Part shown: in pieces, positions 1 through 64,000 of the stretch
Position numbering within the stretch: position 1 is the first letter of the stretch
Layout of the letters: every line of letters starts with the position of its first letter
NCBI RefSeq assembly: GCF_020405225.1
Contig: NZ_CP084472.1
Location: forward strand, 186,001-250,000
Reading direction: 5' to 3'
Source: Natrinema sp. DC36
GTDB lineage: Archaea; Halobacteriota; Halobacteria; Halobacteriales; Natrialbaceae
Length of the DNA: 64,000 bases
Translations under genes and position numbers: made by a program
The notes under the pieces: model-generated
Database searches by the model: none
Told to the model about the DNA's origin: nothing
The model's input: the letters and a program-made list of their open reading frames with translations, nothing else

Positions 1-85
1 GCGTCTCGGGTCGGTCGACGAATCCGGCGCTGACTCCGGTCGGTCGACGGGAAAACCCATACCGTTGCCGACCGAACGAGTAGAT

Positions 86-535
86 ATGACACTCGATGTC
101 GAGGTTCCCGACCCGCCGAGGCTCCGCGGCCCGCAGAATCCCGGCGATTACGACGCCGTCGACGAACCCGAAGAGCGGACGGGTAACGACACCCGCCGCG
201 AAGATCTGGCGGACTTCCTGGACGCTGGTGCTTGGGAGGACGCCTTCGACGAATGGAGCGCGGACACGTACCTGACGGAAGACGAGTTTCGGGCGGTCCT
301 CGAGGGTGGACTGTTCGCCGAACTCGACTTCTACTGGAACCAGTCCGCGGAAGACGTCGGCTACCGCACACCGACGGTTCCGGACGAACTGGTGGCGACG
401 CACGACGGACTCGATCAGAGCGACATCGCCGACCTCGAGGAGGCGCTGGACTCGCTCGGTCGGACGGTGAGCGAGGTGCTCGAAAACGACTACATCCACC
501 GCGACGGGGAGGAGTTCGGCTACACGTGGGACTGA
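86..535 (+). CDS. Hypothetical acidic protein, tandem paralogue 1
   Basis: A 149-residue soluble, highly acidic protein that I do not recognise. The ATG at 86 was chosen over the TTG at 65 because the downstream paralogue (642-1112) starts with the same pattern, MTLDVEVP against MTLEVEPP. Shared landmarks between the two copies are a Y-R-R-E/D-x-L segment, an 'FLxxGAWxxAFDEW' block near residue 50-60 and a C-terminal glutamate-rich helix, so they come from a tandem duplication. There is no signal peptide, membrane segment or metal-binding motif. Function unknown. Confidence 0.8.
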   Translation: MTLDVEVPDPPRLRGPQNPGDYDAVDEPEERTGNDTRREDLADFLDAGAWEDAFDEWSADTYLTEDEFRAVLEGGLFAELDFYWNQSAEDVGYRTPTVPDELVATHDGLDQSDIADLEEALDSLGRTVSEVLENDYIHRDGEEFGYTWD

Positions 536-641
536 GACCCCCTTCCGCGTTCGCACGGCGGAATCCGTCGCGCTGGGGGTGTCGTCTGTCATCGATCGGG
601 CGGTGAGAATTCTTATCCGGGAACCCGACCAACGACCGCGT

Positions 642-1112
642 ATGACACTCGAGGTCGAACCCCCCGAGCCGCCGGAACTGGAGTTCGTCGACCCGAACGA
701 GTACGAGGACGCGACCGTCAGCGCCGACGGGGCCGAGGAGATCGACTACCGCCGCGAGGAGCTACAGGGATTTCTCGAGGACGGGGCCTGGACGGAAGCG
801 TTCGACGAGTGGCGCGCGGACACCGATCTCGAGGAACGGGAGTACGGGATCGCCCGCGATCTCGACCTCTTCGCGGGGTTCGATTTTTTCTGGGACGATT
901 TCGCCGATCGAGTCGGCTATCACGCGCCCGGCATTCCGGAGGACTGGCAGGCACGGGAGTACCATCCCGACCTCGATACCTGGGGGACGGTGTCGTCGAT
1001 CAACGCCGAACTCACCGAGTTCGGCCAGATCGTTTCGGTCATCCTCAAGGAGGAGTACGTCGACTGGGAGGCCGAATACGAGCCACCCGAGGATCTGCCC
1101 GACTTCGATTGA
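642..1112 (+). CDS. Hypothetical acidic protein, tandem paralogue 2
   Basis: A 156-residue acidic protein, paralogous to the gene just upstream. The ATG at 642 has a TATA-like 'ttcttat' about 29 bases upstream, which fits a leaderless transcript separate from paralogue 1. The conserved 'FLEDGAWTEAFDEW' block (about residues 42-55) and a 'DLFAGFDFFWDD' aromatic patch are the best landmarks. No catalytic motif is visible and no function can be assigned. The duplication may allow two subunits of a hetero-oligomer, but that is only inference. Confidence 0.8.
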   Translation: MTLEVEPPEPPELEFVDPNEYEDATVSADGAEEIDYRREELQGFLEDGAWTEAFDEWRADTDLEEREYGIARDLDLFAGFDFFWDDFADRVGYHAPGIPEDWQAREYHPDLDTWGTVSSINAELTEFGQIVSVILKEEYVDWEAEYEPPEDLPDFD

Positions 1113-1237
1113 GTCTGCAGTGGCGTCCTCGAGCGAAAGACGAGCGCAGTGAAACCGACGCGAGGACGAACCGCGCCAGCCGCACTGCCCGTCGGAGGAA
1201 CTGAACCAGCCGTCAGAGAACTGGACCGGCCGTGCCG

Positions 1238-1378
1238 TCACTCTCGTGCGACTGCGATGTTTCGGACGCGACCGTGGCACTTCGGACAGGACTCGAGCGA
1301 GTCGGTCGTCTCGCGGTGGCCACAGTCCAGGCATTCGTAGTACGCTCGTTCGGGCGTGTACGGATCGTCGTATACCAT
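1238..1378 (-). CDS. Mini zinc-ribbon protein (rubrerythrin-like domain)
   Basis: A 46-residue protein with two CxxC knuckles: C16-x2-C19 followed by G-H, and C31-x2-C34, the layout of a rubredoxin/rubrerythrin-type zinc ribbon. The ATG at 1378 is preferred over the more upstream in-frame starts because a T-rich box ('ctttttcg' on the minus strand) lies about 27 bases before it, the usual leaderless geometry in haloarchaea. A second copy of the same fold is encoded at 2660-2791. Such proteins are common in haloarchaea; role unknown, perhaps metal storage or protein contacts. Confidence 0.75.
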   Translation of the reverse strand: MVYDDPYTPERAYYECLDCGHRETTDSLESCPKCHGRVRNIAVARE

Positions 1379-1496
1379 GGTAGACAGCCACACATTCTCA
1401 CGAAAAAGCGTTACGTTCAAACAGTTCTCATTCGATACGAACAACTGAAGGAGGTTAAATTAGATATTATACTGACCGTTCGTCCAGAGATCGTCG

Positions 1497-2087
1497 TCAA
1501 CGCGTCGCGACGATCGCGATCGTCGCCGGTCGGTCGCAGGCCAGCTCGATGTCGAAGCCGGCGTTCGCGAGCTGGGTCGTCGCTTCGTCGAGCCCGAACC
1601 GTTCCTCGAGGGGCGGGCCAATCTCCGGATCACCGTCTGCGGACCAGTCGACCGTCACCAATCGGCCGCCGGGACGGATCACGCGTGCGAGTTCCTCGAG
1701 CGACCCGCGGTCGTCGCTCTCGGTATCTGCGCCCCCGACCGTCGTGGGCGCGTACTCGTGGTGGGTCATCGTCGAGTACGCACCGCCGAGGTGATCGTCG
1801 TCGAACGGCAGTGACGAAATCTCGGCCGTGACGAACTGGACGCTCTCGGGGACGCCCTTCTCCCGATACCGATCGTGCATCGCAGACTGCACGTCGACGG
1901 CGTACAGCGTCTCGACAAACGGGGCGACGTCGTCAGCGTAGAACCCTGTTCCGGAGCCGAGATCGGCCACGACGCCGTCGGCCGACGGCTCGAGCATCGC
2001 CAGCAGTTCCTCGCGGGAACAGTACCGGTAGCGACCGGGATCCTCGAGCGCGTCCGCGCGATCGACCGGAAACGTATGATAGCCCAT
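1497..2087 (-). CDS. Class I SAM-dependent methyltransferase
   Basis: A 196-residue protein with a Rossmann methyltransferase fold. Motif I 'ADLGSGTGFYADDV' lies near residues 41-54, followed by 'YAVDVQ' (acidic residue that would bind the ribose of S-adenosylmethionine) and a motif IV-like 'GAYSTMTHHEY' segment; 'LARVIRPGGRLVTVDW' is the usual post-motif III strand. This is the Methyltransf_11/25 type. The substrate cannot be read from the sequence. The ATG at 2087 starts the conserved part; the upstream extension to 2150 lacks coding character. Confidence 0.85.
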   Translation of the reverse strand: MGYHTFPVDRADALEDPGRYRYCSREELLAMLEPSADGVVADLGSGTGFYADDVAPFVETLYAVDVQSAMHDRYREKGVPESVQFVTAEISSLPFDDDHLGGAYSTMTHHEYAPTTVGGADTESDDRGSLEELARVIRPGGRLVTVDWSADGDPEIGPPLEERFGLDEATTQLANAGFDIELACDRPATIAIVATR

Positions 2088-2239
2088 ACGACTGGTCCGG
2101 GTCGACCGGACTTCCGCGTTGTGTTGTTGAGTACGGAACGCACGACTCAAACTGAGGAAAGACGCTCATCGCAGCTCAGTTTGATCGGAGAAAGTGAGGA
2201 ACACGAAACGACTCGAACGTCGACCGATCGGCTGTCGGC

Positions 2240-2422
2240 TCACCCGGCCCACTCGCCCGCGAGGTCGCCGGCGAGATTCTCCCGCCAGTGTTCGAACCCG
2301 TTCTCACACTCGGCGTTGTCGTGAATGTGATCGACGAATCCGGCACCGGGCGAAGCGAGTTCGTCTCCACAGAACGGACAGGTGATCGGGTCGCTCCAGT
2401 CAGTCGACGTAGTGGCTGCCAT
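2240..2422 (-). CDS. Small C2H2-like zinc-finger protein
   Basis: A 60-residue protein. Cysteines 15 and 18 (CPFCG), histidines 32/34 (DHIHD) and C39 can form one zinc site, as in single-finger haloarchaeal proteins. A TATA-like 'cttatatg' on the minus strand lies about 30 bases before the ATG, supporting a separate leaderless transcript. No function is known; small zinc-finger proteins of haloarchaea have been linked to regulation, but nothing here shows a target. Confidence 0.7.
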   Translation of the reverse strand: MAATTSTDWSDPITCPFCGDELASPGAGFVDHIHDNAECENGFEHWRENLAGDLAGEWAG

Positions 2423-2659
2423 CGGTACCGGAGTCTATCAGGAACTATCATATAAGTCTCGCCCGTTAGGATCTATTATAATTAGTATGGCATATAATGA
2501 CAATGTCACAAGATCCGTCGGTTCGGATCGGTTCAGTCGAGTCCGAGTCACTTCCCGAGACGAGCGGCGGCGATCGCGGTCAGTCCATCCATCTCGCTGT
2601 CCGTCCGGCGCGGATTTATCACGGAAAGAGTTAACCTAACCCAGTATATATGTTACCAT

Positions 2660-2791
2660 ATGACGCTCGAGGAGCAACGCGAGTACGTGTGCGTCAACTG
2701 TGGCCGGCGGGAAACGGTCGGCGACGCACTCCTCAGTACCTGCCAACAGTGCGGGGGCGAGATGCGAAACGTCGAGTTGATCCGCGAATAG
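2660..2791 (+). CDS. Mini zinc-ribbon protein (rubrerythrin-like), second copy
   Basis: A 43-residue protein. The frame reads M-T-L-E-E-Q with C11-x2-C14-G-R-R-E-T and C28-x2-C31-G-G, matching the protein at 1238-1378 in knuckle spacing and in the R-N-V/I tail after the second knuckle. The ATG at 2660 lies 27 bases after the TATA-like 'gttaac', so the transcript is probably leaderless. Likely a zinc-binding or redox mini-protein; role unknown. Confidence 0.7.
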   Translation: MTLEEQREYVCVNCGRRETVGDALLSTCQQCGGEMRNVELIRE

Positions 2792-2905
2792 CCAGTTCCG
2801 CGCCGGTCAGTACGACGTCGGCTCCCTCGAGCGGTGCCGCCGAAGTGGCCCTGTTTTGTGGTTCCCGCGACGATACGTCCGCGGTTGGGACCACCGCACT
2901 ACCCG

Positions 2906-5485
2906 TCAGCGGGCGAGTCCCACCGCGACGCCGATCAGAACGAGTCCGATGAGGGCGGCCCCAACTCCGATCACGGCGTCGCCGGCGAGGGCGGTGACAC
3001 TGCCGGCGACGACGCCCGCTCCCCCGCCACCGGCGATAATCGATGACGGGAGCGCCGGCGTAGCGGTCGCCTCGCCGCGAACGGCCTCGAGTTCCGTCCG
3101 GAGCGCCTCGACATCGTCGTCTCGTTCGCCGGTGGATTCGATCTCTCCGATCCGTGCACCCATCGTTTCGATCCGTTTCTCGAGACTCGCGTGCTGCTCG
3201 GCGACCGCGGCCATCCGCTCGTCCAGAGAGTCGATATCGGAGTCGAGCATCCGAATCTCCTCGAGCGCTTGCACCGCCGATTCGTCCGGACTGGATTCGA
3301 CGGCCCGGACGAGTTCGTCGTGGTCCGTCTGGAGCGACTCGAGGCGGTCGGCGATGGCCGACACGTCGTCCTCGAGTCCGGTGGCAGCAGTTTCGTTCGC
3401 GCCGGCGTCGGCGTCGTCGATCCGCTCCGCGATCGAGTCGATATCGTCGTCGAGGGTAGCGATCTCTTCCTCGAGTGTCGCCCGAACGTCGTCGATCCGT
3501 CCGTCGACGGTCTCGAGGTCCGCCGCGAGGCCGTCGACCGTCTCCGCACCGGCCGCGCGCGTCTCGAGATCGTTCAGTTGCGTAGTCACCGTCGAAATCG
3601 TCTCGTCGAGATCGCGAACCATCGTCTCGAGGCGCTCGATCTCCTCGTCGATCGTCGTCTCGACCGCGTCGAAGCGCGCGTCGGTTCGGTCGGATTGTCG
3701 CTCGAGGCGGCCCGAAACGTCATCGAGACGCGTCGTTAGCTCCTCGAGTCGGCCGGCGACCCCATCGATGCGCGTCCCGGTTCGCTCGATGCCCGCCTCG
3801 AGGTCGTCGACGTCGTCGCTCAGTTGCGAGGCGATTTCCTCGACGGCTGCCTCGGTCGCGGCAGTCGCCTCGAAGTCTTCCAGGTCCGTCCGCACCTCGT
3901 CGATCTCCTCGTCGATTGTCGCCGTCCGGTCGGTGACGGCTTCGAGGTCGCCTGCCAGATCGTCGATCCGGTCGTCGAGGTCGGCCCGTTCGTCTGCAGC
4001 GGTCGACTCGACATCTTCGAGCGCATCGTCGTAGTCGTCGATGTCGTCCGCGAGCGCTGTGAGCGCGTCCGAGAGCGCCTCGAGTTCGTCATCGAGGCGC
4101 TCGATTTCGGCGTCGAGACTGGCGACGGCCGAGTCGCTCGCGTGGGTCTCGCTCTCGGTCGCGAGGTCGGTCAGATCGTCGCCGAACGACTCGAGGCGCT
4201 CGTCGAGTTCGTCCACCTCGTCGGCGGCGGCCGTCCGTTCCTCGACGGACTCGAGGTCCGCGGACAGCGCCTCGAGATCGTCGCGGACGGACCGAACCTC
4301 GTCGTCGCGGTTCGCGAGCCGGTCGAACAGCTGGTCGATGGCGTCGTCCTCGCGGTCGGAAGCCGCGTCGCTGGCTGCGGCCTCGTCGAACGTGAGCTCG
4401 GTCTGTTGGGCTCCCTCGGCTCCCGCGGTCACGTCGGCGGTGTTCGGGACTCCGTCAGTCTCGTCGCTGTCTGCGGCGGACTCGGACCAGGTGACCGCAT
4501 CGTAAGCCTCGACATCGTCTCGAGCGGCGGCGAGTGCCCCTCTTGCGGCGCTCTCGGCGGGGTCATCCGCGAGTCGAACGCCCCGAACGGAGAACGGGAG
4601 CGCCGCCGCATCGAATCGACCGCCGACGAGGAACTCGACGCCCTCGATCGTCCCGTCGCCCCCGATCGCGATGGGGACAGAGAGCCCCTGCTGGACGTCG
4701 GTCTCGTCGGCTTCCGCCCGGATCGCGTCGATCAGTTCGGCGACGAGCGCGTCGTAGGCTCCCGCGAGCGCGTTCTCGATCTCGCCCGCCGCCGCGTCGG
4801 GATCGAGGACGAACTCCTCGAGCACGCCGGCGACCTGTGCCGGCGCGTGCCCGGTCTCCCCGGCCGCGCGCTCGACGATCCACTCGCGTCCGTTCGCGAT
4901 CGTCACGGCCATCGCCGGCACACCGTAGTACGCCAACGCGGCGCTCGTCGTCTGGGACTCGAGACAGATTCCGAGCCCGGTGTAGTTGTCGGCCGCGAGC
5001 TGATCGTAGACGACGGCGAAGCCCTTGCTGATCGGGGTCGCGTCGACCCCGCGATCTGCCAGCGCTGACTCGACGGCCTCGCGGTGCGCGTCGGTCGGTG
5101 CCGCCGTGTCGGCGAGCGAACCCGGCGTCGTATAACAGAGTCGCCCGTCCGTCGCATCGCCCAGCACGTCGTCGAGGAGCGCGTCCAGCGCGGCCGGCGC
5201 GTCCACTGCAGTCTTCGTCGCGAGGACGCCGGCCGCGAACAGCGACTCCGGTTCCGCGTTCGCGGCCGCACCGTCGGCGTCGGCGACCGCTCGAGCGGCA
5301 GCGCCGACCGCGTGCGTCGTTCCGTCCACCCGGACGGTGCTGCCGGTCCCCGAAAGCCCAGCAGCCTCGAGACTCCCCTCGTCGACCGGTACCGCGACCG
5401 GCGTGATGGAGTCGATCGTCGGGCCGTCGCCGGCGTCGGTGGCGACCCGGATCGCCCCTGGTCCGATGTCGAGACCGTAATGCAT
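2906..5485 (-). CDS. Membrane-anchored actin-like ATPase/coiled-coil protein
   Basis: An 859-residue protein with three parts. Residues 1-330 resemble an actin/Hsp70-type ATPase: phosphate-1-like 'YGLDIGPGAIRVA' at the N-terminus, a phosphate-2-like 'GLGICLESQTTSAA' and an adenosine-like 'IAIGGDGTIEGVEFLVGG'. Residues about 370-800 are an uninterrupted heptad coiled coil rich in D/E/R with repeating 'LxxRLDDVxxRL' units. The last 45 residues are a glycine/alanine/valine hydrophobic hairpin that should span the membrane, leaving a short R tail. In phosphate-2 the usual D-x-G is replaced by C-L-E-S, so hydrolysis is uncertain. It may be a cytoskeletal or membrane-organising protein; this is inference. 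Confidence 0.75.
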   Translation of the reverse strand: MHYGLDIGPGAIRVATDAGDGPTIDSITPVAVPVDEGSLEAAGLSGTGSTVRVDGTTHAVGAAARAVADADGAAANAEPESLFAAGVLATKTAVDAPAALDALLDDVLGDATDGRLCYTTPGSLADTAAPTDAHREAVESALADRGVDATPISKGFAVVYDQLAADNYTGLGICLESQTTSAALAYYGVPAMAVTIANGREWIVERAAGETGHAPAQVAGVLEEFVLDPDAAAGEIENALAGAYDALVAELIDAIRAEADETDVQQGLSVPIAIGGDGTIEGVEFLVGGRFDAAALPFSVRGVRLADDPAESAARGALAAARDDVEAYDAVTWSESAADSDETDGVPNTADVTAGAEGAQQTELTFDEAAASDAASDREDDAIDQLFDRLANRDDEVRSVRDDLEALSADLESVEERTAAADEVDELDERLESFGDDLTDLATESETHASDSAVASLDAEIERLDDELEALSDALTALADDIDDYDDALEDVESTAADERADLDDRIDDLAGDLEAVTDRTATIDEEIDEVRTDLEDFEATAATEAAVEEIASQLSDDVDDLEAGIERTGTRIDGVAGRLEELTTRLDDVSGRLERQSDRTDARFDAVETTIDEEIERLETMVRDLDETISTVTTQLNDLETRAAGAETVDGLAADLETVDGRIDDVRATLEEEIATLDDDIDSIAERIDDADAGANETAATGLEDDVSAIADRLESLQTDHDELVRAVESSPDESAVQALEEIRMLDSDIDSLDERMAAVAEQHASLEKRIETMGARIGEIESTGERDDDVEALRTELEAVRGEATATPALPSSIIAGGGGAGVVAGSVTALAGDAVIGVGAALIGLVLIGVAVGLAR

Positions 5486-5759
5486 GCCCTCGGCAACTCG
5501 AACCGCCCTATTGGAAGTTCCCCCCGCAGTACCAGATGTGAAAATCGGCTCGCCGCGAGAGAATCTCCCGAGAATTATCTCACATCTGAATACTTGTGAC
5601 GGCCCTGCACACGGGTCGTTGGGCGAGCGGTTCGAAATCGGTATTCCCGTCCGTTACCGGGGCATAGACAGCGTACGACACATCGTCCCTGGTGAGTCCG
5701 TAGCATACGACGAGAGAAATCCTCACGTTTAACTATCAGGATGATGGTGGATCACGTGT

Positions 5760-7271
5760 ATGTCTGAAACCGGGACGGAGTCCCGTCCACTGGTCCGTCA
5801 GCTTCCGGATCCGACCGCAGCGTCGAACGTCCGGTACAATCCGTCGCTCGAGGAACTCCGCGAACTCGCCGAACCCGACGAGACGACGACCGAGTTCGGC
5901 TCGGCGTCGTACGTCAGCGAGGTCCGTTCGCGGAGTGCGGATCGGACGAAGAACACAGTCGACGACGAGTTTACCGACCGCGATCACGAACTCGTCGACG
6001 ATGCCATCGATCTCGCGGGCGAGCGCGAGATGCTCTGCGTCGATCGACTGATGGGACGCCACCCGAACGCGACCTTCTGTTGTCGCCTCTTCGTCCCCGT
6101 CGAGCACGCCCGAATCGCCTACGCGTGGGCGTCCCTGTTCGATCCGTCCGACGGGCGGGATCCCGACCTCTACACCGTCCACCTGCCCGACTACGACGAA
6201 ACCGAGATCCGAGTCCTGCCCGACACCGGCGTGACGACCGTCCTCGGTACGGACTACATCGGTGAAGCTAAGAAGTCGTTCCTCCGGCTGTTCATGTATC
6301 GGATCAAACAGCAGGGCGGCCTCGGACTCCACGCGGGCAGCAAGCGCGCCCGCGTCCGAGACGACGACGGTGAACTCCAGACCGTCGGACAGGTGTTCAT
6401 GGGACTCTCCGCGACCGGGAAGTCCACGCTGACCTCCCACGGCTGCTGGCTCGAGGAACCGGAAGGAACCGCTATGCTTCAGGACGACGTCTGCGGCCTC
6501 CTCTCCGACGGCACCGTCGCCGGCAGCGAAGGGAAGGGACTGTTCATCAAGACGATCGGCCTCGGCGAGGACGAGCAACCCGAACTCTATGAGGCCGCGA
6601 CCGCCGAGTCGGCGATCCTCGAGAACGTCGCGGTCGATGACGACGGCACCGTTCACTTCGACGAGGACCGGTACACCTCTAATTCACGAGCGATCGTCCA
6701 GCGTGACGAACTCGAGAGCGCCGACGACGAGATCGATCTCGGCCGGATGGATCAGCTCTTCTTCATCACCCGAAACCCCCTGATGCCGCCGGTCGCCAAG
6801 CTGAACAGAGAACAGGCCGCCGTCGCCTTCATGCTCGGCGAGTCGATCGAAACCAGCGCGGGCGACCCGGCGCGCGCCGGCGAGTCGATCCGCGTCGTCG
6901 GAACGAACCCCTTCATCATCGGCTCGGAAGGCGAAGAGGGGAACATCTTCCACGAGCTGATCGACATTCTCGATATCGACTGTTACGTCATCAACACGGG
7001 CTATCTCGGCGAGAAATCGAAAGATATCGGCGTCACCGAGTCCGTGACGATCCTCACCGAGGCCGCTCGCGGAACCATCCAGTGGACCGACGACGAGCAA
7101 ACGGACCTGACGATCCCCACCTCGATCCCGGGACTCGACATCGAGGACTACTACGTCCCGGACCACGTCGACGACTACGAGAGCGCGCTCGCGGACCTGC
7201 GCGCCGAGCGTCGCGACTACCTCGCCGAGTTCGACGACCTCCGTCAGGAGATCGAAGACGCCGTCTACTGA
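5760..7271 (+). CDS. pckA: Phosphoenolpyruvate carboxykinase (ATP)
   Basis: A 503-residue enzyme that converts oxaloacetate plus ATP to phosphoenolpyruvate, CO2 and ADP, the entry to gluconeogenesis. The kinase-1a/Walker A loop 'MGLSATGKSTLTSHG' lies at about residues 214-228, followed by 'LQDDVCGLL', which corresponds to the metal-binding kinase-2 region. 'GRHPNATFCCRLF' near residue 99 belongs to the substrate-binding N-domain. Length fits the ATP-dependent family (about 500-540). A TATA-like 'gtttaact' lies about 29 bases before the ATG. Single gene with its own promoter. Confidence 0.9.
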   Translation: MSETGTESRPLVRQLPDPTAASNVRYNPSLEELRELAEPDETTTEFGSASYVSEVRSRSADRTKNTVDDEFTDRDHELVDDAIDLAGEREMLCVDRLMGRHPNATFCCRLFVPVEHARIAYAWASLFDPSDGRDPDLYTVHLPDYDETEIRVLPDTGVTTVLGTDYIGEAKKSFLRLFMYRIKQQGGLGLHAGSKRARVRDDDGELQTVGQVFMGLSATGKSTLTSHGCWLEEPEGTAMLQDDVCGLLSDGTVAGSEGKGLFIKTIGLGEDEQPELYEAATAESAILENVAVDDDGTVHFDEDRYTSNSRAIVQRDELESADDEIDLGRMDQLFFITRNPLMPPVAKLNREQAAVAFMLGESIETSAGDPARAGESIRVVGTNPFIIGSEGEEGNIFHELIDILDIDCYVINTGYLGEKSKDIGVTESVTILTEAARGTIQWTDDEQTDLTIPTSIPGLDIEDYYVPDHVDDYESALADLRAERRDYLAEFDDLRQEIEDAVY

Positions 7272-7406
7272 GCGGTCGATCATCGCTCGAGAGTCGCCCC
7301 CAGAGCGGGACACCCGGTTTTCAGACCCGATATCGTCCCCGATCGGCGGGGCGGCACTTGCCGCACACGAATACCGTTATATGTGTCGAGTTCTCACGGT
7401 TGGGTA

Positions 7407-7598
7407 ATGAGCGCACAGGTACGAAAACCGACCGCGAGAGTCTGCGAAGAGTGCGGTCGCGGCGAAGTATGGGACGAAACCCTCGAGGCGTGGCAACTCG
7501 CTCGCGAAGACGGCGAGAAACAGGTTGGCAATCCACACTGCATTCACGAGTGGGACATCAACGGCACGTTCAATCCGGTCGATGGCCCGGATACCTGA
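7407..7598 (+). CDS. HEWD family small protein
   Basis: A 63-residue haloarchaeal protein named for its H-E-W-D motif, present here at about residues 47-50 ('CIHEWDINGTFNP'). A C-E-E-C-G knuckle near residue 13 plus C45 and H47 could bind zinc. The ATG at 7407 lies 27 bases after 'gttatatg', so the transcript is probably leaderless; the upstream in-frame start at 7383 would lie inside this promoter. The family is known only by its motif; biochemical role unknown. Confidence 0.8.
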   Translation: MSAQVRKPTARVCEECGRGEVWDETLEAWQLAREDGEKQVGNPHCIHEWDINGTFNPVDGPDT

Positions 7599-7709
7599 CC
7601 GAACCTGACACCCGATCGCCCCGAGACCCGGTCGATCCCGACGCGACAAACGGTCGTTCCCCACACCGTGACAGCACACTTTTTCCCCGTCTCGAGCGTC
7701 GCTTCATCC

Positions 7710-8012
7710 ATGCCGAGCGTCTACATCACGGCGCCGCCGGAGGCGGCCGACGATATCGCCGAGACGCTGGTCGAGGAGCGACTCGCCGCCTGCGTGAATC
7801 GACTGTCGACGAGCTCGACGTATCGGTGGGAGGGGAAGATCCACCACGACGACGAGGCGATTCTCCTCGCGAAGACGACCGACGAGGCGTACGACGAACT
7901 CGTCGCACGCGTCCGCGATCTGCATCCCGACGACGTACCCTGTCTCGAGCGATTCGACGAGGACGCCGTCCTCGAGTCGTTCGCGACGTGGCGAGCGGAG
8001 AGCGTCGAGTAG
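7710..8012 (+). CDS. cutA: Divalent cation tolerance protein CutA
   Basis: A 100-residue protein of the CutA1 family, trimeric ferredoxin-like-fold proteins linked to copper tolerance and possibly signalling. Family marks are 'YITAPPEAADDIAETLVEE' at the N-terminus, 'LAACVNRL' with the conserved cysteine, 'STYRWEGKI' and 'LLAKTT', then 'VRDLHPDDVPCLERF'. Full length. The ATG at 7710 was chosen because the alignment-type N-terminus begins there; the upstream extension to 7668 lacks family features. Confidence 0.88.
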   Translation: MPSVYITAPPEAADDIAETLVEERLAACVNRLSTSSTYRWEGKIHHDDEAILLAKTTDEAYDELVARVRDLHPDDVPCLERFDEDAVLESFATWRAESVE

Positions 8013-8116
8013 CGCTCACGCTCGAGATCCAGTCGACCGCTCGCACGTCAGTCGCTCACAGGCGAGGACTACCCGAATTAGCAACCCTTAAAACTCGCGC
8101 ACGGGTTGTGACGGGT

Positions 8117-8605
8117 ATGGCTGGAACCATCGAAGTGCTCGTTCCGGGCGGTCAGGCCAACCCTGGCCCGCCGCTCGGTCCCGAGCTCGGACCGACCCCC
8201 GTCGACGTGCAGGCCGTCGTACAGGAAATCAACGATCAGACCGAAGCGTTCGACGGCACCGAAGTCCCCGTCACCGTCGACTACGACGACGACGGCTCCT
8301 TCGAGATCGACGTCGGCGTTCCGCCGACGGCGGCGCTCGTCAAGGACGAGGCCGGTTTCGAGACCGGGAGCGGTGAGCCCCAGAAGGATTTCGTCGCGGA
8401 CCTCTCCGTCGAACAGGTCAAGACGATCGCCGAGCAGAAACACCCCGACCTGCTCGCCTACGACACGATCAACGCCGCGAAGGAAGTCGTTGGCACCTGC
8501 GCGTCGATGGGCGTCACCATCGAGGGCAACGACGCCCGCGAGTTCAAGGAACTCGTCGACAACGGTGAGTACGACGACGTGCTTGCGGACGAAGCGGCAG
8601 CGTAG
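8117..8605 (+). CDS. rpl11: 50S ribosomal protein L11
   Basis: A 162-residue L11 of archaeal type that binds the 23S rRNA GTPase-associated centre. 'VPGGQANPGPPLGPELGP' is the proline-rich N-terminal switch motif, and the C-terminal RNA-binding domain contains 'KTIAEQKHPDLLAYD' and 'GTCASMGVTIEG'. The ATG at 8117 lies about 26 bases after 'ccttaaaac', so the gene has its own near-leaderless promoter. As in Halobacterium, L11 precedes L1-L10-L12 but is transcribed separately; here a convergent membrane-protein gene separates them. Confidence 0.95.
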   Translation: MAGTIEVLVPGGQANPGPPLGPELGPTPVDVQAVVQEINDQTEAFDGTEVPVTVDYDDDGSFEIDVGVPPTAALVKDEAGFETGSGEPQKDFVADLSVEQVKTIAEQKHPDLLAYDTINAAKEVVGTCASMGVTIEGNDAREFKELVDNGEYDDVLADEAAA

Positions 8606-8804
8606 TCCACGAACAAAAATCACGTCTTCGTTTTCGCGACTGTCAGTAGCGACCATCGAGCTGGTCGCGTCTCGAGTGCAGACTGCGGTCGTCACGGAGC
8701 GAATCAGCGACGCGTTGACGACCAATGGCGGCCGAGGAACCGGTGTTCGATACGTATACTATCGGGTTAGCGGCCGATTCAAGCCACTCAGAGTGCCGAG
8801 AACG

Positions 8805-9389
8805 TCAGATCTTGTTCGCGGGCGGAACGGTTCGGTCGTCCGGCCGCGCCGTCCCGAGGCCGCCGAACAGGACGCGAATGCTCGCACCGAGACCGAGTGC
8901 GCCCGCGAGGCCGGCGAGAACGACGGTCGCCGGAAGCGACAGTCCGGCGAGTCCGCTGATGAGTGCGCCGACGAGGACGCCGACCCACAGCCGATCGGTA
9001 CCGAACCGCGAGGCGATGGTGCGGCCGATCGCGGTGAAGCCGATCGCCGTCGCCACCGGCAGGACCGCCGCACCGAGAATCACCATCGGAATCCCGAAGA
9101 AGATCCCGACGCTCGTATCCACGAGAAGATATCCCGTGCTTGCGAGGCCGCCAACGACGAGCAGCGCTGGTAACCCGATACAACAGGAGATGATCGGGCT
9201 GTGGCGGAATTTTGTCACTGCGCGCGTGCCGTACCCCAGAAACATTCCGAGAACGACCGTCGCGACGAGTACCGTCCCGGCGAACTGGACCCCCGCCCGG
9301 ACGATCGGTTCGATCGAACGATACGCCTCGAGATACCCCCCATTCCCCGACACCGGGACGACCGAATCAAGGACCGGTAGTCCAACCAT
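8805..9389 (-). CDS. Multi-pass membrane protein, unknown
   Basis: A membrane protein of about 194 residues with five or six predicted spanning segments, for example 'GTVLVATVVLGMFLGYG', 'ISCCIGLPALLVVGGL' and 'ATVVLAGLAGALGLG', and a short charged C-terminal tail. It lies convergent to rpl11 and divergent to rpl1, interrupting the ribosomal cluster. The start is unsure: ATG 9389 is used, but in-frame ATGs also exist at 9413 and 9428 and a TATA-like 'cttatata' sits directly before 9389. No transporter signature recognised. Confidence 0.6.
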   Translation of the reverse strand: MVGLPVLDSVVPVSGNGGYLEAYRSIEPIVRAGVQFAGTVLVATVVLGMFLGYGTRAVTKFRHSPIISCCIGLPALLVVGGLASTGYLLVDTSVGIFFGIPMVILGAAVLPVATAIGFTAIGRTIASRFGTDRLWVGVLVGALISGLAGLSLPATVVLAGLAGALGLGASIRVLFGGLGTARPDDRTVPPANKI

Positions 9390-9615
9390 TGTATATAAGT
9401 CTAATGGCCACATGGAAGTGTGATACACTATGTCGTCTATTAGAACTTTCGATTATCGTGACCCTCTATTCCTGGAGACTATCGTGACGGTATCGGTTAA
9501 GCGAAATGTGAGGTCAGTAGGGAATCGGTCGGACAACGAGCACCACCGACGTCGGGATCGAGGGGGAAAACTACCGCGTTCGGCCAGAACTGGGGCGTAC
9601 GCGCAGTTCGACGGG

Positions 9616-9706
9616 TTTAAGTTCGGGATGACACTTGGTCCAAGGGAGACAGGCATCGCCTGTTTCACTGACCCGTAGGAGCACACCCTGCGTACTACGG
9701 AGGTGA
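9616..9706 (+). promoter_or_regulatory. rpl1 operon promoter and leader with hairpin
   Basis: A TATA-like 'tttaag' at 9616-9621 predicts a start of transcription near 9645. The leader then holds a 9-bp hairpin (stem 9646-9654 with 9658-9666, loop ATC) and ends with a full Shine-Dalgarno 'ggaggtga' at 9699-9706 before the rpl1 ATG. In Halobacterium the L1-L10-L12 leader is known to contain an L1-binding structure used for autoregulation, so this hairpin is a good candidate; that assignment is inference. An SD motif is notable in a genome where most promoters look leaderless. Confidence 0.55.
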
Positions 9707-9709
9707 ACG

Positions 9710-10342
9710 ATGGCAGATTCGGATATTAACACAGCAGTAGCCCGCGCACTCGAGGACTCGCCGGACCGGAACTTTACCGAGACGGTAGACCTCGCGATCA
9801 ATCTGCGCGACTTAGACCTGAACGAACCGTCGAACCGCGTTGACGAGTCGATCGTCCTGCCGTCCGGAACCGGCCAGGAAACTCGCATCGTCGTTATCGC
9901 CGAGGGTGAGACCGCAGTCCGCGCCGAAGAGGCGGCGGACGAGGTCCTCTCGGGGGACGACGTGGCCGATCTGGACGACGACGAAGCCAAGGACATGGCC
10001 GACGAGACGGACTTCTTCATCGCCGAAGAGTCGATGATGCAAGACATCGCCCGGCACCTGGGTACCGTTCTCGGTCCCCGAGGGAAGATGCCGGACCCGC
10101 TCGCGCCCGACGACGACGTCGTCGAAACCGTCAACCGACTCAAAAGTACCGTGCAGCTTCGCTCCGGCGACCGACGAACGTTCCACACGCTCGTCGGCGC
10201 CGAAGATATGGATGCCGAAGATATCGGCGACAACATCGACGTCATCCTGCGCCGACTGCACGCCGACCTCGAGAAGGGGCCCCAGAACATCGACGCCGTC
10301 TACGTGAAGACGACGATGGGGCCGTCCGTGGAGGTGGCCTAG
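9710..10342 (+). CDS. rpl1: 50S ribosomal protein L1
   Basis: A 210-residue L1 of the archaeal type, forming the L1 stalk of the large subunit. Typical segments are '[17 protein letters not shown]' near residue 21, '[10 protein letters not shown]' near residue 123, and the C-terminal '[11 protein letters not shown]'. First gene of the L1-L10-L12 operon; one base separates its stop from the L10 start. In archaea L1 represses translation of its own operon by binding the mRNA; the structured leader just upstream fits this. Confidence 0.95.
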
Positions 10343-10343
10343 A

Positions 10344-11384
10344 ATGAGCGCACAGGCTGAACGCAAAACCGAGAACCTTCCCCAGTGGAAGAAAGAGGAA
10401 GTCGACGAGCTCGCACAGATCATCGACGAGTACGAGAGCGTCGGCGTCGTCGGCATCGCCGGCATTCCCTCGAAGCAGCTCCAGGATATGCGCCGCGACC
10501 TGCACGGAACCGCCGTGTTGCGCGTCAGCCGCAACACCCTGCAGACGCGTGCGCTCGAGGACGCCGGACTCGGCGACCTCGTCGAGCACATCGAGGGGCA
10601 GGTGGGTATCGTCGGAACCGACGAGAACCCGTTCTCGCTGTACAAGGAGCTCGAGGCGTCCAAGACGCCCGCACCGATCAACGAGGGCGAAGTCGCCCCG
10701 AACGACATCGTCATCCCCGAAGGGGACACCGGTGTCGATCCGGGGCCGTTCGTCGGTGAACTCCAGGGTGTCGGCGCGAACGCGCGCATCGAAGAGGGGT
10801 CGATCCAGGTCATGGAGGACTCGACGGTCCTCGAGGCCGGCGGAACCGTCTCCGCGGACCTGACGAACGTCCTCAACGAGCTCGGTATCGAGCCCAAGGA
10901 GGTCGGTCTCGACCTTCGCGCCGTCATCGCCGACGGCGTGCTCTTCAGTCCGGAGGACCTCGACATCGACGTCGACGCCTACCGGAGCGACGTGTCGACG
11001 GCCGCCGCCCGCGCTCGGAACCTCTCGCTCAACGCGAGCTTCCCGACCGCGACGACGGCTCCGACGCTCATCGCCAAGGCCACGGGCGAGGCCAAGAGCC
11101 TCGGCCTGCAGGCCGCCATCGAGGACGAAGCCCTCATGCCTGACCTCGTCAGCAAGGCCGACGCACAGCTGCGTGCGCTCGCGGCCCAGATCGACGACGA
11201 GGAGGCACTTCCTGACGAGCTTCAGGACGTCGCGGCGGCCGCCGAGCCGGCGGCGGCCGACGACGAAGACGAATCGGCAGACGACCAGACCGAAGACGAG
11301 ACCGAGACTGAGACCGAAGACGCCGACGATGACGACGAAGACGACGGTGACGGCGCGGCCGGTCTCGGCGAGATGTTCGGATAA
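10344..11384 (+). CDS. rpl10: 50S ribosomal protein L10 (P0)
   Basis: A 346-residue P0-type L10. The N-terminal RNA-binding domain has '[20 protein letters not shown]' and '[16 protein letters not shown]'; the middle carries the archaeal insertion; the C-terminal helical spine binds L12 dimers and ends in an acidic linker closing with 'GAAGLGEMF'. The same last residues (GLGELFG) end the L12 protein, as is known for the archaeal/eukaryal stalk, where this tail recruits elongation factors. It follows rpl1 by one base and precedes rpl12 by 23 bases. Confidence 0.95.
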
Positions 11385-11407
11385 CACTACCAACAGAGGA
11401 TCCAACA

Positions 11408-11758
11408 ATGGAATACGTATACGCTGCACTCATCCTGAACGAATCGGACGAAGAGATCAACGAAGACAACCTGACGAACGTGCTCGACGCTGCCGGCGTC
11501 GACGTCGAAGAGTCCCGCGTCAAGGCGCTCGTCGCCGCGCTCGAGGACGTCGACATCGACGAGGCAGTCTCCGAGGCCGCCGCCGTCCCCGCCGGTGGAG
11601 CCGCCGCAGGCGGCGCCGCGGGCGGCGAGGCCGCTGCCGACGAAGGCGGCGACGAGGACGAGGAAGCCGAAGAGACCAGCGACGTGCCGGACACGACGGA
11701 CGACGACGACGAGGACGACGAGGCCGACGGCGAGGGTCTCGGCGAACTCTTCGGATAA
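11408..11758 (+). CDS. rpl12: 50S ribosomal protein L12 (P1)
   Basis: A 116-residue stalk protein. The N-terminal dimerisation domain begins '[17 protein letters not shown]' and is followed by an alanine/glycine-rich hinge, a long run of D/E and the conserved tail 'GLGELFG', which binds translation factors. Last gene of the L1-L10-L12 operon. Hinge and acidic segment are longer than in non-halophiles, as is normal for haloarchaea. Confidence 0.95.
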
Positions 11759-11795
11759 CGCTCACGTCGATCCGGTTTCGACGAGCTGTTACCAT

Positions 11796-11806
11796 CCATT
11801 TTATTT
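11796..11806 (+). terminator. T-rich candidate terminator after rpl12
   Basis: A short T-rich stretch ('cattttattt') about 40 bases after the rpl12 stop. Archaeal transcription ends at T tracts without a strict hairpin, so this is a plausible end of the ribosomal operon. Weak evidence only. Confidence 0.35.
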
Positions 11807-11896
11807 CGGCTCGAGGGAGAGTGGCGACGCTGCACCGCCTCGAGGCGATTCGATTCCGTTCGATTAGGGCGAGACCCTGCCGAATCTGGGTGATTC

Positions 11897-11932
11897 CCCA
11901 CCCGGGTGGGCAGACTCCCCGCTCGAGCGGGG
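11897..11932. repeat. Two tandem perfect palindromes
   Basis: CCCACCCGGGTGGG (11897-11910) and CCCCGCTCGAGCGGGG (11917-11932) are perfect 14- and 16-bp palindromes six bases apart, between rpl12 and the TctA-type gene. They lie about 50-85 bases before the next start codon, so they could be a regulator site for that gene or hairpins ending read-through. No T tract follows directly. Confidence 0.5.
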
Positions 11933-11980
11933 CGGTATCGGTCCGACATCATATAAACCAGGGCGCGGCCAGAGTCAGCG

Positions 11981-13219
11981 ATGCCCGCCCCGGTCGAGTT
12001 CGTCGTCGAGCCAGCGCTGGCGGTGCAGTTACTCGCGTGGGTGCTCGCCGGCTCGCTGCTGGGAAGTTGCAGCGGGCTCGTCCCGGGACTGCACGCGAAC
12101 AACTTCGCGTTCTTGCTGGCGGGGGTCGCACCCTCCGTACCCGGCCCGCCGCTGTTCGTCGGCTGTGCGATGCTCGCGGCCGGCGTCGTTCACACGTTCT
12201 GTAACGCCGTCCCCGCGATGGCGCTCGGCGTCCCCGACGCGGAGATGGCCGTCACTGCACTGCCGGGTCATCGGATGGTGCTCGAGGGGCGGGGGTACGA
12301 GGCCGTTCGACTGTCCGCGCTCGGCAGTATTCTCGCCGTCCTCGCCGCGGTGCCGCTCGCGGTACCCGTCACGTGGACGGTGACGGCCGCCTATCCCACG
12401 ATCCGGGCACACCTGTCGCTTTTGCTCGCGATGGTGGCGGTCGCGTTGATCGCGTCGGAACGCACGTGGCGTGGTCGACTCGGCGGCCTGCTGTCGTTCG
12501 GGCTCGCGACCGGTCTCGGCGCGCTCACCTTGGATCTCACCGCGGACGCCCCCCTCGAGGCGGGCGGCACTCTCGCGCCGCTGTTCGCCGGCCTCTTCGG
12601 TGCGCCCGTGTTGATCGACGCGATTCGCGGCAGCGGGATCCCGCCACAGGACGGCGACGAGATCACGACCTCTCGGCGTTTCGTCGGCACGACGGCGTTC
12701 GCCGGCGCGCTCGCAGGGGCCGTGGTCGGCTACATTCCCGGTATCTCGGCCGCCATCGCGGCCGTCGCAGTGCTGGCGGTCGTTCCGAACGGCGCTAGCG
12801 ACCGCGGGTATATCGTCGCGACCAGCGGCGTCGACACGGCCAACACGATCTTCGCTCTCTTCGCGTTGGTCGCCATCGGGCAGCCCCGAACCGGCGTGCT
12901 CGTCGCCTTCGAGGGAACTGCGGCCCCGCTCGAGTTACCGGTTTTGCTCGCGAGCGTGGTCCTCGCGGGGCTGGTCGGCTTCGCGCTCGTTATCGTCGCC
13001 GGGGACGCCTATCTCGACCTCGTCGGTCGGCTCCCGTACTGGAAAATTTCGGGTGCGGTTCTCGTCTTGCTGCTGGGGCTCTCGTACCTGTTTACCGGTC
13101 CGGTTGGCATCGTGATCTTCCTCGTCGCGACCGCGGTCGGAATGGTTCCGGTTCGATTGCGCTGTCGACGCGTGCATCTGATGGGCGTCCTGATCGGACC
13201 GCTAATGCTCGGGCTCTGA
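11981..13219 (+). CDS. TctA-type (DUF112) transporter permease
   Basis: A 412-residue integral membrane protein with about ten spanning segments. It shows the two-fold internal repeat of TctA permeases: 'CSGLVPGLHANNFAF' near residue 28 and 'VGYIPGISAAIAAVAV' near residue 248 are the matching G-x-x-P-G-x loops. In bacteria TctA works with TctB and the periplasmic TctC to import citrate-like tricarboxylates; neither partner is encoded nearby, as is common for the stand-alone haloarchaeal branch. Substrate therefore unknown. A TATA-like 'catataaac' is seen about 30 bases upstream. Confidence 0.82.
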   Translation: MPAPVEFVVEPALAVQLLAWVLAGSLLGSCSGLVPGLHANNFAFLLAGVAPSVPGPPLFVGCAMLAAGVVHTFCNAVPAMALGVPDAEMAVTALPGHRMVLEGRGYEAVRLSALGSILAVLAAVPLAVPVTWTVTAAYPTIRAHLSLLLAMVAVALIASERTWRGRLGGLLSFGLATGLGALTLDLTADAPLEAGGTLAPLFAGLFGAPVLIDAIRGSGIPPQDGDEITTSRRFVGTTAFAGALAGAVVGYIPGISAAIAAVAVLAVVPNGASDRGYIVATSGVDTANTIFALFALVAIGQPRTGVLVAFEGTAAPLELPVLLASVVLAGLVGFALVIVAGDAYLDLVGRLPYWKISGAVLVLLLGLSYLFTGPVGIVIFLVATAVGMVPVRLRCRRVHLMGVLIGPLMLGL

Positions 13220-13359
13220 TGGGGGCCGCTGGACGTCGCTTTCGGCGCACCCGCAGGACGGTCGCAGTCGCGCCGGGAAGCCGTCACAACAGTCTGTCTG
13301 ACCCCGCTGTATGAGTCGCCGTAAATCGATCAGTTACTCGGGTCCGCTACTCGAGTCCA

Positions 13360-14208
13360 CTACTCGGATCCGCAACTCGTGCCCGCCGCTCGAGCCGCCG
13401 TCACGAGGGCCGCGACGCGCTCCTGCGAGACGGGATCGGTCGTCACGCCGCCGCGTTTGAGTGCGGTGCCGACGATGACGCCGTCCGCGCCCGCCTCGAG
13501 GTAGTCGTCCACCGTCTCGTTCGTCACGCCGCTCCCGACGAATACGGGCGGTCCGGGATCGTCCTGCTCGGTGAGTGCATCGGTGACGCGTTCGGTGGCT
13601 GCTACTGGTGTTTCGACGCCTGTTCCTGAGCCGGAGACGATGACGCCGTCGGCGTTCCCGCGTTCGACCGTCTCGAGCGCCGCGCGCCCGATATCCGCCT
13701 CACCGATCGGCGTCGCGTGTTTGACGTGGACGTCCGCGAGAATCGACACGTCGGTCTCGAGCCGGTCGCGAAGCCGGAGCGTCTCGTGGGCGCGCCCCTC
13801 GAGGATCCCTTGATCGGTCGCGGCGGAGCCGACGTGGACGTTAACGCGAACGAAATCGGCGTCGACGGCCGCGGCGATCGAAACCGCTGCGGTGGCGTCG
13901 TTTCGCAACACGTTGATGCCGACCGGGACGTCGACGGCGTCGGTCAGGACCGTCGCGATAGCGGTCAGTTCGGCGACGACGTGTTGCGGAACAGAATCCG
14001 GATAGAACGGTGCGTCGCCGAAGTTCTCGAGGATGATGCCGTCGATTCCGCCCGCCTCGAGCCGGCGGGCGTCCTCGAGCGCGCGAGTTCGAACGGCCTC
14101 GCGGTCGCCGTCGAATCCCGGTGCACCGGGGAGCGCCGGGAGGTGAACCATCCCGATGACGGGGCGGCCGGCATCGAATCGATCCAGCACGGGGCCGTTC
14201 GTGGTCAT
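13360..14208 (-). CDS. BtpA/SgcQ family protein
   Basis: A 282-residue TIM-barrel-like protein of the BtpA family. 'VIGMVHLPALPGAPGF' near residue 17, 'GIDGIILENFGDAPFY' near residue 54, 'VGINVLRND', 'FVRVNVHVGSAATDQG' and the phosphate-binding-like 'PVFVGSGVTNETVDDYLEAG' are the family blocks. BtpA was first linked to photosystem I stability in cyanobacteria, but archaeal members have no proven role; the fold suggests an aldolase- or phosphosugar-type enzyme. It is transcribed divergently from the OYE gene. Confidence 0.85.
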   Translation of the reverse strand: MTTNGPVLDRFDAGRPVIGMVHLPALPGAPGFDGDREAVRTRALEDARRLEAGGIDGIILENFGDAPFYPDSVPQHVVAELTAIATVLTDAVDVPVGINVLRNDATAAVSIAAAVDADFVRVNVHVGSAATDQGILEGRAHETLRLRDRLETDVSILADVHVKHATPIGEADIGRAALETVERGNADGVIVSGSGTGVETPVAATERVTDALTEQDDPGPPVFVGSGVTNETVDDYLEAGADGVIVGTALKRGGVTTDPVSQERVAALVTAARAAGTSCGSE

Positions 14209-14344
14209 GTCCGTACTCGGACCGCCGGCGGAATAAGTGGCCGTGGTACTCCATCGGGTGGCCCCTCAACCTCGACCTTTCTCGAGTCGGCAATCCCCGC
14301 TCCCTTCACGGCCGTTTTCTCGCCGGCGTGGCTACCCTCGATCG

Positions 14345-15463
14345 ATGGCCGACGTACTCTCTCCGTTGTCGATACGTGATATAGAGTCTACAAATCGAAT
14401 CGCCGTCTCTCCAATGTGCCAGTACTCCTGCGAGACGGACGGGCTCCCGACCGAGTGGCACCGCGTCCACCTCGGAAGCCGGGCCGTGGGCGGTGCCGGT
14501 ATCGTCATGACCGAAGCGACGGCCGTCGAGCCCGCCGGCCGAATTACGCCTCACGACCTCGGAATCTGGAGCGACGAGCACGCCGCCGCACTCGAGCCGA
14601 TCACCGAGTTCGTCCGCGAGCAGGGCGGGGTGCCGGCGATCCAGCTCGCCCACGCGGGCCACAAGGCCAGCAAGAAGCGACCGTGGGACGGTAACGTCCC
14701 GATTCGGCCGGACGAGACCGATCCCGACGGTGCGTCGGGCTGGGAGGTCCTCTCACCGTCGCCGGAGGCGTATCCGCCGTTCGACGGCGACCGACCGGCG
14801 ATGCGAACGGCAGATCAGGACGACATCGAGGGCGTGATCGACGCCTACCGCGCCGCGGCTGAACGCTCGCTCGAGGCGGGCTTCGAGATCGCCGAGGTCC
14901 ACGCGGCCCACGGCTACCTGCTCCACGAATTCCTTTCGCCGGTGACGAACCGCCGCGAGGACGACTACGGCGGCAGCTTCGAGAACCGCACGCGGCTGGT
15001 CCGCGAGGTCGTCGCCGCCGTCCGCGATGTCTGGCCCGACGGCAAGCCGATTTTCGTCCGCATCTCCGGCACGGACTGGCTCGACGACCGCGAGTCGTGG
15101 GATATCGAGCAGTCGGTGCGGCTGGCGGACGCGCTCGCCGAGCTGGGCGTCGATCTGGTCGACGTCAGTTCGGGCGGGCTCCACCCCGATCAGGCGATCT
15201 CCGGTGGGCCGAACTTTCAGGTACCACTGGCCGAGCAGGTCCGAGAGGGTGCCGACGTCGCCGTCGGCGCGGTCGGCGGCGTCACAGAACCCGAACAGGC
15301 CGACGCGCTGATTCGCAACGGTCGAGCCGACCTCGTGCTCGTGGGCCGGGAGTTCCTGCGCGATCCGTACTTCGGACTCCGCGCGGCCGACGACCTCGAG
15401 CGCGATCCGGACGACGCCGCGGCGGAGTGGCCGGTGCAGTACCGGCGTGCGGTCCAGCGATAG
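14345..15463 (+). CDS. NADH:flavin oxidoreductase, Old Yellow Enzyme family
   Basis: A 372-residue FMN-dependent ene-reductase of the YqjM type, which reduces activated C=C bonds with NAD(P)H. FMN and substrate blocks: 'RIAVSPMCQYSCETDG' (the cysteine that tunes FMN), 'IQLAHAGHKA', 'EVHAAHGYLLHEFLSP' and 'DDYGGSFENRTRL'; C-terminal 'DLVLVGREFLRDPYF' binds the FMN phosphate. The ATG at 14345 starts the family N-terminus 'LSPLSIRDIESTNRI'; the upstream frame to 14237 is arginine-rich noise. Cytoplasmic; physiological substrate unknown. Confidence 0.9.
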   Translation: MADVLSPLSIRDIESTNRIAVSPMCQYSCETDGLPTEWHRVHLGSRAVGGAGIVMTEATAVEPAGRITPHDLGIWSDEHAAALEPITEFVREQGGVPAIQLAHAGHKASKKRPWDGNVPIRPDETDPDGASGWEVLSPSPEAYPPFDGDRPAMRTADQDDIEGVIDAYRAAAERSLEAGFEIAEVHAAHGYLLHEFLSPVTNRREDDYGGSFENRTRLVREVVAAVRDVWPDGKPIFVRISGTDWLDDRESWDIEQSVRLADALAELGVDLVDVSSGGLHPDQAISGGPNFQVPLAEQVREGADVAVGAVGGVTEPEQADALIRNGRADLVLVGREFLRDPYFGLRAADDLERDPDDAAAEWPVQYRRAVQR

Positions 15464-15495
15464 GCACTCCCGTCGAACGCGGCGGACCGGCGCTC

Positions 15496-16656
15496 TCAGT
15501 CGGAGACCGTTCCGAGTTCGGTTTCGTCGGGGTTCGGCCCGCTCACTCGGAACCCGGGCTCGTCGCGAGCGGAGTGAACCCGTTGCGGGTAGGGAATCGT
15601 AATTCCCTCGCGATCGAAGGCGTCGCTGATCGCATCGATCACTGCCGTCTGGGCGTCGAGTTTGCGGCGCATCGTCGGATCGCTGATCCAGACGCGACAC
15701 TCGACGACCACCGACGAATCGTCGAACCGTTTGGCGATCACCTGCGGGTTGGGCGCGTTCTTGATCTCCTCGAGGTCTTCGACCCCCTCGACGATGGTGG
15801 AGCGGGCACGCTCGAGGTCGGCGTCGTAATCGACGCCGACGTCGACGTCGACCCGGAGCTGATCGTTCTTCGAGTAGTTCGTCAGCGGACTGTTGGTCAC
15901 CTTATCGTTGGGAACGAGGACGTGCTTGTCGCCGAACGTCTGGATCTGGGTCGTGAAGATGGTGACGTCGGTGACGATCCCGGCGGTCTCGTTGACCTCG
16001 ATCCAGTCGCCCACGGCGAACGGGCGCGAGAAGAGCAGGATGAACCCGGCGATCATGGCCGTCAACGTCTCTCGAGCCGTCAGTGCGACGATAGCCGTGA
16101 TCGCGCCCGCACCGAGGAAGATGTTCGTGAGATCGATTCCCCAGAGGGTGAGCAACACGGTCCCGGCGAAGGCGACGATTCCGATGTCGGCGACGTGATA
16201 GGCGACCTCGCTCTGATGTTTCGTGAGCGCCTTCGTCTGGGACAGCTTGTCGATCGAGCGGTTGACGAACCGCATCACGAGATAGGCGGTGACGATCACT
16301 GCGGCGGTGATCAGCTGCCGGGCGGCCAGCCACCGATCGATCAGCATCGTCTCGAGCGTATACCTGAGGAGATACGTGACCTGCCAGATGACGCCGAAGA
16401 CGTAGACGGCAGCGACGACGAACCCGGCGAGCACGAGGACGGAACTCGCTTCGGCGAGTTGCTTGCCGTACCGGCGGCGGAATACACGTCGAACGCGGTC
16501 GGCGATCTCGATTCCAAGCGGGAGCAACGCGACGAGGAGGAACGTCGCGAGTAGTTTCGCCTCGAACGACGCCAGATAGGTTTCCTGAAGCCAGGGAATC
16601 GGATCCGGACGAAGGGGCGATTGGAGCGGGAAGACGCTCGATAAGACGCGGGACAT
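15496..16656 (-). CDS. mscS: Small-conductance mechanosensitive channel (MscS family)
   Basis: A 386-residue MscS-type channel that opens under membrane tension to release solutes during osmotic downshock. Four or five spanning segments precede the pore helix 'FLGAGAITAIVALTARETLT' (about residues 180-200), with the glycine/alanine packing of TM3. The beta domain starts 'RPFAVGDWIEVNETAGIV' and 'VLVPNDKVTNSPLTNYS', both strongly conserved. The C-terminal alpha/beta domain is complete. Single gene. Confidence 0.9.
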   Translation of the reverse strand: MSRVLSSVFPLQSPLRPDPIPWLQETYLASFEAKLLATFLLVALLPLGIEIADRVRRVFRRRYGKQLAEASSVLVLAGFVVAAVYVFGVIWQVTYLLRYTLETMLIDRWLAARQLITAAVIVTAYLVMRFVNRSIDKLSQTKALTKHQSEVAYHVADIGIVAFAGTVLLTLWGIDLTNIFLGAGAITAIVALTARETLTAMIAGFILLFSRPFAVGDWIEVNETAGIVTDVTIFTTQIQTFGDKHVLVPNDKVTNSPLTNYSKNDQLRVDVDVGVDYDADLERARSTIVEGVEDLEEIKNAPNPQVIAKRFDDSSVVVECRVWISDPTMRRKLDAQTAVIDAISDAFDREGITIPYPQRVHSARDEPGFRVSGPNPDETELGTVSD

Positions 16657-16784
16657 TCAGCGTCCGTGATAGTCAGTCGGCGGGCGTGAGGACTAACCCG
16701 GCAGTTGCAACCCCGCCGTCGCCGTGGGCTGTTCCGCCAGCCGGACGGTCACTCTCCAACGAAACGAGGGCGACGTGGAACTGA

Positions 16785-17573
16785 TCAGGTCTCGTCGTAG
16801 TCGTCCAACCAGCCCGTGACCGAGGACTGCAACGCGCCGGTCGTCGTCCCGATATTCAGCATCTGATAGCCGTTTCGAGCCTTCTGGTTGACGTCATCCA
16901 TACCGAATCCGAGTCCGCCCACTGGAACGTCCGCCTCGACGGCGGCCGACCGGATCGTCTCGACGGCCTCCTCGACCGTCGGATGGTCGAACTCGCCCGG
17001 ATGGCCCAGCGAGACCGAGAGATCGAGCGGGCCGATGAAGACGAAGCCGAGTTCTGGCACCGCGAGGATATCCTCGAGATCGTCGAGGGCCGACTCGGTC
17101 TCGACCGTGACGCCGACGACGGCCGATTCGTCCTCGCTGGTCACGTAGTCGTCGGTCAGCCCCCAGCGACTGGCACGCGGGTTGGCCATACCGCGTCGGC
17201 CGGGCTCGCCGTCGTACTCGAACCGGCCCGCTCGTACCGCCGCCTCGAGTTCCTCGGCGCTCCCGACCCGTGGAAGAAAGACGTTTCGGACGCCGGCATC
17301 GAGGGCTTTCCGAACGAGCGAGGGATCGGTGTCCGGCACGCGGACCAGCAGCTCCGTGTCGGTACCGTCCGCCGCGCGAAGCAGTGCTTCCAGCTGGCCG
17401 GTGTCCCGCGGACTCGGACCACCGTGCTCGAGGTCGATCCAGACGAAATCGACGCCGAGCGCCGCGTAGAGTTCGACCACCGTCGGGCTGTACGTATTCT
17501 CGAGGACCCCGAGCGCGACCTCGCCGGACTCGAGGGTCTCGCGGAGTGCATTACCGCGGGGCTGATGGCTCAC
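16785..17573 (-). CDS. HpcH/HpaI aldolase family protein
   Basis: A 262-residue TIM-barrel class II aldolase (2,4-dihydroxyhept-2-ene-1,7-dioate aldolase type), cleaving or forming C-C bonds with pyruvate. Family marks: 'DFVWIDLEHGGPS' near residue 42, 'LVRVPDTDPSLVRKALDAG', 'NVFLPRV' and 'LGFVFIGPLDLSVSLGHPG' with the metal-site E/D residues. The GTG at 17573 is preferred to the upstream GTG at 17597 because 'tttaag' sits 24-30 bases before it, the leaderless geometry. Natural substrate unknown. Confidence 0.85.
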   Translation of the reverse strand: MSHQPRGNALRETLESGEVALGVLENTYSPTVVELYAALGVDFVWIDLEHGGPSPRDTGQLEALLRAADGTDTELLVRVPDTDPSLVRKALDAGVRNVFLPRVGSAEELEAAVRAGRFEYDGEPGRRGMANPRASRWGLTDDYVTSEDESAVVGVTVETESALDDLEDILAVPELGFVFIGPLDLSVSLGHPGEFDHPTVEEAVETIRSAAVEADVPVGGLGFGMDDVNQKARNGYQMLNIGTTTGALQSSVTGWLDDYDET

Positions 17574-17651
17574 GACCAACCCTACCACGCCCAGCACTTA
17601 AACCGGGGCTCCGACAGCGCCCCGATCAGATGTTCCGCGTCGAATCAGCCC

Positions 17652-18263
17652 CTACTCGTCTTTCCACTTGACCGAGCAGCCTCGAGACGGCTGCCACTCG
17701 AGGTCGACGGCCTCGCCCGCCAGCACGGCGTCGATGGCTTCGCGGATGTGGACCCGGGTCGGTTCGTCGTCGGGGTTCAGCGCGTCGTCGAGGCGGCCCT
17801 GGTAGACGAGTTCGAACTCGCCGTCCTCGGCTCGCGGCTCTGCCGCTCGCCCCTCCGCGGCGCGTTGCGCCGCGCGCCGAGCGAAGAGGAACGGGTCCGG
17901 CGTGCAGACCGCGCCGTACTCGCGGGCAACCGTCTGACTCTCGTCGCGTAGATAGGCGTCGTAGTCGATTTCCCCCTCGGCGACGAACTCCTGCATCTTC
18001 TCGACGGAATCGTCGGGGTACTCCTCGGCGTCGTTGGGGTTGATTCCGACCACTGCGACATCGTCGTACTCGTCGGCCAGTTCGTTCAGCAGGCCGAACT
18101 TCGCCTGCGCGTACGGGCAGTGATTGCAGGTGAAGACGAGCAACAGCGCCTCGGCGTCGGCGAACGACTCGAGCGTGTACGTCTCGCCGTCGACGCCCTC
18201 GAGTTCGAAGTCGGGCGCAGCGTCGCCGGCCTCGAGTGCGGAGTCGGACTCTTTCATGACCAT
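17652..18263 (-). CDS. Thioredoxin-like (AhpC/TSA-type) redox protein
   Basis: A 203-residue thioredoxin-fold protein. 'GDAAPDFELEGVDGETY' is the peroxiredoxin/TlpA-type N-terminus and 'LVFTCNHCPYAQAK' near residue 43 holds the redox pair C-x-x-C; 'VAVVGINPND' and 'YGAVCTPDPFLF' carry the cis-proline side. This matches the 'thioredoxin family' branch with CNHCPY, often reducing or sensing oxidised proteins. No signal peptide, so cytoplasmic. The first ATG is at 18263; a second Met lies at residue 3. Confidence 0.85.
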   Translation of the reverse strand: MVMKESDSALEAGDAAPDFELEGVDGETYTLESFADAEALLLVFTCNHCPYAQAKFGLLNELADEYDDVAVVGINPNDAEEYPDDSVEKMQEFVAEGEIDYDAYLRDESQTVAREYGAVCTPDPFLFARRAAQRAAEGRAAEPRAEDGEFELVYQGRLDDALNPDDEPTRVHIREAIDAVLAGEAVDLEWQPSRGCSVKWKDE

Positions 18264-18356
18264 ACCGTTGATTCGTCTCGTTCGTCCTTAATCGTCACGT
18301 TCGCTGAAGCGACCCGCTCGGCCGGGGCCGTTCCCAGCGGCTACCCCGCGAGGACC

Positions 18357-18584
18357 CTAGCCGAAGAGTTCCGCGATCGAGAGGAGAACGTCGGGGGCGA
18401 TCGCCACCGCGAGCCCGACGACGATCAGGGCGAGCGGGACGACGAGCAGTCCCATGTCAGTCAGCAGCCAGAGGCCGAGGCCGGCCAGCACGGTGAGCAG
18501 GCCGACCAGGCGGAGCAGCCACACGAACGCGCCCTCGAGTTCCGAATCGGCGACGACATCAACGAAGTCGAGTACGTCGTCCAT
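18357..18584 (-). CDS. Small two-span membrane protein
   Basis: A 75-residue protein: an acidic N-terminal 18 residues, then hydrophobic segments 'VWLLRLVGLLTVLAGLGLWL' and 'GLLVVPLALIVVGLAVAIA', then a short amphipathic end. No family recognised. It is monocistronic, between the thioredoxin-like gene and an acidic protein gene. Confidence 0.65.
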   Translation of the reverse strand: MDDVLDFVDVVADSELEGAFVWLLRLVGLLTVLAGLGLWLLTDMGLLVVPLALIVVGLAVAIAPDVLLSIAELFG

Positions 18585-18702
18585 GATCGTCCGGATCTGG
18601 CCGTCGAAGCTCCTTAATTCCAGCGCTCCGTGAGTCGAGATCAGTTCGCAACGAGGCCAGTGACGACTTACATATTAGTACCCCCGGCCGCATCGACAGG
18701 GT

Positions 18703-19347
18703 ATGAAGACGCTCGAGGTCACCGACGAACAGTACGCGTTCATCCAGTACCTCCGAGAGGAGATCTCCGAATCGGTCGTCGGCAAGTACGGTTTCGTCCG
18801 CGAACGCGACGCCGTCCAGTTCCTGATCGACAATCTCGACGAGGACGTCGAAATCGACGCCGACGAGTTCGACTCCTCGGCCACCGACGACGTCGCCGCG
18901 TCCGTCGGTGCCGCCATCGACGGAGAAACCGATCCGCACGAACTCGAGGAGGTCTCCTACGTCGAAGGCGAGACGCCGTCGGCCGACGAGATCGTGGACG
19001 AGGAGAGCGAGGACCCGGAGTCCGAGTCTGACGAAGCGAACGACGGGGACGCCGACGATGGATCGACCGACGACGGAGCGAACGACGGGGAAGCGACCGA
19101 CGAGGGAGAATCGAACGACGAGACCGCGGACGGAGACGGTTCGGCTGAGGAGACGGACGGAGACGGCTCGGCCGACGACGACGATATGTTGGACGAGATG
19201 ATGAGCCTGCTCGAGACCCACGACGACAAGTGGGAGGAGTCGAGTTCGGCGGACTACCGGTACAGCGTCGAACTCCCGGACGGCTCGAGCGAACAGGTCC
19301 AGACGAAAGACGACGTCCGGGCGCTTCTGTTCAAGAATTATCGTTGA
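18703..19347 (+). CDS. Acidic repetitive protein with conserved N-terminus
   Basis: A 214-residue protein. The N-terminal 50 residues ('VTDEQYAFIQYLREEISE') look folded and resemble a small DNA-binding or dimerisation helix bundle; residues 60-170 are a low-complexity run of D/E/G/S/T with repeated 'DDGANDGEATDEG'-type units; the last 40 residues again look folded ('DYRYSVELPDGSSEQVQT'). There is no membrane segment. The likely architecture is two small domains joined by a disordered acidic linker. Function unknown. Confidence 0.7.
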   Translation: MKTLEVTDEQYAFIQYLREEISESVVGKYGFVRERDAVQFLIDNLDEDVEIDADEFDSSATDDVAASVGAAIDGETDPHELEEVSYVEGETPSADEIVDEESEDPESESDEANDGDADDGSTDDGANDGEATDEGESNDETADGDGSAEETDGDGSADDDDMLDEMMSLLETHDDKWEESSSADYRYSVELPDGSSEQVQTKDDVRALLFKNYR

Positions 19348-19625
19348 TCCGTGCCGGTCGCGACACTGTCTGTGCAGTTTTTGCCGCGCGTCGCGGATAG
19401 TACATCGCGGTCGCTTCGCGAACCCGACGATCGATCTTCTCGAGCGATACCGACCGCGGAACGGTCCTCCTGTCTTCGGACGGAATTCGTACTGGGCGCG
19501 AACGCACTCCGGAACGTTCGGAGCGTACTGGGGATAACGAGGTGGTACCGATAGTTTAGGCAGTACGAAAAATAGTTCGTAAATTGAAAAGTTATAAGGG
19601 GCTTCCATACCAAGTATCGGACGTG

Positions 19626-20171
19626 ATGAACACGCAAAAGACCACTCGACAGGCAGCGGACACGGTCGAATCGAACGCGCTTCGACTCGACACGGAAAAG
19701 GCCGAGCAGATTATCGACGCGCTCAACACGGATCTGGCGGACGCGTACGTCCTCTATCATCAACTCCACAAGCACCACTGGAACGTGGAGGGTGCGGAGT
19801 TCCTCGACGTCCACGTCTTCCTCCAGGAGGTCTACGAGGACGTCGAAGCCGCGGCCGACGAACTCGCAGAGCGACTCCAGGCGCTCGGCGGCGTTCCACA
19901 TGCGAGCATGACGACGCTCGTGGAGAACGCGACGGTCGAGCCCGAAGACGAAGACGTCTACGATATCCGAACCTCACTGGCCAACGACCTCGACATGATG
20001 GGAGACATGATCGAGAGCTACCGCCAGCACATCGAACTTGCGGAGGGGCTCGGCGACTACGCGACGGGGCAGATACTTCGCGAGCAACTCGAGACGATCG
20101 AAGAACACACCCACCACATCGAACACTACCTCGAAGACGACACCCTCGTCCTCGAATCAGCGACGAAGTAA
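19626..20171 (+). CDS. dpsA: DNA-protecting ferritin-like protein DpsA
   Basis: A 181-residue Dps family protein very like Halobacterium DpsA. 'YVLYHQLHKHHWNVEGAEF' holds the ferroxidase-site histidines at the dimer interface, 'ADELAERLQALGGVPHAS' the matching acidic residues, and 'HHIEHYLEDDTLV' the C-terminus. It forms 12-mer shells that oxidise and store Fe(II) and protect DNA. A TATA-like 'gttataag' lies about 31 bases upstream. It neighbours an iron island with DtxR-type operators, although no such palindrome is seen before dpsA itself. Confidence 0.93.
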   Translation: MNTQKTTRQAADTVESNALRLDTEKAEQIIDALNTDLADAYVLYHQLHKHHWNVEGAEFLDVHVFLQEVYEDVEAAADELAERLQALGGVPHASMTTLVENATVEPEDEDVYDIRTSLANDLDMMGDMIESYRQHIELAEGLGDYATGQILREQLETIEEHTHHIEHYLEDDTLVLESATK

Positions 20172-20348
20172 CTCGAGCGGTCGACCGCAACCGAGTTCCG
20201 AGTGGTCTCTCGTGGGTTCGCTCCGAGAGTTTCAGTTCGATTTCGATCCCGATCGATGCCGAAGAATATCTCGATAACTACTACTTGACGGGGGCGCTGA
20301 ACGCAATCGTAATAGAGCTCGAGGGGAAAGCAGCCGCTGGAAGACGAG

Positions 20349-20516
20349 CTATTGAGTCGATTCGACGACGCGGTCGCTCGAAATCCATCCCTCAGTGTTC
20401 CCGGATTCGATGAAGACGACTCTGTCAGGACCGCTTTCGCAGACCGATATCTCGGGTCCGTGGGCCGCATCCGGTTCGGAGTCACGTTCGGCATCCGATT
20501 GCGTACCGGTAGTCAT
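20349..20516 (-). CDS. Small protein behind an iron-type operator
   Basis: A 55-residue protein read directly from the sequence: 'MTTGTQSDAERDSEPD', a middle 'ISVCESGPDRVVFIESGN', then 'EGWISSDRVVE'. The V-V-F-I-E...G-W-I-x-S pattern resembles a common class of haloarchaeal mini-proteins, a single small beta fold. A perfect palindrome TTTAGGC-AG-GCCTAAA lies 8 bases before its ATG and a T-rich box about 28 bases before it, so it should be a leaderless transcript controlled by the DtxR-type regulator next door. Function unknown. Confidence 0.6.
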   Translation of the reverse strand: MTTGTQSDAERDSEPDAAHGPEISVCESGPDRVVFIESGNTEGWISSDRVVESTQ

Positions 20517-20524
20517 TGACTCTG

Positions 20525-20540
20525 TTTAGGCAGGCCTAAA
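20525..20540. promoter_or_regulatory. DtxR/SirR-type operator before the 55-residue gene
   Basis: Perfect 16-bp palindrome TTTAGGCAGGCCTAAA (7-2-7). It lies between the T-rich promoter box ('tttttatttt' on the minus strand) and the ATG of the 55-residue gene, where a bound repressor would block transcription. It shares its half-site with four other copies in the iron island (28356, 28392, 31874, 31909). Confidence 0.75.
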
Positions 20541-20600
20541 ATAAAAAGAGTGCGGTTTCGATCAGTCGTCATCGGTCGTGTCCGAGAAGGAAGCCTCGGC

Positions 20601-21017
20601 TCACCGGGGGTCCGACTGTGTGGAAGAGAGCGACCTTACCGCGTCTTCAGACGGGTCGTCACCATCAGCGAGAAGCGTCGATGCGAGGCGATCGACGACT
20701 GTCGGACTAACCGCTCCCGCCAGTTCCATCGCCTCGCTCTCGTGCTCGTCGAGTCCGAGCACGTCGTGAAAGAACCGCGAAAGGGTATCGTAGGTCTCGT
20801 ACAGTTCTTCGGCGGTCGCTCGCCCCTCGGCCGTGAGCGTCGCTCCGTCGTACGGTTCGTACGTCAGGTAGCCGTCGGATTCGAGCCGCTGAAGCATCTC
20901 CGTCGTCGCCGACGGCGAGCGATCGACCGCGTCGGCCACGTGCCCGGGTGAAATCGGTGGCGAGCCCCGCTGTTCCGCGAGATAGAGAACGAGAAGGTAG
21001 TGGGAGACCCCAGTCAT
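20601..21017 (-). CDS. DtxR/SirR family metal-dependent regulator
   Basis: A 138-residue regulator. The N-terminal winged helix 'HYLLVLYLAEQRGSPPIS' and 'VADAVDRSPSATTEMLQRLESDGYLTYEP' is the DtxR DNA-binding domain; 'LYETYDTLSRFFHDVLGLDEHESEAMELAGAVS' is the helical dimerisation and metal-binding domain with the usual H/E/E ligands. The C-terminal FeoA/SH3 domain is absent, as in other short haloarchaeal members. DtxR-type regulators repress iron uptake when Fe(II) is plentiful; the palindromes in this island are the obvious targets, which is inference. Confidence 0.88.
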   Translation of the reverse strand: MTGVSHYLLVLYLAEQRGSPPISPGHVADAVDRSPSATTEMLQRLESDGYLTYEPYDGATLTAEGRATAEELYETYDTLSRFFHDVLGLDEHESEAMELAGAVSPTVVDRLASTLLADGDDPSEDAVRSLSSTQSDPR

Positions 21018-21165
21018 CGGTCAGTGAATCGACGTGTGGACGATCGCTGCGGATCCGAATCTCGACGCGCAGACGCGGCGCTTCTTCACGCTCGAGCGCG
21101 GCCGTGGGACGGCATCGGCTGCGAGCCGCGTTTCGGGATCCGCCATCGTACTGTCGGGAGTGATA

Positions 21166-22092
21166 TCACGACCCTCCGTTCTCGCGTTCGGTTTCGATTT
21201 CGCGCGCCGCTTCGACGATCAGGTCGTCGTCGATGTGCTCGAGCAGTCGTTCGTGTCCGCGTTCGATCCGCCGTTCGATATCGTCGTCGGCGAGATACGT
21301 CTCGAGCCTCCGGTCGATTTCCCGCTCGCGTATCTCAGTGAGGCGATTCGCCTCGAGGTCGTGATCATCGGGCACTCGGTCGTCGAAATACTCCCGCCAC
21401 CGATCCCGGTCGCTCCACTCACCGTCCAGTTCCGCCTCTCGTCGCATCCAGTCGTAGTAGTTCGCCACGGCGTCGGGGTACCCCGCTTCCCGTCGAACGT
21501 CCTCGACGACGGTGATCCCGACCCGCGTGCCGCGTCCGGCGGCCATGCTCGCCTGATAGCCGGTCTCGCCGTACGGCGACGCGACGAACAGGTCCTCGAC
21601 CGGCGTCGTCCCGTCGCTCTCGGCGTACCCCTTGTCGAAGTGCTCGTGTTCCTCGCCGTCGTGTTCGTGCGTCTCGAACATCGCCGTCTCGTCGTCGAGA
21701 CCGCGCATGTACTCGCCGTCGTAGCGCGTGGCCGCGATCACTCGACGAGCGGTAACCGGTTCCCCGTCCTGCAGGCTAATGACGAATCCCTCGCCGTCGT
21801 CGATGCGCTCGAGCGACTCGACGAGATCGGGAGCGATCTCACAGCCCGCCTCCTCGGCGTGATCGTGCAGCAGCCCGTACAGCGTCTCGATGTCGATCCC
21901 CGCGGGGAAGCCGAGGTAGTTCTCGAGGTAGGCACATCGCTGAATCGAGGAGCGTCCGCGATCGAAGATGACCGTGTCCAGGCCGTACCGGGCCGTGAAG
22001 ACGCCTGCTGCACAACCCGCGGGGCCGCCGCCAACGACGACGACATCGTGATCAAACGTCGTCTCCGCTCGATCAGTATCGATTACACTCAT
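21166..22092 (-). CDS. FAD-dependent oxidoreductase, thioredoxin-reductase-like
   Basis: A 308-residue flavoprotein. 'DVVVVGGGPAGCAAGVFTARYGLDTVIFD' begins a dinucleotide-binding fold with G-x-G-x-x-G; 'RCAYLENYLGFPAGI' occupies the place of the active-site region but without a C-x-x-C pair; 'EDLFVASPYGETGYQASMAAG' is the C-terminal FAD motif region. The last 90 residues are a charged helical extension not found in thioredoxin reductases. Its place beside the iron ABC operon suggests a ferric-siderophore reductase or a siderophore-tailoring oxidoreductase (inference). Confidence 0.75.
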   Translation of the reverse strand: MSVIDTDRAETTFDHDVVVVGGGPAGCAAGVFTARYGLDTVIFDRGRSSIQRCAYLENYLGFPAGIDIETLYGLLHDHAEEAGCEIAPDLVESLERIDDGEGFVISLQDGEPVTARRVIAATRYDGEYMRGLDDETAMFETHEHDGEEHEHFDKGYAESDGTTPVEDLFVASPYGETGYQASMAAGRGTRVGITVVEDVRREAGYPDAVANYYDWMRREAELDGEWSDRDRWREYFDDRVPDDHDLEANRLTEIREREIDRRLETYLADDDIERRIERGHERLLEHIDDDLIVEAAREIETERENGGS

Positions 22093-22274
22093 TGGTTGAA
22101 CCTGCTTTCTGCAATCTGCTGGTGGTCGAAGCGCTGTTCGTCTTCGCGGATGTCGGGTGCGTCGTCACCGTCTCCTGTAAGACCCGTATGGCACACACGA
22201 GTGGCGCTACTCGAGACGGAGTTACCGAGTCTTCCGTACGTCGTATCAGTAGTGGCGTGAATCATGGGTCGTCG

Positions 22275-22448
22275 TTATCGTCTGACCGTCACTGGCTGGT
22301 CAGCGGCGATGAACGGCTCACCGTCCCCATCGGCGAACGCCAAGCCGCCACACTCGCTGCGACGGACTCGCCACGACGGCAGGTCGGGGATGTCGTAGTC
22401 CGACGGGTCACGGAAGGCACCCGCAATCGCCCACTCTCGAGCGCGCAT
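22275..22448 (-). CDS. 57-residue ORF directly after the fifth binding protein
   Basis: The ATG at 22448 follows the stop codon of the upstream binding-protein gene with no base between. The 57-residue product has 'MRAREWAIAGAFRDPSDYD'-like sequence, then 'WRVRRSECGGLAF' and ends 'FIAADQPVTVRR'. It has one cysteine and no membrane segment. GC-rich third positions and perfect coupling favour a real gene, but I recognise no family; it could also be the leftover of a longer gene. Confidence 0.5.
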   Translation of the reverse strand: MRAREWAIAGAFRDPSDYDIPDLPSWRVRRSECGGLAFADGDGEPFIAADQPVTVRR

Positions 22449-23633
22449 TCAGTGATTCCCCGCGATGATGTCAGCGACCGCCTGCCGGTTGAACAACTGT
22501 TCGTCCTCCGGAAGTTCCGGGTACGGGCCGTCGGTGTAGGTCGGCCACTCACCGAATATCTCGGGATAGAGCTGTTTCGCGGTCATCTCGAGCTGGAACA
22601 GGTTCAGAATCGGCCCCTGGTAGCGCGCCCCCTGCGCGTAGACGCGATCGTTTTGGACCGCGGCGAGCTCCTGCCCGACGGCGTGATTCCGCAGCGCCGA
22701 TCGAATTCCGGGCATATCGGTTTGGGGGTGCATCCCGCCCAGTGAGAAGAGAACGTCGGGATCGGCCTCGAGCATCCCCTCCATATCGATCGTGTCGCCG
22801 GAGGAAATGTCGTCTCCGAGGGCACCGATCGGATCGAGCGGGCGCACGTGCTCGATCAAAAATCCTGGCGTATCCAGCGTGTAGACGTACATGCTCTCGA
22901 TGTCGCTCATCCCCGCTATGACCGCGGTCGGGCGCTCCTCTTCTGGGGGGAGATCCGCCTCGATCGTTGCCAGCAGGTCCGCGTGAATCGTCTCGAGCGC
23001 GTCGTAGCGCGACTCTTCGCGGAACACCGCTGCGACTTTCTCGAACAGCTCCCAGAGAGTGTAATACTCGTAGCGGTCGGCCCACTCGGCCGGCGGTTCG
23101 CCGTGTCTGTCACTAAACGTGTTCCCGAACCAAGGTGAGACGGTATCCCGGATTTCCTCGACATCTGTCGTGTTCCAGCTATCGAGGGCGTTTACGCTCG
23201 CCGGGTCGGCGAGGTGGATATCGCTGTCGAGACTATAGAGCTTTTCTTTGCCCGGATCCCAGGAGGAATACAATCCTGACCAGTCCAACGTGACGCCCGG
23301 CAATCGTTCGGTAAACTGGTTCCAGAGCTGGTCGTAGTAGTCGGGTGCGTGCATCGCGTTGACGTCGTTCCCGCGTCCGAGGGCGAACGCCATGCCTGCG
23401 TGGTGAGTCAGCCGCGTGAAGATGCTCTCCGGCGGCGAGTCGAACGAAACCTCGCCCATCGGGGCCATCGTCACCGAATAGGAGCCGTCGCCGGACTCCG
23501 GTTCCGAGTCCTCGGTTTGTCCAGCCAGGTCCGAACAGCCCGCGAGGGCGGTCCCGGCCGCGAGCGCGCCGCCGTACTTCAGCGCGTCTCTGCGCGTCGG
23601 TCCCTCGGTCGTGGTGTCGTCGGTATCACTCAT
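22449..23633 (-). CDS. Siderophore-type ABC substrate-binding lipoprotein 5 (type B)
   Basis: A 394-residue exported lipoprotein. Tat motif 'PTRRDALKYGGALAAG' is followed by the lipobox 'LAGC', so it should be folded in the cytoplasm, exported by Tat and lipid-anchored outside. The mature part is FecB/BtuF-like: 'FTRLTHHAGMAFALGRGN', 'ADPDVLFSLGGMHP' and 'QNDRVYAQGARYQGPILNLFQ'. It is type B, sharing the 'HLADPA...WFGNTFSD...YYTLWELFEKVAAVF' layout with copies 2 and 4. Its ATG abuts the stop of copy 4. Last binding protein of the series. Confidence 0.87.
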   Translation of the reverse strand: MSDTDDTTTEGPTRRDALKYGGALAAGTALAGCSDLAGQTEDSEPESGDGSYSVTMAPMGEVSFDSPPESIFTRLTHHAGMAFALGRGNDVNAMHAPDYYDQLWNQFTERLPGVTLDWSGLYSSWDPGKEKLYSLDSDIHLADPASVNALDSWNTTDVEEIRDTVSPWFGNTFSDRHGEPPAEWADRYEYYTLWELFEKVAAVFREESRYDALETIHADLLATIEADLPPEEERPTAVIAGMSDIESMYVYTLDTPGFLIEHVRPLDPIGALGDDISSGDTIDMEGMLEADPDVLFSLGGMHPQTDMPGIRSALRNHAVGQELAAVQNDRVYAQGARYQGPILNLFQLEMTAKQLYPEIFGEWPTYTDGPYPELPEDEQLFNRQAVADIIAGNH

Positions 23634-24821
23634 TCAGTTGTTACCGTTGATGATGTCTGCGACTTCCTGGCGGTCGAATAGCTGTTCGTCCTCGGGAATC
23701 TCGGGGTACGGGCCGTCGGTGTAGGTCGGCCACTCTCCGAAGGTGTCGGGATAGAGTTCCTTCGCCGTCATCTCGGTCTGGAAGAGGTTCATTATCGGCC
23801 CCTGGTTGCGCCCGCCCTGGGTGTGGATGCGGTCGTTCTCGACTGCCGTCACCGATTCAGTGACCGGATCGTTCTGGAACCGTTCTCGAGTCTTCGTTAC
23901 GTGCCGAGACTCTGACATCCCAGCGAGACAGAGGACAACATCGGGATCAGCTTCGACGAGGGCCTCGTAGTCAACTGTCGATTCGGTCTGGACATCCGCA
24001 AAAACGTCGTGTGCACCAAGCGGGCGAGTGTGGGCGGTCAGGAAGCCAGGGCCGTTCAATGCATACGTATACATACTTTCCTCACCCTGGATGAGGATGA
24101 TCATCGCCACCGACGGCCGCTCGTCTTCCGACGGCAGATCCGCCTCGATCGTCGTGAGCATCTCACTGTGGACGGCTTTGAGCGCCTCGTAGCGCTCCTC
24201 CGCTTGGAACACCTTTGCGACCTTCTCGAAGATCTCCCAGAGCGTGTAATACTCGTAGTCGTCGGCCCACTCCGCGCCCGGTTCCTTGTTCGCGTTGCTG
24301 AGCGTGTTGCCGAACCACGGGGCGACCTGCTCGCCGATTTCCGCGGTGTCCTCGCGCGTCCAGCTCGGCATGTTCGTCATGTACGCGGGGTCCGCGAGGT
24401 GGAGGTCACTGTCGAGTTCGTAGAGGAACTCCCTGTCGGGATCCCACGTTCCGGGAAGATCAGCCCAGTCGACGGAGACGCCCGGGAGCCGCTCGAGGAA
24501 CTTGTTCCACATCGTGTCGTTGTACGCCGGATTGTACATCATCGAGGAGACTGCGTCGCCGTGGCCGGCCGCGAGCGCCATGTCCGCGTGATGGGGGAGA
24601 ATCGTGAAGACGTTCTCCGGTGGCCGCTCGAACTCGACGGTTCCGCTCGGAGCCATCGTCACCGAGTACGTCCCGTCCGACTCGTCGGACGAACCCGGTT
24701 CGTTCTGGCCGGCGAGGTCCGAACAGCCCGCCAGCAGCCCGCCACCGACGACCGTTCCGCCGTACTTCATGTAGTCTCGCCGCGTCGGTGCTCCAGTCGT
24801 TCTGTCGGTAGTGTCGTTCAT
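23634..24821 (-). CDS. Siderophore-type ABC substrate-binding lipoprotein 4 (type B)
   Basis: A 395-residue Tat lipoprotein: 'PTRRDYMKYGGTVVGG' then 'LLAGCSD'. The mature domain has 'FTILPHHADMALAAGHGD', 'DLHLADPAYM', 'APWFGNTLSN', 'YYTLWEIFEKVAKVFQ' and 'QTEMTAKELYPDTFGEW'. These blocks match copies 2 and 5 (type B) much better than copies 1 and 3. The ATG overlaps the stop of copy 3 by four bases (ATGA). No metal or heme ligand motif can be named; a ferric siderophore is the likely ligand from context. Confidence 0.87.
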   Translation of the reverse strand: MNDTTDRTTGAPTRRDYMKYGGTVVGGGLLAGCSDLAGQNEPGSSDESDGTYSVTMAPSGTVEFERPPENVFTILPHHADMALAAGHGDAVSSMMYNPAYNDTMWNKFLERLPGVSVDWADLPGTWDPDREFLYELDSDLHLADPAYMTNMPSWTREDTAEIGEQVAPWFGNTLSNANKEPGAEWADDYEYYTLWEIFEKVAKVFQAEERYEALKAVHSEMLTTIEADLPSEDERPSVAMIILIQGEESMYTYALNGPGFLTAHTRPLGAHDVFADVQTESTVDYEALVEADPDVVLCLAGMSESRHVTKTRERFQNDPVTESVTAVENDRIHTQGGRNQGPIMNLFQTEMTAKELYPDTFGEWPTYTDGPYPEIPEDEQLFDRQEVADIINGNN

Positions 24822-25987
24822 CGTTCAAACTCTCCGTTGATGATGTCCGCGACCTCCTGCCGGTCGAATAGTTGCTCGTCGCCTGTCACGTCTCCGAACG
24901 TATCGGGGAACAGCTGCTTCGCCGCTCGCTCGGTCAGGAAGAGATTGTGAATCGGTCCCTGATTGAGGTAGCCGCCGCGATACACTCGCCCGTTCTCGAC
25001 GGCGGTGAGCTCGCTCCCGACGGGATGATTCCGCATGTAGTCGAGAACGACGTCTCGGAACTCCGTGGCGGATTTTCGTTCGTGGCCGCGGACGAAAATT
25101 ACGTCGGGGTCGATCTCGAGGAGGTTCTCGTAGTCGAGTTCGCCGCGGTTCGTGGTGCTGAGATTGTCGATGTCCGTCCCCGCCAGCGCGTCGTGGACGC
25201 CGAGGTCGCGCCACTGTTTCTTGCTCGTCCCCGCGTCGTCGAGTCGATACGGCGAGAACGTCTTCGGTTCCTCGGTCCCCTCGAAGGTGAGGAAGACGTC
25301 CGGTCGGTCATCGCTCGGCGGGAGTCGCTCCTGGATCGACGCGATGAACTCGGTGTGGAGTTCGCTGAACGCCTCGTAGCGTTCCCCCTGCTGGAACACC
25401 TCGGCCATCTTTTCGAAGGCCTCGTACAGCGTGTAGTAGCGATAGTCGTGCCACTCGTCGGATCGTCGGAAGATCAGGTTTCCGACGAACGGCGCGACCG
25501 TCGACGCGATTTCCTCGACATCCCTCTCGTTCCAGTCGAACCAGTTGATGAGCATCTGGGGGTCGTACAGGTGGACGTCGCTCTCGAGTTCGTAGAACTC
25601 CTCTCTGGTTCGAACTTCGGGATACTGCTCAAGGATGTCTTGATCGACGGTCACGCCGGGCAGTTCGTCGTAAACGTCGGTGTAGTAACGATCTGCGCCA
25701 CCGACGCCCGTCAATCCATCGGCCTGCCCCAGTGCGACGGCCATATCGGCGTAGCCGCCGTCGTACGCGGCCCACCGCTCTGGTACCTGGTCGAACGAGA
25801 CCGTCCCCATCGGTTCCATCGACACGGAGTACGATTCGGCCCCGGTCGTCTCGGTCTCCGCATCCCCCTCCTGTCCGACGAGATCCGAACAGCCAGCGAG
25901 GGTAGCGCCGGTTGCGAGCGCCCCGCCGTATTTGAGCGTGTCTCTGCGTGTCGGTGTCGCTGTCGTGTTTGTATCCTTGGGATTCAT
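24818..25987 (-). CDS. Siderophore-type ABC substrate-binding lipoprotein 3 (type A)
   Basis: A 389-residue Tat lipoprotein: 'PTRRDTLKYGGALATG' and lipobox 'LAGC'. Type A marks shared with copy 1 are 'VPERWAAYDGGYADMAVALGQ', 'REEFYELESDVHLYDP', 'HDYRYYTLYEAFEKMAEVFQ' and 'YLNQGPIHNLFLTERAAKQL'. It is slightly shorter at the C-terminus than type B. The ATG follows directly on the stop of copy 2 (no gap) and its own stop overlaps the start of copy 4. Ligand presumably a ferric complex different from type B (inference). Confidence 0.87.
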   Translation of the reverse strand: MNPKDTNTTATPTRRDTLKYGGALATGATLAGCSDLVGQEGDAETETTGAESYSVSMEPMGTVSFDQVPERWAAYDGGYADMAVALGQADGLTGVGGADRYYTDVYDELPGVTVDQDILEQYPEVRTREEFYELESDVHLYDPQMLINWFDWNERDVEEIASTVAPFVGNLIFRRSDEWHDYRYYTLYEAFEKMAEVFQQGERYEAFSELHTEFIASIQERLPPSDDRPDVFLTFEGTEEPKTFSPYRLDDAGTSKKQWRDLGVHDALAGTDIDNLSTTNRGELDYENLLEIDPDVIFVRGHERKSATEFRDVVLDYMRNHPVGSELTAVENGRVYRGGYLNQGPIHNLFLTERAAKQLFPDTFGDVTGDEQLFDRQEVADIINGEFER

Positions 25988-27175
25988 TTAGATCTCTCCG
26001 TCGATGATGGCTGCAACTCGCTGCCTGTCGAACAACTGCTCCGACTCGGGGAACTCCGGATACGCCCCACCGTCGTATCTCGGCCACTCGCCGAACGCAT
26101 CCGGATAGAGTTCCTTCGCGCCCATCTCGAGTTGGAAGAGGTGAGCGATCGGTCCGCCGTACCGAATCGCCATGGGGTAGACGCGGCCGTTTTCGACGGC
26201 GGGGATCGCTCGAGCCACGGGATCGTTTTCGAGGTAGTCTTTGATCTCGACGAACTCTCTGGTCGGCCCCATCGCGTGAGTGTTGAGAATCACGTCGGGA
26301 TCGACTTCGACGAGCGCCTCGAGGGCGATCTCGCTGTACGCGTCCGCGTCGGCGAACGCGTCTTCTGCACCGAGCGGGCGGAGATGCGCCTGCTCGTAGC
26401 CGGGGTCGTTGAGTGCGAACGGCCAGATACTCAGTTCCCCGTCCGAGAGCGCCGTCTGTATTCGGGCGACCCGCGGCCGGTCCGTCTCCGGCGGGAGATT
26501 CGCTTCGATCTCGGCGAGGAGATTCGTACGGACCTCCGTGAGCTCTTGATACCGCTGTTCTTCCCGAAAGACCGCTGCGACCTTCTCGAAGATCTCCCAC
26601 AGCGTGTAGTATTCGTAGTCGTCGGCCCACGCAGCCGGGGGCTCTCTGCGGGAATCGCTGTAGGCGTTGCCGAACCAGGGGGCGACGTTCTCGCCGATCT
26701 CCTCGATATCGTCGCGGTCCAAACTGTCCATCACCGTCATGTACGCCGGATCGGCCAGGTGGAGATCGCTGTTTAGCTCGTAGAGTTGCTCCTTGTCGAT
26801 GTTCCAGGAGTTCGGGAGGTCGGCCCAGTCGGTGGACACGCCCGCGAGGCGCTCGAGGAAGAGTTCGTAGAGCGCCCCGAAGTTCTCCGGACTGTACATC
26901 GTGTTGATCGACTCACCGTGTCCGAGCGCGAGCGCCATATCGGCGTGGTGGACGAGGTTCGCGAAGACGTTCTCCGGCGGCCGCTCGAGCGTGATCTCGC
27001 CGGCGGGGGCCATCGTCACCGAGTAGGACCCTTCGTTTGTCTCCGCCGGCGATTCGTTCTGGCCAACGAAGTCCGAACACCCTGCCAGCAGTCCACCGCC
27101 GATGACTGTGCCTCCGTACTTCACGTAGTCTCTGCGCGTCGGTGCATCTCTCGTATCGACATTCTGGCCAGTCAT
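25988..27175 (-). CDS. Siderophore-type ABC substrate-binding lipoprotein 2 (type B)
   Basis: A 395-residue Tat lipoprotein: 'PTRRDYVKYGGTVIGG' then 'LLAGCSD'. The ATG at 27175 was chosen because it overlaps the stop of copy 1 as ATGA and puts the Tat motif at residue 10; the longer frame to 27265 has no signal. Type B mature blocks: 'FANLVHHADMALALGHGE', 'ADLPNSWNIDKEQLYEL', 'WFGNAYSD' and 'YYTLWEIFEKVAAVFREE'. Differences from copies 4 and 5 are spread along the chain, so the duplication is not recent. Confidence 0.87.
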   Translation of the reverse strand: MTGQNVDTRDAPTRRDYVKYGGTVIGGGLLAGCSDFVGQNESPAETNEGSYSVTMAPAGEITLERPPENVFANLVHHADMALALGHGESINTMYSPENFGALYELFLERLAGVSTDWADLPNSWNIDKEQLYELNSDLHLADPAYMTVMDSLDRDDIEEIGENVAPWFGNAYSDSRREPPAAWADDYEYYTLWEIFEKVAAVFREEQRYQELTEVRTNLLAEIEANLPPETDRPRVARIQTALSDGELSIWPFALNDPGYEQAHLRPLGAEDAFADADAYSEIALEALVEVDPDVILNTHAMGPTREFVEIKDYLENDPVARAIPAVENGRVYPMAIRYGGPIAHLFQLEMGAKELYPDAFGEWPRYDGGAYPEFPESEQLFDRQRVAAIIDGEI

Positions 27176-28353
27176 CGTTCGAAGTCCCCGTTGATGACGT
27201 CCGCGACCCGCTGGTGATCGAACAGATGCGCCTCCTCGTCCAGCAGCGTTTCGACGCCGTTCCACTCGCCGAACCGGTCCGGATAGAACTGTTTCGCCGC
27301 TGCCTCCGTCTGGAGGAGATTGATCACTGGGCCCTGATAGGACGTGCCGCCCCGATACAGGCGGTCTTCCGTCACTGCAGTGAGCTGTTGGCCGAAAGAA
27401 CTGGAGCGAAGCCGTTCCATCCGCTCTTCGAACTCGGCCGCGGAGACGTGTGAAAAGCCGTAGGTGAACACCAGAACGTCCGGATCGACCGCGAGTAATT
27501 GTTCGTAGTCCCAGTTCGCGTAACTCCCGTCTATATGCGACGCGAACCCGTCGTTGATCCCGAGGTCGCGGTACTGTTTCTTCCCGTTGCCGGCGCCGAC
27601 GGGGTACGCGTGGAACGATCCGGTTTCGAAATCGGAGAAAGTGGAGAGTAGACCGATTTCCGGCCGCTCGTCTCGTGCGGGAAGGTCCGACTGCAGTTCG
27701 TCGATGAACTCGTCATGGACGTCCTTGATCGCCTCGTAGCGTTCTCGCTCCTGAAACACCGCGGCGATCTTTTCGAACGCCTCGTACAGCGAATAGTACT
27801 CGTACTCGTGCCAGTCCTCGTCGTGCCGGCGGATGTAGTTACCGACGAACGGTCCGAGTCCCGCTTCGAGTTCGTCGAAGTCCCCCTTCGAAAAGCCGTC
27901 GTGCTTCAGGCTAACGAAGTTCGGGTCGAGCAGGTGAACGTCGCAATCGAGCTCGTAGAACACCTCCTTGTCGAAACTGCTCGCGTTGTAGAGTTGCCGT
28001 ACACCGTCGAATGACACGTCGACGCCCGGAAGGGTATCGTACAGCCCGTCCGGCCAGGTATCCCGGTAGACGAGCGCCTCGAGCCCATCGAGTTGGCCGA
28101 GCGCGATCCCCATGTCCCCGTACGTACTGAAGTACCCCATCCACGTCTCGGGAACCGATTCGAACTCGACCTCGCCCGCCGGTGCCATCGTTACCGAGTA
28201 CGATCTATCGTCCGTCCCCGCCGTCGATCCCGAGTCGTTCTGGCCTGCGAAGTCCGAACACCCTGCCAACAGTCCCCCGCCGACGGCCGTACCGCCGTAC
28301 GTTACGAACTCTCGCCGCGTCGATTCCCCACGTCTTGTTTCGTCCCTCTCCAT
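27172..28353 (-). CDS. Siderophore-type ABC substrate-binding lipoprotein 1 (type A)
   Basis: A 393-residue Tat lipoprotein, first of five in a row: 'STRREFVTYGGTAVGG' then 'LLAGCSD'. Type A blocks: 'VPETWMGYFSTYGDMGIALGQ', 'KEVFYELDCDVHLLDP', 'HEYEYYSLYEAFEKIAAVFQ' and 'GTSYQGPVINLLQTEAAAKQF'. The ATG at 28353 lies 3 bases from a perfect 18-bp DtxR-type palindrome and about 26 bases from 'gtttatt', so the transcript is leaderless and iron-controlled. The long upstream frame to 28872 only shadows the ABC gene. It leads a fully coupled run of genes down to 22275. Confidence 0.88.
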   Translation of the reverse strand: MERDETRRGESTRREFVTYGGTAVGGGLLAGCSDFAGQNDSGSTAGTDDRSYSVTMAPAGEVEFESVPETWMGYFSTYGDMGIALGQLDGLEALVYRDTWPDGLYDTLPGVDVSFDGVRQLYNASSFDKEVFYELDCDVHLLDPNFVSLKHDGFSKGDFDELEAGLGPFVGNYIRRHDEDWHEYEYYSLYEAFEKIAAVFQERERYEAIKDVHDEFIDELQSDLPARDERPEIGLLSTFSDFETGSFHAYPVGAGNGKKQYRDLGINDGFASHIDGSYANWDYEQLLAVDPDVLVFTYGFSHVSAAEFEERMERLRSSSFGQQLTAVTEDRLYRGGTSYQGPVINLLQTEAAAKQFYPDRFGEWNGVETLLDEEAHLFDHQRVADVINGDFER

Positions 28354-28355
28354 GG

Positions 28356-28373
28356 TTTTAGGCCCGCCTAAAA
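28356..28373. promoter_or_regulatory. DtxR-type operator, proximal, before binding protein 1
   Basis: Perfect 18-bp palindrome TTTTAGGCCCGCCTAAAA (8-2-8). It covers the space between the TATA-like 'gtttatt' (about 28378-28384, minus strand) and the ATG, that is, the predicted transcription start. Strongest copy together with 28392-28409. Confidence 0.82.
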
Positions 28374-28391
28374 CATAATAAACGCTCCGGT

Positions 28392-28409
28392 TTTTAGGCG
28401 GGCCTAAAA
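28392..28409. promoter_or_regulatory. DtxR-type operator, distal, upstream of binding protein 1
   Basis: Perfect 18-bp palindrome TTTTAGGCGGGCCTAAAA, centred 36 bp from the proximal copy, so both would face similar sides of the helix and flank the TATA region. It ends directly at the stop codon of the ABC gene. Confidence 0.82.
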
Positions 28410-30323
28410 TCAGCGTTCGCCGTCGGTCGGCCCGTGGGTGATGGTATCGACGAACGCCTCGGGCAGGTCGTCTATCTCGCCGGTTTGGACGCCCCACAGA
28501 TCGGCGTACAGGCCGTCCGTCGCGAGCAACTCCTCGTGGGTGCCGCGCTCGACGATCCGTCCGTCCTTCAGCGCGAGGATGGTGTCGGCGTCCTTGATCG
28601 TCGACAGTCTGTGGGCGATGGCCACCGTCGTCCGCTCGGTGGTCAGCTCCTCGAGCGAGCGCTGGATGAGGTACTCCGTCTCCGTGTCGACGCTGGCGGT
28701 CGCCTCGTCCAGCAGGATGATCGCCGGATCCTGAAGGATCGCCCGGGCCAGTGCGATCCGCTGGCGCTGGCCGCCCGACAGTTTGACGCCGCGCTCGCCG
28801 ACCCGCGTCTGATATCCCTCCGTTAGCTCCCGGATGAACTCGTGGGCTTCCGCCGCGTCGGCCGCCTCCCATACCTCGTCGTCGCTCGCGTCGAAGTGGC
28901 CGTAGCGGATGTTCTCGGCCACCGTCCCGTCGAACAGGAACGTGTCCTGACTCACGTACCCGATGGCCTCCCGCAGGTCCGAAACGCGGACGTCACGCAC
29001 GTCGTGGCCGTCGACGCGGATCGTACCGTCGTCGACGTCGTACAACCGTAACAGAAGTTTCGCGACCGTCGACTTGCCCGCGCCGGTCGCACCGACGAGT
29101 GCGATCGTCTCGCCCGGTTCGACATCGAAGTCGACCCCGTCGAGGACCGGTACCCCGTCCTCGTAGCCGAATCGAACGTCGTCGTACACGAGTCGACCCG
29201 CGACGTCCTCGAGTGGGACCGCATTCGGCGCGTCCCGAATCCCGACCGGGACGTCCAACAACCCGCAGATACGCTTGGCCGACGCCTTCGCGTTTTCGTA
29301 CCAGTCGACGATGCTCGAAAGCTGGGCCATCGGCCCCGTCAGGCGCTGGGTCAACAGCATGAACACGACGAAATCGCCGGTCGTGAGTTCGCCGGAAAAG
29401 AACAGCGACGGTCCGGAGAACACCCACAACCCGCCGACGACGAACGTCGCCAGCAGCGCCGCGCCGGTGATCAACTCCATCCCGGGCCGATAGAAGTAAC
29501 TCAGCTTCAACACGTCCATCTGCGCGTCGAACACCGATCTCGAGACGCCCCGGACGCGGCCGTTCTCGTACTCCTCGGTGGAGGCAGTCTTCACGAGTTC
29601 GATCCCGCTGAGGCCGTTCTCGATGCGCGTGTTCAGATCGCCGATCGTCGAGCGGACGGCGGCGTAGCGGGGCTCGATCACCCTGACGAACCACCAGGTA
29701 AACGCGACCAGCAGCGGCACGGCCCCGAGGGTGAGCAGTGCGAGTTGCCAGTTCGTATAGAGCAACGCGGCAGTGATCCCGACGACGATCACACCGATCC
29801 GCACGCTGTCTCCCAGCGCGTTATCGAAGAACACCTCCAGGTTCGAGATGTCGTTGTTCAGAATCGACATGACTTCGCCCGTCTCCTTGTTGTCGAAGAA
29901 GGTCATATCGAGGCGCTGCATCTTCTCGTAGGCGTCCGTTCGGATCGTGTACATCACCCCGTGCGCGAAGAAGTTCATCGCCACGCCCCGGACCCACTGG
30001 AGGAGCGCGCCGCCGGCGAGCGCGACTCCGATGACGGTCGCGGAGAGCCAGAACTGCGCGGTCGGCTCGGTCGGCAGCCACGCGCCGGGCACGAGCGGCA
30101 GCGCGTACGTTCCCTCGCCGGTGAACACCGCATCGATGGTCGTCCCGAGAACGAGCGGCGTCACGAGGATCGACCCGTACGCGAGCGCGCTGGCGACCAG
30201 TCCGAGTGCGAGCCACCGCCCCTCCCCGAGACCGTAGGTGCGGAACAAGCGAATCAGCGGCTTCGAGACTCGTTCACGGTAGGTGTCGAGTTCCGTCTCG
30301 AGGGTCGCCTGATCGCTCACCAC
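28410..30323 (-). CDS. ABC transporter, fused permease-ATPase (exporter type)
   Basis: A 637-residue half-transporter: residues 1-350 are a six-span type I exporter membrane domain ('RLDMTFFDNKETGEVMSILN' is the conserved intracellular loop), residues 380-630 the ATPase with Walker A 'GATGAGKST', Q-loop 'YVSQDTFLFDGTV', signature 'LSGGQRQRIALARAI', Walker B 'IILLDEATASVDTETE' and switch 'IAHRLSTI'. It should act as a homodimer. The start is GTG 30323 or 30320. It sits in an iron operon between a FecCD permease and binding proteins: it could export a siderophore, or act like mycobacterial IrtAB, exporter-fold proteins that import ferric siderophores. Direction cannot be read from sequence. Confidence 0.88.
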   Translation of the reverse strand: MVSDQATLETELDTYRERVSKPLIRLFRTYGLGEGRWLALGLVASALAYGSILVTPLVLGTTIDAVFTGEGTYALPLVPGAWLPTEPTAQFWLSATVIGVALAGGALLQWVRGVAMNFFAHGVMYTIRTDAYEKMQRLDMTFFDNKETGEVMSILNNDISNLEVFFDNALGDSVRIGVIVVGITAALLYTNWQLALLTLGAVPLLVAFTWWFVRVIEPRYAAVRSTIGDLNTRIENGLSGIELVKTASTEEYENGRVRGVSRSVFDAQMDVLKLSYFYRPGMELITGAALLATFVVGGLWVFSGPSLFFSGELTTGDFVVFMLLTQRLTGPMAQLSSIVDWYENAKASAKRICGLLDVPVGIRDAPNAVPLEDVAGRLVYDDVRFGYEDGVPVLDGVDFDVEPGETIALVGATGAGKSTVAKLLLRLYDVDDGTIRVDGHDVRDVRVSDLREAIGYVSQDTFLFDGTVAENIRYGHFDASDDEVWEAADAAEAHEFIRELTEGYQTRVGERGVKLSGGQRQRIALARAILQDPAIILLDEATASVDTETEYLIQRSLEELTTERTTVAIAHRLSTIKDADTILALKDGRIVERGTHEELLATDGLYADLWGVQTGEIDDLPEAFVDTITHGPTDGER

Positions 30324-30547
30324 GCGGCCTCCGCGCCGGCGTTTCGGCCGCCAGTCTCGCCGTCGGTTCCTCGAGTCGCCTCGCCGCCATCCGAATCCGT
30401 GCCGAGTTCGTCCGGACGAGAGCCCTGTAACTCGAGGTTCGAACCGGAAAGCGGACTTACTGCCGACTCGTCACTAGCGTCCGACGACTCGGCAGCTGCG
30501 CCTCTCGGTTCGCTCGTTCGTCGCCCGTCCGTACCGGCGCGTCCCAT
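30317..30547 (-). CDS. 76-residue low-complexity linker ORF
   Basis: The ATG at 30547 follows the stop of the FecCD gene with no gap, and the stop overlaps the GTG start of the ABC gene. The product is rich in G/S/E/D/T ('DELGTDSDGGEATRGTDGE') with no fold or membrane segment. Its exact fit into the coupled operon favours translation, perhaps only to carry ribosomes from the permease to the ABC gene. It could be an artefact of GC-rich spacer DNA. Confidence 0.35.
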   Translation of the reverse strand: MGRAGTDGRRTSEPRGAAAESSDASDESAVSPLSGSNLELQGSRPDELGTDSDGGEATRGTDGETGGRNAGAEAAW

Positions 30548-31678
30548 TCAGATCTCACCCATGTTCTCCTGCTTTCGCATCAGATAGAGGAAGTACGGGC
30601 CGCCGATGAGTCCGGTGACGATGCCGACGGGAATCTGCGTGGGACTCAACGCGAGTCGCGCGCCCACGTCGGCGGCGACCATCAGCGCCGGACCGACGAA
30701 CAGGCAGCCGATGACCAGTTTCTTCGAGTCGCTCCCGACGAGGTTTCGAACCATGTGCGGAACGATGAGGCCGACGAACCCGACGATGCCGGCGACGGCG
30801 ATGCTCGCCGCCGCCGCGAGGACCGCGACCCCCGAGAGCGCGAATCTGACCTTCTCGATCGACATCCCGAGCGACTTCGCCGTCTGCTCGCCCAGCAAGA
30901 GGACGTTCATCTGGCGCGAGCCGGCGATAGAGAGCAGAACGACCACGATCGTCCACGGAAGCACGAGTCGGACCTGTTCCCAGTCGGTCCCGGTCAGCGA
31001 TCCGGTGGTCCAGGCGATGGCCGACTGGACGACGCCGATATCGTCCGCGAAGAAAAACAGTGCGGTCTGTAACGAGCCGAAGACCGTTCCGACGATCACG
31101 CCGGCGAGCACTAATCGGACCGGCGAGGTACCGTTCTTCCAGGCGATCACGTAGACGATGAGAAACGCACCGGCCCCGCCGAAGGCCGCGATCAGCGGAA
31201 GGAACGCCGTCAAACTTCCGAACACGACGAGGGTCAGCAGAATCATGAGTCCCGCCCCGGAGGAGACGCCGAGGATGAACGGGCTCGCGAGTTCGTTTCG
31301 GGTCACCGCCTGAAAGATGGCCCCCGAGACGGCGAGATTCATCCCGACGAGGACCGCGACGAACACCCGCGGAAGGCGGATGTTCCAGACGATGAGGCTT
31401 TCGGTACTCATCTCGGGCATCGCCTCGCCGAGCAAGAACGCGTCCCAGGCCTGCGGATTGAACACCACGTTCGGGTTGAAGAGTGCGAGCCACGCCTCCG
31501 CGTGCGTCATCGAGTAGGCACCGTAGCTCACCTGTATCAGTCCGCCGACGAACACGATGGCGAGGCTGCCGAGTACTACCGTGACGAGTTTCGGATCGAG
31601 GAGCCACCCGAACCGCGTCTCGTTTCGTCGCGATGTCGTCGGCTCTCCTGTCGCGACGCTCGACTTCTTCCCGCTCAT
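30548..31678 (-). CDS. FecCD-family iron-siderophore permease
   Basis: A 376-residue membrane permease of the BtuC/FecCD family with about ten spanning segments. Family blocks: 'WNIRLPRVFVAVLVGMNLAVSGAIFQAVTRNELASPFILGVSSGA', here best seen as 'RLPRVFVAVLVG' and 'NELASPFILGVSSGAG', the ATPase-coupling loop 'LGMSIEKVR...AAASIAVAGIVGFVGLIVPH', and the end 'IPVGIVTGLIGGPYFLYLM'. Such permeases pair with a FecE-type ATPase, which is absent from this locus. The start at 31678 overlaps the stop of the 64-residue ORF upstream (ATGA). Confidence 0.92.
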   Translation of the reverse strand: MSGKKSSVATGEPTTSRRNETRFGWLLDPKLVTVVLGSLAIVFVGGLIQVSYGAYSMTHAEAWLALFNPNVVFNPQAWDAFLLGEAMPEMSTESLIVWNIRLPRVFVAVLVGMNLAVSGAIFQAVTRNELASPFILGVSSGAGLMILLTLVVFGSLTAFLPLIAAFGGAGAFLIVYVIAWKNGTSPVRLVLAGVIVGTVFGSLQTALFFFADDIGVVQSAIAWTTGSLTGTDWEQVRLVLPWTIVVVLLSIAGSRQMNVLLLGEQTAKSLGMSIEKVRFALSGVAVLAAAASIAVAGIVGFVGLIVPHMVRNLVGSDSKKLVIGCLFVGPALMVAADVGARLALSPTQIPVGIVTGLIGGPYFLYLMRKQENMGEI

Positions 31679-31869
31679 CGTCGGCGGACACCGGTTGGTT
31701 CGATCGGGGCGGTACGCGAGGAACAGCCCGTCGTTCCGTCGGGTGATTCGCCACCGATACCGAACAGCGACGACTGTCCCGGAACCGACACGTCGCCGAT
31801 GACCCCCCCACCGTCCGTCACGCGTTCTCGTCGAGCCAGTGCGTCGATCTCCCCCGATTCGCCGGTCAT
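31675..31869 (-). CDS. 64-residue leader ORF of the permease operon
   Basis: The ATG at 31869 lies 4 bases from a DtxR-type palindrome and 27 bases after the TATA-like 'tttatg', so a leaderless transcript would begin with it. It ends in ATGA overlap with the FecCD start. The product ('MTGESGEIDALARRERVTD' then a G/S/T-rich part) shows no recognised fold. Either it is a real small protein or a leader whose translation feeds the permease gene. An alternative is that the mRNA simply has an untranslated start. Confidence 0.45.
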   Translation of the reverse strand: MTGESGEIDALARRERVTDGGGVIGDVSVPGQSSLFGIGGESPDGTTGCSSRTAPIEPTGVRRR

Positions 31870-31873
31870 ACTG

Positions 31874-31891
31874 TTTTAGGCCTACCTAAAA
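31874..31891. promoter_or_regulatory. DtxR-type operator, proximal, permease operon
   Basis: TTTTAGGCCTACCTAAAA: 8-2-8 palindrome with one mismatch pair. It lies between the predicted TATA ('ggttttatg' on the minus strand) and the first ATG of the operon (31869), the same layout as at 28356-28373. Confidence 0.75.
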
Positions 31892-31908
31892 CATAAAACC
31901 GTTCCGAT

Positions 31909-31926
31909 TTTTAGGCCAACCTAATT
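31909..31926. promoter_or_regulatory. DtxR-type operator, distal, permease operon
   Basis: TTTTAGGCCAACCTAATT, an imperfect copy centred 35 bp from the proximal site. The paired arrangement and spacing match the pair before the binding-protein operon (36 bp), which suggests cooperative binding of two regulator dimers. Confidence 0.65.
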
Positions 31927-31937
31927 GGCGCGCCGCG

Positions 31938-32936
31938 TCAGCGGGGGCCACCGCATTGCGGACAGATCGGTGGACCCGGTTCGGGGAGCGAGAGCCCACA
32001 GTAGGGACACTCGTCGCCGTCTGGAGCGGTGATCTCATCGACGACCTCGTCGGTTCGGTCACGGAGAGCCGTTATCGTCCCGATTTCCTCGGGAACGGGA
32101 TCTCCCGGCCCGTCGTCCCCGTCGATCGCATAGCGGACTCGATCGACGAGGAACTCGACCGAATCGTCGTCCGCGGCCGAACGCACGTCGGGTATCGTCA
32201 CGTCCGAATCCGACCGGGCCAGCAGGCCCAGCGCCTCGGTCGCCCGTCCCCGGACGTAGGGACTCTCGTCGTCCAACCGATCGCACAGTGCAGCGGCGCT
32301 CTCGGACAACGCGTCCGGATACGCACAGCCGACCGCGACCAGCGCGGTACAGAGGTGATATCGAACGAGTTCGTTCGAATCGGTGAGATGGCTGGCCAGA
32401 TCCGAAACGTGATGTCGGAGCCGCTCCTGGTCGCCCAGCGCCACGTACTCGAGCGCTTTCGCCAATTTCTCTCTCACCTCGGGCTCGTCGAACGACAGTC
32501 CGATTCGCAGGTCCGCCATTACCTCGGGTGACGCGACCGCTTCCGGGTGGTCCCGCGCGACGTAGCCGAGCGCCTCCGCCGAACGAGCGCGCACGTAGTA
32601 GAACTCGTCGTCGTCGGCCAACCGGTCAGCGAGGGGTGAGACGACCGACTCGACCGCGTCCGGTTCGGCCTCGGCGACGGCGACGAACAGCTTTGCGGTC
32701 GTCAGCCGAATCGAACGCTCCTCGTCGGTGAGAAATAGCGCCAGCGTCGTCAGTACGGGCTCGAGCGCAGCCGGTTGCCGTTCGGCGAACTGTCGGAGGG
32801 TGCGAAGCGTCGTTTTCCGCGCTCCCGCCTCACGCTCCGTGAGTCGTTCGGCCCAGATCACGAGCCGCTCTCGCGGTTCCTCCTCGAAGAGCACCTCGAG
32901 TTGATCGATCGACGGCGGCTGTCTCGAATCGTCCAT
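31938..32936 (-). CDS. HEAT-repeat protein with C-terminal zinc ribbon
   Basis: A 332-residue protein. Residues 20-260 consist of about six HEAT-like helical repeats, for example 'YYVRARSAEALGYVARDHPEAV' and 'SPYVRGRATEALGLLARSD'. Residues about 307-330 form a zinc ribbon, 'ECPYCGLSLPEPG' with 'CPQCGG'. HEAT repeats serve as protein-binding scaffolds. No membrane segment. It is divergent from the lrp gene and its stop lies 11 bases from the distal iron operator, so it belongs to the flanking chromosome rather than to the iron operon. Confidence 0.82.
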   Translation of the reverse strand: MDDSRQPPSIDQLEVLFEEEPRERLVIWAERLTEREAGARKTTLRTLRQFAERQPAALEPVLTTLALFLTDEERSIRLTTAKLFVAVAEAEPDAVESVVSPLADRLADDDEFYYVRARSAEALGYVARDHPEAVASPEVMADLRIGLSFDEPEVREKLAKALEYVALGDQERLRHHVSDLASHLTDSNELVRYHLCTALVAVGCAYPDALSESAAALCDRLDDESPYVRGRATEALGLLARSDSDVTIPDVRSAADDDSVEFLVDRVRYAIDGDDGPGDPVPEEIGTITALRDRTDEVVDEITAPDGDECPYCGLSLPEPGPPICPQCGGPR

Positions 32937-33238
32937 AGATACCTCGAACCGTATCGGTAAATCCCGGTGTACTGGTAATAAAGTCCACCATCGAAGCCGG
33001 ACGTCCGCGCACCCACAGCGATCGGCAGCGGATCGAAATCGAATACGGGACGAGCGAAGGAGGTCCTCGCGACGACGAACGTCGCGTGAGTTCGAATGCG
33101 GGAGTCACCGAACGTGACCCACGGGAAGACGCTGCGTCTCGGAGCCGATCCCAACGGGAGTCGGCGCACTCCGTGCCCGCCGCGGCCCGCCGGCCGAACA
33201 ACGTTAGAACTTTACTCGCGCTCGCGCTTTCAAGCGGT
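32937..33238. other. Intergenic region between HEAT gene and lrp gene
   Basis: About 300 bases between two divergent genes. 'actttact' at about 33209-33216 is a good TATA box 27 bases before the Lrp start. The rest is GC-rich and I see no further gene, repeat or RNA in it. Confidence 0.5.
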
Positions 33239-33724
33239 ATGAGCGAACGCGAGGTGCTCGAGTTGCTTCGTGAGAACGCGCGCTATTCCACGGCGGATAT
33301 CGCGCGAATGACCGACCTCGAGGAGCACGAGGTCGAGGCAGCCATCGAGGAACTCGAGGCAGCGGGCCTCGTCCGGGGCTATCAGGCGGTCGTCGACTGG
33401 GACAGACTGGAAGACGAACGCGTCCGCGCCGAGGTCGAGTTGAACGTCACGCTCGACCGCGAGACGGGATACGACGACATCGCGGAGCGCCTCGCGCGAT
33501 TCCCGCAGGTCAAGGCCCTGCGGCTGATCAGCGGCGACTACGACTTCGATATGGAAGTCGAGGGCGACTCCATCCGCGAGGTCTCGCAGTTCATCAGCGA
33601 GAAGGTTGCGCCGGTCCCCGAGATAACCCAGACGGTCACCCACTACGTGATGACGTCCTACAAGGAGAACGGGATCGAACTCGGCGACGGCGAGGGCGAC
33701 GACCGCCTCTCCTTTTCACCCTGA
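33239..33724 (+). CDS. Lrp/AsnC family transcriptional regulator
   Basis: A 161-residue Lrp-type regulator. The N-terminal winged HTH 'EVLELLRENARYSTADIARMTDLEEHEVEAAIEELEAAGLV' region (residues 4-44; only its key parts are the two helices around ADIARM and VEAAIEEL) is followed by the alpha/beta RAM domain starting 'VRAEVELNVTLDRETGYDD' and 'VKALRLISGDYDFDMEVE', which forms octamers and may bind an amino acid. It precedes an aminotransferase by 2 bases, so it probably regulates that operon in response to an amino acid (inference). Confidence 0.9.
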   Translation: MSEREVLELLRENARYSTADIARMTDLEEHEVEAAIEELEAAGLVRGYQAVVDWDRLEDERVRAEVELNVTLDRETGYDDIAERLARFPQVKALRLISGDYDFDMEVEGDSIREVSQFISEKVAPVPEITQTVTHYVMTSYKENGIELGDGEGDDRLSFSP

Positions 33725-33726
33725 TC

Positions 33727-34884
33727 ATGACGTTCGAACTGTCAGACCGGGTGCAGACGGTCCCGCCATCGGGCATTCGGCGCTTCTTCGAGATCGCCGA
33801 GGAACGCGACGAGGTCATCTCACTGGGCGTCGGCGAACCCGACTTCGCGGCACCGTGGGCGGCCCGCGACGCCGCTATCACGTCGCTCGAGCAGGGGAAG
33901 ACCTCCTATACGGCGAACCGCGGCAAGCGCGAACTCCGCGAAGCGATCGCGGACTACGTCGCCGACCGCTTCGATCTGGGGTACGACCCCGACGAGGAGA
34001 TCATCGTCACCGCCGGCGCGAGCGAGGCGGTCGACCTGGCCTTCCGGGCGTTCGTCAATCCCGGCGACACGGTCGCGATCGCCCAGCCGTCGTACATCTC
34101 GTACGAACCCGGCGTCATCTTCGCCGGCGGCGAGGTGCTTCCCGTCCCGACGAGAGAGGAAGACGACTTCCGGCTGACCGTCGAGGGCCTCGAACGAGCC
34201 GGCGCGGCCGACGCGGACATGCTGGTCCTCTGTTACCCGAACAACCCGACTGGCGCGATCATGCCCGCCGAGGACCTCGAGCCGATCGCCGAGTTCGCCC
34301 GCGAGAACGACCTGACGGTTCTCTCCGACGAGATTTACGCCGAGTTGACCTACGACGGCGAACACACCTCGATCGCGACCTTCGAGGGGATGCGCGAGCG
34401 AACCATCGTCTTCAACGGCTTCTCGAAGGCCCACGCGATGACCGGACTCCGATTGGGGTACGCGCTCGGCCCGGCCGACGCCATCGGCGCGATGAACAAG
34501 ATCCACCAGTACACGATGCTGTCGGCCCCCACGACGGCCCAGTACGCCGCGCTCGAGGCCCTGGACTCCTGTGCGAACGACGTCCGGGAGATGGTCGACC
34601 AGTACGACCGCCGGCGGCAGTTCGTCCTCTCGCGCTTTCGCGAGATCGGCATGGACGTCTTCGAAGCCAAGGGCGCGTTCTACTGCTTCCCCGAGGTTCC
34701 CGAGGGGTTCACCGCGGAGGAGTTCGCCGAGGCCGTCCTGCGTGAACAGGGCGTGGCCGTCGTCCCCGGCGACGTCTTCGGCGGGAGCGGTGAGGGCCAC
34801 CTCCGGGTTTCCTACGCGACCGGGCTCGAGGATCTCCGACGGGCGCTCAACCGGATCGAAGCGTTCGTCGATGAACACGCCTGA
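33727..34884 (+). CDS. Class I/II PLP-dependent aminotransferase
   Basis: A 385-residue fold-type I aminotransferase, aspartate-aminotransferase-like. 'ISLGVGEPDF' near residue 31, 'YTANRGKRELREAIADY', 'TAGASEAVDLAF', 'CYPNNPTGAIM' (Asn and Pro contact PLP), 'LSDEIYAELTYDG' (Asp and Tyr contact PLP) and the lysine K234 in 'FNGFSKAHAMTGLRLGY' that forms the Schiff base. The end 'GHLRVSYATGLEDL' holds the Arg that binds the substrate carboxylate. Start 2 bases after the Lrp regulator, same operon. Amino acid specificity unknown. Confidence 0.92.
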   Translation: MTFELSDRVQTVPPSGIRRFFEIAEERDEVISLGVGEPDFAAPWAARDAAITSLEQGKTSYTANRGKRELREAIADYVADRFDLGYDPDEEIIVTAGASEAVDLAFRAFVNPGDTVAIAQPSYISYEPGVIFAGGEVLPVPTREEDDFRLTVEGLERAGAADADMLVLCYPNNPTGAIMPAEDLEPIAEFARENDLTVLSDEIYAELTYDGEHTSIATFEGMRERTIVFNGFSKAHAMTGLRLGYALGPADAIGAMNKIHQYTMLSAPTTAQYAALEALDSCANDVREMVDQYDRRRQFVLSRFREIGMDVFEAKGAFYCFPEVPEGFTAEEFAEAVLREQGVAVVPGDVFGGSGEGHLRVSYATGLEDLRRALNRIEAFVDEHA

Positions 34885-35374
34885 GCCGAGGCAGGAGCGG
34901 CTCGAGGGATGGCCTCGAGCACTGGATCGGTTTGGATCGAGTTGCTGACTTCTCACAGTACTTCCGCTCAAGAGGGACAGTTCGTGTAACGGCTGATTCC
35001 GGCGGATATGTCGTGGAAAACGCGTTCTGCTAGCGTGGCACCAGGGAAGAGCCACGCCCTCCCCAGCCGATTCGCTCTCTCACGGGTCGTGCCTCCCCGT
35101 TCGTTCGCTCATCCCTCGCACGAAATCGTCGACCGGCCTCGTGTTACTCGGCCGATCAACAGCGCGCGCCACCGCACACCGGCTGGTCGGTTGGGAGTGA
35201 GACGTTGCTTCCCTGTACTGCACGTTGAGTGTGCGAAACGCGATTATCACTATCTCTCTCAACAGAGAGGAGTGGTACTACCCAGCAGAAGGGGAATCGT
35301 CGGAGACGAGAACAGGGGCCAGTGCGAAAGGAGCCGGAGACGGAAGGGGGTTGGAGACGGAAGGGCCGACTCTG
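34885..35374. other. 490-base intergenic region
   Basis: No gene can be supported here. The stretch about 35055-35210 ('cctccccagccgattcgctc', 'catccctcgcacgaaatcg', 'gcgcgcgccaccgcac') resembles a GC-rich dispersed sequence I associate with haloarchaeal intergenic DNA, possibly a decayed mobile repeat (from memory, unverified). A short direct repeat 'ggagacggaaggg' occurs twice near 35335-35365. Confidence 0.4.
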
Positions 35375-36127
35375 CTAGAGGTACGACGCGTCCCACCGGG
35401 TCGCCTTGCGCCGGTTGCCACAGTTGTTGCACTCGATCCGACCCATCGCGTCCATCGCGTTATCGATCGAGTCGCAGTTCCCGCAGAACCAGGCGTAGCG
35501 GTCGTGACGATCTTCGCTCTTGTAGGTCGGGTAGAACGGCGCTCTCGTCCCGCGAGCGCCCTCCCCGTAGCTCACGTAGACCGTCTCGCCGTCCGTCGTG
35601 ACTTCGTCGATCGCCCCCCACCCGCCGTCGTCCTCGAGGTCAGCCTCGACGTAGACGTTCTCGGTGAAGGTTTCGTCGCCGATCTCGACCTCGCGCTGGC
35701 CGGCCTGCTCGAAGCCGTGGGATCGGTAGAACTCGTTACCGCCCTCGTTGTCCGCGAGAACGAAGCATTGGATTCCGTCCGCTCCTTCCTCGAGTAACGC
35801 TTCGCGAGTGCGGACCAACAAACGAACGCCCGTCGCGTCGCCGCGGTGGTCGGGATGGACGTGCAGCCAGAGCAAGTGGCCGGTGTTCGCCTGCTGGCCG
35901 ACCAGTTCGCTCTGCGAGAAGCCGGCGATATCGCCGTCGCGCTCGATGATCAGAAAGAGCGAGCGATCGTCGGCGAACTCGTCGGCGAGCGAGTCGCCGT
36001 ACCACTGGTCGATTGCCTCGTCGATGGTCTCCTCCTCGAGAAATGCCGTGTACGTGGAGTTGAGCGAGTCGTGTGCGATCGAGCGAATCGCTGCAGCGTC
36101 CGAGTCAGTTGCTTCACGAATTTCCAT
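35375..36127 (-). CDS. GNAT N-acetyltransferase with C-terminal zinc ribbon
   Basis: A 250-residue protein. Residues 1-150 are a GNAT domain: 'IREATDSDAAAIRSIAHDSL' N-terminus, 'GHLLWLHVHPDHRGDATGVRLL' is motif A, which binds the acetyl-CoA pyrophosphate, and 'NEGGNEFYRSHGFEQAGQRE' is motif B. Residues about 155-250 end in 'WFCGNCDSIDNAMDAMGR' and 'CNNCGNRRKATRW', a four-cysteine zinc ribbon. The fusion suggests that the enzyme recognises a protein or RNA partner through the ribbon. Acceptor unknown. Confidence 0.85.
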   Translation of the reverse strand: MEIREATDSDAAAIRSIAHDSLNSTYTAFLEEETIDEAIDQWYGDSLADEFADDRSLFLIIERDGDIAGFSQSELVGQQANTGHLLWLHVHPDHRGDATGVRLLVRTREALLEEGADGIQCFVLADNEGGNEFYRSHGFEQAGQREVEIGDETFTENVYVEADLEDDGGWGAIDEVTTDGETVYVSYGEGARGTRAPFYPTYKSEDRHDRYAWFCGNCDSIDNAMDAMGRIECNNCGNRRKATRWDASYL

Positions 36128-36227
36128 GGCTGTCTGTAGCACAGCCAGATACAAAACGTATGCCCACAGTCCCAGGTTCTGCCTGACCGAGTCGGCGGGA
36201 AACCGTTTTTTCTCCGGAAAAGGAAAT

Positions 36228-36317
36228 ATGGAATCGCTCGAGAGGGTATACCGCGAACTGGTCGGCAATACTGAAGGGAGAACATTCACGGTGGTGCCGC
36301 CGGAGCACGTCATATGA
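36228..36317 (+). CDS. Possible 29-residue leader peptide
   Basis: A short frame, 'MESLERVYRELVGNTEGR' onward, whose TGA overlaps the ATG of the next gene (ATGA at 36314-36317). A T-rich box 'gttttttct' lies about 23 bases upstream. Coupling and sensible codons suggest translation; there is no recognised family. It may be a leader or the start of the deacylase mRNA. Confidence 0.35.
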   Translation: MESLERVYRELVGNTEGRTFTVVPPEHVI

Positions 36318-37399
36318 GCGACAACGCGACGACGAGCGAGCCACCCGACGGAGCGGATGGATCCGAAACGATGGCCGAGGCCTTTACCTACAACGGTGGC
36401 CGGGTCGATCCCGGTGAATCGGCGAACATTCGCTACGGCATCAGCGAGACGTATCTCGGCGATCCCGTCAGGATCCCCGTCACGGTGATCAACGGCGAAC
36501 ATCCCGGGCCGACGGTCTTTCTCTCGGCGGCGGCCCACGGCGACGAACTCAACGGGATCGAGGTCGTTCGCGAAGTCGCCCACGACTGGGACCACTCCGT
36601 GCTCCACGGGACGCTGGTGTGCCTGCCGGTGATGAACGTTCCCGGCTTCCTCGCACAGGAGCGGTATCTGCCGATCTACGACCGGGACCTGAACCGATCG
36701 TTCCCCGGTCGGGAGGGGTCGACGAGTGCCAGACGGATGGCCCACCAGATCTTCACCAATTTCATCGAACCCTGTGACCTCGGGATCGACTTCCACACCT
36801 CCACGCGAGGGCGAACGAACATGCTCCACGTCCGGGCGAACATGGAACGATCGGACGTCGGCAGACTCGCCATGGCGTTCAGTTCCAACGTCATCATCGC
36901 CGGCGAGGGGCCGTCGGGGACGCTGCGCCGCGAGGCGACCGAAGCCGACATCCCGACGATTACCGTCGAAATGGGCGAGGCCCACCGGTTTCAGCGGCGG
37001 CTGATCGATCGTGCGCTCACCGGCGTCGCGAGCGTCCTCGCGGAGTTCGGTTGTCACCGGAAGTCCTCCGTTCACTGGCCCGGCTGGCGAACGATCATCG
37101 ACGACGACAACGAGAAAACCTGGCTCCGCGCGGACGCCGGCGGTATCGTCGACATGAAACGCGGTCGCGGCGCGCTCGTCGAGGAGGGCGAGGTGATCTG
37201 TACGGTCACGAACCCGTTCAAAGAGGAGGAAGACATCGTCACGGTCGAGGCCCCCTTCACCGGCCTCATCGTCGGCGTCCTCGAGAATCCGGTCGTCTAC
37301 CCGGGGAACCCGCTCTGTCACCTGGTCGGCCTCTCGCCGGACACGCTCACGGCCCTCGAGCGCGAGCGGACGACGGAGAGTTCGCGATCGGATCTCTGA
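36314..37399 (+). CDS. Succinylglutamate desuccinylase/aspartoacylase family protein
   Basis: A 361-residue zinc carboxypeptidase-like deacylase. 'VFLSAAAHGDELNGIEV' near residue 70 carries the H-x-x-E zinc pair, 'LPVMNVPGFLAQERYLP' and 'DLNRSFPG' bind the substrate, and 'DLGIDFHTSTRGRTNMLHV' gives the third zinc histidine. A C-terminal beta domain of about 100 residues follows ('AGGIVDMKRGRGALVEEGE'), as in the RimK-linked haloarchaeal branch. Substrate could be an N-acyl or glutamyl amide; unknown. Last chromosomal gene before the provirus. Confidence 0.87.
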   Translation: MSDNATTSEPPDGADGSETMAEAFTYNGGRVDPGESANIRYGISETYLGDPVRIPVTVINGEHPGPTVFLSAAAHGDELNGIEVVREVAHDWDHSVLHGTLVCLPVMNVPGFLAQERYLPIYDRDLNRSFPGREGSTSARRMAHQIFTNFIEPCDLGIDFHTSTRGRTNMLHVRANMERSDVGRLAMAFSSNVIIAGEGPSGTLRREATEADIPTITVEMGEAHRFQRRLIDRALTGVASVLAEFGCHRKSSVHWPGWRTIIDDDNEKTWLRADAGGIVDMKRGRGALVEEGEVICTVTNPFKEEEDIVTVEAPFTGLIVGVLENPVVYPGNPLCHLVGLSPDTLTALERERTTESSRSDL

Positions 37400-37668
37400 G
37401 GCGGCTCCCTGACCGGTTTGTCGACGAAACTCCGACCGTCCCGCGGGTACGCCGAAACTGACAGACAGCAATCCGTACGGTGAGGGCTTCGCGACTGTCG
37501 CCGGGAAGTCGGACATCCGAGAGGACGTGCCCGAACTGATTTCACCTTTGTGGAAAAATTTACTTTGATTCTTGTGGTATTACCGCGCACTAATGGCCGG
37601 GTGGAAGAGATAAAAGTAACTTCTTTACCTGACTCAGTATTATAATAGCGGACTCTCATTGTTGTGGT

Positions 37669-38937
37669 ATGGGTGACATTGACGATTTCCAGAGTTTCGA
37701 TCGCCGGTTTCAGCAGCAACTCGATCGCATCGACGAGTTTCACCCCAAGGACCAGCCCTACGTCAAGCGATTCGTCCGGAAGTGCGACGGTCGAGTGAAG
37801 ACCAGCAGCATGGCCGAATATCTGGGAAATCTCAGACTCAACGCGAGGCGCCTCGACCAACCGCTCATCGATCTCGACGAGGACAGCTTCGATGAGTTCA
37901 TCTTCGAACTGCAACACTCGCCGGAGTATGGCCGAGGCGACACGCCCGGATTCGCCGCCAAGACCGTCCAGACATACCAGTTCGCGTTGAAGAAGTTCCT
38001 CACGACGATCGACAGCCTCGTCGAGACGGACTTTTCCTGGGCCGAAGACATCGAACTCGTCACCCCCGACTCGACGCCGGTCACCGAAGACGATATCCTG
38101 ACGAATGAGGATATCAAAGCGCTGTGCGACGGCGCGAACAACCTCCGGGATATCGCACTGGTCGAGTTCCTCGCTGATACCGGAGCCCGCATCTCGCTCG
38201 TCGGTTCTCTGCGGGTCGGCGATGTCGATCTCAAGAGCGACCAGGCGACGTTCACACCGAACCCGAATGCGTCGGGGCTGAAGGGCGCGGGAATCCGCCC
38301 CTATCCGATCATCGACGCCAAGGCAACGCTGCGAACCTACCTCCATCGCGTCCACCCGCGCCCCGATCGTGACGATGTCGCCTTCTTCCACAAGATGGAG
38401 GGACACGGCAACGACCTCGAGGGAGACGATGGCTCGCTCGCCCCGCAGACCATCAGGAACCAACTCCACCGAGCAGCTGAGAAAGCCGATCTCGAGAAGC
38501 CGGTCAACCCCCATAACTTCCGCCACAGCGCGATCACGCGAATGCGTCGTGAAGGCTACGACCGTGCAGAGGTCGAACACCGGGTCCACTGGACGGTTGA
38601 CTCCAATATGTGGAGTACGTACGAACACATCTCCGGCGAGCAACACAACGACGCTATCTTCGAGAAGGTTGGACTCGGAGACAGTGACGATGGGCCGTCG
38701 CAGGAACGCCAACCGTGTGGGAACTGCCTCGAGCCCATCGCGCCGTATCATGACTACTGCCCGCGGTGTGGCGATGCCGTGACTCCGGAGGCTCGTGAGG
38801 CCACGAAAGAAGCGACTGCCGAAGGCTCTCAGTTCATCGTTGACGCCGACGGGGAAGACGTCCAACTCGGTGTGAGTGAGATCCTGAGCGCGCTGGCCAC
38901 GAACGACGTCCAGGTCGACACCGATACGTCGGAGTGA
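37669..38937 (+). CDS. int: Proviral tyrosine integrase with C-terminal zinc ribbon
   Basis: A 422-residue tyrosine recombinase. The catalytic set is visible: R174 in 'TGARISLVGSL', H282-x-x-R285 in 'PHNFRHSAI', H307/W308 in 'EHRVHWTV' and the nucleophile Y318 in 'MWSTYEHI'. The N-terminal 120 residues are a core-binding (SAM-like) domain. After the catalytic domain comes 'CGNC' (350-353) with 'CPRC' (364-367), a zinc ribbon, then an acidic tail. A TATA-like 'tattataata' is 28 bases before the ATG. It marks the left end of the provirus; the att site is not visible because the right end is outside the window. Confidence 0.92.
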   Translation: MGDIDDFQSFDRRFQQQLDRIDEFHPKDQPYVKRFVRKCDGRVKTSSMAEYLGNLRLNARRLDQPLIDLDEDSFDEFIFELQHSPEYGRGDTPGFAAKTVQTYQFALKKFLTTIDSLVETDFSWAEDIELVTPDSTPVTEDDILTNEDIKALCDGANNLRDIALVEFLADTGARISLVGSLRVGDVDLKSDQATFTPNPNASGLKGAGIRPYPIIDAKATLRTYLHRVHPRPDRDDVAFFHKMEGHGNDLEGDDGSLAPQTIRNQLHRAAEKADLEKPVNPHNFRHSAITRMRREGYDRAEVEHRVHWTVDSNMWSTYEHISGEQHNDAIFEKVGLGDSDDGPSQERQPCGNCLEPIAPYHDYCPRCGDAVTPEAREATKEATAEGSQFIVDADGEDVQLGVSEILSALATNDVQVDTDTSE

Positions 38938-38938
38938 G

Positions 38939-39124
38939 TCACTCATCGGGATCGACCTCGTCTATCACAGCGTCGCAGGCTGCTGCAAACGCGTTGTACC
39001 CCTCTTCTTCGGCTTGTCGTTTCGCCTCTCGGACCGCGTCGGGATGTTGTCGGCAGAAGCTCAGCGGATCGTCTTCGTCGGTTTCTATAAACCGTATGTC
39101 GCTTGTTGAATCTGGTTGGCTCAT
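38939..39124 (-). CDS. Small acidic proviral protein
   Basis: A 61-residue soluble protein with an amphipathic helix ('HPDAVREAKRQAEEEGYNAF'). It is last of a leftward relay of overlapping genes; its ATG shares one base with the stop of the gene before (TAATG). It converges on the integrase gene with one base between. No family recognised. Confidence 0.65.
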   Translation of the reverse strand: MSQPDSTSDIRFIETDEDDPLSFCRQHPDAVREAKRQAEEEGYNAFAAACDAVIDEVDPDE

Positions 39125-39417
39125 TAGTCGCTCACCTGATTTCGGACGTACTGCTGTTCGTCTGGAGATCGATCCGACAGGGGGATGCAGGTCGTCATCG
39201 TGCCGTCTTGGGCCACTAACAGGACAAGATCTGTCTCGGTGTGGTAGCGTGCGTGTTCGCTAGGCGGCTTGATACTCGGGTAGTGAACCGACTCCGCCTC
39301 GCTCCACGCTGCCCGTAGGTCCAGATGCGGCTGGGGTGATCGCTTCTCCCAGCGATGTCGAGCGTGACCCGATACCTCGAGCTCGACGCTCTGGGGAGAC
39401 TGTGTGGTCGCGCTCAT
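39124..39417 (-). CDS. Proviral protein with H-R-W-E-K-R motif
   Basis: A 97-residue protein, 'LEVSGHARHRWEKRSPQP' near residue 14, then 'YHTETDLVLLVAQDGTMTTCI', a beta-rich end recalling small RelE/BrnT-like or viral nuclease-like folds, though I cannot assign one. The start overlaps the stop of the 28-residue gene upstream (ATGA). Seen as part of the early leftward relay. Confidence 0.65.
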   Translation of the reverse strand: MSATTQSPQSVELEVSGHARHRWEKRSPQPHLDLRAAWSEAESVHYPSIKPPSEHARYHTETDLVLLVAQDGTMTTCIPLSDRSPDEQQYVRNQVSD

Positions 39418-39500
39418 GGGACGATCGCCCCCACAGTGATCACGCCGGTGAGAACGAGCCCGAGCGCGACGACGAGCAGATCTGCTACTCGCGGGTCCAT
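39414..39500 (-). CDS. 28-residue single-span membrane peptide
   Basis: The frame 'MDPRVADLLVVALGL' plus 'VLTGVITVGAIVP' is one hydrophobic span. Its stop overlaps the next ATG (ATGA, 39414-39417). The same frame remains open upstream to an ATG at 39854 that overlaps the stop of gene 39851-40291, giving a possible 146-residue product; but most of that extension lies antisense to the gene 39613-39822 and does not look like natural protein. The likely history is a small gene split by an insertion. Confidence 0.5.
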   Translation of the reverse strand: MDPRVADLLVVALGLVLTGVITVGAIVP

Positions 39501-39612
39501 CTGGGCGCGGTCGCGATCAGTGCCCGTATGAAGTGAACGAACAGAGCGTTCAGAGAATCGGTCTGGGATTTCATGCTGGTTGCTTATCTTGAGCAGAAGC
39601 GTGCATCCCGCT

Positions 39613-39822
39613 ATGGGTGAATACAGTGACCGCTTAGTGATACTGTTAATCGCAGCTACTGCCCTCATTGGACTCTTGGTAGGATTGATAGGCAGCTTCG
39701 TGGAAGCCTCAATAGGCGGACAAACAGAAGACGCGATATTCGTAGCTCTTGGCGTCTTGCTTCTGATTATATTAGCAGGGATCTGGTTGGAATTCAGAAC
39801 AACTGAAGACAAAAACTCCTGA
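39613..39822 (+). CDS. Small two-span membrane protein, antisense cargo gene
   Basis: A 69-residue protein with spans 'LVILLIAATALIGLLVGLIG' and 'AIFVALGVLLLIILAGIWL' joined by a short loop. The ATG is 27 bases after 'cttatctt', so it has its own leaderless promoter. It is AT-richer than its surroundings and runs against the leftward relay, typical of a moron added late to a provirus. A superinfection or membrane role is possible but unproven. Confidence 0.72.
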   Translation: MGEYSDRLVILLIAATALIGLLVGLIGSFVEASIGGQTEDAIFVALGVLLLIILAGIWLEFRTTEDKNS

Positions 39823-39850
39823 ACAGTACCGCTCGAGGACTTGTCGGGGT

Positions 39851-40291
39851 TCATCGCGACTCACCCCGCTCGCGTGTGAAATCGTCTGCGACGGGCCCGC
39901 TGACGGACGTGTTCCCGCGTCCTGTATCGGCGATCATCCGGATATCACTGTTCTCGTCGAGGCGCTGGATCACCGACGCACTCCAGACGTTGCCGATCGC
40001 AGAGCGCAGCGCCGCCTGGGCGTCCGGGTTGTCAGCTTCGTCGCGGAGCGCCTCGAGTTCGGAGCAGACATCGTCAACGCGATCGACGACCGCGCGCTCG
40101 CCGACCAGGAGGCCGCCGTCGCCGGCCTCGGTGATCGTCTCGCGACGGAAGACTTCCTCGAGGTTGCCGTCGGGGTCCTCGTCGTCAGTGAACCACTGCT
40201 GGCGTTCCCCGCAGTCGGGACAGTACCGCGCCGACGCACGGATCTCGGCCTCGCAGTCGTCGCAGTGGGTCCGGTACGAACCACCCGTCAC
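39851..40291 (-). CDS. Proviral zinc-ribbon protein
   Basis: A 146-residue protein. 'HCDDCEAEIRASARYCPDCG' near residues 9-28 is a four-cysteine ribbon; the rest is helical and acidic ('ELEALRDEADNPDAQAAL'). The GTG start overlaps the stop of the upstream gene (GTGA, 40288-40291), and its stop overlaps the next ATG. Possibly nucleic-acid or protein binding; function unknown. Confidence 0.72.
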   Translation of the reverse strand: MTGGSYRTHCDDCEAEIRASARYCPDCGERQQWFTDDEDPDGNLEEVFRRETITEAGDGGLLVGERAVVDRVDDVCSELEALRDEADNPDAQAALRSAIGNVWSASVIQRLDENSDIRMIADTGRGNTSVSGPVADDFTRERGESR

Positions 40292-41286
40292 TGTTGGTCA
40301 TCTCCCGGCTGCTGTGATCGTTTCAGTGATCGTGATAGTTGGGAAAGTCTATTACTACATCCAATAGTAATAGCCTTTAGTGAGATGACAGAGAGAGCAA
40401 AAGAGGTGGTTGTAACCTGCGACCAGTGTGGATTGATACAGCCTGGAATGGATATCATAGATGGAGAACCGAAGGCAATGGGGCAAGGCTTCTGCAAGTG
40501 CGGCGGAACCAGCTTCACTCTTGTTGAGGACTCAAACGAGCAAATCCCGCTCAGTGACTGATCGACGCCCCCGTCGGTCGTGATCTCCCGTTCGGCGGGC
40601 TCATCGGCCTGCTCCTGCTTCTTCGTGGCGATGAGCTTGTTGCACTTCCCGACGAGGATCCCGCGGGTGATATCGTGCTCTTCGTGCTCGACGCGGGTGA
40701 TCTTTCGAAGCCGATCGATCTCGGCTCGAGCCAGCAGCCCGTGCCACGAGAGGAGGTCCTCGTTGCCGACCGCGCGGGCGATCGCCATCTGGACGTCGTC
40801 CTTCTCGACGCCGTCAAGCTTCCGTCCCTGATGAACGAGGTTCCCTCGAGAGCCCCAGCGGGAGTCGGTCCCTGCAGGGTACTCGTGGACGTTCTCGAGC
40901 ACCCACTGATAGACGTCGACCTCGCCGCCGTCGGCCCGCAGCTCGCTCGCCGTCGCGAACTCGCCGCCGTCGGGGACGGTCTCGTTCTCGTCGGCCTCGA
41001 GGTACGCCTCGCAGTCGTCGCAGGTGTGAGCGTCCGCGAGCCGACGCGGATCGTCGCGGACGTCCGCGACCGGCGTCTCGAAACACTCACCGCAGGCAGC
41101 GGCGTGGCGCGTCCCCTCGAAATACATCGAGGCATGCCAGTCACCGTTGAGGTCCTGGACCCAGCAGACGATCCCTGCGTTGGCGTCGAAGTGATCCTCT
41201 GGAAGGCCGAGCCGGTCCTCGAGTTCCTCCATCTTGCAGCTCTGGCAGAGGTAATCACGGTTTCCGCAGGTGGGGCACGACGACAT
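40288..41286 (-). CDS. Proviral multi-zinc-ribbon protein with antisense C-terminal tail
   Basis: A 332-residue frame. The N-terminal 240 residues look natural: 'CPTCGNRDYLCQSCKMEE', 'ACGECFETPVAD' and 'CDDCEAYLEAD' are three pairs of cysteine knuckles, followed by a helical part ('LLSWHGLLARAEIDRLRKI'). From about residue 243 (position 40560) on, the frame is antisense to the gene 40385-40561 and looks unnatural, then ends 'QQPGDDQQ' coupled (GTGA) to the next gene. The true protein may end near 40560 or include the odd tail. First base shared with the gene before it. Confidence 0.65.
   Translation of the reverse strand: MSSCPTCGNRDYLCQSCKMEELEDRLGLPEDHFDANAGIVCWVQDLNGDWHASMYFEGTRHAAACGECFETPVADVRDDPRRLADAHTCDDCEAYLEADENETVPDGGEFATASELRADGGEVDVYQWVLENVHEYPAGTDSRWGSRGNLVHQGRKLDGVEKDDVQMAIARAVGNEDLLSWHGLLARAEIDRLRKITRVEHEEHDITRGILVGKCNKLIATKKQEQADEPAEREITTDGGVDQSLSGICSFESSTRVKLVPPHLQKPCPIAFGSPSMISIPGCINPHWSQVTTTSFALSVISLKAITIGCSNRLSQLSRSLKRSQQPGDDQQ
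40349..40373. promoter_or_regulatory. Perfect inverted repeat before the 58-residue gene
   Basis: CTATTACTA and TAGTAATAG, a perfect 9-bp inverted repeat with 7 bases between, placed 11-35 bases before the ATG at 40385, that is, over the expected TATA and start of transcription. A candidate operator for the small antisense gene. Confidence 0.6.
40385..40561 (+). CDS. 58-residue zinc-ribbon protein, antisense cargo gene
   Basis: 'VVVTCDQCGLIQPG' and 'GQGFCKCGGTSFTL' supply four cysteines (C-x-x-C and C-x-C) of a small zinc ribbon. AT-richer than its neighbours, it lies on the strand opposite to the leftward relay and overlaps the 3' part of the frame 40288-41286. It has its own promoter region with a palindrome (40349-40373). 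Probably a moron; function unknown. Confidence 0.72.
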   Translation: MTERAKEVVVTCDQCGLIQPGMDIIDGEPKAMGQGFCKCGGTSFTLVEDSNEQIPLSD

Positions 41287-41432
41287 CAGGCCTCACCTCG
41301 AGCCGTTCGGATCTCGTCGATACGTCCGCGTGCGTCCTCGAGAGCCTGATCGACTTCGCCCAAGTCGGCGTCGCCGGCGATCGCCGATGCGAGGGCCGTG
41401 TCCAGTTGGTCACGGAACTCGTCAACGGACAT
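41286..41432 (-). CDS. 48-residue helical proviral protein
   Basis: Read directly: 'MSVDEFRDQLDTALASAI' then 'LGEVDQALEDARGRIDEI', two acidic helices. The ATG shares one base with the stop of the gene before (TAATG) and its TGA shares one base with the next ATG (TGATG). Short but held in place by the coupling on both sides. No known family. Confidence 0.65.
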   Translation of the reverse strand: MSVDEFRDQLDTALASAIAGDADLGEVDQALEDARGRIDEIRTARGEA

Positions 41433-41746
41433 TACCACTCACCTCTATCGATCTGTTCGACGCGGAGGCCGACATACGGCGCAACGGCTTCGATGAACTC
41501 GCGGAGGTCCTCATCACTCCAGTCGATTATCGCACGGCCGTCGTAGCCGAACTTCTCGAAGTCGACCGACGCTTCGACCATGCCCGGGAACGCACGTGCA
41601 TCGAACTCGACGCTGGGGTTGTGGTCGTACTCGACATCGCGCTCGAGCGTGGCATCGCCACCACTCCCCGAGATCTTCAGGAACGCGCGCTCGATCTCGA
41701 GCGGCTCATCGAACAGATCCGCGCCGTCGTGGGGGGCTCGCTTCAT
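41432..41746 (-). CDS. Hypothetical proviral protein
   Basis: A 104-residue acidic protein. It has a beta-rich middle ('NPSVEFDARAFPGMVEASVDF') and a helix near the end ('EDLREFIEAVAPYVGLRVEQI'). The start overlaps the stop of the 246-residue gene by four bases. Not recognised. Confidence 0.68.
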   Translation of the reverse strand: MKRAPHDGADLFDEPLEIERAFLKISGSGGDATLERDVEYDHNPSVEFDARAFPGMVEASVDFEKFGYDGRAIIDWSDEDLREFIEAVAPYVGLRVEQIDRGEW

Positions 41747-42483
41747 GCTTCCGCCCCGCTGTCCTCAAGCGTCGCCTGCTCAGCGCCTTCGTCCTCTTCG
41801 ACCTCGGCCTCGTCGTCGAACGTCGCGACCGGGACGATCTCTTCGTGGATGAACCGCCCGAGCAGCTCGGGCTTCATCTCGCTGGGCTCCCAGATGGCGA
41901 TGTATCCACTCGCGTAGATGACCAGGCGGACGTGGATGTCGTTCCAGAAGATCGTCCCCGCGACGCCGACATCTGCATCGGTGGCCTTGGACTTGAGCGC
42001 CCCGTGGCCCCACTCGATCGTGACGTCGTCGAGGTTGGACTCCTGGGTGACCATCTCGACGTTCCACGTCCGATCGGCATCGCGCTGGTTCCGAATGAAC
42101 TCCCACGGCTTGAGGCGGACCGGTGCAATCTCCGGGCCGGCGAACCGCGAGAACTCGTTGAACGGCCAGTCGGGGTCGGCCTCGAGGTCGCTCGTGTGCG
42201 TCTGTTCGGCGAGGATCCAGCCCTCGCCGTCGACGTCGGCGACCCACTCGCTCGCGACCCTCCGGGTGACCTTCCGCGTCTCGGTCTCGATCTCGTGGCC
42301 GTCGATCAGGACGCGTTCCTCCTCTTGGGGGACTTCGCCGGCGACCAGCCCCGACTGGATGGTGAGCCCGTCCAGATAGGCCTGGGTCTCTTCGACCTCG
42401 AGGGCGCGCCCCGTCTGATCGTGGTGGTTCTCGAGGGGGTCGGCGGCGGGCACGGCGAGGAGCGCCAGCTGGCCGGCGATCAT
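41743..42483 (-). CDS. Hypothetical proviral protein, 246 residues
   Basis: The largest gene of the leftward relay. N-terminal 'MIAGQLALLAVPAADPLENH' is mildly hydrophobic but charged soon after, so probably not a signal. The middle is beta-rich with many tryptophans ('EGWILAEQTHTSDL', 'WNVEMVTQESNLDDVTIEWG', 'WNDIHVRLVIYASGYIAIW'); the C-terminus is a run of acidic residues. It may be a DNA-replication or recombination accessory protein from position, but no motif supports it. Confidence 0.68.
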   Translation of the reverse strand: MIAGQLALLAVPAADPLENHHDQTGRALEVEETQAYLDGLTIQSGLVAGEVPQEEERVLIDGHEIETETRKVTRRVASEWVADVDGEGWILAEQTHTSDLEADPDWPFNEFSRFAGPEIAPVRLKPWEFIRNQRDADRTWNVEMVTQESNLDDVTIEWGHGALKSKATDADVGVAGTIFWNDIHVRLVIYASGYIAIWEPSEMKPELLGRFIHEEIVPVATFDDEAEVEEDEGAEQATLEDSGAEA

Positions 42484-42845
42484 GCCGACTCACCTCCGTT
42501 TTCCCGCACCTCGAGATCGTCCGCCTGTTCCCTGATGATCTCCTCGGCTGTCTCAGAAATCGTCCGTCGAGGGACGACCGCCGAGCCAAGGAGACGATCA
42601 CGTTCGATCGATCCTGCGATGACATCTCTTAGCGGCTTCGTGCCGGGAACGCCCCACATCTCGTTGGGGTACCCGATCGCCCCATCGATACGCTTCGAGT
42701 CGTGGCCATCTGACGCTCTGAGATCAACGTCCCCTTCGAAATCACCAGTGACGATCACCTGTTCCTCGTCGGTTGCGTCCTCGATCGCGTCGAGGTAGTC
42801 GTTGACCCACTGGCGGTACTGATCGATGGTGAGGGTGTTCGCCAT
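42480..42845 (-). CDS. Hypothetical proviral protein
   Basis: A 121-residue protein. 'MANTLTIDQYRQWVNDYLDAI' is an amphipathic N-terminus, 'VIVTGDFEGDVDLRASDGHD' a beta part and 'RRTISETAEEIIREQADDL' a C-terminal helix. Coupled on both sides (ATGA, TGATG). Unrecognised. Confidence 0.67.
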   Translation of the reverse strand: MANTLTIDQYRQWVNDYLDAIEDATDEEQVIVTGDFEGDVDLRASDGHDSKRIDGAIGYPNEMWGVPGTKPLRDVIAGSIERDRLLGSAVVPRRTISETAEEIIREQADDLEVRENGGESA

Positions 42846-43075
42846 CAGGCCTCACCTCCGTCACCGAGGACGTCTTTCGGCTTCGGGTGTGGCTCGATCG
42901 TCGACCGTTCCGACATCGCCACGTCCGCATTGTACAGATCCGAAACAGCGGCGAGGGCGTGTTCGCGCTCCGTCTCGTTGAGCGCTGTCAGCGGGATATC
43001 GTCGAGTGCGGTGAGGGCATCTCGAATCGATGAGTGTGCGTCGTCGACGCGTCCGGCGGCCTCGTCGGCGTTCAT
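42845..43075 (-). CDS. Small helical proviral protein
   Basis: A 76-residue helical protein: 'AGRVDDAHSSIRDALTALDD' and 'ETEREHALAAVSDLYNADVA' form two helices of a likely hairpin. Stop shares one base with the next start, and start overlaps the gene before by four bases. Unrecognised. Confidence 0.66.
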   Translation of the reverse strand: MNADEAAGRVDDAHSSIRDALTALDDIPLTALNETEREHALAAVSDLYNADVAMSERSTIEPHPKPKDVLGDGGEA

Positions 43076-43296
43076 CGAACCGCCTCCACATCGATCGTTT
43101 GGCGTGACCAGACGTACGCTTCCTCGCGATTCTCCCGGTCCTCGAGCCAGAAGCGGCCCGTCTCGTCGACCCGCTGCTGGACGCGCGGCGGTTCGCTGGT
43201 CAGCCGTCCGAGGACGGACTGCAGGTAGTTCGCGGGGGTTGGTTGCGCACTATTCGATCCGGTATCGTCTTCTGTATGGTTGTCGTCTGCGTACAT
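43072..43296 (-). CDS. Small proviral protein, first of the leftward relay
   Basis: A 74-residue protein. A disordered N-terminus rich in D/T/S is followed by 'LGRLTSEPPRVQQRVDETGRF' and 'REEAYVWSRQTIDVEAVR'. First gene of a series of about eleven genes that overlap stop-to-start down to 38939. A likely promoter for the series lies upstream ('cgcttttagtg' near 43445 on the minus strand). Unrecognised. Confidence 0.65.
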   Translation of the reverse strand: MYADDNHTEDDTGSNSAQPTPANYLQSVLGRLTSEPPRVQQRVDETGRFWLEDRENREEAYVWSRQTIDVEAVR

Positions 43297-43346
43297 GGTT
43301 ACGGATGCGCCGGGGCGGGATTCCTGCCCCGGATGGTTGTCGTCTG
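43276..43346. repeat. Direct repeat and hairpin at the head of the leftward relay
   Basis: 'atggttgtcgtctg' occurs at 43276-43289 and again at 43333-43346; between the copies is a 7-bp inverted repeat CCGGGGC/GCCCCGG (43310-43316 and 43326-43332). The first copy spans the 5' end of gene 43072-43296, the rest is its leader. Candidate regulatory RNA structure or operator pair. Confidence 0.5.
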
Positions 43347-43608
43347 TAACCCGCGGACTGCCGGGGCGCGAACGGTTGGACCCTGGTCGCGCTCCGGCCG
43401 TGGCCGCGAGTAACTGATTCTCTGTTGGACCTGATACACACTAAAAGCGACCCGCGGCATTTCGAAATAGCTACTGACGGGCAATTGTCGGTTAACGGCT
43501 GTTGCAACCGTCTTACCCGCTGTGTAACTATGACCGTGTGGTGCGTCTGTGATCATGCGTATCAGAGTGTCCTCGAGTCGGGCGCTGAGGACGCCCGACT
43601 TCCGCAGT
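43297..43608. other. Intergenic region, probable leftward promoter
   Basis: About 310 bases without a supported gene, between the ribbon-helix-helix gene and the leftward relay. 'cgcttttagtg' (minus strand, near 43445) is the best TATA candidate and would give a leader of about 120 bases including the repeat at 43276-43346. The remaining sequence shows nothing more. Confidence 0.4.
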
Positions 43609-43809
43609 TTAGTTCGTAGCCTGTGCTCCGTTGACCGAGTCGTCGTTTGCCTGATCCGGCCGACAGTCTTGTCGCTCAAGATATTCGTCAATCGCCTCGC
43701 GAATGATTTCTGAGCGGCTTACCGAATCGCCGGGTTCGCTACGCTCATAGGCTATCTCATCGACCTCCTCGATCATTTCGTCCGGGATGCTTACCCCTGG
43801 AGATGCCAT
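43609..43809 (-). CDS. Ribbon-helix-helix (CopG-like) regulator
   Basis: A 66-residue protein. 'SPGVSIPDEMIEEVDEIAYE' has the beta strand and first helix, 'SVSRSEIIREAIDEYLERQD' the second helix with the S-R-S-E turn typical of CopG/NikR N-termini. It should bind DNA as a dimer. The ATG at 43809 is used; it lies about 30 bases after a TATA-like 'catttatg' embedded in an inverted repeat. Divergent from a second ribbon-helix-helix gene at 43907. Confidence 0.82.
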   Translation of the reverse strand: MASPGVSIPDEMIEEVDEIAYERSEPGDSVSRSEIIREAIDEYLERQDCRPDQANDDSVNGAQATN

Positions 43810-43827
43810 CACCACCACGTTACCAGC

Positions 43828-43894
43828 CTACCAGCATAAATGTTTGGTAGCTCACCAGACTGTTTAACCACTAGCATTTATAGTACCAAGGTAC
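43828..43894. promoter_or_regulatory. Divergent promoter with two palindromes
   Basis: CTACCA (43828-43833) and TGGTAG (43845-43850) form an inverted repeat around the leftward TATA; GTACCAAGGTAC (43883-43894) is a palindrome directly after the rightward TATA 'atttata' (43876-43882). Both use the core ACC/GGT, so the two ribbon-helix-helix proteins encoded on either side probably regulate here. Confidence 0.62.
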
Positions 43895-43906
43895 CACACC
43901 ACCACT

Positions 43907-44098
43907 ATGGCAAATACTGGGATCACTGTTCCCGACGAGCTGCTCGAGGACTTCGACGACAAGGTCTTCGAGCTGAAGGCGGAGGGAGAGATCGATCGCG
44001 ACGCTTCGAGGAGTGAGGTCATCCGTACTCTCATGGAGGAATGGGTAGAGGGAAACTCGAAATCCGATTCGACGGCGGCGATGGTGACAGCTGACTAA
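43907..44098 (+). CDS. Ribbon-helix-helix protein
   Basis: A 63-residue protein. 'GITVPDELLEDFDDKVFELK' then 'DASRSEVIRTLMEEWVEGN' follow the strand-helix-helix order with the R-S-E turn. ATG 28 bases after the TATA box, leaderless. Related in layout to the divergent partner but not closely similar. Together they resemble the repressor pair of a temperate virus switch (inference). Confidence 0.8.
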   Translation: MANTGITVPDELLEDFDDKVFELKAEGEIDRDASRSEVIRTLMEEWVEGNSKSDSTAAMVTAD

Positions 44099-44220
44099 TT
44101 TGCTTCTGTAGCCTCTCGCGGATTGAACTCAACAGGCACTTCTAACTCTTCGTCGGTCACTTCATACTGTTTCGCGTTTGTGTCTCCAGGCATCCTGATA
44201 AAATCGTAGTCTGCTATCTT
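44095..44220 (-). pseudogene. C-terminal remnant of an Orc1/Cdc6 gene
   Basis: The minus strand reads 41 codons 'KIADYDFIRMPGDTNAKQYE' onward to a stop at 44095, matching the last 41 residues of the intact Orc1/Cdc6 at 46322-47392 ('KMADYDLIRMPGDTNAKVYE' onward) at most positions. DNA similarity stops sharply at 44220; the next bases begin a 16-bp inverted repeat at 44222. This is the tail of a second initiator gene, cut by the adjoining element or by recombination. Confidence 0.8.
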
Positions 44221-44268
44221 CGTTGCCGTTCAGTACAGGTCGAGGACTTACCGCAGAAGCTGTGCCCG

Positions 44269-44709
44269 TCAGTCCACTCGCATAACTGCTAACTGAAACT
44301 GCTCGAACGATCGAATTACCTCAACGAACTCGCCAGGGTCAACTGGCTTTTTGAGGACTGCATCTTCGTCTGCATCATGATCAAGGTCACGGGACTCGAT
44401 CAGGTCTTCCTTCATCCCGGTCAGGATGACCACTGGGACATGATCCAACTCGGGGTGGTGTTTGATTTCGTGTAAAACATCTTCACCATCCACCTTCGGC
44501 AGATTCAGATCGAGCAATACAATGTCTGGTCGAGGTGCGTCGTCGTACTCTCCACGTTGATAGATGAAGTCGAGTGCTGACTGGCCATCAGTGACGGCGT
44601 TGAGTGTGTTTTCGATGTTCCCGTCTGAGAAGGTTTCTTCGATGAGGCGAACGTCGCCAGGATTGTCTTCTACCAGCAGTATTACCGCCTCTGATGACCC
44701 GTTTCCCAT
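44269..44709 (-). CDS. Single-domain response regulator
   Basis: A 146-residue CheY-like receiver of the Rcp1 type. 'ILLVEDNPGDVRLIEETF' gives the acidic pair, D67 in 'DIVLLDLNLPKVDG' is the phosphorylation site, 'VVILTG' holds the Thr, and 'AVLKKPVDPGEFVEVI' the Lys. There is no output domain, so it would act by protein contact in a phosphorelay with a host histidine kinase. It lies alone inside a pair of 16-bp inverted repeats. Confidence 0.88.
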   Translation of the reverse strand: MGNGSSEAVILLVEDNPGDVRLIEETFSDGNIENTLNAVTDGQSALDFIYQRGEYDDAPRPDIVLLDLNLPKVDGEDVLHEIKHHPELDHVPVVILTGMKEDLIESRDLDHDADEDAVLKKPVDPGEFVEVIRSFEQFQLAVMRVD

Positions 44710-44806
44710 GGTGTGGTGAATTGGATAACTCGATATAAGAGATTTGGTGAGATGCCTAATAGGTATAATTTCGAGTCTTCAACATCGACTGTTGTTTCCT
44801 ATTATC

Positions 44807-44830
44807 GTTCAGTACGCACATGTACTGAAC
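44807..44830. repeat. Palindrome inside the right end of the response-regulator cassette
   Basis: GTTCAGTAC-GCACAT-GTACTGAAC, a perfect 9-bp inverted repeat with 6 bases between, overlapping the right terminal repeat. It lies about 100 bases upstream of the response-regulator ATG and 120 bases upstream of the HTH gene at 44949, so it might also serve either promoter. Confidence 0.6.
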
Positions 44831-44948
44831 GGCAACTACACATGGTCAAATAGCGGTATTTTTCACACGGATCTGTGAGGTAAATGCTCTTGAACTGGAC
44901 ACGGTCCCCGAGGGGTGGGATTTTTACCCATTCACGATAAATAGTAAC

Positions 44949-45602
44949 ATGGCAATTGAGGCCTCGTTCACATCCACTGATGACGAGTTCCCCCTCGCGG
45001 AAGTCTTCGAGAAGTTCCCTAACTCCCAAGTGGAATTAGACCGCGTCGTTCCTACGAATCACGCAATAATTCCATACTTTTGGTTACAACTTGGCAACGA
45101 CTCAGAGGTTTCTATGGATGGAATCAATCATCCCGGCCTCAACGATTTGAAAGTAGTTGATAAAGTTGGGGACGAGGCACTTATTCGGATTGAGTGGGAT
45201 TTAGATTACGAGAGTGTCCTCAAAGCAATCCTCGAAACGGGTGTGTCACTCATATCAGCTATTGGGAAGGAGGATAAATGGACATTTGATGTCCGTGGTG
45301 AGGACCAGCAAGATATCTCGGATTTCCAATCATATTGCAATGAGTGTGATATTCCCCTTGAACTCGTCCAACTCCACGCGTTGTCCCCAATGCACTCGGG
45401 GAATGAGTACGACCTCACAGAGGCACAACGAGAAGCCTTGACACTCGCGTACGCTCGTGGCTACTTTGATTCTCCCCGGGATGTGTCCCAAGATGATGTC
45501 GCTGATGAACTTGGAATTACCCGCCAAGCATTCGCTTCGCGACTGCGACGGGGTATGAGACGGTTGGTTTCCAGTACTATTATCCATTCGTCGCCGGAAT
45601 GA
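44949..45602 (+). CDS. Bacterio-opsin-activator-type HTH regulator
   Basis: A 217-residue protein. The C-terminal part 'LTEAQREALTLAYARGYFD' and 'DVADELGITRQAFASRLRRG' (residues 155-200) is the HTH-10 domain of haloarchaeal Bat-type activators; the N-terminal 150 residues are the matching alpha/beta GAF-like sensor half ('IRIEWDLDYESVLKAI'). It probably activates host or viral genes in response to an unknown signal. Codon use is AT-richer than the flanks, fitting proviral cargo. Confidence 0.85.
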   Translation: MAIEASFTSTDDEFPLAEVFEKFPNSQVELDRVVPTNHAIIPYFWLQLGNDSEVSMDGINHPGLNDLKVVDKVGDEALIRIEWDLDYESVLKAILETGVSLISAIGKEDKWTFDVRGEDQQDISDFQSYCNECDIPLELVQLHALSPMHSGNEYDLTEAQREALTLAYARGYFDSPRDVSQDDVADELGITRQAFASRLRRGMRRLVSSTIIHSSPE

Positions 45603-45664
45603 TCATATAAAGGAGTTGCCTAAGCAAAAGCCATTTTCATCCGCCTTCCGCCCCTGTCTATGAT

Positions 45665-46003
45665 GTGAACAGAGAAAATACCCCCGCCGAGAACCCCGTC
45701 GCTGGGACTCTGTCAACTGCTCCTAATGTCAAGCCATGTGATGAGGGGCGCTATCGTGTCGAATGCGATTTTGCTCTCGACGATCCGAGCCATGCTGTCG
45801 TCGCTGCAATCGGCACTCTCACCCAAACGGATCCACTAGAACTGGACCCATTGTATCAGGCTATCGACCCTGATGCTCTAAATCAGATGGTCTCCGCAAC
45901 CCGAGAGGAGTGCCAAGTCTCTTTCGAATATGCCGACTTTGATGTAACAGTCGATAGTACCGGGGCCATTATCTTCGAACAGCCGACAGGGGAGAACGTG
46001 TGA
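45665..46003 (+). CDS. HalOD1 output-domain protein
   Basis: A 112-residue protein with a GTG start. 'YRVECDFALDDPSHAVVAAIG', 'DPLELDPLYQAIDPDALNQMV' and 'FEYADFDVTVDSTGAI' match the HalOD1 domain, which in haloarchaea forms the output part of response regulators and also occurs alone. A second provirus copy lies at 51618-51881. It overlaps or adjoins the small zinc-ribbon gene that follows. Confidence 0.8.
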   Translation: MNRENTPAENPVAGTLSTAPNVKPCDEGRYRVECDFALDDPSHAVVAAIGTLTQTDPLELDPLYQAIDPDALNQMVSATREECQVSFEYADFDVTVDSTGAIIFEQPTGENV

Positions 46004-46011
46004 TTGCTGTG

Positions 46012-46137
46012 GTGAGAGAGTATGTTGAATGTATGAAGTGTGAGTTTGTTTTTATGGCCAATCGGAGTGCAGAACCAGAACCATATCACGGCACAGCATG
46101 TCCGAATTGTGACGAAGAGGAATTTGAATTTTTATGA
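46012..46137 (+). CDS. 41-residue zinc-ribbon mini-protein
   Basis: The frame from GTG 46012 (or 46009) reads 'REYVECMKCEFVFMANRS' then 'GTACPNCDEEEFEFL': two C-x-x-C knuckles 23 residues apart, a clear zinc-ribbon plan. Starts 8 bases after the HalOD1 stop, likely the same transcript. AT-rich codons like its neighbour. Confidence 0.6.
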   Translation: MREYVECMKCEFVFMANRSAEPEPYHGTACPNCDEEEFEFL

Positions 46138-46321
46138 AGAACGGAAATGTACATGAAACGTACATAGAGGCCCACGGTTTCTGAAATTTTGATGTCGGGC
46201 TCGAAATTTTATTGTCAATCACATGGACTCACTAATGATCTCCTCGCGATCAGTTCGCAGCCGTAGTGTCCAGTCGTTCCGAAGGGAGGAAGCTCCGAAT
46301 AATTTGATCTAACCGAACAGA

Positions 46322-47392
46322 TCAATTCACTTCTGTGGTCTCTCCCGGATCAAACCCGACAGGCGCTTCTAACTCTTCGTCGGTCGCTTCGTACACCTTC
46401 GCGTTCGTGTCTCCGGGCATCCTGATCAAATCGTAGTCGGCCATCTTGCTCAGGTAGTTCCATGCCTGCCGCCAACTCACCGGATCGTGGCCGCGACCTT
46501 CGAAGATCGCCTCTTTCTGCTTGCCGTAGACCTCGCGCATCTCACCACCGGAGATCGGCCCCAGAACACGGACGATCTCGTAGAGGCGCTGGTGGGGCAG
46601 CGGTAGACTCCGAAGGTTGTCCTTCCGTATCTTTTGCTTCGCCCGCCCGAACGCATCCGCGACGTCCTCGTCATGGAAGTAGTCGTGATTACGCTCGAGC
46701 GCCAGCTCTGCAGCGGAGAGCACGGTTTTAATCGCCCATCGAGCAACGCCGCCGGTCTCGTCGGCGATCCGCTCGAGGTGCCCATCCTGGGTCGGATCTC
46801 CAGTCAGGCCATGCTCGACGCGGGGCTCGAGGATATCCACGAGCTCGTCAGTACTGTACTTCCGATACTCGATCTGGGAGTCGCCGTGGAAGCGAGCGCG
46901 GAGATCGCGATCGATTCGGTTGAGCCACTCGACGTGCTGGTGCGTGATCGCGATGGTCGAGACGCCGTCGACGGAGAGCAGATCCTCGAGGACGTCCAGG
47001 TCGGGGATCACGTCGGCCTCGTCGAGCACGACGATAAACGGTCCATCGACGATCTTCTCGAGCATCGCAACGAGGTCCTCCCGTGGCTGGTTTCGATGGA
47101 CCATCGTTCCCTTCGGATATTTCTCGATCGCCTCGTGAAGGATCCCGTTCCCCGTCTTGCCCGAGCACTCGATCAGTGCGGAGCTGACCGTGGACCGCTT
47201 GCGGAGATCGCGTAGCATCTGCCGAGCGGTCGCCGTCTTCCCGACACCGCTGGGGCCGTAGATCAGGATGTCGTTGGCACGTTCGCCGTGTTGGGCCGGC
47301 TCGAGTAAGCGAGAGAGCGAGTTTTTCTCCTCGTGCCGGTGGAGAATATCGGTCGGGTACTCGTCGTCGAAAACCCACTGCGATTCAATCAT
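46322..47392 (-). CDS. Orc1/Cdc6 family replication initiator
   Basis: A 356-residue AAA+ initiator. Walker A 'IYGPSGVGKTATARQML' at about residues 44-60, Walker B 'FIVVLDEADVIPDLDVLEDL' at about 119-138, sensor 1 'VSTIAITHQ', sensor 2 region 'GGVARWAIKTVLSAAELAL', and a C-terminal winged helix ('RLYEIVRVLGPISGGEMREVYG'). Archaeal Orc1/Cdc6 proteins bind origin repeats and load MCM. A virus-encoded copy would start replication of the provirus or excised genome. The TATA-like 'acttatg' is 28 bases before the ATG. Confidence 0.9.
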   Translation of the reverse strand: MIESQWVFDDEYPTDILHRHEEKNSLSRLLEPAQHGERANDILIYGPSGVGKTATARQMLRDLRKRSTVSSALIECSGKTGNGILHEAIEKYPKGTMVHRNQPREDLVAMLEKIVDGPFIVVLDEADVIPDLDVLEDLLSVDGVSTIAITHQHVEWLNRIDRDLRARFHGDSQIEYRKYSTDELVDILEPRVEHGLTGDPTQDGHLERIADETGGVARWAIKTVLSAAELALERNHDYFHDEDVADAFGRAKQKIRKDNLRSLPLPHQRLYEIVRVLGPISGGEMREVYGKQKEAIFEGRGHDPVSWRQAWNYLSKMADYDLIRMPGDTNAKVYEATDEELEAPVGFDPGETTEVN

Positions 47393-47697
47393 ACCCTGGC
47401 AGTCTCACCTCTCCGACATAAGTGATGGAACCCGGTTTCCGATAGTTCCGATACAGGGGCTATCGGGTAATCCTGGTAGTACAACCGTCAGGAAAATGGT
47501 TTGTCGCTTCCGTTACTGATTCCGAAACTACTTTTGCCGATGTGATGCCGTCTGCAGTTTCGAGAGACCCCCTCTCAATAGACTCGGACCATTTCGATAA
47601 CCATCCTAAAGCCGTAATGGGCGACGTTTCGAAACCTATTGTAAAGTAGGGCAAACATTCACAAGATTAATCAGATGATAATGAGAAGTAGCCTACC
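47393..47697. other. Candidate origin or operator region upstream of orc1/cdc6
   Basis: About 305 bases without a convincing gene. It contains TTCCGATA twice (47437-47444 and 47446-47453) and the inverted TATCGG (47461-47466), giving CCGATA-caggggc-TATCGG, just beyond the orc1/cdc6 promoter. Haloarchaeal origins usually lie beside the initiator gene with repeated inverted motifs; these are few and not the standard ORB sequence, so this is only a candidate. A TTG-started frame (47460-47654) was not accepted. Confidence 0.4.
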
Positions 47698-48207
47698 ATG
47701 CAGGAACTCCCGCTAAATGCCCTCCAACAGGATGATTCTGATGGAAAGGCTGGCGGGAAAGACGATTGGGAGACTGGCTGGCGCTATGGAGAGCGCGTCA
47801 TTGATGAGATGGTCGGTGACCAAGATACCGATTGGGGCGAATTAGAGCAGGAGGTTGAAAATGAGGCAAAGGAGCGGATTGAGTATCGAGAAAGCAAGGT
47901 GATAGGCGGCTCCTACCAGGATTCAGAAGCGCTTCGAGTGAAGGTAGATACTCTGCAACAAAGGGTAAGTACGCTGGAGGTCATAATAGAAAACGAGATG
48001 GCAAGCGACACAGCCACTATTGACGTAACCGAGTTCCGCACGTTTCTCGGCCTTTCGTCGCTGGCCAGTGTCGCGTTCCTCTTACTGTTTCTGATGATGT
48101 TCAGCGCGGACATTCTTCCAGTAGCCCTCGTTGCAGGGCTTACCGTCCTGCTCTTCCTTTCGGCGCTCGGGTTTGGGAGACTCTGGTATGATCTTAGCGG
48201 TTATTGA
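47698..48207 (+). CDS. Proviral membrane protein with coiled coil
   Basis: A 169-residue protein. N-terminal 110 residues are soluble and charged, with a short coiled coil 'LRVKVDTLQQRVSTLEVII'; then two spans 'FLGLSSLASVAFLLLFLMMF' and 'VALVAGLTVLLFLSALGFG'. Pairs with the next membrane gene, which overlaps it by 20 bases. A role in superinfection exclusion or membrane sensing is possible but not shown. Confidence 0.72.
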   Translation: MQELPLNALQQDDSDGKAGGKDDWETGWRYGERVIDEMVGDQDTDWGELEQEVENEAKERIEYRESKVIGGSYQDSEALRVKVDTLQQRVSTLEVIIENEMASDTATIDVTEFRTFLGLSSLASVAFLLLFLMMFSADILPVALVAGLTVLLFLSALGFGRLWYDLSGY

Positions 48208-48454
48208 AGCCGTTGCCAACGCCTTCTTCATCCTTGAGGAGGAGAATCAGGAGCTATTCCAGAAGCTGAAAAACACGTTATTAGGTGGTATTCTCGGCTT
48301 TGTCACGATTGTAACGTTGCTGGTGACAGTTTATAAGGAACTCGTCCATTTCGTCTTGTATTCAGGGACAGTCCTGCTTGCGATATTCGTTCTCTTAGTA
48401 TTCTATCGGTGTTGGGAATTTATCAAATATGAACTCAAAATACCAGGCCAATAG
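48188..48454 (+). CDS. Small two-span proviral membrane protein
   Basis: An 88-residue protein. An N-terminal amphipathic segment ('VANAFFILEEENQELFQKL') is followed by spans 'TLLGGILGFVTIVTLLVTVY' and 'VLYSGTVLLAIFVLLVFYR'. The ATG at 48188 lies inside the end of the preceding gene, giving tight coupling, so the two products probably act together. AT-rich. Confidence 0.7.
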   Translation: MILAVIEAVANAFFILEEENQELFQKLKNTLLGGILGFVTIVTLLVTVYKELVHFVLYSGTVLLAIFVLLVFYRCWEFIKYELKIPGQ

Positions 48455-48463
48455 AAAACCGTA

Positions 48464-48661
48464 CTACTCGCCGATCGCGACGCCGTCGGCGCACTCGAGG
48501 GCGACATCCTCGACGGGCTCGCACCCGGTCTCGCGCCATTGACAACCGTTCCACTCGAGCGTCACCCGTAGCCAGCCACCGTCTGACCGCGGCCGGAAGG
48601 ATACCTTCCGCAGCGGGCCGCCGGTCGGCCGATAGCGGATGTCAACCGCATCGTCAGCCAT
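48464..48661 (-). CDS. Small beta-rich proviral protein
   Basis: A 65-residue protein with 'IRYRPTGGPLRKVSFRPRSD' and 'WLRVTLEWNGCQWRETGCE', a likely small beta sandwich. Last of a second leftward series (49839 to 48464); start overlaps the 39-residue gene. Unrecognised. Confidence 0.63.
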   Translation of the reverse strand: MADDAVDIRYRPTGGPLRKVSFRPRSDGGWLRVTLEWNGCQWRETGCEPVEDVALECADGVAIGE

Positions 48662-48773
48662 CGTTGTCCTCTAGGAACTCGGCGATCGCCCGGCAGCGCT
48701 CGGCGACCTTCTCGTCGGTCAGCGGGCGCTCGAACGTGACCCTCATCTCGACCGTGTCACCGCTGGCCGCCAT
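48654..48773 (-). CDS. 39-residue proviral protein
   Basis: Read directly: 'MAASGDTVEMRVTFERPLTD' then a helix 'EKVAERCRAIAEFLEDN'. The start overlaps the stop of gene 48773-49192 and the end overlaps the next start by 8 bases. A strand-helix mini-protein kept by the coupling; function unknown. Confidence 0.58.
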   Translation of the reverse strand: MAASGDTVEMRVTFERPLTDEKVAERCRAIAEFLEDNDG

Positions 48774-49192
48774 CACGCGGTCACCTCGTCCCAGACGCCG
48801 GCGCGCTTCGCGGCCTCGGAGTGTCCCTGCAGCCAGTCTCGGGCCTCCACCTTCGCGTCCGCGATCTCGTCGTCGCTCCAGGCGTCTTCCCAGTCGTCGA
48901 CGACCTTGAGCAGATCCACGAGTGCGGCGGCGATGACCTCGTCAACGACGTCGTCGATGTGGTCGTTGATCTCTTCGGCTGCACCGAAGACGTCCAGCCG
49001 GCGGTCCTCGAGATCCTCGTCGGTCGAGAGTTCGTAGATGTCCTCCGCGACCGAGACGTACCGCTCGAGGTCGACCCCGTGATCATGGTGGCCCTGGACT
49101 GCCTCGTAGACGTTGTTGTGGCAGATCGTCGTGTCGAACGCGTTCGCACGCTTGTGGACGAGTTCGTTGAGTCGCTTCCGAGCCTGCATCAC
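48773..49192 (-). CDS. Helical proviral protein
   Basis: A 139-residue, mostly helical protein: 'ARKRLNELVHKRANAFDTTI', 'VSVAEDIYELSTDEDLEDRR' and 'DIADAKVEARDWLQGHSEAA' in order (the last with slight uncertainty in phase). There is no catalytic motif. Start overlaps the stop of the zinc-finger gene (ATGA). Unrecognised. Confidence 0.66.
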   Translation of the reverse strand: MMQARKRLNELVHKRANAFDTTICHNNVYEAVQGHHDHGVDLERYVSVAEDIYELSTDEDLEDRRLDVFGAAEEINDHIDDVVDEVIAAALVDLLKVVDDWEDAWSDDEIADAKVEARDWLQGHSEAAKRAGVWDEVTA

Positions 49193-49437
49193 CGCTCACC
49201 CCCACCGTCGCCGCCGTCGGCACGGATCTCTGGGCCGGCGACCGCTTCGGCTTCGCAAGCGAACTGACGCTGGTGTTTGAGATCTTGTTGGGCCTGCTGT
49301 TCGCGGGCATCCGCGACTCGGGCCTGGAGTTCGCGCCGATCGACAACCTTCCCGCAGGAGTCGCATAGGCCGCGGGCATCGAGCGGTCGGAGTGCATCGC
49401 AGCGCTCGCAGCCGTTGGGATCTCTGCCAGCTATCAT
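49189..49437 (-). CDS. Proviral zinc-finger protein
   Basis: An 82-residue protein. 'GCERCDALRPLDARGLCDSCG' region: cysteines 10, 13, 26 and 29 make one treble-clef-like zinc site, followed by a helix rich in Q/A/R ('ELQARVADAREQQAQQDL'). Probably binds nucleic acid or a protein partner. Coupled downstream; 3 bases after the next upstream gene. Confidence 0.7.
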   Translation of the reverse strand: MIAGRDPNGCERCDALRPLDARGLCDSCGKVVDRRELQARVADAREQQAQQDLKHQRQFACEAEAVAGPEIRADGGDGGGER

Positions 49438-49440
49438 CGT

Positions 49441-49839
49441 TTACAGCACCTCCTCAAGGATGTCGTACGCCTGGTCAGCTGCCGAGACCGGTCGTTCGGC
49501 CCAGCCACTCTCATCGTCGTCGCCGACCTCCTGGTCAATGAACTGGATCCAGCGCCGGAGATCGTCACCGCCCTCGCCCATCGATCCGAGTAGGATGCCT
49601 TCCGTGTGCAGGATCGGGCCCCGCAGCGAGAACACCGGCACCGCACCGGAGTCGTCGCGGTCTGCTCGAGACTTCGTGACGACGATTCGCTCGAGTTTGC
49701 GGTCAACGTGGTGGTGACGGCCTTTCGTGTCTTCGCCGACGTAGCCGTAGTTCCAGCTACGTCGCTCGAGGACGACGTCGTCAATCTGTGCCTGTGCGTC
49801 AGTCGAAACGGTTTCATCCGTTGGGTGTTGTACGCTCAT
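49441..49839 (-). CDS. Hypothetical proviral protein, head of second leftward series
   Basis: A 132-residue protein. 'VVLERRSWNYGYVGEDTKG' and 'HHHVDRKLERIVVTKSRADR' are basic and beta-rich; the C-terminus is acidic and helical. First gene of the leftward set ending at 48464, divergent from the winged-helix gene at 50022 over a 182-base promoter region. Unrecognised. Confidence 0.67.
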   Translation of the reverse strand: MSVQHPTDETVSTDAQAQIDDVVLERRSWNYGYVGEDTKGRHHHVDRKLERIVVTKSRADRDDSGAVPVFSLRGPILHTEGILLGSMGEGGDDLRRWIQFIDQEVGDDDESGWAERPVSAADQAYDILEEVL

Positions 49840-50021
49840 ACGCTGGTTTCTCCAGCACGGTCGAGGGCGTTACAGCGCCCGACGGCCATTTCCTCAGCCG
49901 AACTCCCGTGCTCATCCTACAGTACGTCACTTGCGCATGTAAAGCTTGCGGTTGTCAATAGCGGTTGTAGGTAGACGACCGAAACATTTTCCCACGGTGC
50001 CATCAAACGTTGCACTTGTAA

Positions 50022-50282
50022 ATGGCGGTGAGAAACCAGAGTGGTGTGACCCTCACACCCGACGACCTGAACGATCTCGACAAGCAAATTGTCGAGTACC
50101 TCGCTACAGAGGGCCGCGCGTCACCGACGCTGTTCATGCGCGCGGAAGATATCGACACCTCGAGACAGTGGGTCTCAAGTCGGTTCACGCGGCTGGCTGA
50201 ACACGGCCACATCCGCGATCTCTACGACACCGGGATCTACGAGATCGTCAAGGATCCACGCGAGGAGGTGGACGATGAGTAG
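50022..50282 (+). CDS. Winged-helix regulator
   Basis: An 86-residue protein. 'LNDLDKQIVEYLATEGRASP' and 'DIDTSRQWVSSRFTRLAEHGHIRDLYDTG' region show the helix-turn-helix and wing of PhiH1/MarR-like haloarchaeal viral regulators. Starts a three-gene rightward operon with the J-domain gene (8-base overlap). It may be the repressor of this provirus or control its divergent promoter at 49840-50021. Confidence 0.8.
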   Translation: MAVRNQSGVTLTPDDLNDLDKQIVEYLATEGRASPTLFMRAEDIDTSRQWVSSRFTRLAEHGHIRDLYDTGIYEIVKDPREEVDDE

Positions 50283-50937
50283 CGTCCAGGAGACCGACGG
50301 CGGCCGCAAGATCGACTGGCCTCGAGGCCACAGCCGAATCGACCCAGCCGACCGCGACTCCTACCCGGGCGACCTTTCGCCCACGCGGAAAGAGTCGTTC
50401 CAGTCGATCGTCGACGAGCTCGAACAGTGGGAAGCCACCGAGGGGAGTGTCCGGATCAAGACGGCCTCCCAGCACTACGTGGACAGACCGAACATCCCCC
50501 ACCAGCACGACAAGCCCGACGACGTTGGTGTCGCGGCCTACTTCCGACGTGAGGGTGAGGCCGCCGATCACGAGTTCGCCGTCTCCTGTGACTGCTGGGA
50601 AACCCAGCGCGAGAACGCGCGGGCGATCGCACTCTGGGCCCGCCGCCAGCGCCTCGCCGAGCGCTGCGGTGTGCAGACTGCGGCCGATACAGTCGAGACT
50701 GCGCGGCTGCCTCCAGCAGACGAGGAGGCGATCGCGGCACCGCCGGCCTCGAGCGAAGACGAGTTCGACGAGGAGCCCCACGAGATCCTTGAGATCTCGC
50801 CAGACGCCTCCGACGACGTCGTCACAGCGGTCGCCCGCCGGAAGTCGGCGAACGTTCACCCCGACAGTGACGACCCCGACGAAGAGAAATTCGTCCGGAT
50901 CCAGAAGGCGAAAGAGGCGATGCTGGACGATGACTGA
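50275..50937 (+). CDS. Proviral protein with C-terminal J-like domain
   Basis: A 220-residue protein. The N-terminal two thirds hold 'YPGDLSPTRKESFQSIVDEL' and a part with 'AVSCDCWETQRENARAIALW' and many arginines. The last 60 residues read 'EILEISPDASDDVVTAVARR' and 'HPDSDDPDEEKFVRIQKAKE', the plan of a DnaJ J-domain with the H-P-D tripeptide, which stimulates DnaK. It would recruit the host Hsp70 to a viral complex, as phage lambda P and related systems do for replication (inference). ATG 50275 overlaps the regulator gene. Confidence 0.75.
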   Translation: MSSVQETDGGRKIDWPRGHSRIDPADRDSYPGDLSPTRKESFQSIVDELEQWEATEGSVRIKTASQHYVDRPNIPHQHDKPDDVGVAAYFRREGEAADHEFAVSCDCWETQRENARAIALWARRQRLAERCGVQTAADTVETARLPPADEEAIAAPPASSEDEFDEEPHEILEISPDASDDVVTAVARRKSANVHPDSDDPDEEKFVRIQKAKEAMLDDD

Positions 50938-51217
50938 CGACCACGAACTAGACGGTCGCGAGGAAGCACTCGAGCGCCTCGAGGCTGCAGCTCGCGGTCG
51001 CTGGGGTGACGAGTGGTCGATCCGGGCGACGCACTTCTCTGATGGGACGACGCAGGCCTACGCCTACCGTTCGCGTGGCGTCGTCGACGACGATCGCGAC
51101 GAGAAAACACTCGAGCAGGAGCGGCTCTATTCGGACGGCGACCGGACCGTGTTCCGACGGGTTCACCTCCATACGGAGGATATCGTCGACGTGCTCGAAG
51201 AGCGCGAGATTGAGTAG
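50930..51217 (+). CDS. Hypothetical proviral protein
   Basis: A 95-residue acidic protein: 'EALERLEAAARGRWGDEW' helix, then beta strands 'SIRATHFSDGTTQAYAYRS' and 'RTVFRRVHLHTEDIVDVLE'. Overlaps the J-domain gene by 8 bases. It ends 3 bases from a convergent gene. Unrecognised. Confidence 0.67.
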   Translation: MTDDHELDGREEALERLEAAARGRWGDEWSIRATHFSDGTTQAYAYRSRGVVDDDRDEKTLEQERLYSDGDRTVFRRVHLHTEDIVDVLEEREIE

Positions 51218-51220
51218 TGA

Positions 51221-51559
51221 CTACCGCCACTCATGATGCACCCAGTCCAGTTCATCGCGATGCTTCTCGAGCCAGTCCTCGAGCCGATCTTCGTCCCCTT
51301 TCCAGAGCCACTCCCGAAACGGTAACTCCCCATCGCGATCGATTTCATTGACGCCAAGCCTGTTCTCGTGTCCGTCGAACCGGCGGGCGTAGATCACTGC
51401 CTCACGACCGCGATCGCGGATTGCAACGACGGTCCAAAAGACACCATCTCGTTTGCAGAGCGCCCGCACCATCGCCTCGACATCGCCGACCCGGAGTTCC
51501 AGCAGTCTCTGAGCGAGTTCGTATCGGAGGACTCGCTGTTTCCGAGCGTACTCGTGCAT
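51221..51559 (-). CDS. Hypothetical proviral protein
   Basis: A 112-residue protein with a basic helical start ('EYARKQRVLRYELAQRLLEL'), a beta middle ('DGVFWTVVAIRDRGREAVIY') and a tryptophan-rich end ('WLWKGDEDRLEDWLEKH'). ATG 51559 chosen because the longer frame to 51772 is antisense to other coding DNA. Convergent with the rightward operon. Unrecognised. Confidence 0.65.
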   Translation of the reverse strand: MHEYARKQRVLRYELAQRLLELRVGDVEAMVRALCKRDGVFWTVVAIRDRGREAVIYARRFDGHENRLGVNEIDRDGELPFREWLWKGDEDRLEDWLEKHRDELDWVHHEWR

Positions 51560-51617
51560 ACCTAAAGAAGAGATCAGAACCGCCTTAGCGCTATCCGGGT
51601 CGGTTCCGATTCTTCCG

Positions 51618-51881
51618 TTAGTTCGGTGTCGCAATCCCTTCCACTGTGACCGTTGGCTCCTCATCGAATTCGACGCGGACCTGATACCCAGCATATCGGA
51701 ATTCGATCCGGCCAGATCGCTCTGCCCCGCCCGTGGTCGTCGCGAAGAGATCGCCAAGGGCGTCAGTATCAATACTGTCGTGTAACGGCGGAAGATCTAA
51801 AGGATCTGTACCATCCTTTTGTGCAATACTGTCAATAATACAGACACAGATATCTGCTTTCCCAATCGAATTTCCTCCCAT
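51618..51881 (-). CDS. HalOD1 output-domain protein, second copy
   Basis: An 87-residue protein. 'ICVCIIDSIAQKDGTDPLDL', 'LHDSIDTDALGDLFATT' and 'IEFRYAGYQVRVEFDEEPTV' match the HalOD1 domain and the proviral copy at 45665-46003. ATG 51881 lies about 31 bases after the TATA-like 'atatatt', while the ATG at 51905 would be too close to it. Stand-alone signal-output module. Confidence 0.76.
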   Translation of the reverse strand: MGGNSIGKADICVCIIDSIAQKDGTDPLDLPPLHDSIDTDALGDLFATTTGGAERSGRIEFRYAGYQVRVEFDEEPTVTVEGIATPN

Positions 51882-52007
51882 AGCCGGTTCTCTACGCGGT
51901 GGCATTAATATATGGTGGGTGTTTTATTTCTGGTGGTGATAATGCCTGGGGCTAACACCCCCTCAAATACCATCAGGGTTTTACACTTTGGAGTGTTACT
52001 TACTCAC

Positions 52008-52340
52008 ATGGTTTCTGTTGACAATACGCTAGATCTGTTACATAATGAGCGGCGGCGGTACACTTTGTACTATCTTCAGGAGCAGGATGGGGCGGTCCAC
52101 ATAGACGATGTAGTGGAAGCGGTTGCCGAGATGGAAGCAGATGCGGCGGAAACGAAATCTGATGGCGATCTGGAAGACATCGAACTATCACTGTACCACC
52201 ACCACCTCCCAAAAACTCAGCCGCTCGAGTTTATCTACTACAACAAAGACGAGCAGACGATACAACTCACCGATGAGTCGACCAAATTCGACATGTTACT
52301 TACGGTTGCAAAGGTGTTAGAACAGCCAAATGACCAGTAA
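52008..52340 (+). CDS. ArsR-like winged-helix protein (DUF7344 type)
   Basis: A 110-residue protein. 'DLLHNERRRYTLYYLQEQDG' and 'VHIDDVVEAVAEMEADAAE' are the first helices, 'LSLYHHHLPKTQPLEFIYYN' the recognition region and wing of the haloarchaeal family that often accompanies HalOD1 genes. ATG 52008 is about 26 bases after 'gttttacac', leaderless. It probably binds DNA; the divergent HalOD1 gene is a likely partner. Confidence 0.75.
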   Translation: MVSVDNTLDLLHNERRRYTLYYLQEQDGAVHIDDVVEAVAEMEADAAETKSDGDLEDIELSLYHHHLPKTQPLEFIYYNKDEQTIQLTDESTKFDMLLTVAKVLEQPNDQ

Positions 52341-52426
52341 CCCAAGCAGCTATACAATTCGGTTACCAAAAGATATGTCCGGGTTAGCGGTGCGAAAAAG
52401 AGACTCCCCTCCGCCAATATAAGAGC

Positions 52427-52678
52427 ATGATGACTGAGACATATGAGGCAATCGTAGAGGAGATCCAATCACAGAATGATCGAAAGGTGGTCTTGCTTAC
52501 TGTCAAACGGCCGGATCACCTCCCAAAACGATTCATGGGACTAACGACGAATAGAAGAATAAAACGACTGAACGACTTGACCGAGTCGCAGGGTGACGTG
52601 CCAGGTCACAAGATTGGACGGGTTCCGGCTCAGTACGATGAAGGCTGGAGGATTGTGTGGAACGAGATCGGGGAGTAG
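52427..52678 (+). CDS. Hypothetical small proviral protein
   Basis: An 83-residue basic protein with 'YEAIVEEIQSQNDRKVVLL' and 'FMGLTTNRRIKRLNDLTE'. AT-rich codons. A TATA-like 'aatataag' sits only 10 bases before the ATG, so the true start may be the next Met or the promoter may be elsewhere. Unrecognised. Confidence 0.55.
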   Translation: MMTETYEAIVEEIQSQNDRKVVLLTVKRPDHLPKRFMGLTTNRRIKRLNDLTESQGDVPGHKIGRVPAQYDEGWRIVWNEIGE

Positions 52679-53254
52679 CGCTGCACTTTTACTGTCCACC
52701 TCCGTTCAGATCTCCCGATTGAGTGCCTCGTCCTGTAGACACAGCTGCTCAACTGTGTCCTAAACTTGCTTCTCGTCGCTAAAGCGAGCCTTAAGACCCG
52801 GGAGAACAGATGCACCTCTTCCCAACCGTGGGAGGGGAGGTTCCGATACTTTCGATATCATATTGAAAACGGAATGGGGGAGATGTGGGGTGCCTCCAGA
52901 TGTGTGGGGGAAGGGGATCGGAGGCAATCTATTATTCATGGTGATGTCCATTAACTGTTTGTGTTAGTTCCAATTAGCCAATAAGTTGATAGCAGTATGG
53001 TCACAAAGAACAGATGGCGAGGAGAGAGGATTCAGTCGTTGCCTGACAGAATCCGTCCGCTACGAGACATACGGTCCCTCGTCTTCGAGATCGAACCACG
53101 TTCCGACGTGAAGTCAATAGCCAGATTGTCAAACTTGATCTCGGACCCACCCAAGTCGATACCCATTGACGTTGGATGGGGGCTCAACGCTGGCCTCTGG
53201 CCGGCGTTTCTGTGACGCGAGTGTTTCTATACGGAGCCGCGGCCAACGCCGGCG
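52679..53254. other. 576-base region without a supported gene
   Basis: Several short frames exist on both strands but none has coding character. There is an imperfect hairpin ('cctcttccca' with 'tgggaggggagg') near 52815-52843 and a small TCGCT/AGCGA stem near 52780. No tRNA cloverleaf could be drawn. It may be decayed viral sequence. Confidence 0.4.
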
Positions 53255-53440
53255 ATGTCTCTCATCGATCGACAGAAAGACCTCCTGATCGCCGTCGCAC
53301 TGACCGAGTTCAGCGTCCACTACGAAATTGGTGATCCCGAGCTCGCCGAGCACGCCTGGCAGCTCGCAGCGAGCCGCCTCGTCGATCGTGCCGTCAAGCC
53401 TGCCGAGGCCGTCAACGCATCTAAAACAGGTACTGAATAA
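53255..53440 (+). CDS. Small helical proviral protein
   Basis: A 61-residue protein made of helices 'IDRQKDLLIAVALTEFSVHY' and 'PELAEHAWQLAASRLVDRAV'. GC-rich codons. Not recognised. It precedes the small membrane-protein gene by 63 bases on the same strand. Confidence 0.58.
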   Translation: MSLIDRQKDLLIAVALTEFSVHYEIGDPELAEHAWQLAASRLVDRAVKPAEAVNASKTGTE

Positions 53441-53503
53441 CATTATTCTGCGACATTCTTAACAGTGATGATGTTATACAGTAGCATAACGGAGGTGAGA
53501 ATA

Positions 53504-53698
53504 ATGATAGGAGCAATCATTTTCGGCGTGTTACTGCTCATGGCGGCGTATGCTGTACTCGGGGGAGCCGATAAGGTCCTGGGGCAACCACGCCGATCGA
53601 ACGGGAACTACGGGAGATCTCGAACAACGCTGTTCGAAGATGTCCTAAAAGCTATCGGGGCCATTATCGTGATCCTGATGATCGCGATGGTGGTATAA
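53504..53698 (+). CDS. Small membrane protein with strong Shine-Dalgarno
   Basis: A 64-residue protein with spans 'MIGAIIFGVLLLMAAYAVLG' at the start and 'AIGAIIVILMIAMVV' at the end, and a basic loop between. The ATG at 53504 is chosen over 53465 because 'ggaggtga' lies 5 bases before it. Followed by a lipoprotein gene on the same strand, so both products act at the membrane. Confidence 0.65.
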   Translation: MIGAIIFGVLLLMAAYAVLGGADKVLGQPRRSNGNYGRSRTTLFEDVLKAIGAIIVILMIAMVV

Positions 53699-53791
53699 TC
53701 GCGATTGCGGAATATCTCTTTTATTGGCAGAGCAGAATGGCGAGTGTTTACGCCCGAAACACGTATCACGAAACTATCCAATTGGAAGGAT

Positions 53792-54202
53792 ATGAACCGA
53801 AGGAAGCTGCTGTTGGGGGGTGGAGTTGCATTCTCGACGATCCTCGCCGGCTGCTCGAGCGAGGCGTCCAACGAGAACCGGGATGAGGTCTACGCTGAGA
53901 AGACAGCTGACGCGGTCGACGAGGAATCCGCTACCAGCGTCGACAACTGGGAGATCAACGACGGGACGTTTCACCTCCACTTTACGCCGGCCGGCTCCAA
54001 CGATCGCGCTCTCCAGATCGTCGCCGGCGCATACGCGGGTAACGTCGACAACGGGCTGGATCTCCCGCTCACCGGCTACGGCTACGAAGGCGAGGAGACG
54101 GTCCTTTATTTCCAGATCGAAGTCGACTGGGCTCAGCAGTTCATGGACGACGAGCTCTCCGAGTCTGAATATCTTGGCCGGATCCAAGAGACGATGGGGT
54201 AA
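53792..54202 (+). CDS. Proviral lipoprotein
   Basis: A 136-residue exported lipoprotein: 'MNRRKLLLGGGVAFSTILAG' is a twin-arginine signal ending in the lipobox C21. The mature part is acidic and beta-rich ('FHLHFTPAGSNDRALQIVAG', 'YFQIEVDWAQQFMDDELSE'). It lies on the opposite strand to the tail genes and converges on them, the usual place of lysogenic-conversion genes. It may mask or alter the host surface against related viruses (inference). Confidence 0.75.
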   Translation: MNRRKLLLGGGVAFSTILAGCSSEASNENRDEVYAEKTADAVDEESATSVDNWEINDGTFHLHFTPAGSNDRALQIVAGAYAGNVDNGLDLPLTGYGYEGEETVLYFQIEVDWAQQFMDDELSESEYLGRIQETMG

Positions 54203-54209
54203 TACGGAG

Positions 54210-56936
54210 TCACACTCGCTCACTGTTGCGCTTCGTCCGGTCGTTGACCTCCTCGAGGAACTCATCTGCAGACTGCCCGTTCCCTAATTCGACAGAGGTC
54301 TCACTCTCTCCAGGGCTGATATCGTTCACCTGCCATGGCCCATCGCCGGGCAACCGGTCCGGATCGATCGCGTCGACGAGCGACCACTCCACCGAGTCGT
54401 GCGGGATGGTTACGCTCGCATCGACGATCGCGTCGCCGGTCTCCTCGACGGCGAAGAGGGCGACCTGATCACACATCTGCTTCGAGGCCAGCCCGGGGAT
54501 ATCTTCGATGAGCGTCTTCGCATCTGTCTCGTCAACGACGTCGCCCGCCGTGAACTCGCCTCGAGGCTTGACCTCGGCGTCGACCGAGACCGTCTGCCCA
54601 TCCGAGAGCGAGCCACCTGACAACGCCTTGATCTGGGGCTGCCCGTCCTGTGTGGTGTATCTAATTCCGTAGTCGTCACCTCGAGAGTACTCCGTGCTGC
54701 CGTCGTAGATGGTTTCTTTCCCATCGACGATCCGAGTGTCGGGGAACGGAAGGTCGACCCATGAGCCGACCGTAACGGTCACCGACTGGCGCGTGATCTG
54801 CTGGGCCCCGCCGTAGACGACCGCCCGCTCGACGACGTCCTCGGTCTGGCGATCGATCGAGTAGTCCGCGATATCGGGATCGACGCTGGCCTCGCGCTGG
54901 CCCAGCTGGGTCACCTCGATCGTTATCCCGCCATCCTCCCAGCGAGCTTCGGACACAAAATTCCCGATACCGAAGACTTCGCGCATTACCTGGATCAGCT
55001 TGCCATCGAACGAACGATTCGTCAGAACTGGAGTGCTATCGAGCGTCGCCTCGAGAGTGAGCGAGTCCAGTGCTTGGGGTTCATAGCCGTATCGTGGTGT
55101 GGCGTCGCGAGCGCTCAGCGTGTCGTCGTAACCGACCGAGACGCGGCCGCGGGCAGTCGTCGCGAGCTCCGAGTACGTAATCGAGTGGCTGGTCGTATCT
55201 GTCGCCGTGTTCCACGTCTCGGTCCCGTTCTCGCCGAGGGCGAGTTCGGGAGCGGCTTGGCCGTCGGCCATCGTCACTTCGAGGGAGAGGTCCGAGATCG
55301 CGAGTGGCGTCGTGATCACCTCGAGGTCGATCGGGATGGTCTCGGCGTACTCCGTCGGCGAGTCGAGGTGGCCGCCGGGCTCGTGGACGTCGTTGTCGAA
55401 TGCCGACCTATCGTGATAGCGCTTATCGAAGATGACGGCGACGTCGATCGGATAGTTGTCGCTGCCGCTGCTGACGATATCGACGAGGAGGTTCGTGCTG
55501 GTGCCGTCGTAGCTGTAGTCTGACGGGAGGAACGCGCCCACTTCGAACCAGCCCGGGGACGACCTCGAGGACGGTGAGTAGGTGTCGGTCAGCAGTGTCC
55601 CGCCGAACTCGAACGAAAGCGTCGGCGGGTCGCTCCCGATGAGACCCACGCGGACCGCGACCCCGACCTCTCCAGAGGGAATGGTGTAGTCCAACCCGTC
55701 GAACGAGACCACCGTCGCTGCCTCGCCAGCTTCCCCGCCGACGTACTGGTCGTCCGCGTTGCCCCCCGAGAGGACGACGACCTCGCAGGTCTGGAGGGGG
55801 TTGATCCGGCCGTCGTCGGTGAACTCGAGAGGGATCGTGTCGTCGGCGAGCGCATCACGGACGGCCTCGGCGACGGCCTGATTGAGCTCGAGGTTGGTGT
55901 CGGCCGTCTGGAGTGTGGTTGGCTCCTGGTCGGCCTGCGGGTCGTCGACAGTGTAGTTGTAATCGGTATAGGTGTCGAGAAGATACCTGACGAACTCGTG
56001 GGTCGGCTGGATGTCGACATCCTCGACGACGCGGTCATCAAGTTGCGTCCCGCCACGTCCCTCAAGGACAGTCTGCTTCGAGCCCGATCCCTCCTCAAGG
56101 CTGCGATGCTCGAGGACCTCGATCGGTTCGCGATCGCCGTCGTTCCAGACCCGCAGCGGCGCGTCGTCAAATGCCTCGGCGTGCCAGCGATCGCGGAACG
56201 GGACGGGAATCTCGACACGCGGATAGCCGTTGATCGTCGGCCGGCGGACGGCGCCGTCCAGGACCTGCGGTGTGAGTGGCGTCCCGCTCGGGTGGTCGAC
56301 CTCAGCGTGCCAGCCTCGCGGCGGGACAGTGTGCTGTTTGAGCCCAATCGAGTCGGTGGTCGTCGACGCCGACTCACTGTCGGCATACTGCCACTGAGTG
56401 AGTGTTCGGACCTCGTAATCGTACTCCCGATCGGGTGCAACCGAGTCGTCGACGAACGAATTCAAGTCAGAGCCAACGGAACCGACCAGCCGGCCCTGTC
56501 CGTCGTAGTCGTAGTCGGCCCGCCGCCGGAAGATCTGGTGGCTCCCGCGGAAGTCATTGTTGATGGACCAGGAGAGGCCCACCGAGGTCTCCGCGATTGC
56601 GTCGAACGTGATCGAATCCGACGCGATAAGCTTCGTGATCTCCTCAGCGGCCATCCACTCTCCTGTCACGAATTCAGTCTGGACTCGCACCCGAACCGAA
56701 TATTGCTCGCCTCCGAGGATGTTCGCGATCGTATGTTCGAGTGTACCATTAAACGGTACCGTCGTCTCGAGCTCGTATGGTGGATGATCGCCACTCGGAT
56801 CGTCGTCGCGGAGCTCGAGGCGGTACTCTCCGTTGTTCAGATCAGCGTTCCACGCTGCCGTGATCTCCTCTGCAACGCTTGCGTCCAGCGAAAGCGAGTC
56901 GATGTCCGGAACGTCGGTTGTGAACGTGACGGGCAT
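54210..56936 (-). CDS. Large FN3-containing tail protein (tip/hub-like)
   Basis: A 908-residue structural protein. The N-terminal 200 residues are two fibronectin type III domains ('EEITAAWNADLNNGEYRLEL'; 'ETSVGLSWSINNDFRGSHQI'), the middle 'WHAEAFDDAPLRVWNDGDRE' and 'EFVRYLLDTYTDYNYTVDDP' recall the hub-type domains of tail baseplate proteins, and the rest is beta-rich. It is the last gene of the leftward tail module (chaperone, tape measure, distal tail, fibres). Probably forms or decorates the tail tip. Confidence 0.75.
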   Translation of the reverse strand: MPVTFTTDVPDIDSLSLDASVAEEITAAWNADLNNGEYRLELRDDDPSGDHPPYELETTVPFNGTLEHTIANILGGEQYSVRVRVQTEFVTGEWMAAEEITKLIASDSITFDAIAETSVGLSWSINNDFRGSHQIFRRRADYDYDGQGRLVGSVGSDLNSFVDDSVAPDREYDYEVRTLTQWQYADSESASTTTDSIGLKQHTVPPRGWHAEVDHPSGTPLTPQVLDGAVRRPTINGYPRVEIPVPFRDRWHAEAFDDAPLRVWNDGDREPIEVLEHRSLEEGSGSKQTVLEGRGGTQLDDRVVEDVDIQPTHEFVRYLLDTYTDYNYTVDDPQADQEPTTLQTADTNLELNQAVAEAVRDALADDTIPLEFTDDGRINPLQTCEVVVLSGGNADDQYVGGEAGEAATVVSFDGLDYTIPSGEVGVAVRVGLIGSDPPTLSFEFGGTLLTDTYSPSSRSSPGWFEVGAFLPSDYSYDGTSTNLLVDIVSSGSDNYPIDVAVIFDKRYHDRSAFDNDVHEPGGHLDSPTEYAETIPIDLEVITTPLAISDLSLEVTMADGQAAPELALGENGTETWNTATDTTSHSITYSELATTARGRVSVGYDDTLSARDATPRYGYEPQALDSLTLEATLDSTPVLTNRSFDGKLIQVMREVFGIGNFVSEARWEDGGITIEVTQLGQREASVDPDIADYSIDRQTEDVVERAVVYGGAQQITRQSVTVTVGSWVDLPFPDTRIVDGKETIYDGSTEYSRGDDYGIRYTTQDGQPQIKALSGGSLSDGQTVSVDAEVKPRGEFTAGDVVDETDAKTLIEDIPGLASKQMCDQVALFAVEETGDAIVDASVTIPHDSVEWSLVDAIDPDRLPGDGPWQVNDISPGESETSVELGNGQSADEFLEEVNDRTKRNSERV

Positions 56937-56938
56937 GG

Positions 56939-58186
56939 CTATTGGTCCTCTCTGACTGTGGTAGTCGCGGTAAACGTCTCGACAGTCGCATCGTACTGCT
57001 GACCATCGAGGAGTTCAGTTGTCTTGTAGCGGATCGGCGAAAGCGGTGCGGCCCACTCTGGGGATCCTTTCACCGACCCATCATTCCCATTTCCAGAGGT
57101 ATCCGTGACAATTGCGGATGGCGGACCATCATTCATTCCAAGATGAAGGAGCGGAGATGGGCCATCCGGCATTATTCCTTCACTGAAAGCGTCTATCTCT
57201 TCGTCGGTTAGGGAATAGGGGAAGACGGCTACTCGTTCAACCGCTCCATCGAGGGATTTGCTATCTACATTGTCTTCAGAGATTCCGATGGCGTATCCGC
57301 CGGTGGATGAGATATCCGTGGTGCTGGTATCAGAATCCCGCACCAATCCATCACCATATAATTCTCTTAAACCATCGGTTCTTCTTGTTGCTACTGTAAT
57401 TACTTCACCTTCAGGAGCAGAACCCCATCCAATTCCTCCAGTTCCACCAGCACTATCCCATGCTTTTATCCCTCCACCCCCTGCGTATATATTAAATGAA
57501 TATACATTACTACCGTTGTCTCTGAATACAGATGAGCCAATATTAGCACCATCCCGATTAAGATCGTCCCATCGAGCGACTGCAACGATTGTATAATCGC
57601 CAGTCCCGATAGAGGACCAGTCACCCGGTCCAGTAACTTCACTTCCATCTCCGGGGAACTCAAGCGCGTACTGCGGTTCGATATCGGTTCCATCCTGACT
57701 GTATGACCCGTCAGACGGCTTCTTGAGGAGGGTCCGATACCCGTTTTTGTTATTCGATGGGTCCGTGAACGAGAGCGTGGCTGAACGTCCAGAGATATCA
57801 TCGACTGCGACCCCCTCGACTGGCGGGAGTGGCAACCGGTCCGAACTGACACCCGCTGAAGGGTCAGACGACCCGATCGAGTTGCTCGCGATCACTCGGT
57901 AGTCATAGCGTTCATCATCGAGTTTCGACTGATCGTCGTCGGTGAACGTCGTCGTGGGGTAAGCGACTGTCCCCACCTCAGTCCAGTTACCTGAACCGAA
58001 TGGGGAGCGTTCGACGATCGCGGAGTCAGCGTTGCTTGTGAACTCCCACTCGATTACGACCGTCCGAATACCGTCAACAGTCGCCGAGACGTTTGTCGGA
58101 GCAGTTGGCTGCGATACCCCCCACGTCGCGGACTGTGAGCCACCCCACGTCGCCGGCTGCGATCCGCCCCACGTAAATTCGGTCAT
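56939..58186 (-). CDS. Putative receptor-binding tail protein (FN3 plus LamG-like)
   Basis: A 415-residue protein. It opens with a repeated tripeptide-like start 'TWGGSQPATWGGSQSATWG', then an FN3 domain ('APTNVSATVDGIRTVVIEWE'), and from about residue 165 a concanavalin/LamG-like domain ('ALEFPGDGSEVTGPGDWSSI', 'YTIVAVARWDDL', 'LDGAVERVAVFPYSLTDEEI'). The LamG part uses clearly AT-richer codons than the FN3 part, so it was probably swapped in. LamG domains bind sugars; a role in host recognition is likely. Confidence 0.76.
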   Translation of the reverse strand: MTEFTWGGSQPATWGGSQSATWGVSQPTAPTNVSATVDGIRTVVIEWEFTSNADSAIVERSPFGSGNWTEVGTVAYPTTTFTDDDQSKLDDERYDYRVIASNSIGSSDPSAGVSSDRLPLPPVEGVAVDDISGRSATLSFTDPSNNKNGYRTLLKKPSDGSYSQDGTDIEPQYALEFPGDGSEVTGPGDWSSIGTGDYTIVAVARWDDLNRDGANIGSSVFRDNGSNVYSFNIYAGGGGIKAWDSAGGTGGIGWGSAPEGEVITVATRRTDGLRELYGDGLVRDSDTSTTDISSTGGYAIGISEDNVDSKSLDGAVERVAVFPYSLTDEEIDAFSEGIMPDGPSPLLHLGMNDGPPSAIVTDTSGNGNDGSVKGSPEWAAPLSPIRYKTTELLDGQQYDATVETFTATTTVREDQ

Positions 58187-58192
58187 TGGTTG

Positions 58193-59689
58193 TTAGTTGA
58201 GAGAGTCTCCGAAAGTGAAGACGTGTCCATTTTCGCCAGCGTTCCCGCTCTGTCCACCCGTCCCGTCCTCCCCACCGGAGTATACACCGGATCCGCCGGA
58301 GCCGCCACCCCCACCGTCCCCGCCCGTCACATCGATGGCTGAACTCGAAGCGTTGAGGGCACCGGTGACCGTGATCACCGTCCCGCCGCCTCCACCACCG
58401 CCTCCACCGCCGCCTCCTCCACCGCCTCCACCGCCGTAACTGCCACCTCCATCACCGCCATCGCCGCCGGAATTTGCGTCAGTACCACGAGCCAAAACGT
58501 CGCCATTGATGACGATTTCTGGAGACGCTAATAAGACCACACCTCCGCCGTCACCTCCTGCTCCACCATCTGTGCCTGAACCCCCGCTTTCGGAACTGTA
58601 GTTATTTTCATCCGAGCCTCCGGAACCTCCCCCACCTCCACCTCCCGCACCTGCTCCACCGCCTCCAGCTAAAACGGAGAGTCCCAAAATATCGTCAAAC
58701 GAACCAACATACGGAACGGTGATATCAGCACTGATATTGCTGGTAGCCGTTGTGTTCGAGGTCCCTCCGCCTCCGTTACCGCCAGTACCTCCCTCGTTGG
58801 GATCTACACCTCCGGCACCACCGCTACCGCCGCCAGCGGCACCACCGGAAGCGAACCATCGCCCCGCCTCACCGGTAGCGCCATCATCGCCGGAGCTGCC
58901 GTCATTCCCGTCCATATTGTTAGATCCGACTCCAGCTCCACCCGATCCACCTGAACCTCCAGCGCCCCCGGATGCGCCAACGCCAGTCGCGGTGAGAGTT
59001 CCATTGATCTCGATCCTGTCTGAAGCGAAGATGACTACAACGCCATCTGCCGGATCTGCCTCGACGGTCACACCGCCGTTGATAGTGTACGTCGTGGCCG
59101 ACACGACTCCGCTCTCAGTCGTATTACTGCTCCGGGTTATTGCACCGTCACGCCCATCGCCGTACATCGGTGGTTGAAACGCCGTTGGCGGACTGCCTTG
59201 CAACCGATCCGCATTGAGCCCCGACCCCTGTCCTTGGGCCAGTGGGATACGTCGGCTCGAGATATCGCTGCTCGAGATATCGCTCACCCCCGCGCCGATC
59301 CAAACCTCCGCGAGCGGGATGAACGTGCCGCTGGGGATGGGGACCGTCGGTAATCCGGTCCGCGTTCCCTGCTCGTTCGACGGACTGGCTGCAGCGGGAG
59401 AGCCGCCGAGCGTCTGGACCGCCCCAGTGCCGTCCAGATAGACCAGCGCCTTTCGCGGGTTGTCTGGGTCAGAACTGGGAAGGGAGACCCCGGAGGCGTT
59501 GCTCACGGCCTTTGCCGGCCCACCGAGACGAGCCTCTGCCGAGATCGTCACGTCGACCGCGAGGTTGCTACTGCCGGGATCGACACTCGCGCCATCGGGA
59601 TCGAGCAGATGGTAGCCGTTGAGTGCCATCTGGTACTGCACGATGTCGAGTAACTGTGCGCCGTCTGCGATGCTGGGATTGAATGTCAT
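58193..59689 (-). CDS. Polyglycine-rich tail fibre or adhesin
   Basis: A 498-residue protein. Residues 1-190 look like a fibre base ('MTFNPSIADGAQLLDIVQYQ', 'FIPLAEVWIGAGVSDISSSD'). Beyond residue 200 come beta segments ('EINGTLTATG') separated by long glycine tracts such as 'GGSGGSGGAG' and a run of 18 glycines broken by few residues. This recalls tailed-phage adhesins of the S16 gp38 type, whose glycine runs pack as polyglycine II helices. ATG 59689 chosen since the frame upstream overlaps the next gene and is arginine-rich. Confidence 0.72.
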   Translation of the reverse strand: MTFNPSIADGAQLLDIVQYQMALNGYHLLDPDGASVDPGSSNLAVDVTISAEARLGGPAKAVSNASGVSLPSSDPDNPRKALVYLDGTGAVQTLGGSPAAASPSNEQGTRTGLPTVPIPSGTFIPLAEVWIGAGVSDISSSDISSRRIPLAQGQGSGLNADRLQGSPPTAFQPPMYGDGRDGAITRSSNTTESGVVSATTYTINGGVTVEADPADGVVVIFASDRIEINGTLTATGVGASGGAGGSGGSGGAGVGSNNMDGNDGSSGDDGATGEAGRWFASGGAAGGGSGGAGGVDPNEGGTGGNGGGGTSNTTATSNISADITVPYVGSFDDILGLSVLAGGGGAGAGGGGGGGSGGSDENNYSSESGGSGTDGGAGGDGGGVVLLASPEIVINGDVLARGTDANSGGDGGDGGGSYGGGGGGGGGGGGGGGGGGTVITVTGALNASSSAIDVTGGDGGGGGSGGSGVYSGGEDGTGGQSGNAGENGHVFTFGDSLN

Positions 59690-59732
59690 TGGAGTATCGT
59701 ACCGAAAACTGAGGTGTCGGTTCTGGAGCGGT

Positions 59733-60854
59733 TCACCGGCGGACGTTGTTGCGGGCAACGAGCCCCTTCGCCGGCTGCGGATCAACGACCGATGCCGACG
59801 CGATTGGGGAGAGCCAGTCCTCAAGCGCCTGCGGAACGGGGCCGGTCTCGTCCTCGGGGATCGAGAACTGCACCGCGTCGTAGCCGCGGTTGAGGTTCGC
59901 GTTCAGCGCGAACAGCGAACCGTCGACGTCGAACGTGAGCTGGGCGCGATCGCGAACCATCGCGACGTCCATGAGGTCGACGTCGAACAGCGTGACCGTC
60001 GACGGCTGCGCTCCCTCGAGGCCGACCGTCGCCCAGGCGTCGGTCGCGGAGTCCCATTCCTCGGCCTCGAGTGTGCCGTTAGGCTCGTCGAGACGTAGCC
60101 GAAGGAGGCTCGTATCCAGGATGATCTCGTCGACGCCGGTTTTCGGTGAGAAGATCTTGACCCAGTCGTCTTCGGTCTCGGATCCCTGCGTATCGAAAAC
60201 GTGGACGTCGAAATCGCCGTCGGCTTCGAGATCAAGCTGGTAGATGAGTGCTGGCTCCCCCGTCCCGACTGCAGCCTCGCCGTCGGCGATGTCGAAGATC
60301 TCGATGTTGCCGCCCTCGGCGCTGCGAGTCTCAACTGGCGACGCAAGGTCGCGCATTTCGTCCTCCGGGTTGAACCACTGGGTCTTCTTCGCGGCCGCCG
60401 GGATACCGACCTGGAGCGTCGTGTCGTTGCCGAACTCGTGGTCGATATCTTCGTTCGGATTCGTCTCGAGGATGCGGAAGTGCGACTGGTCCGTCCCTGA
60501 TCGAGACAGCGTCAGCGGGACCTGGTGGTGATCATCGTCGTCGTCCTGTGACAGGCGGACGTCGCGATCGACGCTCGAGGCTGCGTAGTATCCTTCCAGG
60601 TCGGGCTGGGCTGGGATCGAGACCGCGACCGGAGAGAACGTCGGCTGCGAGAGGAGGTGCTCGGCTTCACTCGCCCGGATCCGCCCTCGTGGACCGTCGC
60701 AGATGATCGTAAACCCGATCGTCGGTGTCGGCCCGGTGAGCATGGTCGCCGAGCCCCGATCATCAAGTTGTGTCTGGTTAGCGACATCGGGACTGGCTCC
60801 GACGTCGATCTGTCCGACCTGGTCGTCGTCGAACTCGAGCGTATGTAGTTTCAT
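59733..60854 (-). CDS. Putative distal tail protein
   Basis: A 373-residue protein. 'MKLHTLEFDDDQVGQIDVGA' is a typical distal-tail (Dit-like) beginning; the middle has a galectin-like beta part ('IYQLDLEADGDFDVHVFDTQ') and ends with 'GYDAVQFSIPEDETG'. It directly follows the tape measure gene in transcription (ATGA overlap at 60851-60854), the place where Dit lies in siphovirus-like tail modules. No sequence motif proves it. Confidence 0.65.
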   Translation of the reverse strand: MKLHTLEFDDDQVGQIDVGASPDVANQTQLDDRGSATMLTGPTPTIGFTIICDGPRGRIRASEAEHLLSQPTFSPVAVSIPAQPDLEGYYAASSVDRDVRLSQDDDDDHHQVPLTLSRSGTDQSHFRILETNPNEDIDHEFGNDTTLQVGIPAAAKKTQWFNPEDEMRDLASPVETRSAEGGNIEIFDIADGEAAVGTGEPALIYQLDLEADGDFDVHVFDTQGSETEDDWVKIFSPKTGVDEIILDTSLLRLRLDEPNGTLEAEEWDSATDAWATVGLEGAQPSTVTLFDVDLMDVAMVRDRAQLTFDVDGSLFALNANLNRGYDAVQFSIPEDETGPVPQALEDWLSPIASASVVDPQPAKGLVARNNVRR

Positions 60855-63250
60855 GGGCCTGTCCCGTTGATGATTTCTTTAGCCTTCGCCTCCGCGCGCT
60901 CGTCGATGATCTTGTTGAACTCACGGCTGTTCAGGTCCATTTCGACGATGAGTTGGAGGGTTTCGACCGTTGTTCTGAGTTGGTCGTGTTTCTCGAGGAG
61001 CGTGTCGAACTTCGCCGCGAGGTCACTCTCTTGGCCACCCTCGTCGCTGCTTTCGGCGAGCATCTTTTCGACCGACTGTTTGTCGATGTCCTCCGACGAC
61101 ATCGAAGTGCCGTTACTGTCGCTGCTTGTGTCGATCTCGAACCCTTCTTCCTTGAGCTGGGCGCGGACGTCCTCGAGTTGAGTGGACCGCTCTTCTTCAG
61201 ACTCTAATTCGGATCGGGCGACGTCGACAACAAGCTCAGTTTCAACCTCGCCAAGATTCTCAGCATCACGGACTTGGGCCAGTTGCTCTTCGACCCTTTG
61301 CGCCTCTTCGCGGGCTTCTGTATACTCTTCGCCGTAGACGTTCGATTTCCGTTCCTCGAGTTCTGAAAGCCGTTCCTCGAGGTGGGTTTCGATATCGCCG
61401 GTCTGGAGGTTATCAACGACTCCGTTCTGGAATCCGGAGCCGAACTCTTGGCCAGCGTTTTCGCCTTCTGTTTCCCAGTCTCCATCCTCACCCTCTGCAG
61501 GGTCGAAATTCTCCTGGCTGAGCTCCCCATTATCGAAGTCTTCTGAATCGGGCGGGTCCGGTTCATCTGGACTTTCGATACTTGGCCCACCATCACCGTC
61601 CCCACCGATCCCGGGGATCTTCTCGATATACTTCATCAGCCAATCGATTTTGTTGCCGATCCAGTCGAAGACCTGGCCGGTGATATCTTGGATCCCGAAG
61701 AGGTTCTCAGACCAACCTTTATAGAGCCACCCAACCGGCCCGAGCAGTGCGAGTATCCAATCAGGGGCGGCATCGAACCACCCCTTGACAGTAGAGAGCG
61801 CGCTGTAGGTCTTGTCTTTAATTCCAAACATATTGTTGGTGAACGCGTAATATAGCCCTGCGACAGCAGCTACGAGCACTCCTATAGCGGCGATAATCGC
61901 CCAAATAGGGACCGTGATCGGGCCGAGGGCAACGTTCGCGGCTATCGCTGATGGAACAACTCCGCCAGACAGGGCCCCAGAGAGGCCCCATGACGATGCT
62001 GTCAGAACACCATAGGCCCCGGACAGAGCAACGATCGACTGCGCCATTAGCCCCGCCATCATGAGGACCGGGCCGAGTGCTGCTAATAGACCAACAGCCG
62101 CGATGATCGCTTTTTGCTGCCCATCACTCAGCCCTTGGAACCTCTCGGAAGCGCCTTTGACGTACCTAGTCAACGACGAAAGCATCGGGAGTAGCTGCGA
62201 TCCAATGGCGATTCCGACGTCCTTAAGATTCGATTTGGCGATGGACAGTTCAGCGTTCAGGGTCTCGCGCTGTGTTGTCGCCATGTCTTTCGTCGCACCC
62301 TCCGCCTCTCGAAGACGATCGGTATTTTCCTGAAGTGCGGAGCTGCCCTCTTGCATGAGTGCAGCCATCGCAGGTCCGGCTTCGGTCCCGAAGACCGAGG
62401 CGGCGTCCCCGGCCCCAACGCCGGCTTCCTCCATATTCGCGAGGACTTGCGTGAGGGACAAGATGTTGCCCTGCGAGTCGCGTGTCGCAACCCCCATTCC
62501 CTCGAGTTTCTTGGTTACAGTGGACCCCTCGTCAGAGATCTGGGACATAACGTTCCGAAGGGCGGTCCCGGCACGTTCGCCCTGGATACCAACATCCCCC
62601 ATCTGCCCGATCGCGGCAGACGTCTCTTCGATCGAGAAGCCGAGCGAGGAGGCAACAGGGGCGACTTTACTCATCGCCGAGCTCATATCCTGCATCGTCT
62701 GGTTATGGTTGCTGACCGTGGCTGTGAGCGTGTCCGTCACCTCGGTCATTTCGTCGGCTTCATACCCAAACGCGGACATGACGTTCGTCGCCGTATCCGT
62801 TGCCTGAGCCATGTCCATCTGCCCGGCTTCGGCGAATGCAGCCACTTGTGGCATCGCTGCCATCGACTCCTGTGCATCGAGGCCCGCCGATGCGAGGTAG
62901 TAGTACGATTGAGCGGCCTGGTCTGCACTGTGGGTGGTTGTATTCGCGACCTCCTGAGCCGTTTGCTCGAGGTCTTCGCGCATCGCCTCGTCGACGTCGC
63001 CCATCACCGCGATGGACTTCTGCATGTTCTGGTCGAACGAAGCTGCTGTGCGGGCAGAGAGCGCCCCCATCGCCATCAGTGGGGCCGTGATCCCCGCCGT
63101 CATCGTCTTCCCAGCGGATGTCAGCTTCTTCCCCGTCTTCTGAGCCTGGCCCTGGAGACCATCCAAATCGTTCTGTGCATCCTCCACTCCCGAACGGAAC
63201 CCCGATTGATCGAGGTTCAGCACGGCTGTCAGTGTTGAAATCGTGGGCAT
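60851..63250 (-). CDS. Tail tape measure protein
   Basis: A 799-residue protein that sets tail length. The N-terminus 'AVLNLDQSGFRSGVEDAQND' is the usual TMP start, residues about 60-340 are the PhageMin_Tail domain ('ATNVMSAFGYEADEMTEVTD', 'GDVGIQGERAGTALRNVMSQ'), residues 370-480 hold hydrophobic spans ('IIAAVGLLAALGPVLMMAGL'), and the C-terminus is coiled coil. At the usual 0.15 nm per residue the tail would be about 120 nm (inference). Lies between the chaperone and the distal-tail gene. Confidence 0.9.
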   Translation of the reverse strand: MPTISTLTAVLNLDQSGFRSGVEDAQNDLDGLQGQAQKTGKKLTSAGKTMTAGITAPLMAMGALSARTAASFDQNMQKSIAVMGDVDEAMREDLEQTAQEVANTTTHSADQAAQSYYYLASAGLDAQESMAAMPQVAAFAEAGQMDMAQATDTATNVMSAFGYEADEMTEVTDTLTATVSNHNQTMQDMSSAMSKVAPVASSLGFSIEETSAAIGQMGDVGIQGERAGTALRNVMSQISDEGSTVTKKLEGMGVATRDSQGNILSLTQVLANMEEAGVGAGDAASVFGTEAGPAMAALMQEGSSALQENTDRLREAEGATKDMATTQRETLNAELSIAKSNLKDVGIAIGSQLLPMLSSLTRYVKGASERFQGLSDGQQKAIIAAVGLLAALGPVLMMAGLMAQSIVALSGAYGVLTASSWGLSGALSGGVVPSAIAANVALGPITVPIWAIIAAIGVLVAAVAGLYYAFTNNMFGIKDKTYSALSTVKGWFDAAPDWILALLGPVGWLYKGWSENLFGIQDITGQVFDWIGNKIDWLMKYIEKIPGIGGDGDGGPSIESPDEPDPPDSEDFDNGELSQENFDPAEGEDGDWETEGENAGQEFGSGFQNGVVDNLQTGDIETHLEERLSELEERKSNVYGEEYTEAREEAQRVEEQLAQVRDAENLGEVETELVVDVARSELESEEERSTQLEDVRAQLKEEGFEIDTSSDSNGTSMSSEDIDKQSVEKMLAESSDEGGQESDLAAKFDTLLEKHDQLRTTVETLQLIVEMDLNSREFNKIIDERAEAKAKEIINGTGP

Positions 63251-63288
63251 GTGCTAATCGCTCGTTTTACGTTCATCGAAAGAATGGC

Positions 63289-63519
63289 TCAAAATTGGAG
63301 TTTATCGCTGAGTTGCTGCTGCTCCTGCTGGTGTTCTTTATAGCGCTGGATCCAGAACGTCTTCTGCGGTTCGTCGAGATCTTCGAAGAACTCGCTCGGA
63401 CGAATGTGTTGTTCCCGATTGAGCCAATCTAGGAATCGTCCGACATGAGACTCTGCAACATCTCGAGCTGTTGAGATTGCGTCTCTGCCTCGCCAAGCGC
63501 CATAAAATCCTGATAGAGC
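63289..63519 (-). CDS. Tail chaperone extension, probable -1 frameshift product
   Basis: A 76-codon frame without its own start codon, open from 63519 to the TGA at 63289, overlapping the end of the chaperone gene by 91 bases in the -1 frame. The part beyond the overlap, 'VGRFLDWLNREQHIRPSEFF' and 'QKTFWIQRYKEHQQEQQQLS', looks fully natural. At 63504-63507 the RNA is GAU-UUU-AUG, where tRNA-Phe can slip back one base from UUU to UUU. Long-tailed phages make gpG and gpGT from such pairs, directly before the tape measure gene as here. Confidence 0.7.
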   Translation of the reverse strand, partial: ALSGFYGAWRGRDAISTARDVAESHVGRFLDWLNREQHIRPSEFFEDLDEPQKTFWIQRYKEHQQEQQQLSDKLQF

Positions 63520-63920
63520 TCACCCACTTCGTCGTCAGTGAATCCGAGCCCATCACGCCAGACAGCAGCGTCTTGGAACGACGGATCAACGGCATGGTCG
63601 GACAGTGTCGCCTCCATCTGGTCGAGTCCGACCTGAGCCTCCTGGAGCAACTCGAACAGATCAGCGCCCGACTGTGCGCCTTCGAGGACGCGCTGTTGTC
63701 GGTCCTCGAATTCCTTCTGAGTCTCCGGGTCCGGGTAGAGGAACTCGATCTCCACGCCGTGGCGCTCGATCGTGAACGTGTCCCGGGACCGGGCGTCGAA
63801 CAGTTCTTGCGCCTGGCCGTAGACCTCGACCTTCTTCTGTTTCTCCTCCTGGACTTCGTCGCGGGCCTGCTCGAGCAGCTCTTCGCGTTCGTCTGGGTTC
63901 GTGACTGTTGCGGTCGTCAT
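63429..63920 (-). CDS. Tail assembly chaperone (gpG-like)
   Basis: A 163-residue, acidic helical protein: 'ELLEQARDEVQEEKQKKVEV', 'RDTFTIERHGVEIEFLYPDP', and a C-terminal 'DDEVGELYQDFMALGEAETQ'. Position (after a presumed major tail protein and before the tape measure) and the overlapping -1 frame mark it as the short form of the tail assembly chaperone. It would wrap the tape measure during tail assembly. Confidence 0.75.
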   Translation of the reverse strand: MTTATVTNPDEREELLEQARDEVQEEKQKKVEVYGQAQELFDARSRDTFTIERHGVEIEFLYPDPETQKEFEDRQQRVLEGAQSGADLFELLQEAQVGLDQMEATLSDHAVDPSFQDAAVWRDGLGFTDDEVGELYQDFMALGEAETQSQQLEMLQSLMSDDS

Positions 63921-63922
63921 GA

Positions 63923-64000
63923 TTACTCGAGTTGGATCTCCGTTTTGGCGATCTTCGTCTCGGACGAGAACTCAGCTGTAACCTCGACCCGATACGTGCC
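63923..64000 (-). CDS. C-terminus of an upstream tail gene (partial)
   Basis: The minus strand reads 'GTYRVEVTAEFSSETKIAKT' to a TAA at 63923, the last 25 codons of a gene that continues beyond the window. By position it should be the major tail protein or a tail-completion protein; the beta-strand pattern fits an Ig-like end. Too short to say more. Confidence 0.6.
   Translation of the reverse strand, partial: GTYRVEVTAEFSSETKIAKTEIQLE

Follow-up and report, generated by a model that had tools for sequence, protein, structure and literature searches.

In the window (the whole 64-kb stretch of Natrinema sp. DC36 DNA analysed here), five consecutive genes for substrate-binding proteins (SBPs) are found together with a FecCD permease gene, several recurrent neighbours and predicted iron-type operators. 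The five receptor genes are as follows.

27172..28353, minus strand: SBP1, group A1, Tat lipoprotein, Peripla_BP_2 (reading frame, Pfam and tree)
25988..27175, minus strand: SBP2, group B2 (reading frame, Pfam and tree)
24818..25987, minus strand: SBP3, group A3 (reading frame, Pfam and tree; AlphaFold2 pLDDT 95.6)
23634..24821, minus strand: SBP4, group B4 (reading frame, Pfam and tree; AlphaFold2 pLDDT 96.6)
22449..23633, minus strand: SBP5, group B5 (reading frame, Pfam and tree)

All five frames are complete and encode proteins of 389-395 residues, each carrying a twin-arginine signal and a LAGC lipobox and each scoring above the Pfam curated cut-off of 27.5 bits for PF01497 (Peripla_BP_2). 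The initial annotation, which had described five consecutive Tat lipoproteins here, is thus borne out, as are the 4-base overlaps or zero gaps that it gave between copies: overlaps of 4 bases were seen at copies 1/2 and 3/4 and zero gaps at 2/3 and 4/5. Two narrower SBP models were not matched, since the array SBPs scored 18-41 bits against TIGR03868 (F420-0 ABC transporter SBP; NCBIfam cut-off 392) and at most 20.6 bits against TIGR03659 (heme SBP IsdE; NCBIfam cut-off 298.65). When each copy was compared with its own orthologues, dN/dS was 0.13-0.24, and each array copy is kept by purifying selection.

Predicted operators and promoter

Operators were judged against TTAGGNNNNCCTAA, the 14-base IdeR/DtxR consensus (PMC8464063), rather than against one from archaeal DtxR regulons. 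The following sites were found in the window.

28358..28407, no strand: array promoter/operator, with two TTAGGNNNNCCTAA sites (28358-28371 and 28394-28407) around a TATA-like TTTATTATG
31876..31924, no strand: operator pair of the permease unit, TTAGGNNNNCCTAA sites 31876-31889 and 31911-31924
20526-20539: single DtxR-type operator, preceding a putative ORF around 20126-20513

The permease and SBP1 are each preceded by a pair of these sites, and the fifth is the single one at 20526; against the five found, 0.01 would be expected in the 64-kb window, and all lie within the iron locus. Genome-wide there are only 20 sites (1 for a reversed control). Such sites precede every further SBP of the array family elsewhere in the genome, namely both SBPs of the pair that accompanies a second permease and a lone SBP at 3754049-3755185, and they are also found before the second permease itself and upstream of both IucA/IucC genes of the siderophore-synthesis cluster. 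Because the array shares this operator with the IucA/IucC genes and the other SBPs, it is tied to siderophore metabolism. Judging from the predicted operators, the array and the permease would be under the control of a DtxR-family iron regulator.

The TATA-like TTTATTATG lies between the two operators, about 25 bases upstream of the SBP1 ATG. This arrangement directly before the start codon suggests that a separate, leaderless transcript is probably made from the array. The locus had initially been described as one coupled operon; the five SBP genes are indeed coupled together, but the array begins at a promoter with an operator pair of its own, distinct from the pair in front of the permease.

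There is no support for the notion that owners of the array do not make a siderophore themselves, given the two IucA/IucC genes in the window's own genome. Equally, SBP number was not higher in genomes without IucA/IucC (25 same-genus genomes compared).

Structural models and receptor subtypes

As had been suggested as a check, the structures of single proteins were predicted. The AlphaFold2 models of A3 (pLDDT 95.6) and B4 (pLDDT 96.6) are confident and have a two-lobed, siderophore-SBP-like fold. The A3 model matched HtsA (Z 20.8), FecB (20.0) and VatD (19.6), and Foldseek matched the B4 model to the same families; the top structural matches of both were mostly siderophore SBPs (HtsA, YfiY with schizokinen, CeuE, VatD, FecB and PiaA). 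Sequence matches of the array SBPs to siderophore SBPs in the PDB were weak. An SBP fold of this type is also found in heme, B12 and metal binders, so the fold alone names no ligand.

One glutamate in each lobe (two in total) is conserved in 98-100% of A and B proteins. In the BtuF/FhuD class, a glutamate in each lobe docks on the permease, and by this analogy the conserved residues would fit docking on a common permease. Many other conserved positions differ between A and B (F/W, Y/W, K/A, G/Q), and an insert and a C-terminal extension are present in B only. These residue differences would agree with different ligands.

Two trees were built, one of 226 proteins and one maximum-likelihood tree of 51 rows. 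The subtypes proposed at the outset, A (copies 1 and 3) and B (copies 2, 4 and 5), form a firm split in the homologue tree (support 100/99 in the 51-row tree). In both trees A1, A3, B2, B4 and B5 are separate groups, each with members from other genera. On this phylogenetic evidence, the five SBP groups predate the genera that now carry them.

We consider it likely that these genes supply the cell with a panel of receptors for ferric siderophores, repressed by iron. Alternatively, the five proteins might bind the same ligand, so that the cell gains more receptor rather than wider specificity, and the single promoter and the docking residues held in common would suit such a dosage effect. This appears improbable, however, because the copies are only 39-59% identical in pairwise comparison, every group is old and separately maintained, and A and B are distinct at many conserved positions.

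Origin of the array

A second alternative to the panel of receptors had been raised in the initial annotation, namely that A and B act as a pair on one ligand and that an A-B pair was duplicated to give the order A-B-A-B(-B). The firm A/B split agrees with it, A1 and B2 are also neighbours in Halostagnicola (L009), A3 and B5 are often adjacent, and a single clade of groups B2 and B4 was not rejected in the 51-row tree (p 0.11). The duplication nevertheless fails on the A side, where a single clade of groups A1 and A3 was rejected in the same tree (p 0.014), as was, separately, a sister relationship of the window's copies 1 and 3 alone (p 7e-8), and it also fails on the five old groups and on an array order that varies among genomes. 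Orders found elsewhere are A3-A1-B4-B5-Ax (L014), A3-B5 (L013, L049-L051), A3-B4-B5 (L098), B5-A3-Ax (L054, L055, L082) and A3-B4-B2-B5 (L012). Four genomes have a B5-like protein as their single family SBP and three have a single A-side SBP, some of these genomes being drafts; obligate A-B receptor pairs are therefore unlikely. Since the groups are separate and old, the order is variable and genomes with a single family SBP exist, the alternation of A and B is best seen as incidental, and we regard paired A-B receptors as very unlikely.

Recent tandem duplication in place was also rejected, because every copy resembles proteins from other genomes more closely than it does the adjacent array members. 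Family SBPs occur in 186 of 242 genomes of a class-wide sample, and among relatives the family array ranges from 1 to at least 11 SBPs. In Natrialba aegyptia (L069:2678-15490) there are at least 11 tandem family SBP frames, the last of them truncated where the contig ends. Scars are present in several relatives, with the start of A1 fused to A3 in L049 and N-terminal remnants of A1 in L013 and L098, which indicates that the shorter arrays lost genes. Insertion of an exporter-A1-B2 cassette was considered and dropped, given scars of the exporter-type gene (L014, L049, L104) alongside the A1 N-terminal remnants (L013, L098, L049) in relatives; together these scars suggest an earlier, longer layout (permease-FecE-exporter-array) that was cut back by deletions. 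The array probably arose through old duplications, followed by shuffling and deletion within longer arrays.

Permease, ATPase and neighbouring genes

The remaining features of the locus are listed below.

31938..32936, minus strand: HEAT-repeat protein with a C-terminal zinc ribbon, recurrent SBP neighbour
30548..31678, minus strand: FecCD permease with an AxxxG coupling helix (PF01032, E 5e-90)
30317..30547, minus strand: short ORF occupying the usual position of the FecE ATPase gene, with a weak match to the first ~52 FecE residues (E 5e-4)
28410..30323, minus strand: MsbA/ABCB-like half transporter (TM and ATPase) between permease and array
22275..22448, minus strand: conserved 57-codon ORF directly 3' of SBP5
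22089..22265, minus strand: possible 3' remnant of a sixth SBP, similar over the last ~17 codons (weak)
21166..22092, minus strand: FAD protein, N-terminal half thioredoxin-reductase-like, recurrent neighbour
20601-21017: small ORF where relatives have a metal-dependent regulator

Apart from the short ORF at 30317-30547, no FecE/FhuC ATPase gene was found beside the window permease, a lack that the initial annotation had passed over. From its weak match, this ORF is probably a remnant of the FecE 5' end, and clearer FecE and exporter fragments are found at the same place in relatives. The genome holds eight SBPs of the array family, two permeases of this class and one FecE-class ATPase. The second permease is 64-67% identical to that of the window, and both have the AxxxG coupling helix, a feature discussed in connection with FhuC (PMC10147376); for a third FecCD protein, identity falls to 41%. 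The sole well-matching FecE-class ATPase adjoins the second permease and is 55-57% identical to the intact same-locus FecE of Natrinema versiforme JCM 10478. In Staphylococcus aureus, FhuC is one ATPase serving several iron permeases (PMC10147376), and by analogy the two permeases and all array SBPs may use this one distant FecE-class ATPase in trans.

A decaying locus, whose importer is dead after loss of the ATPase gene and of one or more SBPs and whose array is disappearing, is hardly credible. FecE loss and further deletion scars are indeed present here and in relatives, but the permease and all five SBPs are intact, with dN/dS of 0.13-0.24 for the SBPs. In same-genus relatives, most of them likewise without an adjacent FecE, permease identity is 89-98%; the operators are intact as well, and an ATPase in trans works for other iron permeases (PMC10147376).

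The half transporter is also retained in Halostagnicola, Natrialba and Halohasta, and only scars of it are left in several relatives; siderophore export is one possibility for its role. The HEAT-repeat/zinc-ribbon protein is found beside family SBPs across haloarchaea. The thioredoxin reductase match of the FAD protein is limited to the N-terminal half and does not extend over the full length; the protein is a candidate ferric-siderophore reductase. An intact SBP lies at the place corresponding to 22089-22265 in two relatives (L014, L053). The 57-codon ORF (MRAREWAIAG...) is conserved in Natrinema/Haloterrigena, Halostagnicola, Natronomonas, Halorubrum, Haloprofundus and Haloglomus loci. Starting the region at 22275, as was originally done, took in this real conserved frame, which would encode a small protein, so far undescribed, that belongs to the iron locus. 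Haloferax mediterranei E6P09_RS17315 was rejected as a relative of it, being an SBP N-terminal stub adjoining an SBP.

Discussion

In the panel that we propose, the five lipoproteins would be exported by the Tat route and then retained on the cell surface, where each SBP presumably captures a ferric siderophore distinct from those of the others, whether made by the cell itself or by other organisms. The SBPs would pass the ferric siderophore to common FecCD permeases, the adjacent one and perhaps also the paralogue with which it shares 64-67% identity, powered in trans by the single remaining FecE-class ATPase of the genome, and when iron is plentiful a DtxR/IdeR-type regulator would shut off the array. 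We infer that all five SBPs feed the same permease and share the ATPase, and likewise what they bind. A panel of receptors had been suggested from the start. That idea agrees with the presence of several receptors of the siderophore class for each permease, with their division into two subtypes, and with the iron-type operators and common docking glutamates; its derivation from an A-B duplication has been given up.

More tentatively, and with rather less than an even chance of being right, haloarchaea may hold a shuffling library of siderophore receptors for the cell surface in tandem arrays, served by interchangeable permeases and one ATPase. Old receptor groups would then be lost, regained and reordered through recombination inside the array; if so, uptake specificity would evolve through receptor swaps only. 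To our knowledge, hardly any work has addressed the specificity of siderophore-uptake receptors in archaea. The value of this locus lies in five well-separated natural receptors behind one promoter, with clear A/B signatures and an unusually readable evolutionary record. Useful comparisons are provided by sister genomes with smaller subsets and by species with one B-type or A-side receptor only. Together, these features would allow the ligand range and the sharing of permeases and of the ATPase to be tested directly in cultured haloarchaea.

Among known systems, Haloferax volcanii has 11 FhuD paralogues and 2 permeases, of which 5 FhuD paralogues and 1 permease go up in low iron (PMC11349517). 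Its FhuCGD system and the window locus are alike in having many SBP paralogues and few FecCD permeases, a likeness that does not imply gene-by-gene orthology. FhuCGD is under DtxR-type/FerR control and responds to iron starvation; the window locus has DtxR-type operators and the same domain families. In contrast to Hfx. volcanii FhuCGD, the window locus has its five SBP genes in one tandem array with its own promoter, and unlike haloarchaeal FhuCGD its permease has no adjacent ATPase gene. During denitrification in Hfx. mediterranei, FecE, FecCD, an FAD oxidoreductase and several SBPs drop together with siderophore genes (PMC11218638). One of the co-repressed genes, E6P09_17310, corresponds by tag number to RS17310, which belongs to the array family by sequence.

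Loci that encode an iron permease but no ATPase of their own are also seen in S. aureus Hts/Sir/Isd, which are energised by FhuC (PMC10147376); tandem receptor genes are not described for them, and ATPase sharing in the window is inferred. Further parallels are the annotated arrays of a Halostagnicola larsenii plasmid, Natrinema versiforme, Halobacterium hubeiense and Natrialba aegyptia, which have the same SBP groups and operators as the window and the same HEAT, FecCD, FAD and 57-codon neighbours. They differ from it in groups, in order and in how many copies stand in tandem (from 2 to at least 11), and some retain FecE and/or an exporter-type gene. The window locus is of middling size among such receptor arrays, which are widespread in haloarchaea.
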